Shown piece by piece: positions 1 through 64,000 of a stretch of 64,000 nt of DNA. Numbering within the stretch: the first letter of the stretch is position 1; every line of letters begins with the position of its first letter. The DNA is from Chondrosia reniformis. Its lineage: Eukaryota > Porifera > Demospongiae > Chondrillida > Chondrillidae. A model generated the notes under the pieces. It did not search any database. It was not told the origin of the DNA and saw only the letters and a program-made list of their open reading frames with translations. Location: positions 8,394,401 to 8,458,400 of the forward strand of contig OX359194.1 of NCBI GenBank assembly GCA_947172415.1, in the 5' to 3' direction. The position numbers and the translations under genes are program-made.

Positions 1-3000
1 TGGAGTCTCCAGTTTGTTAATGGTATGATATTCTGTTTTGGTGTCTTCGTCTGTCACTTCAACTCTAAGAATTGTAACTTTCTCATTCTCCTCCTCCTTG
101 ATAAAAGTCACGTAGCCATTGTGTCTAGTTGAGAAGACAGGAGCATCATTTTCATCTCTGACCTGAAGTGTAAAGGTTTTTGAAAATGACATAGGGATTT
201 CCCCATGATCAGTTGCAGTCAAAACAAATGTGTATTCATCTTTACGTTCGTAGTTCAGTATTTCAGTTACAGACACCATTTGTGTAATATTGTTCAATCT
301 CAGAGGTATCCCTGGTGCATCAAGATTGAGGTGGTATTCTTTATTAATACCTGCATCTTCATCTGAAACTGTAACAGTTAAAATGGCATCGTTAATGTCA
401 TTATTCTCTCCAATGGTCAGAGTCACGTTGTCATTGGTAATAACAGGAGGATGATCATTAACGTCTACAAGCTCTATCTGGACAGTAGTCACATCACGCC
501 CAGTTGCACTTTCTCCCAAAATAGTGATTGAAACCTCCTGCATCTCTTCATAATCCAGCACCTTGCCACTCTTCAGACACACCCTTGCCCCTCCCACCAG
601 GTCTGCTTCATCTCTTTGTGTAATGAGTTCAAAGGTCATGTTAGCCCTATCCTTAGTAGAAAAGGTGCTGTTGACAATAACAAAATCTATACTTCGAGCT
701 CTTGAAACTGCAACTATATCCAACAGATACTTCTGTGAACAGTCGCTACCAGAAAGTGAAGTGTTTTCTGGCATTCTTAGATGATACACTGTTTGGGTGA
801 ATGAGAGGTTCTGTGGTACTGTCTCTATAACTACTCGAATGGTTGAATTAATGCGATACATGCTTGTGTCTTCAGCCAACACAAATAAAGTAGCATTTTG
901 TTCAGATGTAAAGTTAGCTGTTCTTTTCTTACTCAGGGCACCAGAAACGTTTCCTATAGCAAAGTCATCCATTGTGAAATTTCCTCCATCAGTACCTGTG
1001 ACATTCTCAATGCTGTATGTCACACGATCGAAGTCAGGGTCCCTCGCTTGGATCTGCCAAAACTCAGTGCCAGCAGAAATGTTGGGTGCTATTGGCACGT
1101 GGTAGTAATCTTTTCCTTGTGGCAGGTTCTCAAACACTGGTGGACTATCTGGTTTGTCTCCCACTCTTATGTGAATGGAGGCTTCACTTTTCATACTTAT
1201 ATTTCCATTATCTGAGAGGTTCAGTCCAAGATAGAATTCATTCTGGATCTCGAAATCCAATTCTTTATCCAAAGATATCATCTTATTGGAAATACTGAAA
1301 ATGTCTGTTAAATTGATCAATTCTATTGAAACCTCAGCATTTCTGTTGATGTCCAAATCGCGAACAATTATAGTGAAATATGATTCCCCAAGACAGTTAC
1401 AACGTTCTGGAATCTTGTAAGTCAAAGGTGCAATGAGTTGAGGTGGATTATCATTAATGTCGTTTATCACGATGAACAGATTATTAATTGCTTCAATTGC
1501 ACTATCATTTACTCTGATGGTCAGAACAAAATCTCGCTGTGTTATCTCTTCTCTGTCAATGCGACCAGTCACAAATATGCTACCATTATTTGGATCAATT
1601 GAAAATATGTCACTGTATGTCAAAAGTGAGAATGTAAGGACGGCATTCTGATCTGAATCATTGGCTGTCACTGTAAAAATATTGGTTCCATATTTCAACT
1701 CTTCCGGTATGATTAAATTATTTGGTAAGTTTGTAAATACTGGACCATTATCGTTAATATCCCGCAGGTACACTTCTACAGTACAATTGGTCGAGATGGG
1801 ATTGCCAGTTGATGTATACGTTGTTACTCTGACTATAAATGGATCAATGGGATAATGAGATTCATAGTCCAGCACTTCGGTAGTGAATATCCAACCATAT
1901 CTGTTAATGGAGAAGTATTCATTAGAAAGATCATATTCTAAAATACCCAACTGAACGTCTTCATTGCCAGGTTCCACCTCAACTTTACCAATAACATGTG
2001 AGGAGATATTAAAGTTCTCACTTATATGGAAAATGAATGGGTCACGCTGACAGACTAGCTTTACAGGATCCGGTTCAATAATCCTAAGAATAACAGTTGC
2101 TTCTGAAGTCAAAGGAGGTTCTCCCTTGTCAACAGCACTGACTACAAAAGAGTATATTCCATATATCAACTTGCTTTTTACTAATATTTCATCACCACTA
2201 ACTATAAATGAAGAATCACTGACAGATAAAATATAGTTACTATTGCTACCCGTATCATCCGCATCTGAAACATTCACACTCAGTATGGCTTGTCTTCGAG
2301 TGAGAGGTCCGACAATTTCTACAGAGTAAATCTGTTCTGAGAAGATTGGTTCATTATCATTAATATCAATTATAACAATCTCAATGTCTAGAGTTCCATT
2401 GATTTGTCTACCTTCTGTTGTTACCATGGCTACCACAGTCATGCTATAAACATCATCCCTCTCCCTATCAAAAATGTCCAAAGTACGCAGAACACCCTCA
2501 GGTGATTCGATATGAAAGTATTTACTGTCGTTGCCTTCCAAATGAAATTCCACTTCATCTAACAAACTTGGTGATAGATTTGTAACATTTATTTGATCTG
2601 GCCCAATTTCTGTCCCATAATCGCTGTGTTCTGGGACAGTAAAATGGCTCCCTGTAAGATTCAAGGATTGTGGTAGAGATGAAGATGACACAATAACCAC
2701 TGAGACCATGCTACTTTCTGGAGGGTTACCATGGTCTGTTGCCATGACAGTCAGCCTATAAACACCCTCCTCTGGGCAAGATGATGATGTAATCTCACCA
2801 GTTTTATTGTTGATAGTAAAGTTATTATTTTCAGTGATTGTATAAGATATCACTCTATTCAGACCTATATCCCTGTCCACTGCAGATACCTGAAATGAGG
2901 CTGGCACTTCTGAGGTGCAGTTGAATATATAAACTGTGAATGGGAACTGTGGTTTCTCATCATTCTCATCCAGAATGGAAATCACCAGAGGTATCTCACG

Positions 3001-6000
3001 AAAAGAGTTTCCCGACCTTATGTTGATGGTGAGGTTGTATTCATCCTCTGTCTCCCTGTCAATAACATTAACAGTTAAAATTTCACCACTTAAATGTTGC
3101 AAAAGAAAAGTGTTGCTAGTCTCCACAAAACTGTAGTACGGCAAGTCCTTTGCTCTTACAAAATCCGTATCCCCAATGTCTACAGCTACATTACCAACAG
3201 ATCTTCCAATGATCACATTCTCAGCAATGCTAAAGCTGTAGGAAGAGTTGAAGAGCTGAAGAATGTCTTCTGGATCTTGATATACTGTGAGCACAATTAA
3301 TGAGGAAGCTGACAAGTTCATAGTACCATTGTCGGTGGCTATGACAGCTAGTCTATATATACCTGCTGATATGCCTGCGGCTGAAATGTGCACATTGCCA
3401 TTGGGGTCAATTTCAAAGTATGTGGTATCATTGAGAGAGAGCGTTACCATAGCATTCTCACCTGCGTCAGGATCCGTGACATTAACACGTAAAATGGTTG
3501 TCGAGAAGTTTGTTCTTGTAGTGATGGCATTGCTGCTGTAGATAGGTTTGGAGAATGAGGGTGCGTTGTCATTGATGTCTGTCACATCAATCATAATATG
3601 GGCTAGGACGATGGGGAGGTCTCGTAACTGAGCTGTGATTGTGTAATTGAACTGATCCACTTTCTCACGATCAATGAGGACATTTGAAATTAAAGTGCCA
3701 TCTTTATAAGTGAAGTTGCTGTCCTCATTCAGAAGAGTGATGTTGGATATTGTAGTGATATCACTGCCATTTAAAGTATCATTCAATCTGTTATATAAAT
3801 GCACTGTCACATTCGGAGAAAGTATAATATTATTCTCTGTCTCCTCTCTGATATCAAAGTTGTAATGGTCCTGTGAGAATGAAATCCATTCTTCTGGAAC
3901 ATTCTTAACAATAATAACCACTTCAGTTGTAATACTGATCTGATAGTTTACGTTCTCACATATCATTTCCACTGGGTACCTCCGGTTCTCCACTGAACTA
4001 TCCTCGAGGCTAGAATTTACCGTAATTTTAGCATCTAAACCACTGGAAATGGAGAACAAATTAGGTAGGTTACTGGTATACAATTGAAGACCATCCGAGT
4101 TGTTGGCTCGGCATACCACAGTACCAACAATGGAACTAACAGATAATGACTCAAGAACAGTGAAAGTGTAATTACTGAAATCAAACTGAGGTATTGGACT
4201 CGGAAAGTCTCCAATTACTACAGTTAAAGTGAGATTGGAATAGCCACCCGCATTATCATGAGCTGTAACTATGACACTGTAGGTTCCTGATGTCAAAGGA
4301 GATTGCACAATAGTGCGTAACTCGCCAGTCAGATTGTGGAGCCTGAACAATTGGCTTGCTCGTGGCACTATGGAAGTATTAGAATCCTGGAGAAGATAGT
4401 AGATCTGAGAGGAGAATGGACTTGTGTCATTGTCAGTGGCCATAATTGTGTAGACAAGAGTGTTGTTTGGTAACTCTTTGGATAGATGTAGATGAACTGG
4501 ATCTTCGACATTAAATTCAGGTGGAAAATCATTTATCACTGCAAAAGAAGAGACTATACATATATACTGTTCTCTGATGGTGTGTGATGGCATTTATACA
4601 TGTTATATGGTAGTTCATTGTAGTATTAATGAGAGGTTGGTGTGTGTTAGATCAATTAACTTACATTCACAGGCCTGACTGTTTTTAATCTCATACCACA
4701 TTTTACACTGACACTTTCCACTACTGTTGCATATTTCATTTGTACCACAATCACTAGAATTGCTGCACAGAACTGTAAGGACAGTAATAAAGTCTTGTTT
4801 TATATAAGATCCCATGCCATGACTTCTCTATAAAGGAACGACCTAGTTCTACCAAACCATATTTTCGAATTCAGTATTAATGTATGGCAATTATATATAC
4901 ATGGTTCTTATTTATATACATTCCTAGCAATCTATTTCAACATTCACTTATTTGAACTTCGATGGAACACCATTCAGAGAAATAGAAAGGTCTCTCTTTG
5001 TATGAAGTTAACTTACACGGAGGAGATGGACTGGGTGACATTACTGGAGAATGCACTAGAGAAGTTGATTCTGAAGTAGATGATAGGGACATCTGAAGTG
5101 ATACTGTACTTCTGAAGGAAGGGGTAGTTTTTAGATCTCTCGAGAAAGATGACAATCCTTGTGATCCCACTTCAGTTGAAGATGTTATAGTTTCAGGAGT
5201 AGATGGTGCTGTTTCAGAAGTAGATGTTACTGTTTCAGGAGAAGATGCTGCTGTTTCATGAGTAGATGATCCTGTTTCAGAAGTAGATGCTGCTGTTTCA
5301 GAAGTAGATGATCCTATTTCAGAAGTAGATGCTGCTGTTTCAGAAGCAGATGCTGCTGTTTCAGAAGTAGATGTTACTGTTTCAGGAGTAGATGCTGCTG
5401 TTTCAGTAGTAGATGTTACTGTTTCAGGAGTAGATGCTGCTGTTTCAGTAGTAGACGATCCTATTTCAGTAGTAGACAATACTGTTTCAGGAGTAGATGC
5501 TGCTGTTTCAGTAGTAGATGTTACTGTTTCAGAAGTAGATGATCCTATTTCAGGAGTAGATGCTGCTGTTTCAGTAGTAGATGATCCTATTTCAGGAGTA
5601 GATGCTGCTGTTTCAGAAGTAGATGTTACTGTTTCAGGAGTAGATGCTGCTGTTTCAGAAGTAGATGATCCTATTTCAGGAGTAGATGCTGCTGTTTCAG
5701 AAGTAGACGATCCTATTTCAGAAGTAGACGTTGCTGTTTCAGTAGTAGATGCTGCTGTTTCAGTAGTAGATGTTACTGTTTCAGGAGTAGATGCTGCTGT
5801 TTCAGAGGTAGATGCTGCTATTTCAGTAGTAGACGATACTATTTCAGGAGTAGATGCTACTGTTTCAGAAGTAGACGATCCTATTTCAGAAGTAGATGGT
5901 ACTGTTTCAGGAGTAGATGCTGCTGTTTCAGTAGTAGATGTTACTGTTTCAGTAGTAGACGATACTGTTTCAGGAGTAGACGATACTATTTCAGGAGTAG

Positions 6001-7242
6001 ATGCTGCTGTTTCAGAAGTAGATGTTACTGTTTCAGGAGTAGATGCTGCTGTTTCAGAAGTAGATGATCCTATTTCAGGAGTAGATGCTGCTGTTTCAGA
6101 AGTAGACGATCCTATTTCAGAAGTAGATGCTGCTGTTTCAGTAGTAGATGCTGCTGTTTCAGTAGTAGATGTTACTGTTTCAGGAGTAGATGCTGCTGTT
6201 TCAGTAGTAGATGTTACTGTTTCAGTAGTAGACGATACTGTTTCAGGAGTAGACGATACTATTTCAGGAGTAGATGCTGCTGTTTCAGAAGTAGATGTTA
6301 CTGTTTCAGGAGTAGATGCTGCTGTTTCAGAAGTAGATGATCCTATTTCAGGAGTAGATGCTGCTGTTTCAGAAGTAGACGATCCTATTTCAGAAGTAGA
6401 TGCTGCTGTTTCAGTAGTAGATGCTGCTGTTTCAGTAGTAGATGTTACTGTTTCAGGAGTAGATGCTGCTGTTTCAGAGGTAGATGCTGCTATTTCAGTA
6501 GTAGACGATACTATTTCAGAAGTAGATGGTACTGTTTCAGGAGTAGATGCTGCTGTTTCAGAAGTAGATGTTACTGTTTCAGTAGTAGACGATACTGTTT
6601 CAGGAGTAGACGATACTGTTTCAGGAGTAGATGCTGCTGTTTCAGAAGTAGATGCTGCTGTTTCAGAAGTAGATGATCCTATTTCAGGAGTAGATGCTAC
6701 TGTTTCAGAAGTAGACGATACTATTTCAGAAGTAGATGGTACTGTTTCAGGAGTAGATGCTGCTGTTTCAGAAGTAGATGTTACTGTTTCAGAGTTAGAT
6801 GTTACAGTTTCAGGAGTAGATGCTGCTGTTTCAGAAGTAGATGTTACTGTTTCAGAAGTAGATGATCCTATTTCAGGAGTAGATGGTACTGTTACAGGTG
6901 TAGATGTTATTGCTTCAGAAGGTGCAGTAGATGACCCTGTTTCAGAAGTTGGAAACGGAGAAGAAAATTGAAGAGAAGAAGTTTTCTCGACTGAGCCGGG
7001 GTTACTATGCAGTATACTGGATTCGACCGAAATAGTTCCAACTGCGCCTAAAAATATATACGTTATAAATACAACAAAAGAACAAATAAACTTACAAACG
7101 GTTAATAGTTTCTGCTATTAATATTTTTTCGCTAAATCTTTTACAATTTTTGACACAATGAGACCAACGAGTAAAATTTCTTACCTTGTTGATATGCCAA
7201 GATTATCAGAAGCACTGCGATACATCTCGTTCTATTCTTCAT
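1..7242 (-). CDS. Cadherin with N-terminal Ser/Thr-rich repeat region and EGF module (3' partial)
   Basis: Exons: 7242-7185, 7047-5017, 4772-4665, 4538 to beyond base 1. All junctions are GT-AG and in phase. Exon 1 begins with ATG and encodes a signal peptide (start MKNRTRC, core CIAVLLIILA). Exon 2 (677 codons) is mostly an imperfect heptad of the type S-T-x-E-T-x-x, expected to be heavily O-glycosylated and extended. Exon 3 encodes one EGF-like module with six cysteines. The last exon is open for 1512 codons and holds about 14 cadherin repeats. Calcium-site motifs such as DINDNAP, DENDEKP, DINDNEP, DINDNGP, DINDNPP, DVNDHPP and DENDAP are visible, and other repeats are degenerate. Membrane and cytoplasmic parts lie outside the window, so the subfamily (protocadherin-like, FAT-like or sponge-specific) cannot be decided. 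Expected role: large cell-surface adhesion protein. An in-frame ATG at 7380 would add a Pro/Arg-rich leader and hide the signal peptide, so 7242 is preferred. Confidence 0.88.
5165..6935 (-). repeat. In-frame 21-bp coding minisatellite, about 84 units
   Basis: The unit on the coding strand is TCTACTTCTGAAACAGCAGC plus one base, giving Ser-Thr-Ser/Pro/Thr-Glu-Thr-Ala/Val/Gly-Ala/Thr/Ser. All units keep the 21-bp length, so the frame survives about 1.75 kb. Variants are arranged in longer blocks; a 13-unit (273-bp) block starting near 6015 recurs near 6288. Confidence 0.93.
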
Positions 7243-7465
7243 TGCTGGTTTACTTACATTACGGCCCACCTGCCACGCTTTTGCCCAACCCACTAACCGA
7301 GATAGGGGCGGGGCACCTCTGCTAGTAAACAACACAAATAAGGCTATATAGCCAATGAATATATTTACTACCACATTCAAACGACACTCTTATGAGTAAC
7401 ATAAATTGCCAAAAATATTATGTGCAGCCAAATGTGAATATAAGATTAAATAGTCCTTGATGACT
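7243..7465. other. Intergenic gap between p85-like stop and cadherin start
   Basis: A 223-bp gap between two minus-strand genes. It must hold the 3' UTR of the upstream p85-like gene and the promoter and 5' UTR of the cadherin. No clear TATA box or poly(A) signal could be assigned. Confidence 0.6.
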
Positions 7466-10400
7466 TCACAAAAATGCTGGTCGAACTAAAGTGGTTTTCA
7501 AATCAGGGTTGTGCTTTTGAAGTGAATGAGTAGCGTAATAACATATTAAATGTTCCAGACTTGGGAACTCGAGTGGTTCAGCAAATCCATAGCCTCCTTT
7601 AGGGTCTCTTAACACTGCTATCCTTTTGAAGTGGTTAGCATCCCTACAGTCACAACAAATAACACATGACCCTCACATGACCCTCACATGACCCACACAT
7701 GACCCTCACATGACTACATTCAAAAAGAAAGATACTTAATCTAATAATTTAAGGACATGCCTATTGAGATGATGATTAGGCAATGAGTTTTTAGCACACA
7801 GGGTAATACAGGTCAAAGCTCAAAGTACAAAGGAGAAGCACTCACATGACATCAATAGTGTGCGTGTGCATGATCCTTTTGTCAGGATCCACTATTTCAG
7901 GACGCTCTTTGGGGCGTACCAGGAAGGTTCCGTTGGGTTTAGTGGAGAGGAGAGACCGAGATCGCTCACGACTGTAAGATGATATACATTGATAGCAAAA
8001 TTGTACTTTTAATGAACAGGAAGTGAACAGGAAGGATGAGGTTGAAGGAGACTGCAAAAGGGTTGAATGGTTCACAAAGTGTTTATTCGCTTACTTTATA
8101 GAACTGCTGAGCCAGTAATTTGAGCTCCGATGTGGTAGATTATCCAGACATGTCTACATTTAGAACAATTGTATTAGGATAGGAAAGAGAGGAGACATGG
8201 GTTAGCATATGTACCATATCGACGGAATCCTCTTTTATAATTGATGCTCTGGGTGTACGTGGTACTGTGGGGTACATGGGCGGCGGTCTTGACTCCATCT
8301 TCCTCAAAATTGAATCGTACTGCTCCCTAAATAAAGGCGCATGGACAGCACTTGAGTGGTTGACCAAGTTATGGAATCACACCGGGGGAGACCACTTTAC
8401 AAGCAGTTACTATTGTACACGATGTGGTTCAGAAGCGAAAGAGTAGCTACAGACTACTTTGGAGTGTTCAGAGCATCAGGTACAACTCTTCATAATATGT
8501 TAAACCTTGCTAGTAATGTATGCATACTCACCGACTGTGTTCCGTGTGAAGGAAAGCATAGATATCATGTGGATCCTCATATTGGGTCAGTGGCTCCGTT
8601 CTCTCCGAGAGCAGCTGTGTGATTGCCTCTGGTGTGTAGTTCTGATGGAGCAGCATCCTATAGTAGCGAGAGATCAGCATCAAGTGACAGAGCATTCAAT
8701 CCTAGACCTGCCCTACAGAACTTGCCCCTCCCCTCCCTCTAAGTACCCACCCCCTGCAACCAAAACAGTTCACAATTAAGATGACTAGACCGCATATGTA
8801 CGTACTGTACGTACGTATCACCATGGCAACCACAACAAGAGATTTATGAGGAAATCCAAGGGATGAATACTGCTTCCTCTCCACATGACTAACTTGTAAT
8901 AATAGTTTTTCCTTTCCGTCAGTTTCATAATTTGTGGTTTCAGTCCTTGCATGCTGACATCAATTTCTTTTGAATCTCTCTCTAGTTTTGCAAGATCTCT
9001 CTCCTTGACTTCCACGGCCTCTCTATGCCCCATTGCTCTTCTCTTACAAGTCTCTGTGTTCTCCTTCCATCTGAGAAAACCAAAAGTTGTCAAAAAGCAA
9101 GCTTATGAAAGTGTAGAGGATGGCTTGTATGTATGTAAGAGACTGTCTATCATACCAGGTGACACTAAATGTTAGCATTAAGCCAGGCCCACTGAAGAAG
9201 GAGAGAAAGGCAACACCTCCAACTCCACTCTCATTCACCATGTCACTCAGTATAGGAGAGTTTAGAAGACATATATTCTCATACAAAACTCTAAGAGGCT
9301 CAAAGTTCACCTTCCTAGCTAGCTTAATTATATTCATTGGTGGTAGGGTATAATGAATATATTTGGTGTGCTCACATGGGTATCTCCCCAGCCCCAATCC
9401 TGTTGGCATTGCTGGCCTGAATCTCAAGCTGAGCTTCAACCATGGTCAAAATCTGTTTCTCAGATTCTATCATTTCTCTTGTAGAATTAATGTCCTACAG
9501 TGGGTACCATGGAAACCGTGTTCATTCAAATGTGTTAGTAAGAATATTTGTTACCTTTTGAAACAAGGTCCACCTGTCATAAAGATCTTGATACTTATTA
9601 GTGAGTTCTTTGTATTTTAATTCAGCTTCCACTAGATTTGAGACAATCTCATCAGTTGAGCTCACTTCACTGTCCTCCTCCTAAACCAGTCAACAAATCA
9701 GCACATTACACGTGAAGATACGTAATGAATGACAACACAAGAGTATACGTACGTAGTTACTATATTTTACTGTGTACGTATGTAGGTGGAGATTTAAACT
9801 CCAGTTGTTGATAAAGACTCACAAAATGTTAGACCAAAAGATATAACCAAAAGTGTAGGTGCTCAAAGAGTCGCTACATGTACCATCTAAAAGATTATTT
9901 AATCCCGTCTCTAACACTTCTGCCTCTCTCAGATTAAGTACAAGTACATATGTATGTATGTACATGACTCCAAACACACACATCATTCATACGTACTTCT
10001 CTGGAGACTGGGCTGAGGAGTTTGGTGTTCAACTTGTGGCTGTAAGGCTCCAGCGAGTGGTGCTTGTAGTAGTTGATAAGGTTAACCACACTGGGGAACT
10101 GAAGGGGCTCAGAGAAGCCATACTTGCCATCACGATGGATGATACGGATTAGTCTGTTTACTCCTCCCTTCCTACGTACGTAAATACACACATCAAACAA
10201 GAAACCATAATTTTATTCTGCAAGAGCTCCTTTAAGAGTCTTATATGCAAGTGTGCACCTGTTGCAACTCTTCAAACACACAAACAAGCAGCTACATACG
10301 TACGTATGTAAATCTGTTCTTTAAGACTACTCACTTTAAGGTCAAAGTGTACTCTCCAGGCACTCGAGCTGAATCCCTGACAAGGTAGGAGCCATCTGGA

Positions 10401-11830
10401 TAAGACTTCATGATGTCAATCACCTCTTCCCTGGAGATGACATGGAAATGTCATTAGCACACATACTGGTTGCCTCAGAGATGTGACCTAACTATTGCAT
10501 CACATCCCGGCAGTGATATAGGGTATATAGTAGTCGTGCTCCAGTAAAACAGGATTTATAATTTTAATATTAGCACTTCCACTAGAAAGAAAATGGCAGC
10601 TGACAGGGCTGGAAATGAGACTATTATTGAGAGGTTCTTGGTCGCCTATTCCTCCAAATATGGACACTTTACATTACCTTATATGGTCAGATAAAACTGA
10701 CTGACTGTTAGCTACTGCAAATGTGTACGTACCTTGTGACATTCCCCCAGTACCATTCTGCTTCCTCCAGCCTCCCCTCCATCGGCTGCTGGTCAATACT
10801 GCTCTGAGGACGAACGGCTGGTGACCCAGTTCCAGTCTCTATGTACACATCTGTGGGATTCCTGCTCTGCCTATAGGCAACTGCTATCAATACATACATA
10901 AATAAAGTGATAATCAAACCACAAGTGTATTAAATATACACACTTAGTAATGAAGTAAATATAAAAGCTTGATAGTTTGATGCTGAAAATTAAATCTTTG
11001 AACTAGAATTTTATGTAGTGTCAGTTTGTTTGAGAAATCTATTCCAAACTAGAAGCACTCACCCTTTGGTGGCTTAGGAGGTAGAGCTGGTTCACTGGTT
11101 GAGGTGGGCGGGACTGGGGGGAGGGGTCGTACACCTGGGTGCAGTAAAGGGGTGGATAGTAAGTGGGGCAGTAACAAGTCAACAACAGTGTAATAGAAAC
11201 ATCACAGAAATGGTCAATAATCACTCAGTCTCTTATACCATGTGTACCAATATCTGTTGCTAATAGCAACTGCTTACTTTTAGTTGAAGAAGGCAGTCCT
11301 GATGCACCTCCTTCACTGATGCGGCGAGGAATGGGAGGTGGAGGACCTTTTGGGAGAAAGAAAACAATATTAACATATACATACATACATACATTAACAC
11401 AATAAATTATATCTTCTAATTGCATTACAAAACCCAATGTAGTAGAAAAATTGTGGGTAGCCATCTTTAATTAAATAAGTCTACATGTGGGTAGCCATCT
11501 TTAATTAAATCAGTCTACATGTGGGTAGCCATCTTTAATTAAATCAGTCTACATGTGGGTAGCCATCTTTAATTAAATCAGACTACACTAAATTTAATTT
11601 GCCAAAATGTGTAGCAACAATGCCAATCTAGTGTATCCACGTGCATAGGTAAATGTACATATGTAAGTAGTAATCAAAGCCACTGCCATAGGAATTGTAC
11701 ATACACATATGCATATGTGAAAGAATAATGGAGATTACAGAAACTGATTTCCTAGACTAGTCCACTTTAAACAAGGAAATTATACTGAAAGTCTTAAAAT
11801 GAAAGGATAACGGTGTCTCTCACCTGACAT
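7466..11830 (-). CDS. PI3-kinase regulatory subunit, p55-like (nSH2-iSH2-cSH2 with proline-rich N terminus)
   Basis: Coding exons: 11830-11824, 11346-11278, 11134-11063, 10880-10733, 10430-10335, 10171-9997, 9680-9555, 9494-9376, 9070-8894, 8657-8532, 8326-8215, 8153-8095, 7971-7846, 7643-7466 (529 aa). The start [11 protein letters not shown] leads into a proline-rich segment containing ALPPKPPK, a likely SH3 ligand. The N-terminal SH2 runs about residues 92-205 with phosphotyrosine arginine in SYLVRDS and the p85 signature [10 protein letters not shown]. The coiled-coil inter-SH2 region runs about 210-370 and should bind the p110 catalytic subunit. The C-terminal SH2 runs about 420-529 with TFLVRPK. 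There is no SH3 or BH/RhoGAP domain, so the layout matches vertebrate p55/p50 forms. Expected role: recruiting class IA PI3-kinase to phosphotyrosine receptors. An optional 30-nt exon at 9314-9285 also keeps frame but is probably not real. The gene diverges from a paralogue starting at 13038. Confidence 0.9.
7665..7715. repeat. Short 11-bp repeat (gaccctcacat)
   Basis: Four to five imperfect copies in the last intron of the minus-strand p85-like gene. Confidence 0.6.
11452..11588. repeat. 34-bp minisatellite, 4 copies
   Basis: Unit GTGGGTAGCCATCTTTAATT plus 14 more bases, nearly identical copies, in an early intron of the minus-strand p85-like gene. Confidence 0.9.
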
Positions 11831-11852
11831 AGCTGGAGCTAATCTGATTTAT
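11825..11852 (-). other. Exon carrying the p85-like start codon
   Basis: On the minus strand an acceptor (TTTCATGCAG) is followed by 22 nt of 5' UTR, then ATGTCAG and a donor GTGAGAG. The start codon is therefore in a tiny exon with 7 coding bases. This implies at least one upstream non-coding exon. Confidence 0.65.
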
Positions 11853-12811
11853 CTGCATGAAAGGAAGAGCAGAGAATGCTTTAACTGTCAGTCGTTATAT
11901 TGAAAGGCATTCTACATTCTATTCCAAATCTGACATTTGAAATGAAATTGAAAGTAACACAATTTGCAGAGAATTACTAAAAAGACAGAAAACAAGAAAC
12001 CTCCTCTTTTACATACAACAGTTCTAGGAAAGGTCAATTTCAGTTTTAAAACTTGTCAGTGACACTTTATATTCCTACAGACTTAGTCTGACTAAGAACT
12101 TCAAGCTGACAAGTTACTCCATTCACTGGCACAATAGTTAAATAGTTTTATAAAACTCTTTTAATTAAGTTACACTGACAGTTCTGAAGCACCAAAGTAA
12201 ACAGTTAAACCTTTCATGTGCATATAAACATACAGTACTACATAAACATACAGCGTATGTTACATGTACATAGCTACATGAAATGCATAAAATAAACAGT
12301 GTGGACATTCAATTTGTTAAAAATGAAGCTTTAACAAAGACCCACCAGCCAGTTGCTACGATATTAAGTAAACGATAACCAAACCACAAGTATATACTAT
12401 TTAGCATTGCCTTTTGAGGAATTAAAAAGGTTTCTTGTCGTTACACCGTTTTCTTTGTTAGTACAGTGTTCAGGGTCTGTGCGCTCTGCACCTGCTAATT
12501 AACGTAACAGCATGGAGCATACCACTCGTTGTTCACAACCCATAACTGTAAACTCTTTTCTATTTCACCTATTTATTCACGATATACTTTTTATAAGTGA
12601 GAAGTGACAATTTATCACGATCCATACGGTGACCATACCATTCCACGGAGGTTGCAACATCTTATATTCACTAGTTGATCATCCCTTTTAATGTATCGTT
12701 TTAGGCATTTACACCAGAAACGAGATCAATCGACGTGAGGTAGAAAACGTGGAAGAACATACGACTTTACCATCTAAAATATTTCATTTTACTGCTACTT
12801 AGAATACTTAC
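11853..12811 (-). other. 5' UTR intron with no recognised content
   Basis: AT-rich sequence of about 960 bp with no long reading frame in either strand and no tandem repeat. Nothing else recognised. Confidence 0.5.
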
Positions 12812-12890
12812 GTGAGATTTCCAGCGCTCAAGTTCAAGCCAATGATCTTCTGTTGCTCCTCGGTGGTTTCAAAAGGAGTATACTGAGTCA
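12812..12890 (-). other. Probable first (5' UTR) exon of the minus-strand p85-like gene
   Basis: A strong donor (CTCAC then GTAAGTATTC) ends an exon at 12812 on the minus strand; the 5' end is approximate. The exon is open in one frame without an ATG, and joining it to 11852 brings an immediate stop, so it is read here as non-coding. An alternative coding use with another downstream exon cannot be excluded. Confidence 0.45.
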
Positions 12891-13037
12891 ATTAAGGACA
12901 TATTATTAGGAAATTCCTCATGATTTACTCTAAGATTACGTCATTAATAAGATATTGAATGATATTCATGAGTGAAACGCTGAATTCAATTATTGTAGTC
13001 ATTACACCTATATACGATCAAGAAACTATCTGCAAAG
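12891..13037. promoter_or_regulatory. Bidirectional promoter between two p85-like paralogues
   Basis: Fewer than 150 bp separate the inferred first exon of the minus-strand gene from the ATG of the plus-strand paralogue. Both promoters must lie here or overlap the first exons. No specific factor site was identified. Confidence 0.5.
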
Positions 13038-16000
13038 ATGGAGGAACAAGAGTGGTACTGGGGGACAGCTAACAGGTGAGTGCGGCCTCACACGTTCTAC
13101 TAGCGGACCTCTTTCAGGCGAATATTTTAAATTACTTATTTGGTCATATAGATGTTCACTGCTCATTGGCGCCATTCTTTGCATCGCGGCTACTATACTA
13201 GTAACGGCTGACTATTCGAGCGGTCGAAGATGTGAATATGTAAGCCGTTAACAAGACGTGTTGCAGCCCATATCGCAGTTGGCAGTACTAGCTATAAACT
13301 GGTAACCCCTTTGCTGAAACGTATTGCATCTTCTCTGTTACGAGAACCGCTTAGCTTGATAGCGTCTCCCGTCTTCTTTTACAACTTATCCAAAGTCGCG
13401 ATTCCTATGGCTCAAAGATCTAGGCCAAACGGTACCCTAAGCGTACGCAATATAGAGTCGTTTGAGCTCGTACGAAGGATTTCGATACCGAATGATTTTT
13501 CTGGACAAGATTTATGAATAGCATATCTCGTAGATGGAGTGCGGTATAATCTTCATGTGAGCAGTTTCACAGACACTTGTCAAAGCTAGTGTATATTGGA
13601 GCTCGCACTGCGACATGCCTGCATGGGACTCTACCAGTCAAGTGTATTGACCACCCTATACCGTTGTAATTTGACAAGATGTTTTTCATTTTTTGATTGA
13701 TTTCCAATTGTAGCTATATGGTTCACCAGCCAATTACAGTAGAAGTAGACTTTTGTATTCAGTGATCCAATTTGGGAGTACTTTACACTTTCTTTTTGTA
13801 TGCCAGTGTCTTAGATGTTATGCTCCGTGCAGTTCTGATATTATGGCACGTCTGGTCCAACTGCTGGTCTACCGTGCAGTTATGTATTGCTATTTGTTTT
13901 GATGTTTACACTATTTTAAGCTATGTATAACCGATTGGTTTCAACTTCATTTTGGGGTGATTGGTTGTAGAACGCTGGTCCAGCTCCGAGGTACTGCCTC
14001 CTAATGTTTAAAACATTTCCATGTGGACTTTACAGAATGTGTTTCCTTCTAGTTTTGAGGACTATAGGACCTGAAAATTAAAATTAAGTTTTGTCTAACC
14101 GTTACATATTGTTATGAAATGTGCATTGATTCCGACCAGTTGACAATTCACTTTTCCAACACACTACCTCAATGTCTAATGCATACAGAAAAGTATTCAG
14201 TGTTACCTTTAATAGTACATATCTTATTTCCTGATTGTGGTGAGGTTCCACTTACCTACGTACATTGCCAATTGTTATACACTCCACGTTTAACACAATT
14301 ATAAGATAGTCTTCTACAATTAATTAAATTGTCTCTAAAACTGTTATCAGATGTATTAATTAGATACTACATTTATATAAAACATACTCAGTTAATTCAA
14401 CCCCTTTTAGCAATGTCTGTCCAGTTACTGGATCACTAGAATGATCTTTCTTTGTCTGTTTTCTCTTGCGTAAGATCTGAGGTGGCAGATGCTCTAAGAG
14501 ACATGCCTGATGGAGCCTTCCTAGTGAGGAATTCTTCTTCAAGAGAGGGAGAATATACCCTGACACTACGGTGAGTGCTAGACTCCTGACAACAGTATAA
14601 TAGCTGATTATACTGTTGTCATGGATGGGTACAGTATAATCAGTTTTAGTGAAGCAGTAAAGTTTTCTACTCATATCACAGTGACCAGATGGTATTGAAT
14701 GAATGTGTGCATGACTTGCTCGGTTGGGCTACAGACCTGGATGGAACTACTTTTTTATCATTGCAGCCATAGGTTGCCAAGGGCTACACTTTCAGTTTTC
14801 TATGAGCATTGTGTTTATAGATTTCTTTTTTATACTACTTAGGAATTTATTCTGAAAATGATTGATCTTACTGTTCTATACAGTGCTGGACACTTTCAAT
14901 TTGTTATTTACACAATACTATGGTTGTCTATGGTCATCTTGTCTTTATATTAATTTGGGACTAGTGTCTGTATCTATAGCGCTGAGGTTACATCCATACC
15001 TACGTACATACGTATGTGTCTATATGTCCATAGCTACGTATGCATATACATACATGTGTCTATCTAATTATTTCTTGCGATTGTAGAAAAGGAGGCACTA
15101 ACAAGCTTCTGAGGATTTTAGCAGAAGACGGCTACTACGGGTTCGCTTATCCACTGACGTTCACTTCAGTGAGTGACTTGGTTTCATACTATCAGAAAAA
15201 CTCGCTCATCGAGTACAACCCCCATTTGGATCTCTGCCTGCTGATGCCCTTGACCGACCCCAGGAAGGTAGGCATGGTCACCATGGTAACTGGTCAGGAC
15301 TGCAATATCCACTGTATAGGATTAACTTCAGCATCAAGGGTTTAGATTACGTTTCATGTTAGGTTATGCAATAGCTAGGGTATTAAAAGTGTCCCTACAT
15401 TTTTCACATTAAATTGTCACTCTAATGCCCCAATGGATTGCCCTGGTGTTGCCGGTGATCTCCCACAACCTCATTGGCTCTGTGTAGGAATGGGTTTGAC
15501 CAGTTCACTGCTGATAATAGAGTATTGTGGTTAATTGGTTTCCATAGCTACAAGGTAACTTGACCTTATTTAGCTGATCATTAGATTCAAGTATGTTTTA
15601 CTGTAAACTGTACTTGCTGTATCAAATTTACGTTTGAATGGTAACTCCAGACCTCAGATTGGTGTTTAATTTTAATTATTAGGACATCATGAAAGATGGA
15701 AAATGCATCAGTTGAAAGCAAATATTGTTGAATCGTCTTTCTAAGTCTAAAAAATTTGAATTTGAATAGCACTTTTTGCTTTAGTTTACTTTACATTCCT
15801 ATAAACATGTATACAACACGTCGCAACTGTCTTTTATAGTGTGTATAGTTTTTGAGTTCTAAGTGACACCATAAATGATATACATGTATATGCATCTAAG
15901 TTAGTAGAGATTAAGTAATTGGATACTACAGTGTGTAAAATATTTTTTGGTCTCTCTTTTGTTTGTTTGTAAAGTGTAAGCTAAAGGAATATTTTTCTTC

Positions 16001-19000
16001 CACACCCCTCCCTCTCCCTCCACACCCCTCCCTCTCCCTCCACACCCCTCCCTCTCCCTCCACACCCCTCCCTCTCCCTCCACACCCCTCCCTCTCCTCA
16101 CAGCGAGCTGCTTCAGTTTCCATTGACGGGATGTTGCTACGAATAAGGAATATGAAAATTAAAAGTGGTGAATTGCTTCAAGAGTACAATGAACTGAGAG
16201 AAGAGCTGACACTTGGAGGTGAAGTAAGTCCAGCCAATTGTGTGATTCCCAATCAGTTCCTTCCACCAAAGGGTTAAGCTCCTGCTGTCCACATGGACCA
16301 GAGGGTTAAGCTCCTGCTGTCCACATGGACCAGAGGGTTAAGCTCCTGCTGTCCACATGGACCAGAGGGTTAAGCTCCTGCTGTCCACATGGACCAGAGG
16401 GTTAAGCTCCTGCTGTTCACATGGACCAGAGGGTTAAGCTCCTGCTGTTCACATGGACCAGAGGGTTAAGCTCCTGCTGTCCACATGGACCAGAGGGTTA
16501 AGCTCCTGCTGTCCACATGGACCAGAGGGTTAAGCTCCTGCTGTCCACATGGACCAGAGGGTTAAGCTCCTGCTGTCCACATGGACCAGAGGGTTAAGCT
16601 CCTGCTGTCCACATGGACCAGAGGGTTAAGCTCCTGCTGTCCACATGGACCAGAGGGTTAAGCTCCTGCTGTTCACATGGACCAGAGGGTTAAGCTCCTG
16701 CTGTTCACATGGACCAGAGGGTTAATTGTGTTGACTGGCCTTCTGGTTGTGTTCCGTGCAGAAAGTGCAACTCCTGAGAGATGAGATACGTTCAGAACAG
16801 TCTGTTCTCTCACTTTTGGAGAGTCACAATCACGAATACTTTGCAAGTGTGAAAAATGCTCCGGATACAGAGAAGCGGGCGTAAGGGTAGAAGTGTTCCT
16901 TGTGACAATTACATATATTCACATATGACATATACGTAAAGGAAAAATCATTACTACATTACATAAAGCTTCATCCAGAATTCCTTTAAACACATGTGTA
17001 CATAGTCTTTTTATTTTGTGCTGAACACGTCATAACAATTTGGTTGATTAAAGATGGCCTCTTAGAAATGCAAGTAATTGTTACACAATTTAAACATTGT
17101 GTACCTGTTTCTCCTTGTTACTTTTCTGCCAATTCAGATTGCTAGAGAACTTTGATGCTAGGAAATTCAGACAACTACAATGCAAGGAGAATGAGGAAGA
17201 TTTGAAGATTAGGTTGGATTTGGCCGAGGACCACTACAGACATCTTGAGGTCAGGGTGAACAATGTGAGACCAGAACTCATGCAACTGGAGAAGGAAATT
17301 GAGACGCAGACCAGGTAATGTAACTAGAGATTGGAGAGCCTTGTATGTATAGATCATTTTCACACGTATACATAACATACCGTATATTAGTCTCGCTTCC
17401 AGCCCTTATCCGCTGTGTGCATCACTATTGTACAGTCATGCATGGAGGATAGGGACTGGAAGCTAGATTACATACATAGTATATATAATAATAATAATGA
17501 TTGTTTATTACTGTGACATGCTATACAAAACTGATATCAGTAAAGACAGCCTAACCACAAGGGTTTAGAAGTCACACTAGAAGACATTGACTGCAACTGG
17601 ATAAATTGGAGAGGAGGGGGGAGTGAATATATATACGTACATTAGGTTAAATTCCTATAGGTCCCTATATTCTAAAGTAGACAACGTGTAAGAATAGTGG
17701 TGTGTTAGATTATTTATGTACATCACATGGCGCTGAGAGAAGTAGCCACTCTTTTCTAGTGTTATTTTCTCAAACACAAGTGTTTTATCCTGTAGTTGGC
17801 TGATAAGCCATGGTATCAGCAATGTTGAGATTCAGAGACGCATGCCTCAAGTCAGCGATGAAGCTATTGTGACTGGCAACAAGAAAGATAACTTGTACAA
17901 CCTATTCTCACATCTGCATTTAAGGGGGTATGCTTCTTATTTAGAAACCTGGGCTTTAAAATATTATGTATATATGTACAAGTGTTTCCATGAATTGTTT
18001 ACTTTGGCAATGTATAGATATACAGTCATATGTCATTGGTTTATATTGATGAGATTACATTTGTCATACTAAGTTGACTAATGCTTTGCTGAATATATTA
18101 ATACTACTTCATTTTCATTTCTCTGCTGACACTTGTTGACAGGTTCCAGCCGGACAACGAGACATCACCCTATGTTGTAAGTGAAAGTGCTGCACCACTT
18201 GTGTCCTGTAGGTGACGCAGTTTTTTGTTGCCTTGGTCTTCAAGGTGTCTTCCTTTTGTGTATGTAATATGTCCTATAGGAAGGTGTTTGGAGCTAGGAA
18301 AGCCAGGCCTTGCTTTGACCTTTGCATAATAAAGTTGACCTTTGCATAATAAAGTTGACCTTCTAGTTGACCTTTGCAACCTTTTCTGACCTTAGAATCC
18401 CGGAGACTTGGTGCAGACCATTCCACTTTTGGACTCAAGGAACTGGATTGCCAAAAACTGGAGGTATGTACCTTTCAACCGTTAACCAGTTTACATGTCG
18501 AGGACCGACAGATCAGTAACTGCCTCCTCTAAAGAGTTCTTTATTTTACAAAGGTTATGATGATAAGCAATTATTTATGTATTTCCTTATTTAGTCGTGA
18601 AGATGCTGTAAAGAGACTTAGAGGGATGAGTCCAGGAACGTTTCTGATTCGTCCCAAACAGGAGGCGGCCACTGAGGTAGCATCAATACCAGAAACTGTC
18701 CACACTCACACGCTAGATCTCATGTGAGTTACGCATTCTTAGGGTGCAGATGGACAGACCTTTAGATTCATGTGACGGTACGTACCTCATTGTAGGTCTT
18801 CGGAGGGCATGCTGCATATTCGTATTTTGCAGGACTCCAGTGGAGGCTATGGTTTTGCTGAACCGTATGATTTTGACTCCATTACTGAACTTGTGTCATT
18901 CTACTCTAGCAACTCTCTCAACAGACACAACCCGAAACTCCCGGACGGTCTGAAGCTGGAATATCCGTTCTTTTTACATGCTGTTACCCGTCACAACACT

Positions 19001-19009
19001 CTCAAGTGA
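13038..19009 (+). CDS. PI3-kinase regulatory subunit, minimal p50-like paralogue
   Basis: Exons: 13038-13075, 14475-14570, 15087-15267, 16104-16223, 16762-16880, 17138-17314, 17796-17927, 18143-18176, 18396-18463, 18595-18723, 18796-19009 (435 aa). The protein starts [13 protein letters not shown], directly at the N-terminal SH2 (about 6-105; GAFLVRNS keeps the phosphotyrosine arginine). An inter-SH2 coiled coil follows (about 106-290), then the C-terminal SH2 (about 325-430; GTFLIRPK and [11 protein letters not shown]). It lacks SH3, BH and even the proline-rich leader of its neighbour. Exon lengths of 96, 119 and 177 nt are the same in both genes, which shows common origin. Expected role: binding p110 and phosphotyrosine partners. 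The two genes diverge strongly in the coiled coil, so they may prefer different catalytic subunits or receptors (inference). Confidence 0.9.
13076..14474 (+). other. First intron of the plus-strand p85-like gene
   Basis: A 1.4-kb intron, the longest of this gene. It holds scattered short reading frames without recognisable domains and no tandem repeat. It may contain regulatory sequence for the divergent promoter; nothing specific was seen. Confidence 0.5.
14588..14620. other. Perfect hairpin
   Basis: GACAACAGTATAAT and its exact reverse complement are separated by 5 nt (AGCTG). It starts 17 nt after a donor site of the plus-strand p85-like gene. Confidence 0.85.
16001..16097. repeat. 20-bp pyrimidine-rich minisatellite at a splice acceptor
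   Basis: Unit CACACCCCTCCCTCTCCCTC, almost five copies, ending 6 nt before the exon at 16104. It supplies the polypyrimidine tract. Confidence 0.9.
16272..16724. repeat. 32-bp minisatellite, about 14 copies
   Basis: Unit GGGTTAAGCTCCTGCTGTCC plus ACATGGACCAGA, intron of the plus-strand p85-like gene. The only frequent variant is a C/T change (CTGTCC/CTGTTC). Confidence 0.95.
17391..17467. repeat. Imperfect palindrome, MITE-like or structured RNA
   Basis: TCTCGCTTCCAGCCCTTATCC-type arm (20 of its bases shown as TCTCGCTTCCAGCCCTTATC) pairs with the RC of GGATAGGGACTGGAAGCTAG across about 35 nt. Located in an intron of the plus-strand p85-like gene. Confidence 0.6.
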
Positions 19010-19282
19010 AAACACTGTCTGCATCATCAGGTGTGATTGGAGATTTTAATACTATTTTTATAATTTTATACTTTTAATAATTATGTAATTTTTGTAGTAT
19101 TAATGTGTACATTAAATAGTACCAACTGTATTGTCAATCCATATATGGTGACACTTCTAAATTTAGAATGGATATTTATTAGTTTGCAATTGAGAATGTA
19201 AATTAGTACACATTCTAATGTCTGCCATAAATGCAGTACACTATATGCAGCTCATATAAACAGTAACTACTAAATGTTATGC
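19010..19282. other. Convergent 3' UTR region
   Basis: The plus-strand p85-like gene stops at 19009 and minus-strand NUDC stops at 19283. The 273 AT-rich bases between them must hold both 3' UTRs. Confidence 0.6.
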
Positions 19283-20260
19283 TCAAGTAAATTTTGCTTT
19301 AGAAAAGTCCATTTCTGGATGCTGTTCCATAAATTTCTTCAAAATGTCTTGTTTCTTCTGCTCCTCTGAGGTGGGTAGTCCCATTTCCTTTTGACGCTGG
19401 TCGTACATCATCTTCTCCACCATGCCACGTGTTTCTCCATCCAAGTCGGACAACTTTGAATTTTCTGGCTGAACTTTCTTTGTGTTAATTTCTGGGTCTG
19501 TGACTACAAGTTTACTCCACCACTCCATATCATATTGCTTATCAAACTGAACCACAACTGTTTTGCCACCCTCAAGTGTCCAAAAGCTATCCTTTGGTTT
19601 AATCTTCTTGTATAACTCTCCATTGATGATTGGAGGGTGTCCCTTCACACCAACTTTAAGCTGCTTGATTTGCACATCTACCACAACATCTCGGCTCTTC
19701 ACCTTTATGGGAAGGGTTACACGTACTTCCACTTCCTTTAGCGTCTGTGTCCACTTATAATGCTCCAAATCTGCTCCATTTCCATCATTCGGTTTTAGCT
19801 TTCCTTTGGCATCCTCATCTTCTTCTTCTTCAGCCTCTTCATTCTGCTTCCCATTCGTGGCAGCATCATTGCTAGATGAATCTCCTTCCTTTGAAGGTTC
19901 TGGTGGATTATCTTTATTTTCCATTTCCTTTTGTAATTTCTCCGCCTCCTCGTCAGTTAATTCAACAATTTTTGGCTCTTCTGTTGATGGAAGCCTTTGT
20001 TTCTTCGGTTTTGGTACCTTTTCTTCCTTTTGTTTTTCTTCTTCGCGCTCTTTAATGTTCTTCATTGCAATCGCTTCGTGTTCTCGAAACTTCTTTAATA
20101 TAATTCCCTCGGCCGAACCTCGAGCTGCTCCAGTAAAGAAATCCGTTTTACGACGCAAAAAACTAAAAAATACATTTGAGAGTTCTTCGATACCGCCAGG
20201 ACATTGCTGTGCAATTGCCAGCAGCATGCCGTCAAACTTCTCTTCTTGGCTATCAGCCAT
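19283..20260 (-). CDS. NUDC: Nuclear migration protein NUDC
   Basis: Single coding exon, 325 aa (human protein 331). An N-terminal NudC segment starts [14 protein letters not shown]. It is followed by a charged coiled-coil linker with Lys/Glu runs and an acidic stretch. The CS (p23/Hsp20-like) domain runs about residues 165-255 and contains [14 protein letters not shown] and EWWSKLV. The conserved C-terminal tail ends in EMDFSKAKF. Family role: Hsp90-linked co-chaperone needed for dynein and LIS1 function, mitosis and cytokinesis. The frame is open upstream to 20548, but those codons overlap the last NDUFA11 exon in another frame, so the family start at 20260 is used. Being intronless among intron-rich neighbours could reflect old retroposition, though the position within a tight gene row argues for a long-established locus. 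Confidence 0.95.
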
Positions 20261-20375
20261 TTTTACAAGTCGCGGGGTTTGGCGCATGTACAAAAATGGC
20301 CTCACTTTAATACGATAGCAAAAACACTTAATAGAATACAGAACAAGTGCACGATGTAAGATGCTATAATCATGT

Positions 20376-21569
20376 TTAGTGCGACTTTGAGTCTGAGTCA
20401 GATAGATTTGGCGTAGGTGGAAACTTGGGCAACCTGACGGGTGCTGGCAGCTGTGGCAGATAAGTACCAAACCTAAGCTTGACTGCTCCACAGCATAGCC
20501 CCAAGAAAGAAGCCATACCCAGTCCAAGGGGAAGTCTGCGAGCTGCAATAAGAAAAATTATAGTCTGTGTAGTAACATTTATATATCAAGTAGTGTTATA
20601 ACATTTATATATCAAGTAGTGTTGTAACATTTATATATCAAGTAGTGTTGTAACATTTATATATCAAGTAGTGTTGTAACATTTATATATCAAGTAGTGT
20701 AGTAACATTTATATATCAAGTAGTGTTGTAACATTTATATATGAAGTAGTGTAGTAACATTTATATATGAAGTAGTGTAGTAACATTTATATATCAAGTA
20801 GTGTAGTAACATTTATATATGAAGTAGTGTAGTAACATTTATATATGAAGTAGTGTAGTAACATTTATATATCAAGTAGTGTTGTAACATTTATATATCA
20901 AGTAGTGTAGTAACATTTATATATCAAGTAGTGTAGTAACATTTATATATCAAGTAGTGTTGTAACATTTATATATGAAGTAGTGTTGTAACATTTATAT
21001 ATCAAGTAGTGTTGTAACATACTGCAAGGTGTAGTGTAGTGCTGTTACTGTGCAAGGGATCACCTCTTAATCCAAAGAGGGAACCAGCGGCCATGCCTCC
21101 CACGACTGCGTTCCAGTGGTCATCTTTATTTCTAAGCTTTGCTGTTGTGCAAGCTCCAAGTGCAAATGCAGTTCCAACAGAAGCTAAACAGAATCATATT
21201 ATAATTAACAAAAATTAAGCACATGCATATTATTTATAAGGTCACAATTTAGTGAACAACTTGAGTCATTGAATTATGTGAGTGCTTAAGAACTTGTACC
21301 TAGGAAAATTGTGTTAGCTGAAATGACTCTCAAGACTTCCCCGACCATCGGAGATTTGGTGCCCTTCATCACAGGTGGTAGGAAGCAACATGCAAACGAA
21401 CCATATGCCAGACCTGACGAGAAGGAGTATATTTAAAGCCATACACAAATATTACCCAAAAGGGCCTACCAGCTACTGCTCCATTTATAGCAAAAGGCAT
21501 CGCTTTATCGATGCAGTTGTCTCCAGCGCCAGAGTGTCCTAAATCTACACCTTCCGTAGGAGTCGCCAT
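20376..21569 (-). CDS. NDUFA11: Complex I accessory subunit NDUFA11 (B14.7)-like
   Basis: Exons: 21569-21470, 21413-21300, 21183-21064, 20542-20376 (166 aa). The small, glycine- and alanine-rich membrane protein has the Tim17/Tim22/Tim23-type fold signature. A GDNCIDKA segment, then several hydrophobic helices, and [20 protein letters not shown] match the NDUFA11 pattern. The C-terminal tail is hydrophilic and extends past the usual length (human 141 aa). Expected location is the mitochondrial inner membrane, where it stabilises respiratory complex I. Another Tim17/22/23 family member is the main alternative. Its stop lies 115 bp upstream of the NUDC start. Intron 3 carries a 26-bp minisatellite. 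Confidence 0.75.
20576..21020. repeat. 26-bp AT-rich minisatellite, about 16 copies
   Basis: Unit TAGTGTTGTAACATTTATAT plus ATCAAG, last intron of NDUFA11. Confidence 0.95.
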
Positions 21570-21857
21570 TTTCTAGGAAGTATTGAATGACATGAAGGCG
21601 TGACCAGAAAAATACACGTATGAGTTGCCGTATTACCGTAGTAGACATCTATAAAGCGCCGTGTTTAGAAATTTTAATGTATTATATTTGCCATACTGTC
21701 AGTGAATATTGTCAATTGTCAATTGCTGCCTCACTCCACAGCTAACATCACATGTATACACAGTCTGTAATAATAACATTGCAACATAACATATTTAATA
21801 TCCATAGGGTAAAGTGATTAAGAATACAGTCACAGTTCTATAATAAAAATCCAAAAC
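21570..21857. other. Gap between DOT1L stop and NDUFA11 start
   Basis: Holds the DOT1L 3' UTR and the NDUFA11 promoter (288 bp). AT-rich, no reading frame of note. Confidence 0.55.
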
Positions 21858-33695
<11,838 letters not shown>

Positions 33696-34041
33696 TGTCT
33701 CTCGGGCGCGCGCTGCTTCACGAAGAGACGGTCTCGCCTCACTAGTCACTTGAGACAGCTACTACGCCTAAAACTACTAATTCAAAAGGATTCTATTATT
33801 GTCCGCTAAATCAAAGTCCATTATCAACGAAAACTTCAACTACAGGGACGCCAATCCAGCTCAAGAATTTTCTTCCAATACCGGAAGTCATGGGAATAAT
33901 AAACGTGACGTCATAATGAACTGGCATTCCTTGACATAATTCATCAACTTATGCACAAGAGAATACCAAAATAAAACGCGGCAATGGAATAAAAAATCAA
34001 TGAGTTCAGAATTCGTTCATTAAACCTTGACCTAGTCATTT
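33696..34041 (-). promoter_or_regulatory. DOT1L promoter and FZR1 3' UTR
   Basis: 346 bp between the FZR1 stop and the DOT1L ATG. The part next to DOT1L is locally CpG-rich (CTCGGGCGCGCGCTGC near 33701), consistent with a promoter. Confidence 0.5.
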
Positions 34042-37000
34042 TCACCTCAGGTAGGTCATTGCATTCAACAGGGAGACATTTTCCTAACAGAAAAGGGTAC
34101 ATTATAATTACATACATAATATAAATGTATAAAATGTACAGTCATTGTGTTATAACACAATATACATTTACCTTAGCAAAATTCACTTTACTGAAAACCT
34201 GCCAAAATCTCAGAGTCTCATCTCCTGCTCCAGTGACTATATTCTCCCCATCAGGTGAGGTTGCCTGATACACACATATAACACACAGCTATAAGGCAAT
34301 AGACTCAGTGCAGCATGCAGTGTTAATAGCTAACACTTTGCATTGATAACAAGAGTAAGATTCAGTGATGTGGAACAACAGAGAGAGTCTGGAATGCATC
34401 TGGTAAGTGGGAGATGTCATATTATCAACATTGCAAGTTCAGGGCATAACAAGTCATGTGACCAGTATACATATCTCATCAATTACACTCTATAGGAAAT
34501 TGATACCTCATGCACCCAATGACAAGCACTAGCAGACAGGCGTGTTGCAATTAAATAAAGACCACCACATACCAACAACTCACCATGTACAGAACTCTCT
34601 TTGTGTGTCCAGTCAACTTGGCAATCTGTGACATTGAAGGGTAGCGCCACACAGTAATGTGGTTCTGGGAGTAGCCGTGAGTACTGACTAGCTCATGACC
34701 ATTACTTGACCAAGCAAGATTGCAAACCTGCAAAGGAATCACATACATATATATACACCCTATACATCCTATACAGGACACATGGGTAAAGGGGAGGGGC
34801 CACAGGTAAAGGGGAGGGGCCGCAGGTAAAGGGGAGGGGCCGCAGGTAAAGGGGAGGGGCCACAGGTAAAGGGGAGGGGCCACAGGTAAAGGGGAGGGGC
34901 CACAGGTAAAGGGGAGGGGCCACAGGTAAAGGGGAGGGGCCATAGGTAAAGGGGAGGGGCCACAGGTAAAGGGGAGGGGCCACAGATAAAGGGGAGGGGC
35001 CACATGTAAAGGGGAGGGGCCACATGTAAAGGGGAGGGGCCACAGGTAAAGGGGAGGGGCCACAGGTAAAGGGGAGGGGCCACATGTAAAGGGGAGGGGC
35101 CACAGGTAAAGGGGAGGGGCCACAGGTAAAGGGGAGGGGCCACATGTAAAGGGGAGGGGCCACAGGTAAAGGGGAGGGGCCATAGGTAAAGGGGAGGGGA
35201 CACAGGTAAAGGGGAGGGGCCACAGGTAAAGGGGAGGGGCCACAGGTAAAGAAGAGGGGCCACAGGTAAGGGACTGTCTTCCGGATCTTCTCACCTGAGA
35301 GCCTGTGTCCAAATGCTGCACCTGCTGGCCAGTGGTGGTGTTCCAGAATCGAATGGTTTTATCAGCTGTTCCCCCACCTGAAGCCAGAAGATTGTTGCAT
35401 TGAGGCGACCATGACAACGCTTTCACTGCTGCCATGTGATCAGCAAACTTGTAGACGGGCTTTAGGGAACTGATGGAGGGCCAGTGCCAAACAAACAGTT
35501 TGTTATCATTTCCTCCAGAGGCCAGCATCTGCCTGTCATGTGACCACCGCAGCCCACACACTTCCTGTTGGTGCATGGAGAGCACATGCAGGGGCTGGTG
35601 GGACCTCTGGTGGTCCCATATACAAATGGTCCTGTCCCGAGATCCTGAGGCCAGGTAGTCTCCGTTCCATGCTAGGGACCCCACACGCCCCAAGTGCTCA
35701 GAGAGTGTGGCAAAGTTACTGATGGATGTGGTGTCCCATATGTTCACATGTCCCTTATCAGTGCCAACAGCCAGATACTGACCCTAACGAGAGATCAACA
35801 AAATTATGTACATGAACAGTTGACTAAACTCAATGTTTGTATTAGTAACCAATCCAGTCAACTAATAACACAAGTGTGTGTGTGTTCCAATCTTACCCTC
35901 TCAGACCATGCCACAGCAGTGACTAGGTCGTTGTCGTTCATGTCGCATAGCTTTGTTACCTGTCCACTGCCAGCATTCCAGAGGTACACTGAGGGACCCA
36001 GACCAACTGCCAGCACATTCTGTGAGGACCAGTCCAAGAGGTTGAGGTAGAAGTCATCTTGCAGGTCTGGGGCATCCAACACTCTGTAGGGTATCTTTGG
36101 GATCTTCCGTGTCACCTACGTACACATGCACAACTCAGAACTCAAATGAATGAGTACAACAGAAGAGAGTTTCAAACGAGAACTGACCTTCCGAGGAGAC
36201 TGAAGCAACTTTTTTCTGTAAAAAAAGTTTAGTATTATGAATATGTGGAGGTAATCACACACAGGAATGCATACTTACGATGCAGGGCTGACAGGACCAT
36301 ATATAGGGGCCTTGAACGAGCTGTGTTGCTTCACAGGACTAGTGTACTTTAGGACAGGACTGTCACACACGGAGTTATCAGAGAAGGAGTGTCCATTGTT
36401 CTGTGAAGAGATATGCGACATCAAACAAGTGTCAGGGAGAGAGCAGATGTGAGGAGAGAGCAGATGGGAGGAGAGAGCAGATGGGAGGAGAGAGCAGATG
36501 GGAGGAGAGAGCAGATGGGAGGAGAGAGCAGATGGGAGGAGAGAGCAGATGGGAGGAGAGAGCAGATGGGGGGAGGAGAGAGCAGATGGGAGGGGGAGAG
36601 CAGATGGGAGGAGGAGAGAGCAGATGGGAGGAGGAGAGAGCAGATGGGAGGAGGAGAGAGCAGATGGGAGGAGGAGAGAGCAGATGGGAGGAGGAGAGAG
36701 CAGATGGGAGGAGAGAGCAGATGGGAGGAGGAGAGAGCAGATGGGAGGAGAGGGCAGATGTGAGGAGGAGAGAGCAGATGGGAGGAGAGAGCAGATGGGA
36801 GGAGGAGAGAGCAGATGTGAGGAGGAGAGAGCAGATGTGAGGAGAGGGCAGATGTGAGGAGGAGAGAGCAGATGTGAGGAGGAGAGAGCAGATGGGGGAG
36901 GAGAGAGCAGATGTGAGGAGGAGAGAGCAGATGGGAGGAGAGAGCAGATGGGAGGAGAGGGCAGATGTGAGGAGAGGGCAGATGTGAGGAGGAGAGAGCA

Positions 37001-38466
37001 GATGGGAGGAGGAGAGGGCAGATGGGAGGAGGAGAGAGCAGATGGGGGGAGGAGAGAGCAGATGGGAGGAGGAGAGAGCAGATGGGGGGAGGAGAAGGCA
37101 GATGGGGGGAGGAGAGGGCAGATGGGAGGAGAGAGCAGATGGGGGGAGGAGAAGGCAGATGGGGGGAGGAGAGGGCAGATGGGGGGAGGAGAAGGCAGAT
37201 GGGGGGAGGAGAGGGCAGATGGGAGGAGGAGAGAGCAGATGGGGGGAGGAGAGGGCAGATGGGGGGAGGAGAGAGCAGATGGGGGGAGGAGAAGGCAGAT
37301 GGGGGGAGGAGAGGGCAGATGGGAGGAGAGAGCAGATGGGAGGAGGAGAGGGCAGATGGGGGGAGGAGAGGGCAGATGGGAGGAGAGGGCAGATGGGAGG
37401 AGGAGAGAGCAGATGGGAGGAGAAAGCAGATGGGAGGTTTGCCAAAACTCACAAGAGGTAATTCTAAGTTATTCTCTTTAAGCAACTCATTCCTTAAAGA
37501 TAGTTTATAGGTTGTTGCTTCTTCTAAAGTAATGAACCATTAATACATTTCACATCCACACACGTCCACATACATATACACACATACACATGTATATAAA
37601 ATAGATGAGGTGCATGACAGAATATGAGATATTGACACTAGACACTGCGTCTTTGGAGTGTGTGTAGTACACCAAGGTCATGTGTGTGGATCATGTCAAA
37701 ACACATTGAGGAACCTACCACTTTTTGGTGTGTCAAAACTACAAAGAGAGAAATAGAACAACATCTCACACCATGTCAGCAACACTTCTGTACTACTCAA
37801 TTGCATCACACTACTATTCGCTGAGTACACGACATTGTAGAGACGTCTGTTTGAGCTAATTCAAAACTCTCAACAATGTCTTCCCAGGTCACAGCTCGAT
37901 AATAAATTAACATTCCTACGTACCTTTCCGGAGTGAGAGCTAGCGAACTACTAGGAGAAAATAACTGTTTCCTTGTAAACGCTTCAGAAAGTCTACTTGG
38001 AATAAACCTGCAAATGAGAAATAAAGAGCTGATGAAATATCTGCATAATCGCACATTCCTTGGGCTAATTAAAACTGGTATCGCTTTGTGGTTGGGCAAG
38101 TTTAATCGCGTAAAGCACAGCTCATCCTTTTCACAATTGTTGGAAGCAAAATTTAATGACTTTGAAGGGCAAAGAAGAATATCCCCTGCTGTGTTGTACA
38201 TTAGTTTTGGTATTCAAAGCATTAAAAGGTTATCATTTTTGCGTCTTTTCAACCTGTACCCCATCACAGTATGCCTCACCTGTCCGCGTTCTCTCTACTT
38301 CCCGGAGACTTTGGAGAATTGGGAGTCAGATACGGTAACATAGGTCGTGGTGGAGACTAGACGGAAGACGAACAAATTAAATAAAAATTATATCATTCAA
38401 TTATCGAGCCGTTCTACCCACCGAAGGAGTTGTACCGAAGACCGCCTCTTCGCTGTCATATTCCAT
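34042..38466 (-). CDS. FZR1: Fizzy-related protein (Cdh1), APC/C activator
   Basis: Exons: 38466-38422, 38356-38280, 38007-37924, 37738-37719, 37523-37453, 36400-36279, 36215-36188, 36115-35897, 35783-35295, 34727-34584, 34264-34172, 34083-34042 (477 aa; human 496). The N-terminal C-box ADRFIPSR (about residues 39-46) and the KLSLRNELL segment are recognisable. The SPRK linker and PYRVLDAPDLQDDFYLNLLD lead into seven WD40 repeats (about 150-465), including ASGGNDNKLFVW, ASGGGTADKTIRFWNT and GAGDETLRFW. Family role: activating and giving substrate choice to the anaphase-promoting complex in late mitosis and G1. The C-terminal dipeptide is Leu-Arg rather than the usual Ile-Arg. Two introns hold large minisatellites, and the 567-nt intron between the last long WD40 exons is open in frame. 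Confidence 0.96.
34785..35270. repeat. 20-bp minisatellite, about 24 copies, in an open FZR1 intron
   Basis: Unit CACAGGTAAAGGGGAGGGGC. On the coding strand it stays stop-free, encoding a Pro/Leu/Trp-rich 20-residue repeat if the intron is retained. Confidence 0.95.
36424..37440. repeat. Purine-rich minisatellite array, about 1 kb
   Basis: Units of 15-18 bp of the type GGAGGAGAGAGCAGATGG, roughly 60 copies, inside an FZR1 intron. Nearly pure purine on the plus strand. Confidence 0.95.
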
Positions 38467-38703
38467 TGTAACTGCTGAGTATATAGATATTGGTATACGT
38501 CCAGTTTCGGCTAACACAGAGATACAGGGAACGAGTTACTGGCATACAATGGTAATCCTGATTGAACTCGACAATTTAAAGCGGCCATAATGGGCGGTAC
38601 TCAAGCATTCGTTACTATGGTAACCGTGGTGATCGGAGGTAAATTTAAAATCCAATAATATAACAAATGACAAGCTATTGATGCGTAAGTTTCGACAGTT
38701 GAG
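38467..38703 (-). promoter_or_regulatory. FZR1 promoter and CENP-C 3' UTR
   Basis: 237 bp between the CENP-C stop and the FZR1 ATG. No specific element recognised. Confidence 0.45.
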
Positions 38704-41700
38704 TTAGGAATTGATCTTGTCTCTTACATACAAGAGTGAAGCTGGTTCGGTTCCCGTGTTGTGAAACCCGTAATTGATATCTAAAGAGAAGATTTACATA
38801 AATCTAGTGACTGCTCATTATGAAACATGAAATCACTTCAACTCACTTTCAGGGATCCAAAATCGGCTGATTGCTTTGACTGGGAGCTTGTTCTCCTGCA
38901 TGTTCACCTCCAGTGAACCGCACAATAAAATAAATACCTAATAAATCAGTCAGTAATATACTAACTTAATGTGTCATTGTAATCTATTGAAACGTACTTA
39001 CCAAATTAGAGCCTTGAGTGTTCTGAACAGGTTTGTCACAACCGGGTCTAAGAATGAGACTTCCGACACTGCAGGTTTCTGATGCAAACATTGGCACTAT
39101 GATTAAGGAATCTTCTTTTGAAGCGGTTGAGCCATCAGACAACTTCTTCTTGCAGCTGCTCAAATGTCTTGAAAACTCTAAAACAGAAATACATTTATTT
39201 TATCATTATTGAATACATTAGCTGCATCGGTACATAATGAGTATTGTATATTAATAGTTACATGTACTGTATATAAGTAGTATCCTTACCAATATCAATA
39301 ATCTGATCACCTTCAGTTAATGAAAGGTCACATGGTTCCTCAGTATTCTCTGAAAACATCATCTGCATACAATACACATGAACATGGCGGTGATATATCA
39401 ATCTTATATTCCACTAATTCAGCATATTGTATAGCGGGAAAATTTGGCAAGGACTTAAATTTGGTGATTTGGCGAGTAGTTTGAAGCTCGCCAAATTTAA
39501 TTCTTAGCCAAATTCGCAAATGCAGCTATTGATCTTAAATGTAACGGTACATTACGGGGCAATCTGCCAAATATAAAACTTGCCAAATGCTAAAATTGGG
39601 CATTTTGCCAAATATATTGCCTCCAAATTTTCCCACTATACGATAAACATAGATATGTACGTATGTAGGTACTGAAACATGGCCTTGTACCTCTAGAAAC
39701 TGCTTGGAGAAGGACTGCCTACCAGCTGCGGGAAAGAGAGGATTTAATTAGAACTAGTTCAACAATTTCTATTTTAGTCGACAGCACTAATTACACAGAT
39801 ATGTACGTACGTACCTACAAATGAAAAATCTAATACATTATACACCATTTTCCTATATGCTGTGCCTATTCTGTAAAAAAGCCTATAGGGGAACTACATA
39901 CGTATGTACAAGGCAACCTTGAGGCTTTATATTGTATATCATCAGTCAAAAGTCCTAAATATGTAATTCTCACCAGGCCTTCCAACTGCTCTCCTCTTTG
40001 CTTTTTGGGGCTCCTTCTTGTTTATAGGCTCTCCCACGCCAATCACAGTCTGAATAAGGTTCTGATCCACTTGGTAAATGTACTGATGGTTCTGTTCCAG
40101 CCTTGGGACCCTGGTACGCTTGCTTCTCCGTTTCCCTGGTGTCACCCCTGTCCTGCCCTTCAGTGGCTTCATGTGGTACTTGTTACCACCCATCGACTTG
40201 ATAACCTGACTCTGGTTCAGTCCAATGTCCTTCTGCACGGGAGTAAAGCAGTCCAGTCTGTGATCCTTGGGCTCCAGGGGAGTATTTATCCCCGACAGCT
40301 CCTCCTCCTCCTCCTCCTCCTCCGCATCTTCGCTTGAATCCTCACTCAGTTCCTCCCCCTGAATGTCTTCGTTGATGTTGTAGGTCGTGTCGTCTAAAGA
40401 CGAGTCTGAAGCCGGGGTAGATGGGGTCTGAGACTTCTTGCTAGGATGTTTAGCGGGTTGATGTTTCTTTATTCCTCTTTTTTGTGGTAAAACAGAGCTT
40501 ACCTGTACCTCAGTGCCATAACTGCCTGAGGTCTCATTATTGCTAGTAAGTGGCTGCTCTTGTCTGCGTGATGAGTAGAGAGATATTTCCACATGATTGC
40601 AACCACTCACAATTGAGCTTGGTGAGTCAGGTCTACTACTCTGCCCAACGGAGCCACTGTCCACCTCTGCTGCACCATCCTCAGTAATGTCAGCAATGAT
40701 GGTTAACGCACTGTTTCGCATGCTCTCCAGTTTTCCCAAAATTTGAGATTCAGAGTTGACAAACTTTGGAATTACCACTTTAGGATTCATTTTGGGGTCA
40801 ATAATGGCAGAGGGGGAGACAGTGATGGTATCCAAATTGCTTGCTTCAGCATCTGTGACCCTTTTTCTTCCAGTGGTTCTCCTCAAACTATACTTATCAT
40901 TCTTGGTTGACTTGGGTTGAGGAGTCAACCCTATGTGTGTCGAAGATGTGTACAAGGTAGTGTCACTTCCATCAAGCTGTTCTACTGATTCAGTTTGTGG
41001 TGGAAAGGGACCTGATACAGACGTCTCAGTTGCACTAGATTTGCTTTTTACAGAATCTTTCTGCAGAATAACACCAAAAGTAACATTTTTAACAAAAAAA
41101 TCCTTATCAGATTGGAGACTATGCATAGGTAGGTACGTATGTAAATTGGATCAGGATACGTTTATTCGTTCTTCATGCACTTTATTGTTTCTTCTCCACC
41201 GGTTCAAGTTGATACACACGTGGCAGACACATCCCCCACTCCAATGCTCCAGAGGATACATACACACATGTACACACTAACTGAAGTAGTATCTACATAC
41301 TTTAACACGTTTTTTGCTTGAAACTGTATTTTTCGAGGGTGACTTCCTCGTTGATTTTGGTTTTGGCATGGTCACTCTGCAGAAGAGAACAGAAGTGAAC
41401 ATACGTACGTAGGTCATCGGGGTATGCACAGGTCATGATTGCAACACAACATCCAACAGACCACGGTTATGAGTTCAACCAACCTTCGTCTCCGCTTCCT
41501 TTTTTTAGTAGTAGTTTTCTTAGTCCTCGATGGTCTCAGCTCCTCTTCCTCCTCCTCCTCCTCCAGGTCACTGGCCATGGTAGTGAAGTGCAAACCCCTT
41601 CTAATGGTGTTCATACTTCCCTCATTGACATCATGCTCATCACTGAATAAGGCATCTTCCAGATCCAATTCCTTGGTCCTATTAGAACTCTTACGCAATG

Positions 41701-43013
41701 CAGCAGTGGCCTTTATAGCAGTAGCCCTTTTGCTTCTAGTTTCATACTCCCTACGGCTGGATAGAGTAGCTCTCTTGGAATGCCTCTTTGTGCTGACATG
41801 ATCTCCTTCTGATGTGGAGCCCTGAGGTATCACCAATGTCTTGTCCCCAGACAGAGGTGAACCTGTGGTGGGTCCACTTTGTATAGTTGACTGCTCTTCA
41901 GCTCTCACTGAATCCAGCAGAATACTGTCCTCAGTCAAAGGAAGTCTGGATGAGGAACTCTGTAGAGTCAACGGCATCCCCTGGTCAGTTTCATCTTCAT
42001 CAGAGTTTGAGGCAAATTTGTACTTTGACCTCTGGGTGCTACTACGAGTTCTCCTCCCACTCCCAGTGACATTGGTCACCTCTGACTCGCTCGTCTCCTC
42101 AGTACCAACTATGAGAGAGTCTACTTCCTTCTCTTCCACTCCCTCATCATCCTCTCCACCTGTCACAAGATCCACTTCACTATGAGAAGTTCCTTCAAAC
42201 GGTGTCATCCCCTTGGATACTGCTGGGGTACTTGTTTGCTTTAAAGCACTTTTCGGCTGACTTGATCTGCCTCTCTGCTTTGTGCTTGCTCTCCTCTTGG
42301 ACCTTCTTCTTCTCACCTGGCTCTCTGCATCCTCGGAACTACCAAACTTCTCATTTACCCAGGCATCAAACTTTGAATCAACACTATGCTCATCAATCTC
42401 TACACCAGTCTTCTCCAGCTGGTAGAGGCTGAAACCTATACTACTGCCTCTCTTCCGTAAGGAATCCGTCTTCCTCCCTTTAACTTCAGACACAGTAAAA
42501 GCTGATTTACCTTGAGACACTGTGATTTGCGGGTCTTTGGACGGAGAATCCGTTACCTTAGCGACAGGCTCAGCTAGTCGAGCAGAATGTCTTGAGCTAC
42601 TTTTATGTTTCGATGCTGACTTTTGTTTTTCTTTTTGAGTCTTGGCCTTGGCAAGGAGCCATTTTGAAAAGGTTTCGTCATCTGAGGCTAAAAGATAGCA
42701 AATTACATATCCACACTCAGTCTGGATGTTGACCATATTTGGTTATTAGTAATAAGGTTCTAAGTATTGGTTGGGAACTGCATTAATAGCATCAAATATA
42801 AAGGTTCCTTAACGAGTTCCCTTACGTACACCTAAGGGGCGCTTAAGTGGGTAATACACTAGTCAACTTACACGATTCCGATTCCGACTGTGTACTAGAA
42901 AGAAATGAAAAAAAATTATTTCAAACACCCACACTTAAAACTACCACTACACGTACATTTACATTTACAACTTACTAAAATGAAGGATAGCTTTTCCGTA
43001 CAGATTTCGCCAT
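38704..43013 (-). CDS. CENPC: Inner kinetochore protein CENP-C
   Basis: Exons: 43013-42976, 42894-42872, 42687-41484, 41376-41301, 41060-39974, 39725-39691, 39362-39290, 39177-39002, 38937-38847, 38780-38704 (959 aa; human 943). Most of the protein is Ser/Lys/Glu-rich and disordered, with acidic runs near 41560 and 40310. A CENP-C-motif-like segment GKRRSKRTRVPRLEQNHQY lies around residues 755-775. The C terminus (about 846-959) has the Mif2/CENP-C cupin pattern: SVGSLILRPG, LVFILLCGSLEVNMQ, then RFWIPESNINYGFHNTGTE and a final strand. Family role: binding centromeric nucleosomes and bridging to the outer kinetochore, with dimerisation through the cupin. The usual tryptophan of the CENP-C motif is missing. 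An intron carries a 213-bp MITE-like element and another a dispersed repeat. Confidence 0.88.
39429..39641. mobile_element. MITE-like element with terminal inverted repeats
   Basis: Left end GTATAGCGGGAAAATTTGG and right end CCAAATTTTCCCACTATAC are inverted repeats over about 19 bp with one mismatch. The 213-bp interior has further subterminal CCAAAT/ATTTGG copies and no coding capacity. Sits in a CENP-C intron. A target-site duplication is not clear. Confidence 0.7.
39820..39897 (-). repeat. Dispersed short repeat, copy B
   Basis: Reverse orientation to copy A: ATGAAAAATCTAA then CCATTTTCCTATATGC, GCCTATTCTGTAAAAAA and GCCTATAGGGGAACTA. Located in a CENP-C intron. Confidence 0.65.
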
Positions 43014-43212
43014 AATTTCAAAAATTGCAGTATATTTGTCTATCTAAATCTCAAAATCCTGCATTTTAAAATTATTTATGCACAATGGTAGTCAAACAAA
43101 ACTAATTTGCTAACCTCTAAGAAGTTATTCTCTTGTCGAATTCCCTAGCGCCTAGGCCCTATCTTTGGACATTTTGAAAAAGGCTTGGACGCGTGGCACG
43201 TGATCTGTAAAA
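43014..43212. promoter_or_regulatory. Bidirectional promoter CENP-C / ATP synthase delta
   Basis: The two start codons lie back to back, 199 bp apart. The segment must serve both 5' UTRs and both promoters. Confidence 0.55.
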
Positions 43213-44080
43213 ATGGCGTCACTCTCTCATGCCCTTCGAAGAGGCTGGACAACTGCTGTAAGGATAGCGAGGCTTCGAGCCTACTCCACAGAAACGACTA
43301 TACCAGAAGGAATGATGCCTCTTACATTTGCCTCATCGTCAAAAGTGAATAACTGAGTTTGATGTAAAAAAAGCTTTATATTGGATTTTATTTATTCTCT
43401 GCATTTAGGCATTTTATAATGGAGCACCAGTGAAGCAGGTTGATATTCCTTCTCAGTCAGGATCCTTTGGTATCCTTCCCGCGCACGTTCCGGCCATTAC
43501 CAACCTAAAGCCAGGCGTTGTGACAGTATATGAGGAGTCAACCACTAATAAATACTTTGGTAATTTTTAATGTACATCTCATTGTACCATTCTGAAGTAG
43601 CCATTTATCAGATGTATTAATTGTATCAATCAATCAATCAGCACCATAGCTTATCTCCTATGCAGGAGGTTGCCGCTATATATGTACAATAATTAATACT
43701 ACAATTTGAGTTTGTACTATAATGCTCCAGTATTGCTCAGTAGCAGGTGTATTAATTGTATCCCATTCTATATACATGTGATATACATTACATGCAGCAG
43801 ATGAATGCTACCATATTTGGTGGGGGTGCAATGTGATTGACATTATGTGCTGTCCAATGTAGTGAGTAGTGGTGCAGTTACCATTAACGAGGACAGTTCT
43901 GTTCAGATACTGACAGAGGAGGCTTGCTCATTGGAAGACATTGACCCAACAGCTGCCAGGACGGGACTGGAGCAGGCTCAGGCGAGGGTCTCATCAGCAG
44001 GATCAGAGAGGGACAAGGCGGAGGCGGCCATTGGAGTCGAGTTTTATGAAGCTCTAGTCCATGCTCTAGAAGGACACTAG
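43213..44080 (+). CDS. ATP5F1D: ATP synthase F1 delta subunit, mitochondrial
   Basis: Exons: 43213-43344, 43409-43559, 43863-44080 (166 aa; human 168). The N terminus MASLSHALRRGWTTAVRIAR is an Arg/Ser-rich mitochondrial targeting peptide. The beta-sandwich follows, with PLTFASSSKAFYNG, VDIPSQSGSFGILPAHVPAI and LKPGVVTVYEE. Two C-terminal helices are seen (SLEDIDPTAAR onward, ending ALVHALEGH). Family role: central stalk of the F1 motor with gamma and epsilon. All splice phases agree. Confidence 0.95.
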
Positions 44081-44287
44081 CTAACTAAATATTACGACTG
44101 TCACATGAACAGTATCTATTATATTGTATTAAAATAGTGTAGTACTATCAGTATAATAGTCAGTGTTTGTTGTTATAAATCTATTGTTAAAGGCTAATTT
44201 AGTGAGTGTCTCGAGTTGTAGACTTTATAGCTACATCTAAAATGTGACGCCATTTTAAAGTGGGTCTAAGTAGGGGCGTTTCGTAAG
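44081..44287 (+). other. Gap between ATP synthase delta and kinase genes
   Basis: 207 bp holding the 3' UTR of the first gene and the promoter and 5' UTR of the second. No extra coding exon with a signal peptide could be found here. Confidence 0.55.
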
Positions 44288-45830
44288 ATGTCCATTGCAG
44301 AATATTTCCAAAGAAATTATTTTATTTTCCAGGTAGTCCTTGGTCTAGTGATTGGCCTTGGTTGTCTGTTCCTTCTGATAGTCTACACCGGTTTAGTGTC
44401 ACTCTGCGCTCTCTTCTTCAGGAAGAGATGCAAGTGCAGGGCGTCGGAGAACCAGCCCCAGGGGCTTGGGGATCTGAGGACGGAGGAAGACCTGCAAAGG
44501 ATCATCAGTCGGGATCATTTCAGTATCGAAATGGGGGTCATTAGCAATAAGACCGCAATCGCCTCCGAAAATTCGGTTCACAATCCTGCATTTGTAAGTC
44601 TTGAATCCAAAGAACGAAATAAAGAATTTCCAAAGTCAAATATTTGCATTTTAAAAGAATTAGGAGAGACGACATTTGGTCCCATATACCGGGGAGAAGC
44701 GACGGGATTAAGCGATGAAGAGTTATCGACCTCCGTTCTCATAAAGACGCTGAAACTGGGCTCATCGAAGAAGGTTTTGGAAGAGTTTTCGAAGGAACTG
44801 CGTATTGTAGCGGAATTCGACCATCCCAATCTGCTTCCTCTGTTGGGTGCGTGCACCAGAGACGAGCCAAAGTACCTCATCTACGAGTACCTAGAATACG
44901 GCACGTTGAAGCACTTTCTACAGTCTACTGCAGCAGCGATATCTGCAATGGAGGAAGTTCTAGACGTGACGGCTGATGATGGGCCGGGCACACCCATCAA
45001 GTGTCATCCGGTCCTTGACTATACCACCCTCCTGAGCTTTGGAGTGCAGATAGCCTCCGCAATGGACTACCTACACGAGAAGGAGTTTGTTCATCAGGAT
45101 CTTGCAACCAGAAATGTTCATGTGAGCAACAAGCATATTAGTAAGCACCTGAAAATGGAGCAGAAGAGTATTGAGAAGGTTTATGTATCCTCAACGCAAG
45201 CTCTCGCTAGTTTTAGTTCCCTATAGGCCTTTTACTATTAAGAATGTTACTGCAACATATTGCTTGTTTAGGACCACTCCCCCAGATTAGGGTCTTCCCC
45301 TTTCTCCTGTTCAGGTGAGCAACAACATGACAGTGAAGATTGCCAACTTTGGATTTAGCAGGGACATCCGGTCAGGTGACTACTATCACATGACTGAGAT
45401 CAAAGACAAGCTCCTCCCCATTCGCTGGTTGGCACCGGAGACCCTTAAGGAAGGGATATATTCTCCCGAGTCTGATGTGTGGGCCTTTGGTGTAGTCTTG
45501 TGGGAGATATTTGGGGCTGGCCAGATGCCCTATAAGTCTCTTAGCAATCCAGAGGTCATTCAGCGGATCTTGAAGTTCAAGTACATACCAAAGAGAGAAG
45601 ACTGTCCAAACGAGGTGTACAAGGTTATAGTCAGTTGTTGGCAAAGGGACCCACAAGCAAGACCCACCTTTAGTGACTTGAGGAGGGAGCTGTCCCATTT
45701 GGAAGCAAGTACTAACAAAATGAGTAGCAAGGGATGGTCTCTGCGGAAGAAACTAAGAACTGCTGTGCAGAGAACCCCAAAAACTCCAAAGTCTGTTAAA
45801 TCAGTCCAGTCACTAGATCACATTCAATAA
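44288..45830 (+). CDS. Single-pass membrane tyrosine (pseudo)kinase, ROR-like, almost no ectodomain
   Basis: Exons: 44288-45121 and 45315-45830 (449 aa). About a dozen residues precede one transmembrane helix (about 13-44), then a basic stop-transfer (RKRCKCR) and a juxtamembrane region. The kinase domain runs about 117-415. The glycine loop is ELGETTFGPIYRG, lacking the first two glycines. The beta-3 lysine (K153 in VLIKTLK) and alpha-C glutamate (E170) are present. The catalytic loop is FVHQDLATRN (HRD changed to HQD, Asp271 kept). The DFG motif is NFG (Asn289). WLAPETLKEG and DVWAFGVVLWEIF are intact. Loss of the DFG aspartate predicts weak or no catalysis. The closest pattern is ROR/MuSK/Trk-type kinases. 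Only 207 bp separate it from the preceding gene, so a missed exon for a large ectodomain is unlikely. The basic C-terminal tail has repeated TPK/SVKS segments. Confidence 0.85.
45185..45240 (+). repeat. Dispersed short repeat, partial copy C
   Basis: GTATCCTCAACGCAAGCTCT then TTTTAGTTCCCTATAGGCCT matches the left part of copy A. Located in the single intron of the kinase gene. Confidence 0.5.
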
Positions 45831-45889
45831 TTACAATACACTTTGTCCTTGAGACTAAAATACTAATTTGTAAAGCTCTTGCATGCAGA
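45831..45889. other. Very short convergent gap
   Basis: Only 59 bp lie between the stop codons of the plus-strand kinase and minus-strand DSCC1. Their 3' UTRs almost certainly overlap as sense and antisense. Confidence 0.7.
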
Positions 45890-48494
45890 TTATGTAATTG
45901 GCCTCTTTGAATTGAATATCTTTTCACCATTGACATTAGTAGATACTCTGGCAAACTTTAGTAGCAGACCTTCGGAGGAGACTTTGGCAGACTGTAGGTC
46001 CCTATAGGAGGAGACAGAGATTTGTTACAATGTACAGACACACAGTTCATAGGTTTACTGAATGTATGGTTCAATCTCCTTCTGTGTCCACTTTTCTTTT
46101 GTCCTGAACAGCTGATTGAATCTACAAACATATTAAAGAGATGGATAATGTACGTAAATTGCACTGAAATGGCTCCCAATAAACTACAATATACAACAGA
46201 ACACATTAGAATTCAGTGCATAACTACATGATCTACAAGTGTATATATTGAGGATATGAATTTAATATGTACAAGCTATTCAAATATGCAGCACTACAGG
46301 TCTCCTCTGTATTCCATATCTATGGAAACTTCACACATGCAGGCTTCTTTTACAAGTGAATGACATCTTGCTGGCATGGCTCCAATGAGGTACAGTACCT
46401 TGACAAGGGGTTGCTAGGGAGATCGGACACGGGGAAGTATGTTACTGTAGGAGGCAAAGACTTTGCGTCCACCAGCGCCATTCCCTGCATGATGAGACAC
46501 CTCATGATCAGCTGTCACTTATTAACATTACAGTACTATACCTGGAGATAGTCAACCGATGTTACCATGCCAACTGGTACAGCCTGCTGCCAGTTATCCA
46601 TAAAGTCTGTATAGTCAAACTTTTTGCCGTGTCTCAGAAGGTACTCAGCATAAAACTTGCAAACCTTTTCAGAAGACAGTTCACATACAACCTCACCATC
46701 TGGATATACAGCAACAGACAAACACAGGTACTGCAGCAGCTTATAAAGAACGCTTGATACAGTTTGTAGGAGTTGAGACAAGCAAATGGATTAACTGAAA
46801 ATCTTACTCATTCCAGTATACTGATGTTAGTCTGTGGACAAGCAGTCAATATTTATCTAAAGCAAGACATACCTTCATTAATTAGAAAGTTCCCCAAGTT
46901 CTTTAAGCAGTGCTCTACAATGAATCTACATTAGAGACAGAACTACAAATAGTAACGCTACTTCCTGCCGGCTTTTCACTCCACACTATCACCTGGGCTC
47001 CAGGGCCTCAAGCTTGGAGCAGCATCCCTCCACGGGGACAACCCTGTAATCCCAGTCCTCCTCCTCCAGTAAGGAGAGTATCCGGTGGACAGTCTCCGCT
47101 TTGTAATCTGGCTCCAATATTCGATAGCAGCCTGTGAGAGCAGCCGGGATGAGAAGCACATCTAATCAGTAGCACATACACACACATACCATCAATGATG
47201 CACACTTCCATACTCTCCAGTGCATCCTGCAACTCCTTCTCACTTGCTTGAACTTGGTCAATCAAAGCCTTATAGGAATACTGCATACATACACACATAC
47301 ATATAGCAAGCAGATAAGCTACTATATACAGGTGGTCACATTAGAGAGGTAGCTACTATATACAGGTGGTCACATTAGAGAGGTAGTTACTATATACAGG
47401 TGGTCACATTAGAGAGGTAGCTACTATATACAGGTGGTCACATTAGAGAGGTAGCTACTATATACAGGTGGTCACATTAGAGAGGTAGCTACTATATACA
47501 GGTGGTCACATTAGAGAGGTAGCTACTATATACAGGTGGTCACATTAGAGAGGTAACTACTATATACAGGTGGTCACATTAGAGAGGTAGTTACTATATA
47601 GGAAGGAGGACCTTTATTGTATCTATGTTCTGCTGCTCGTACTCTTCACCATGATATGGATACTCCATCAACAAGTCCTTTAACCGCTCCAGTTTTGGTT
47701 GTGAAGGTTTCAGTTCAAAGTAGTTTGAAAAACAAGAAGATACCTGAAGAGCAAGGTTTACAAAATGGAAATTGAGAAGACAAAACAATCGTATAATACT
47801 GCACCTTAACAGGAACAATTTCATCTTCATCATACACAGAGAATCCTAACAAGAAGAGAGATCTTTGATGAGCAAATGTAAAAGGGGACAGAGAACTGAT
47901 GTACCACTGTCTTGCGGAGTCAGCAACCTTGGTGCTAGGAGAAGGGCATTTGATGTTTCTACAAGTTTGAGCTCGTAAGTTTTGTCATTAGTACACACTA
48001 CAGCACTGTCAGAGGGACTTCCCCTTATCATAATACTGCAGGGATATATGTACACAAAATAGTTGTAGTAAGTTGTACACTCCATAAAGCAAGTTATAAA
48101 CCTCCTTATAAGGATATGAACTACAAGTGAAATGAACATGTATTGTATGTATTATACATATGATTTCTTAAAAACTTGCAAAGAAGTGTTATTATACATA
48201 AAAACAGGCTCACCATCTCTCTCTTTCCAATTCTTCCATTAAGTCGCGGTCCACTTCCATCAGTTTAATGTCATCTGTACTCAGGGTATCTCCGAAGGAC
48301 AGCAGCTGTATGCAAGGGGAGTAATCACCGAGTCCCGCGGCCTTTGCAGTCATATCTACTCTCTCCTTGGTGGTCCTGTGACAAGACGACACATAAAGCG
48401 TATGCTACCTTGGCCTTGATGATCAGTATTGCAAGCACTAGCAGTGCCGTATATCTGTGGTGTAAGAGGTGCATCAAACTCACCTCTCTTCCAT
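45890..48494 (-). CDS. DSCC1: Sister chromatid cohesion protein DCC1
   Basis: Exons: 48494-48484, 48375-48214, 48035-47905, 47845-47805, 47743-47612, 47280-47190, 47131-46993, 46925-46873, 46699-46542, 46484-46399, 46121-46059, 46001-45890 (392 aa; human 393). Diagnostic segments are MIRGSPSDSAVVCTNDKTYE, VSSCFSNYFELKPSQPKLER, DYTDFMDNWQQAVPVGMVTS, KEKWTQKEIEPYIQDL and the C-terminal FNSKRPIT. Family role: with CTF8 and CTF18 it forms the alternative clamp loader that opens or loads PCNA at forks and supports cohesion. The first coding exon has only 11 nt (MEE plus part of a codon). One donor (47611, GTCCTC) is weak. The stop lies 59 bp from the stop of the convergent kinase gene. Confidence 0.95.
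47325..47600. repeat. 34-bp minisatellite, about 8 copies
   Basis: Unit CTATATACAGGTGGTCACAT plus TAGAGAGGTAGCTA, DSCC1 intron. Confidence 0.94.
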
Positions 48495-48824
48495 CTCCAA
48501 ATTACCGCCAAATAAGGGATTTCCCCAATGCTTTTCTAAACTCCTCCTGTGGGCTATCTTTCGGAGTATGCAGTAAACTCTGAGTCCATTCCAGGTCAAA
48601 TTATGTAATGTTTCCTTTTTGCGTTATTCTTCTAACTGAGGCTACCTTAGTTTTGACAAACATTTACATCAGCACACGTTACATCTAATGGTTACATATC
48701 ATATTCTCTTTACGTGGGCGTGAATACTTTCAGTGAATAGACTATTTAAATGGCTACGATGGTATGGCAGCCACGATCTATAGTAGTACTGGTCCACGAG
48801 TTAGTGTAGTTCTCGCTGAGGATC
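48495..48824. promoter_or_regulatory. Bidirectional promoter DSCC1 / POMGNT1
   Basis: 330 bp between two divergent start codons. A reading frame upstream of the DSCC1 ATG is open for about 30 codons but lacks its own ATG. No specific motif assigned. Confidence 0.5.
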
Positions 48825-51800
48825 ATGGCTTTCTGGAGAGTTGGCCGATTGAGGAGGTGCTACAAGGTATATAACGACAGAAAGTAATAAATCAGTTTTC
48901 GGAAATATAAAACGCAACATTTTAGAGTTGTGTATAATTAGTATTAATATGAACGTCTGTATTTCCGAATGATAAATCAGAGAGGTCCTCCTCTCTTAAG
49001 TGACCATTTGTATGTGTCTATTGTATCGTTTAGAAGAGATGAGAGTATACAATGCGAAGAAATTTGATGAATGTTTAGTTTTTGGGATGTGTTCATCCGT
49101 TACTGTAGTAGTTTATTATTTATTGCTTTTATTGAAATAGTCAAATATGGAATTTACAAAAGTAGACTAGTTACAATTTGTAATTAGATTTATCTAAGTT
49201 ATCAATTGAGTGTTTGATCTAATTTGTTAAGTTGTTAAGTGCTGTAGTATTTTCCCATTCATTGCATGTGTAGAAGTACTTTATGTGGTAGTTTTAATCC
49301 ACAAATACTGTCCAAATCAGAGCTCGCTAGTTCTATATGTCACTTTTCCCTTTTTTCCCCATTCTTCCAGACTGTGGCCATTTTAGCATTGTTGATAATG
49401 GCAGCTTGTAATATATTGTACATTTATGACTTAATCCATCATCACGACATCCTCCAATTGAAACCTAATGGATTGGATGTACATCCGCTTCACAAAACTC
49501 GCTCCAAAGATAGTACAAGAAAAACCATTAAAATTAAAGTTTTTTCAGGAAAAGAGAAAGCTGAAATATATGTTAACGATAAGGAGGTGTGTTTTGCTGT
49601 CTTAGAGTAGTACCCACATCTTCTTTATGTGTCCACTTCACTGCACTGCCTATAACTGGTTAGGTACACGTGTCAGAGGAACAGACACGAGCCAGAGGTA
49701 TTCATGTAGCTGTTTTGAATCAGGCAACGGGAGAGGCAATGGCAGTGAGGGTCTTTGATACCTATCTGCCTGGGAATGAAGAAACGCTTGTCTCCTTTCT
49801 GGACTCTGTAATGGATGAGCGAATACTCTGTTTTGTTATAGCGGTAAGTGTGCGGGGAAGGGGAGCACCTCAGCAGTGTGGTAGTGCCACTGTACCTGGG
49901 GGGAGCACCTCAGCAGTGTGGTAGTGCCACTGTACCTGGGGGGAGCACCTCAGCAGTGTGGTAGTGCCACTGTACCTGGGGGGAGCACCTCAGCAGTGTG
50001 GTAGTGCCACTGTACCTGGGGGGGAGCACCTCAGCAGTGTGGTAGTGCCACTGTACCTGGGGGGAGCACCTCAGCAGTGTGGTAGTGCCACTGTACCTGG
50101 GGGGAGCACCTCAGCAGTGTGGTAGTGCCACTGTACCTGGGGGGAGCACCTCAGCAGTGTGGTAGTGCCACTGTACCTGGGGGGAGCACCTCAGCAGTGT
50201 GGTAGTGCCACTGTACCTGGGGGGGAGCACCTCAGCAGTGTGGTAGTGCCACTGTACCTGGGGGGAGCACCTCAGCAGTGTGGTAGTGCCACTGTACCTG
50301 GGGGGAGCACCTCAGCAGTGTGGTAGTGCCACTGTACCTGGGGGGAGCACCTCAGCAGTGTGGTAGTGCCACTGTACCTGGGGGGAGCACCTCAGCAGTG
50401 TGGTAGTGCCACTGTACCTGGGGGGAGCACCTCAGCAGTGTGGTAGTGCCACTGTACCTGGGGGGAGCACCTCACCAGTGTGGTAGTACCACTCACCGAC
50501 TGTTGGTAATATGAGCGAGGAGTACACATTTGGTGCCCATCCACTAAGCCCATTTGTAGTAGTGTATATAGGTTAGCAGTATAGTTGGCAGAATATAGCA
50601 ACTATTGCTTGCAGTTTAACACATAATTCGGATATAATGTCCTCGGAGGCTAAAATACTGAACTTTGAACTGAAAACTCCTACATTTCATGTATTGAGAG
50701 GCGCCATGCATAATGTACTACTTTGTTTGACCTTGTTAGTGTGTACACTTGTATGTTATTGCTTGTATATAGGATGAAGGAACGTTCTTTTTAAAAGATG
50801 TTGGAAGAAGTTACTTGGAAGCTTTAGGAAGCAAAGCTTCAAGTTAGTTTACCTTTTCTCCTTCCTCCAGCTGGGCCGTCCTCCAGCTGGGCCACCCTCC
50901 AGCTGGTCCACCCTCCAGCTGGTCCGCCCTCCAGCTGGGCCGCCCTCCAGCTGGTCCGCCCTCCAGCTGGGCCGCCCTCCAGCTGGTCCGCCCTCCAGCT
51001 GGGCCGCCCTCCAGCTGGGCCGCCCTCCAGCTGGGCCGCCCTCCAGCTGGGCCGCCCTCCAGCTGGTCCACCCTCCAGCTGGGCCGCCCTCCAGCTGGGC
51101 CGCCCTCCAGCTAGGCCGCCCTCCAGCTGGGCCGGCCTCCAGCTAGGCCGCCCTCCAGCTGGGCCGCCCTCCAGCTGGGCTGCCCTCCAGCTGGGACGTT
51201 CTCTGAGAGGTTGTTCAATATTTGTCCTTTAGGTACTTTGCATTGGAGAGACACTTGGGTGTTTGTGGCCGCCAAAGTTGGTTAGTACCATCACTACTGT
51301 GTCTAATGAATCACATTTAGTGTGACACTGTCTGTCAGGTGTGGTGTATGGAGAGGATGTAGGCAAGGCTATAGACCTGCAGCACTGGGGACAAAACTTG
51401 CAGATGACACTGTTGGTACCCTCCAGTGAATCCTGTAAGTGTGCATCTAAGCTTACAAACATGTTACTGGTAACCACAAGTGTTGTTGTGGCTCTGTAGC
51501 TCTGTCTTGTGCTTGGCCTGATACTGCAGAGAATGAGAAAAGAAAAACATTTTGTTCATTGTATGACGGATATGGCTCTTTGTGTGCTTGTAAGTGTTGA
51601 CATGTGCTTGTAAGTGTTGATGTGTGCTTGTAAATATTGATGTGTGTGCTTGTAAGTGTTGATGTGCATGCTTGTAAGTGTTGATGTGCGTGCTTGTAAG
51701 TGCTGATGTGTGCCTGTAAATATTGATGTGTGTGCTTGTAAGTGTTGATGTGTGCTTGTAAATATTGATGTGTGTGCTTGTAAGTGCTGATGTGTGCTTG

Positions 51801-54800
51801 TAAGTGTTGATGTGTGCTTGTAAGTGCTGATGTGTGCTTGTAAGTGTTGATGTGTGCTTGTAAGTGTTGATGTGTGTTTGAGAGTATTAAATCATGTAAA
51901 TAGCTATTGATTTGTGTATGTCGATATAGTAAGCTCAGTTGCTATTTAGTTGCTAGGAATGAGCCATCTTTCCACTGTCGCAGGTGACAATCCCCTTAGC
52001 ATTGATCTGGCACCTCCTCCAGTGAGTACAGCTTCAGTACATTGTCACACACTTTATGGTTAATGAATGAGATGTGAATGGAGTAGCACGTCTGTTAAAG
52101 TACTACTCTAATGGGATAGATTGTGTATACACATAAAATGATGCAGGAGAGGGGTTCAGCTGTATATATCTATATATGTAGTGTTTGTTTGTGTTGTAGC
52201 TGTCTCCTAGCAACATAGCTGATATCCCAGTGGTTGTCATGGCAAGCAACAGGGCCGAGTACCTGTTTAGGATGCTACAGACTTTATTAAGAACTCGAGG
52301 AGCCAACAGAGAGCTGATTGTAGTTGCAATTGATGGATATTACAAGGTTGGGTGAATTACTGCACTTGCAAGAGTGATACGTGGTTACCTATGTTACCAG
52401 CCAGGCTCATGTTGCCTAGCAACAAACATCCCTCCATCTTTTGTCATCACCTGTAGGAGCCTGAGGCCGTAGCAAAGTTGATGGGCGTGGCCTCATTTCA
52501 GCACGAACCAAAGAGTCAAAGAAATGGAAGGATTGCGCAAGTAAGTGCATTTTGTAGGAATAATGCCAATTTTGCAGTAATGTATAAAGAATGTAATTGG
52601 TAATATAAACATTCAAATTATCCTTATTGTGCAATTATATGGTGTCCAGTTACTTGTAATCTGTGCAGCATTACAAGGCCAGCCTCACAAATATGTTTGA
52701 CACCTTTCCGGTGAGTGCCTTAAATTGTTGTGTTTGGGGGAGGGCAGAGAGTATGTACAGATCCATTACCTGAATCACATTGATAGATTCACTTCCTCTG
52801 CAGTCTGCCAAATATGTCATAGTCCTGGAGGAGGACCTGGAAATATCTCCAGACTTCTTCAGGTAGGTGTGGTCACCGATCAGCCCCTCCTCCTCCTCAC
52901 CGATCAGCCCCTCCTCCTCCTCCTCACCGATCAGCTCCTCCTCCTCTCACCGATCAGCCCCTCCTCCTCCTCCTCACTCATCAGCTCCTCCTCCTCCTCC
53001 TCACTCATCAGCCCCTCCTCCTCCTCACTCATCAGCCCCTCCTCCTCCTCACCGATCAGCCCCTCCTCCTCCTCACCGATCAGCTCCTCCTCCTCCTCCT
53101 CACTGATCAGTTCCTCCTCCTCCTCCTCCTCACTCATCAGCTCCTCCTACTCAGGGGCTTGATCATATTAGTGTATTTGGGAACAGCTCCCGTGTGTCAC
53201 AGGTAATGTATTTAAATTCCTGTTTGTCTTCAGCTATTTTAGTCAGACAGTCCATTTGATGGAGGAAGACAGTAGTCTATATTGTATTTCTGCTTGGAAT
53301 GATCAGGTAGACATTTTGAGGATTTGGTCACAACCGTCATTACAAAAGTACTAATTTTAATGTATTCTCATACACCCATTTAGGGCTATAAACACACTAC
53401 ACATGATCCAGGGTTACTCTACAGGGTAGATACCATGCCAGGATTAGGATGGTGAGACCCCTCCCTCCCACCCGTCCATCCGCCCATCACCCATCCTCCT
53501 TTCCACAGGTTGCTTGGTAGAAAGTTATATAAAGAAGAACTTGAGCCAAAGTGGCCAACACCAGATAAGGTATGTGTGTCATGCTCACAGTACCGACCCC
53601 TCCCACCTGTACCGACCCCTCCCACCTGCACTGACCCCTCCCACCTGCACTGACCCCTCCCACCTGCACTGACCCCTCCCACCTGCACTGACCCCTCCCA
53701 CCAGCACTGACCCCTCCCACCAGCACTGACCCCTCCCACCCGCACTGACCCCTCCCACCTGCACTGACCCCTCCCACCCGTACCGACCCCTCCCACTCAT
53801 GTCACTGACCCCTATCCCACCCGTACTGACCCCTCCCACCCGTACTGACCCCTCCCACCTGTCTTGCTCGTAGCTGTGGGACTGGGACATGTGGATGAGA
53901 ACAGACTACATGAGGAAAGGAAGGTAGGCCCACAGTCTCAACTCCCATTCCATAGTTATAACTGCTTTAGTAATGACAAGGTTGGTTGGTAGTGAAGCAT
54001 GTTATGATTATTCTATAGAGAATGCGTAATTCCAGACATCTCCAGAACATTTCATTTTGGTAAATCGGGCACTAACATGAATCCCTACTTTCATGACCGA
54101 TACTTCAAGAATCACATTCTAAACCAAATACCTGACGTTGTCATGAAGGACACTGACAAGTAAGGAACTTGCGTTTCTACTGTACTACCAGAACAATGTC
54201 TCCTGGGATAGTGTTGTAGCGGCTCTGGAGTAGAGAGGTATTAGAGGAGGTTATTCCTATTTGCTTATAGAATGGTACAAGAGAAATACGAGATTGTTAT
54301 TGAAAGCCTCTTACAGTAAGTCCAGCGCATGAGCATGACTAATCGGAGCATCTTGAGGTGGAAGTTGAAATATCCCACCAACTATGTCGCAGTAGCAGTA
54401 GAAATGTCTGCTGTTGACACTTGGTAGATGTGTGTTCGTGATCTATAGATGCCCTGGGCAGCCAAGTAGTGCAGGTCATACCACATGGAGTGTTTGCTAA
54501 CAAATTGCTTCCTTCCAAGGAATGTATTTTGAACCGGCCAATCACCTCCTATTATGATGGGCACTAACTGATCTTCTGGTCGAGCCTCCTATCAGGACCT
54601 CTAGATAAACATGTCAACTATCTCATGTAATCATATGCTCCTATTCATACTGTCCCCAGGAAGGCGGTACCTGTAGACCATTCAGTACCCACAACCAGTG
54701 ATGCTTTCATTCCCTCTGAGGAGGTAAGTGCACACAAGCTGAGGTTAATAGCTTACTTGAACCATTTGGTGTCTCTAATCATGCTAATCAAAACCATTTC

Positions 54801-57026
54801 CTATGACTCAATTTCCTATTGATCAATACGTGTGCACACTGAACCCATAGTTATAATCAAACCACATTAAACAGCACTATGATTCCAACATGTGGATACA
54901 TGCACATGTAATTCGTTCATACCCTGTAGCTTCATACCCTGTAGCTTCATACCCTGTAGCTTCATACCCCTGTAGCTTCATACCCTGTAGCTTCATACCC
55001 TGTAGCTTCATACCCTGTAGCTTCATACCCTGTAGCTTCATACCCTGTAGCTTCATACCCCTGTAGCTTCATACCCTGTAGCTTCATACCCTGTAGCTTC
55101 ATACCCTGTAGCTTCATACCCTGTAGCTTCATACCCTGTAGCTTCATACCCTGTAGCTTCATACCCCTGTAGCTTCATACCCTGTAGCTTCATACCCTGT
55201 AGCTTCATACCCCTGTAGCTTCATACCCTGTAGCTTCATACCCTGTAGCTTCATACCCCTGTAGCTTCATACCCTGTAGCTTCATACCCTGTAGCTTCAT
55301 ACCCTGTAGCTTCATACCCCTGTAGCTTCATACCCCTGTAGCTTCATACCCCTGTAGCTTCATACCCTGTAGCTTCATACCCCTGTAGCTTCATACCCCT
55401 GTAGCTTCATACCCTGTAGCTTCATACCCCTGTAGCTTCATACCCCTGTAGCTTCATACCCCTGTAGCTTCATACCCCTGTAGCTTCATAGCCTGTAGCT
55501 TCATACCCCTGTAGCTTCATACCCCTGTAGCTTCATACCCTGTAGCTTCATACCCCTGTAGCTTCATACCCTGTAGCTTCATACCCCTGTAGCTTCATAC
55601 CCTGTAGCTTCATACCCTGTAGCTTCATACCCTGTAGCTTCATACCCCTGTAGCTTCATACCCTGTAGCTTCATACCCTGTCCATGCAGAATGTTCTACT
55701 CTTATAATGTGATGCATTTCCCAACAGGGCATCTATGTGGTGTACATAGCCAAAGAGAATGCTGCTGATTGGGAGAGCTGGATAGTTTTGGCTAGTGTGA
55801 GTATGCAACCTTCCCTCCTGATCTAGTGTGTCTCAACCATTCACCAATTGCACCAGTGGAGTACACTTACACATATTCTATTGTTCTGTAACTTTTTGTA
55901 ATTCTTCTAGGATATCAGAGCGTGACATGCCCACACAAATGCCATCCTAGCTTTGTATCACATTCCCATCACACAAACCACATGTACCTGCAACCAAATA
56001 TTCCTCAGTAGCCATAACATTGGACCGGCAGTGCCAGAAAGACAAGTCTAATAAACTGTATCCTCATCCAAAGTTCTATAGCCCCACACACCAGTCGTGA
56101 GTCTAGGAAATGTGTTTATGTGGGATCAATTCTTTTGTTTCCCAGCCTTGTATTCCTGACTTCTTTAAACACCTTTCTTCTATATGTAGTTCACATGCTT
56201 GTAATAAGGTTAAGGATTAGTATGAATAGATTGAACTAAAAACTATTTCCTAGACTCATGACTTGGGAAAACCTATTGAACTCTGTTTTGTATGCAAATA
56301 TTTCTTTCTTTTACTACTGCATCACGAATAATCTAACGCACCATTTTTCAATATGCTACATCTAATTGTTATAGAACTAGGACAATTTTGTTGTAGAATA
56401 TCAGGTATATGGTCAGTGTACATTCATGTCATTCCTTCTTACATAGCACTTCAAAATATGGGACCTGGATGCCAGGGGATTTCACAAGGTAAGATGGACA
56501 CCCGCCCCAAACAGTAGAGTTAGCACTGGTTGTAATGAGTCCCCATTTCCTTATTAGGGCCTGTGGAGGCTGTGGATTAACAATAATCAGGTGCTAATAG
56601 TTGGTTGTCCATTTTCCAAGTACTGCAGGTAGGTTCTCTGATATAGGGAGAGGACACTTGTATGTTGCCAGGCGCTCCGTTGTTGGGTGTCCATCTTGTG
56701 GTTTTAATTGCAAGCTTTCCTTGTTAACATAATATTCCTGAACTTGATTTTAAGTATCAACCATCCATTGGCATGTTAACATGTAATTATTAACAGAATG
56801 CATTATCTACAACTCTTTGTTGATATTTGCTGTTGAATTATATTTCAGTTTAGTTTTGTCTAGTAAAATAAATCAATTTTCTGACTGGAAATGGTCTTTA
56901 GAGATAAGATTTCCATTTAGATGACATTAGTAAGCGCCTGTTATGTATCTCTTCTCTCTCTTGACTGGTAGTTTTAAACCTCAAGATTTGACCCCCATTA
57001 AACTTGAAAAACCAAAGAAACAGTGA
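48825..57026 (+). CDS. POMGNT1: Protein O-linked-mannose beta-1,2-N-acetylglucosaminyltransferase 1
   Basis: Exons: 48825-48866, 49371-49586, 49664-49843, 50773-50842, 51233-51280, 51339-51434, 51500-51589, 51984-52021, 52200-52346, 52457-52540, 52669-52710, 52804-52862, 53234-53306, 53384-53451, 53509-53569, 53874-53923, 54019-54159, 54271-54315, 54660-54723, 55728-55796, 56447-56488, 56558-56628, 56972-57026 (616 aa; human 660). A type II signal anchor (about 15-33) is followed by the stem ILEI/FAM3-like domain (about 70-215; [29 protein letters not shown]). The GT13 catalytic domain starts near 260 ([19 protein letters not shown]). The metal-site segment VLEEDLEI (360-365), SAWNDQGY (Asp394, the proposed base) and LWDWDMWMR are intact. 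Family role: adding GlcNAc to O-mannose (core M1) in the Golgi, as on dystroglycan. Six or more introns contain minisatellites. Confidence 0.96.
49856..50495. repeat. 40-bp minisatellite, about 16 copies
   Basis: Unit CTGGGGGGAGCACCTCAGCA plus GTGTGGTAGTGCCACTGTAC, POMGNT1 intron. Copies differ almost only in the length of the G run (6 or 7). Confidence 0.95.
50868..51200. repeat. 16-bp minisatellite, about 20 copies
   Basis: Unit GGGCCGCCCTCCAGCT, GC-rich, POMGNT1 intron. Confidence 0.94.
51575..51885. repeat. 20-bp repeat that includes a splice donor
   Basis: Unit TGTGTGCTTGTAAGTGTTGA with 2-bp variants, about 15 copies. The first copy straddles the exon end at 51589 of POMGNT1. Confidence 0.92.
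52868..53155. repeat. TCC-rich minisatellite
   Basis: Units of the type CACCGATCAGCCCCTCCTCC with variable TCC number, POMGNT1 intron, starting 5 bases after a donor. Confidence 0.9.
53590..53865. repeat. 19-bp minisatellite, about 14 copies
   Basis: Unit CCACCTGCACTGACCCCTC, POMGNT1 intron ending 8 bases before the exon at 53874. Confidence 0.92.
54925..55682. repeat. 15/16-bp minisatellite, about 48 copies
   Basis: Unit GTAGCTTCATACCCT or with one extra C, in an irregular mixture, filling most of a POMGNT1 intron. Confidence 0.95.
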
Positions 57027-57338
57027 ATGACTTGAACTATTCCATTTTAATATTATTCAGGTGTTATTTTTATATTATCCAGCTGCATTCTACTGTTTTT
57101 GGAATGACTACAGTCTTTTATTTAATTGAATTATCTGCAAAATTAAATGGACACTTTTGAACGCATGTAACATTTATATCTATAAAAATATAAGAGCCTT
57201 ATGGATATCTACAGCTGGTTGCGTTACATAGCCACGGGTGGTATATATAATATAATCAATCACGTGTGCCCATCCGCAACTTTAACGTAAACAAGACGAG
57301 CAACCGTCGTCGTGTCACCAGCGGTGTCTGCTTAGATA
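57027..57338 (+). other. Gap between tandem POMGNT1-type genes
   Basis: 312 bp with the 3' UTR of the first gene and the promoter of the second. AT-rich up to about 57260, less so near the second start. Confidence 0.5.
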
Positions 57339-60300
57339 ATGCTAGCAGAAGGATTAATGACCGTCTTAAGAAGCCGTCGATCACTAAAAGTAAATTCTTG
57401 CATCCATGTACTGTTTTGTCTAGTAAGTTTGGCTCTTTAAAGCAATCAATATATTGTTCCGCCCTCCTCAGGTCCTCCAAGTACTTGTTATCGTATTGAT
57501 GGTTCTAGTGTTTCTAAATTTGAACTCAATTAGAGATGTACAAACGTACGAGATAGTCCAAAACACACAATTATCGCAAGTAACTCCTATTATAATACCA
57601 GAGGAGGGGAAAAAGTTGGTTGCTGGCAGAAAACCAGCTTCTATCCTTAAGAACTTGTCAACTGTCGCCAGCAGTGTAAACGAAGAGGACAGTAGCAGTA
57701 AAGACGAATTGGAGGAATACGATGATACGTCGTTGGTAGCTGTTCCGACGGTCAAGTTAAAAATTAAGATTGTTTCTGGAAAGTCTATTGCCGCCCTTTA
57801 CGTTGGCGGACAACTGGTGAGTATTGGATTCGGTTGGCTGTTAATCATTGTTTCGAAATAAAGCCACCTTGAAGGACAATTGTATATGTTAAGACTATTT
57901 CATTCATTATCGCCTTCAGAGGTAAAAGTGTACATTCGGATAATTAAATTGTCCGTTTCGCTTGCAAATTATGTTGTCAACTTGTATGTATATTGTACAT
58001 ACCTTTAGGTAAAGTCGAGCACAGAAGCTGGAAAAGAGCGCGGTATGCATGCCTACGTTCTCAATCAAACCAATGTAAGTCATATTACATGGATCAAATA
58101 TGCTATCAACTGCTCAAATTGTTTAAAAATTCCCATTATGCATTATACAACATGAATCCGTCCATCGTTCATCCACCCCCATTCATCCATTAATCCCTCT
58201 CTTATGTCCTTGTATGCAGGGCCAGTTAACCCAGTATGGGATATTTGATACGTACATTCGAGGCAGGGAGAAGGACTTGGCTGCCTTTCTAGACGTGGTT
58301 CCAAAAGGCCGTATCGTCTGTGTAGCTATAAAGGTACAGTCTGGTTTAGAAACTGCTTACTGAGTGTCGTAGCCCCCGAGGGAGATGGTACAACCTAAGT
58401 GATGACGAGGTTGGCCTCTAGCTCTTTGAAACGAAATTGAAATTAGTGCAATGGAATAAATCACAGTGTACTGTAATGTGTGCTAAACAATATCTGCATG
58501 CTTCTTAATAAAATAATTCAACAACATCCTACTCCCCATGTGGGCTCTGGGGTAGTACCTCTACCATGCCCCCTGACCACACCCCTCTACCATGTCCCCT
58601 GACCACGCCCCCTCTACCATGCCTCCTGACCACGCCCCCTCTACCATGTCCCCTGACCACGCCCCCTCTACCATGTCCCCTGACCACGCCCCCTCTACCA
58701 TGTCCCCTGACCACGCCCCCTATGCCATGTCCCCTGACCACACCCCTCTACCATGTCCCCTGACCACACCACTTCTTTCTTGTGTTGCTGTAGGATGAAG
58801 CCACATTCTACTTGAAGGAAGTTGGTAGAAAGGCTTTAGCTAGTGTTGGAAGCAAATTAGCGGGTAATTACAAGTGGAGTTTTCAATATACCTGGCTACT
58901 GAAAATGGGCTCCAGGCATAATACACACCTCTGTGTTACTTCTGATTGTATTGTTATCATCCAATGTTCTTTGATCTTCTTTGCACTCAGAGACACTGCA
59001 GTGGAGGGACGTATATACTTTAATTACTCAGAAAGGAGGTCAGTCATTCCTCACCCCTCCCCCCTGGGATCACATCCTATTCCTCATTCCTCCCCCCCGG
59101 GATCACATCCTATTCCTCACCCCTCCCCCCGGGATCACATCCTATTCCTCATTCCTCCCCCCGGGATCACATCCTATTCCTCACCCCTCCCCCCGGGATC
59201 ACATCCTATTCCTCACCCCTCCCCCCGGGATCATAGTGCTGTACTTGGGTGTGTTTAGGTTTTCAAGAGATGTGCATAATGAGTTCAGTAATATTGTCAC
59301 CTGCCCACAAGTACATACTATAATATACTGAAATGGGCAGAGAATGTCTCACTTTGTTGTTAAACACACTGCAACCTAAAATCACAACTTGAATGAATGC
59401 TATGGCAACCACAAGTGCAAATAGCATCTGTTAACCAATTGTAATTCAGTGCACCAACTAATTGCTGACTTGCTAGAAAGAAGTCCTCATTGAGAAGCTA
59501 TTTCTCATTCAAATTGTTGTTTATTCAAATACCTCTACTGACCCCGACCTTCCTACTCTTCTAATTAGAGGGGTTATCTCTGGTTATGGACTTGTAGCGT
59601 TACCATGGGTACCAACTTTCCACTTGTTTGTTCTGTACAAGTTCTCTGTTACATAATCTGTAAAGTTTTGTTAGACAAAGTGTCTCTATTGTAAGACCAC
59701 TCCTTTGAATGATGTTATAAGATGGATTTAGGCCCTGGCCAATTATGCATACCTTTGAGCATAATTGATATTGAAAACATAGAGCTCAATAGACTACATG
59801 CAATTTTGAATGATAACACTTTCAGTCATATTTTATAACTCCATTTACATTAAATACAGCCTATTAACAATTTATGTATTCCGGTGATGAGGTTAAAGGT
59901 TAGTTAGGTGACTTGACATGAGCGTACCTTTTAAGCATAATCGAGTTTTTGCAGGGTTTTAGAAAAGTATAATTGCAGAAATTAAAGCATAATTAGCAAA
60001 GCCTTAGCTATATAGCATCCTTGGTCACATGATAGTCACATGATCAGCCTTAATTTTGTTCCTTCTCTTTAGTGGGTCTGATTGATGAAGAGAAAGAGGC
60101 AGCTCCTGACGTGTACTCTTGGGCCTCAAACCTTGCCCTGTCTGTGGCATTTGAGTCTTCCCATATAAGTCAGCATTGCATTGTGTTTTATTACTTCTAC
60201 TAGTCATCTGATTGGCTACTTTGTTTCTATAGTTACTGAAATTTGTTCATGGGCCAGGAAGAAGAAATTCAGGAAGAGAACATCCTTTTGTGCTTCACAT

Positions 60301-63300
60301 GATGGTTATCCATTACTTTGTAAATGTAAGCAACTAGTATACATCTTTACAAGTTTGGAAATTATTCCATGTTAACTTTATCATCTCGATATGTACCTCC
60401 CTCTCCCTCTCCCTCTCCCTCTCCCTCTCCCTCTCCCTCTCCCTCTCCCTCTCCCTCTCCCTCTCCCTCTCCCTCTCCCTCTCCCTCTCCCTCTCCCTCT
60501 CCCTCTCCCTCTCCCTCTCCCTCCCCCTCTCCCTCCCCCTCTCCCTCCCCCTCACCCTCTCCCTCTCCCTCTCCCTCTCCCTCTCCCTCTCCCTCTCCCT
60601 CTCCCTCTCCCTTTTCCTCCTTTCCTCTCCTTAAACTACGTACATTGCCAGGTAACAGTCGTATTGTCACAGATGTGGAACCTCCACAGGTGAGCCGACA
60701 CTGTGTGGCATTGTGTGTATCATGACATCTACAGCTATTTGGCTATATATTATACAGCTATCATAAGCTATTTGGACAGTAATTAGTCATATCCCTGCTA
60801 CTTATTCCTTTATCCTTTACAGATCACTCCAAACAACATGGCCGACGTGCCTGTGGTGTTAATAGCCAGGGACCAGCCAGGCTACCTTGTGTCACAGCTG
60901 CACTCGTTAACCAATGCTGATGGAGCCATTAGGTCCAACATTGTAGTATCCTTCTCCAAGTATGCAAAGGTACAGTCAAATGATGTTCGCAAGCGACCCT
61001 TCTTCTATGTCATGTATTCTTCTACTTTAGGACCCACTGACACTTGCAGACATATTTGGAGTAAAGACAATACAGAATAATATCAGTGGAGGTGAATCTG
61101 TTATGTCTGATGTGAGTCGTATGCCTCTGTCTTGTGTCTGTCACATGACTGTCACATGACTGTCACATGTCTACCTTCTCTCATGTGCACAGCACATAAG
61201 AATGTCACTGGATAAGCTATTTGGACAGTTTCCCACGGCAGAATATGCAGTTGTTATAGACGGAGACCTTAAAATATCTACAGATATATTTAGGTAGGCA
61301 GATCACATTACATGACAACAACAAGGATGCTCATATTGTCACAGATGGTTACTTTATTAAAAATAAGGGTACTGTAAGATCTAAAGCCAGTCAGGCATTT
61401 ATCACCATGGTTACATGCTGTTAATGATACTCCTATGTTAATGACTGTAGCTATTTCAGTCAAACACTACCGCTGCTGAGATCGGACGATACACTTTATT
61501 GTGTGTCAGCGTGGAACAGCCATGTGAGCTCTGCTGCAGTGAACATTACCTTAAAGGATTTGATATGTCCTGCATTCTTCCTGTAATTCACAGGGTTTTA
61601 TAAACTCGTCCTTTGACCCCTCCCTGGTGTACCGCTATGAGACACCGCCAGGTCTGGCATGGTAAGTCACAGCAGACAACAGACGTTTGCTGGTCCACAC
61701 TTAATGTCCGTCTTGTACAGGATGATAAAGAGAAGTTTCTTTACGGAAGTGTTGAAGTCAAACTGGCCTCGACTAGATATGAAGGTCAGTACCCTGCATG
61801 AGTGTGTGGTTAATCCTCACAAATATCACCATGGAAACCTGATGGAAGGTAATTGTATATAATATTATGTTCAATTTCTATTAGCTCTTTGATTGGTCAG
61901 TTTGGATGGGCAAGTCAGGGCTTGCAAATGGAAGGTAACTTTATCTTTTTATAGTCACACTTTCCCTCTCCCTCTCCCTCTCCCCCTCCCCTTCTCTCAC
62001 TCTCCCTCTCCCTCTCCCTCTCCCTCTCCCTCTCCCTCTCCCTCTCCCTCTCCCTCTCCCTCCCCCTCTCCCTCTCCCTGGTAGGGAGTGTATTGTTCCT
62101 GATGTTTCAAGAGTGGCACCATTCGACTCTCCCCACTTGCACCTCTATATGGAGTACCCTAAGTCATTGTTTCAAAAGCATACCATTACTAGACAGTCTG
62201 GACTAGTCTTACAAGACTTAGACAAGTATGCTTTTCAGATGATTGTGCAACATGGTCCAGCCATTGCATCATCCACCAATTACTTTATGTGGCTTTTTGT
62301 CTTTGTTATTATAGACTGGCCTCAAAGGACTATGACGAATATGTCAAGTATCTCCTCCTGTAAGTACTAGAATGATCCATCCTGTAATAACCTAGTAGAG
62401 ATAAGTATGTATACGTACATGAAAAATCTAAGATACCATTTTCCTACAATCCTCTGAAACACATGGACACTCAATTGACTCGGGTGTTCGTAACAGTGGT
62501 TCTGTGTTTCCTATTGTGTTCAGTGGCTACCAATCATTTTGTAGAGTTCCTCGTCTCCTTGTTTTGCTTCCTTTGATGTTTTGTCTTCTCTGGTAATTGT
62601 AGACATTCTGAGTTGCTGGATCACTCCTTGCTACCAACAGACTTCAACTTTGTCCCTTCAACAAAGGTAAATAGCGTACAGTGTTACCATATAAATATGT
62701 ATGAAATGCACTTAGCCATATTTGGTGAAGAACTGCTTCTGATGCAAACAGTCATTGTTACGTTTGATTACTTTATCTTCTTTTTGTGTAAATATTAATT
62801 ATTTTTAATTGTACTATTACACTATTGCATTCTGACAGTGTTTTTCTCACTGTACGTATATGTAGGAAAAGATTTATTCCTTTTTCATTGGAGAAGATAG
62901 TGAAGACAGCTTTACAAATTGGATAGCTATTGCAAAGGTACATACAGTATTCACAGTAAGAAAACTTGTGATCAATCCTATATGTTTCCTCGGTATAGAT
63001 CCTAAAGTTGTGGTATTTGGATCCGAGAGGCCATCACAAGGTAACGTGAAAGTGCAGCATTTTATAGGTGCAGCGTATGGAAATTGTTTATTTACTGTTG
63101 TAAATATCCATTTCAATGAATCATTTTTTGTACATACTGTATATATAACTATGAATAATGTTGGGCAATCATGTGTGATGTTGGGCAATCCTGTGTGATG
63201 TTGGGTAATCCTGTGTGATGTTGGGCAATCATGTGTGATGTTGGGCAATCCTGTGTGATGTTGGGTAATCCTGTGTGATGTTGGGCAATCCTGTGTGATG

Positions 63301-63518
63301 TTGGGCAATCCTGTGTGATGTTGAATAATGTTTTATGATAGGGTGTGTGGAGGTTTAAAAGGAAAGGAAACCACATTTTATGTGTCAAATGTCCTTCACA
63401 CTTCTGCAAGTAAGTAAATACACTGTAGTTTTGGTATGTGGTAACTTGTGTGCTCCTCCTACACAGATACAAGCCAAAGGATGTAGAACCGATCAGACTT
63501 TGGCATGGAAGCTCCTGA
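57339..63518 (+). CDS. Divergent POMGNT1 paralogue, probably inactive glycosyltransferase
   Basis: Exons: 57339-57389, 57472-57816, 58009-58074, 58220-58333, 58794-58863, 58991-59038, 60073-60168, 60233-60325, 60652-60689, 60823-60969, 61031-61111, 61193-61293, 61451-61523, 61594-61661, 61721-61784, 61885-61934, 62085-62225, 62315-62359, 62603-62666, 62866-62937, 62999-63040, 63342-63409, 63467-63518 (662 aa). Exon sizes mirror the neighbour (48, 96, 38, 147, 73, 68, 50, 141, 45, 64, 42), so it arose by tandem duplication. A signal anchor (about 18-33) and the stem ILEI/FAM3 domain are kept, with DEATFYLKEVGRKAL. The GT13-like domain keeps the fold pattern, but the metal-site EED is IDGD (405-408), SAWNDQG is SAWNSHG (Ser440) and DWDMWMR is DWSVWMG. 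Catalysis is therefore doubtful; a lectin, chaperone or partner role is inference. Start chosen by alignment of MTVLRSRRSLK with the neighbour's first exon; Met7 is an alternative start. Confidence 0.9.
58553..58770. repeat. 27-bp minisatellite, about 8 copies
   Basis: Unit CCATGTCCCCTGACCACGCC plus CCCTCTA, intron of the POMGNT1 paralogue, ending shortly before an acceptor. Confidence 0.93.
59040..59232. repeat. 32-bp minisatellite, about 6 copies
   Basis: Unit CCTATTCCTCACCCCTCCCC plus CCGGGATCACAT, beginning 2 bases after the donor at 59038. Confidence 0.93.
60398..60618. repeat. (CCCTCT)n microsatellite
   Basis: About 36 hexamer units with a few C-rich interruptions near 60530, ending 33 bases before an acceptor of the POMGNT1 paralogue. 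Confidence 0.96.
61964..62080. repeat. (TCCCTC)n microsatellite at an acceptor
   Basis: Hexamer array that runs up to the TGGTAG acceptor of the exon at 62085 and forms its polypyrimidine tract. Confidence 0.95.
62418..62449 (-). repeat. Dispersed short repeat, partial copy D
   Basis: CATGAAAAATCTAAGATACC plus ATTTTCCTAC is the reverse complement of the end of copy A without mismatch. Located in an intron of the POMGNT1 paralogue. Confidence 0.55.
63160..63325. repeat. 20-bp minisatellite, about 8 copies
   Basis: Unit GTGTGATGTTGGGCAATCCT, last-but-one intron of the POMGNT1 paralogue. Confidence 0.93.
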
Positions 63519-63819
63519 CACCATAAATTATTGAACTTATTTTTTCCCCATTATTTCTCTCAGTGTATCCATAAGCACTTTTTAGTGATTTTACCTTTGT
63601 AATATATGAACCTGTGTATATTGGTTCTTTTATGAATATATATGTGATGAATGTTACATTGAAAAGTAGCACTTCACATCCAATCAGGTACTAGACCATT
63701 GTTTGAAGAAACGGATAGTGTCATTGGAAGATATTACATGAATACGTGCATGTGTGTGTTCAAAATGTTTGTTAGTAAGAAAGAGTACAAACATTATAAA
63801 AAACAAATACAAATCAATA
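63519..63819. other. Convergent 3' region at the right edge
   Basis: 301 AT-rich bases after the POMGNT1-paralogue stop. Several TATAT stretches but no reading frame of note. Confidence 0.5.
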
Positions 63820-63886
63820 TCACTCAGCACATTGCATTCCTGAGCTCGTGGATTCACTAAGTTCTTCAAATTCACTGAAGAAAGGT
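63820..63886 (-). CDS. Possible last exon of a minus-strand gene running off the window
   Basis: On the minus strand an acceptor (TTCTTTCACAG) is followed by 67 nt that read PFFSEFEELSESTSSGMQC-AE then stop when entered in phase 2. The peptide is acidic and looks like a coding tail, but it is too short to identify and the preceding exon is outside the window. Confidence 0.3.
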
Positions 63887-64000
63887 CTGTGAAAGAAGTT
63901 TAATTTTATTGTTACACAATTTGTCATACAAAGTTGTTCCATGTAGAACTATAACATTGTGTTGTCACCAGAAATTGCCTTCCAATTGGAACATGACCAT

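Follow-up and report, generated by a model that had tools for sequence, protein, structure and literature searches.

Organization and origin of the gene pair

Gene B is a paralogue of POMGNT1 on the forward strand at positions 57339..63518 of the window, the whole 64,000-nucleotide stretch of Chondrosia reniformis DNA analyzed here. It was placed by its splice sites, its frame and its match to human POMGnT1 (5ggf), and it has 23 coding exons that encode 673 aa. From the ATG at 57339 to the TGA at 63518, the 673 codons form a single open frame with no internal stop, and all 22 introns have GT-AG borders, which bears out the statement of a preliminary description that the 23-exon frame is intact. 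Gene A, the POMGNT1 orthologue, is located directly upstream on the same strand (49371..57026), with 22 coding exons mapped and the start exon left out of the model.

Gene A matches human POMGnT1 with 661.7 bits. The match of gene B has 405.4 bits (E=4.2e-120) and covers residues 123-668 with few gaps. The two sponge proteins are identical at 222 of 599 aligned residues (37%). Nineteen of the 21 mapped introns of gene A are found in gene B at the identical alignment column and phase, and one further intron is one column off in gene B with equal phase, so that 20 of 21 are common in total. Intron 10 of gene A (52711-52803), between MFDTFP and SAKYV, is specific to gene A, and gene B has a fused exon (61193-61293) at this point. 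Intron 3 of gene B (58075-58219), which follows NQTN in the stem, is without a counterpart in gene A. These two introns represent one gain or loss on each side. Intron 1 of gene B has no counterpart for comparison because the start exon of gene A is outside the mapped model. Gene B shows homology to the POMGNT1 family over its full length, including the stem and the GT13 domain with both Pfam domains over cut-off, as well as common intron positions. Gene B is a tandem paralogue of the neighbouring POMGNT1. The duplication of the adjoining gene, proposed earlier, is confirmed by the 37% identity and the 20 of 21 common introns.

The searched genome comprises 117,379,552 bases in 15 contigs, with the window on contig C6. 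Searches with gene A, gene B and the GNT-I profile gave at least 20, at least 21 and at least 8 matches, respectively, and among the matches listed from these searches, all were in gene A, gene B or one MGAT1-like locus on contig C11. Scans of viral sequences and of GTDB, each with two peptide patterns only, gave 175 and 100 pattern matches, respectively, none of which was a relative; for an animal gene, this is not surprising. No match was obtained with a DNA pattern guessed for the DWSVWM motif.

The introns of genes A and B carry different tandem arrays (49860-50493, 50864-51195, 53595-53861, 54916-55681 and 60397-60612), with units of 40, 16, 19, 15 and 6 bases (19 rows, in which overlapping rows represent the same array). 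Upstream of the pair, at 44270-45830, two open stretches match Pfam at a profile of the tyrosine-kinase type (PK_Tyr_Ser-Thr), and a hydrophobic stretch in the translation suggests a putative receptor kinase.

Domain layout of gene B

The coordinates of all gene B features given here refer to the forward strand. A candidate signal-anchor transmembrane segment at about aa 24-45 (57408..57522) crosses intron 1, and the best 19-residue mean hydropathy, 3.3, is found at aa 24. The stalk, aa 48-120 (57529..57747), is Ser/Thr-rich with a net charge of -6 and is longer than that of gene A. It is followed by the stem, a FAM3/ILEI-type domain at aa 123-266 (57754..60143), which matches the ILEI profile at positions 1-89 of 90 with 69.7 bits. 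The aligned part of the GT13 GT-A N-lobe runs from aa 315 to 525 (60678..62121), and the GNT-I match has 90.4 bits over aa 393-584. The donor lid loop (human 503-514) corresponds to 62128..62163, and the C-lobe occupies about aa 564-672 (62325..63512), in which human W600 and R605 are represented by W625 and R630, both kept. Judging from the hydrophobic N-terminal segment and the acidic stalk, the product is predicted to be a type II membrane protein that resides in the secretory pathway, faces the lumen and has a POMGnT1-like plan of anchor, stalk, FAM3-type stem, GT13 domain and C-lobe.

Gene B has four N-glycosylation sequons (residues 89, 162, 384 and 456): the stalk has one, the stem has one, which is located at the conserved VLNQ, and the GT domain has two. 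None is present in the mapped gene A or the aligned human chain.

Catalytic and metal-site residues

Residue numbers were set by reference to the printed alignments, in which a single offset puts GnT-I E211-D212-D213 on EDD and W290-D291 on WDDWM. In GnT-I, D213 alone is reported to ligate Mn directly, with D291 as the likely general base, and the same source mentions a conserved Arg without a residue number (PMC7014118). For MGAT1, E211 and W290 are reported to contact GlcNAc, and Asp291 is described as the base (PMC7948508). The human POMGnT1 equivalents of GnT-I E211-D212-D213, W290 and D291 are E393-E394-D395, W475 and D476, the last of which is part of DWDMWM. Human R311 (GnT-I R117) is presumably the phosphate-binding Arg, and D338 (GnT-I D144) is presumably a uracil contact.

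In gene B, D417-G418-D419 (61259..61267) stands for E393-E394-D395. The EED/EDD form of the motif is missing, and the last Asp, D419, which is equivalent to human D395 and to the Mn ligand D213 of GnT-I, is kept. According to the alignment, the catalytic base D476 (GnT-I D291) is replaced by S501 (61897..61899), R311 by Q336 (60874..60876), D338 by S363 (60955..60957), and the Asp of SAWNDQG (human D427, GnT-I D245) by S451 (61518..61520). The equivalents of human H371, W475 (W500), W600 and R605 are kept. Acids at the metal and base positions had been named in advance as evidence against a loss of catalysis; the metal acid is present (D419), while for the base no substitute acid is seen in the aligned sequences. 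D499, which is also Asp in human POMGnT1 and gene A, is the sole acid that gene B has within the 15 columns surrounding S501. The base is kept in gene A (DWDMWM) and in the sponge's own MGAT1 (WDDWM), and the equivalents of R311, EED, D395, W475 and D476 are intact in gene A.

The preliminary description had named some of these changes. Its replacement of DWDMWM by DWSVWM agrees with the alignment, which places Ser501 at the base position. The change of the EED motif is real, but it aligns as DGD and not as IDGD, the I being outside the motif, and the ligand Asp is retained. The change of SAWND to SAWNS also stands, but this Asp had been taken for the catalytic base, which is D476 in DWDMWM, and the Ser numbered 440 is residue 451 in the gene B model. 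The list of lost residues was incomplete, as R311, D338 and the lid are also lost. The overall claim of a maintained, probably catalytically dead paralogue is supported, on partly other residues than those named.

These replacements suggest that gene B most likely no longer transfers GlcNAc. It may still bind a metal or a nucleotide because the equivalent of the Mn-ligand Asp is kept. A different proposal is that gene B is still an enzyme with an altered donor, acceptor or mechanism, in which DGD acts as an ordinary DxD motif for the metal and the role of the base has passed to another residue. The retention of the D395, H371, W475, W600 and R605 equivalents is consistent with this. However, the base, R311, D338 and the lid are all changed, and the only acid near S501 is the D499 that human POMGnT1 and gene A have as well, which makes an altered enzyme improbable.

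Pattern of loss across domains

Domain limits were taken from the POMGNT1 figure legend of PMC7014118. At the sites common to human POMGnT1 and gene A, retention in gene B is 35/68 for the stem, 81/149 for the N-lobe, 0/7 for the lid, 3/8 for the linker and 31/51 for the C-lobe. Retention in the lid differs from that in the N-lobe (Fisher p = 0.005), and retention in the C-lobe does not (p = 0.51). Divided by residue class, the retained sites are 63/111 hydrophobic, 16/38 acidic, 19/39 basic and 6/6 cysteine. Gene B keeps 48 of the 77 aligned sites that are identical in human POMGnT1, gene A and rabbit GnT-I; among these 77, it has lost 13 of 21 charged residues versus 16 of the 56 remaining ones (Fisher p = 0.009, with the grouping picked after the list was seen). 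The Pfam GNT-I score declines from 190.4 bits in gene A to 90.4 in gene B.

Gene B has 133 unique changes overall, compared with 51 in gene A (p about 1e-9), and the difference is significant in the stem and the N-lobe. In the C-lobe, gene B is not detectably faster than gene A (20 vs 15 unique changes, p = 0.50). This last result is consistent with a second proposal, in which gene B is a dedicated partner of active POMGNT1 and, through its transferase-like lumenal domain, either helps it to fold, as COSMC does for C1GALT1, or inhibits it, as GnT1IP/MGAT4D does for MGAT1. Its tandem position and the domain plan it shares with gene A point in the same direction. Against this, human POMGnT1, to our knowledge, needs no such paralogue. 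COSMC and GnT1IP offer precedents as transferase homologues reported to have a regulatory job (PMC4572887, PMC9775496). On balance, a dedicated partner is a possibility of some weight, though an unlikely one.

Stem and its GlcNAc-binding triad

In human POMGnT1, R129, D179 and R207 are reported to be directly involved in beta-GlcNAc binding (PMC9802357). The same source reports that Fam3L2, which keeps the triad, bound GlcNAc, whereas Fam3L1, in which two of the three residues are missing, did not. All three residues are kept in gene B as R154, D204 and R232. Given that 35 of 68 stem sites are kept, the chance of retaining all three is p = 0.13, and retention of the triad weakly favours a lectin function of the predicted stem.

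The stem of gene B fits the FAM3/ILEI domain by a near full-length profile match together with the triad, and at the profile level it is as good as that of gene A (Pfam ILEI, 69.7 and 69.5 bits for genes B and A, respectively). Its identity to the human stem is 28.7%, versus 42.9% for gene A, and it has 33 unique changes versus 11. The scores of gene B versus gene A are 80.5 and 125.9 bits against the human POMGnT1 stem, 27.8 and 63.7 against FAM3B, 21.7 and 44.7 against FAM3C, and 36.7 and 42.0 against FAM3A. An exon-by-exon search of the genome with the ILEI profile reported only gene A and not gene B.

Age and selection

The silent sites between genes A and B are saturated, with a pS of 0.77 and identity at 22 of 74 four-fold sites against 0.287 by chance; therefore, the duplication is old. 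The pairwise dS is likewise saturated, and no omega is given. Neutral drift was simulated with 400 runs per setting. At 0.05 substitutions per site, the probability of no stop was 0.015, and at 0.5 per site about 23 stops were obtained. From the saturated silent sites and the absence of stops, it can be concluded that selection must have maintained gene B as a protein through most of its history, with a very recent release possible. Decay as a pseudogene was rejected on the basis of the intact frame and splice sites, the absence of stops and the neutral simulation, in agreement with the earlier view that gene B is not a decaying pseudogene (no stop in 673 codons, 22 intact introns).

Branch lengths are 1.21 for gene B, 0.37 for gene A and 0.62 for human POMGnT1. 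The roughly threefold faster rate of gene B relative to gene A is what a gene that is now dying, with its frame not yet broken, would show. However, its unbroken codons and introns, the low probability of a stop-free frame even at 0.05 neutral substitutions per site and the retention of all six common cysteines argue against such a fate, although a more recent release from selection would agree with the intact frame. A dying gene is thus very improbable.

In a tree rooted on GnT-I and the sponge MGAT1, all three topologies are in the 95% set, and the best joins human POMGnT1 with gene B (AU 0.79). Gene B shares 60 states with gene A and 51 with human POMGnT1 (p = 0.45); in the stem alone, the counts are 26 and 11 (p = 0.02). 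Taken together, the tree and the state counts are compatible with a duplication before as well as after the divergence of sponges and humans.

Proposed role of gene B

Besides catalysis, human POMGnT1 is reported to bind carbohydrate through its stem and to act as a scaffold for fukutin (PMC8478517, PMC9802357). The reading preferred here, held at a little below even confidence, is that gene B is a pseudo-transferase without GlcNAc transfer that acts through its lectin stem, alone or in complex with active POMGNT1. With Ser at the base position, the losses of R311 and D338 and a rewritten lid, gene B would not transfer GlcNAc. Its stem would bind the GlcNAc-beta-1,2-mannose product, which is the non-catalytic half of the job of POMGnT1. 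In this way, gene B, by itself or complexed with the POMGNT1 encoded by gene A, could hold partner enzymes or O-mannosylated substrates, and its stem lectin could read or hold the O-mannose glycans made by gene A. This stem-lectin role is favoured, and a chaperone or inhibitor partnership with gene A is its main rival.

A more specific version holds that the two jobs of POMGnT1 were divided between the tandem genes in an old split, with gene A as the writer and gene B, catalytically dead, dedicated to reading GlcNAc-beta-1,2-mannose. Such a division is doubtful at present. If it were true, FAMP-1 of nematodes would be either a parallel to it or a related example. A natural copy that lacks catalysis and has the stem would, if confirmed, be a ready-made separation-of-function protein, and gene B would then give a clue to how FAM3-type domains became able to function independently of an enzyme.

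An exon-wise profile search of the genome gave five PMT matches at two loci and two GT49 matches at one locus. The first step of the O-mannose pathway may be present in the sponge because PMT-family matches occur at two loci. The same type of search gave no match for dystroglycan (PF05454), for which the control matches were also zero, or for LicD (PF04991), and absence is not implied in either case.

Comparison with known systems

Gene B resembles POMGnT1 (GT13, protein O-mannose beta-1,2-GlcNAc transferase; PDB 5GGF) in its domain order, the aligned residues 123-668, all six cysteines common to human POMGnT1 and gene A, and the stem triad. In contrast, its catalytic base, R311, D338, E394 and lid are changed, it has four sequons, and its stalk is longer and acidic compared with that of gene A. 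COSMC belongs to a different family from POMGnT1 and gene B. COSMC (C1GALT1C1) is homologous to glycosyltransferases and is reported to chaperone an active one (C1GALT1), a role that gene B may have in common with it (PMC4572887, PMC9775496). GnT1IP/MGAT4D is a transferase homologue reported to inhibit MGAT1 specifically via its lumenal domain (PMC4572887, PMC9775496). Unlike gene B, it is homologous to family 54 transferases rather than being a paralogue of its target within GT13 (PMC4572887).

POMGnT1 is reported from every group considered, including Porifera, and the accessible part of that source mentions no duplicate (PMC8478517). In the accessible parts of the literature on POMGNT1 paralogues and POMGNT1 evolution in sponges, no description of the gene B paralogue was found. 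FAMP-1 of C. elegans and the nematode proteins related to it are similar to gene B in that a FAM3-like GlcNAc-binding domain is followed by a diverged POMGnT1-like domain, and a gene similar to FAMP-1 is reported in amphioxus (PMC9802357). The authors of that work leave open whether FAMP-1 is active as a transferase (PMC9802357). By its published description, on which this comparison is based, FAMP-1 contains two FAM3-like domains and is minimally similar to the catalytic domain (PMC9802357), whereas gene B combines a single stem domain with a complete GT13 domain and adjoins an active-looking copy. Of the systems compared here, FAMP-1 comes closest to the arrangement of gene B.
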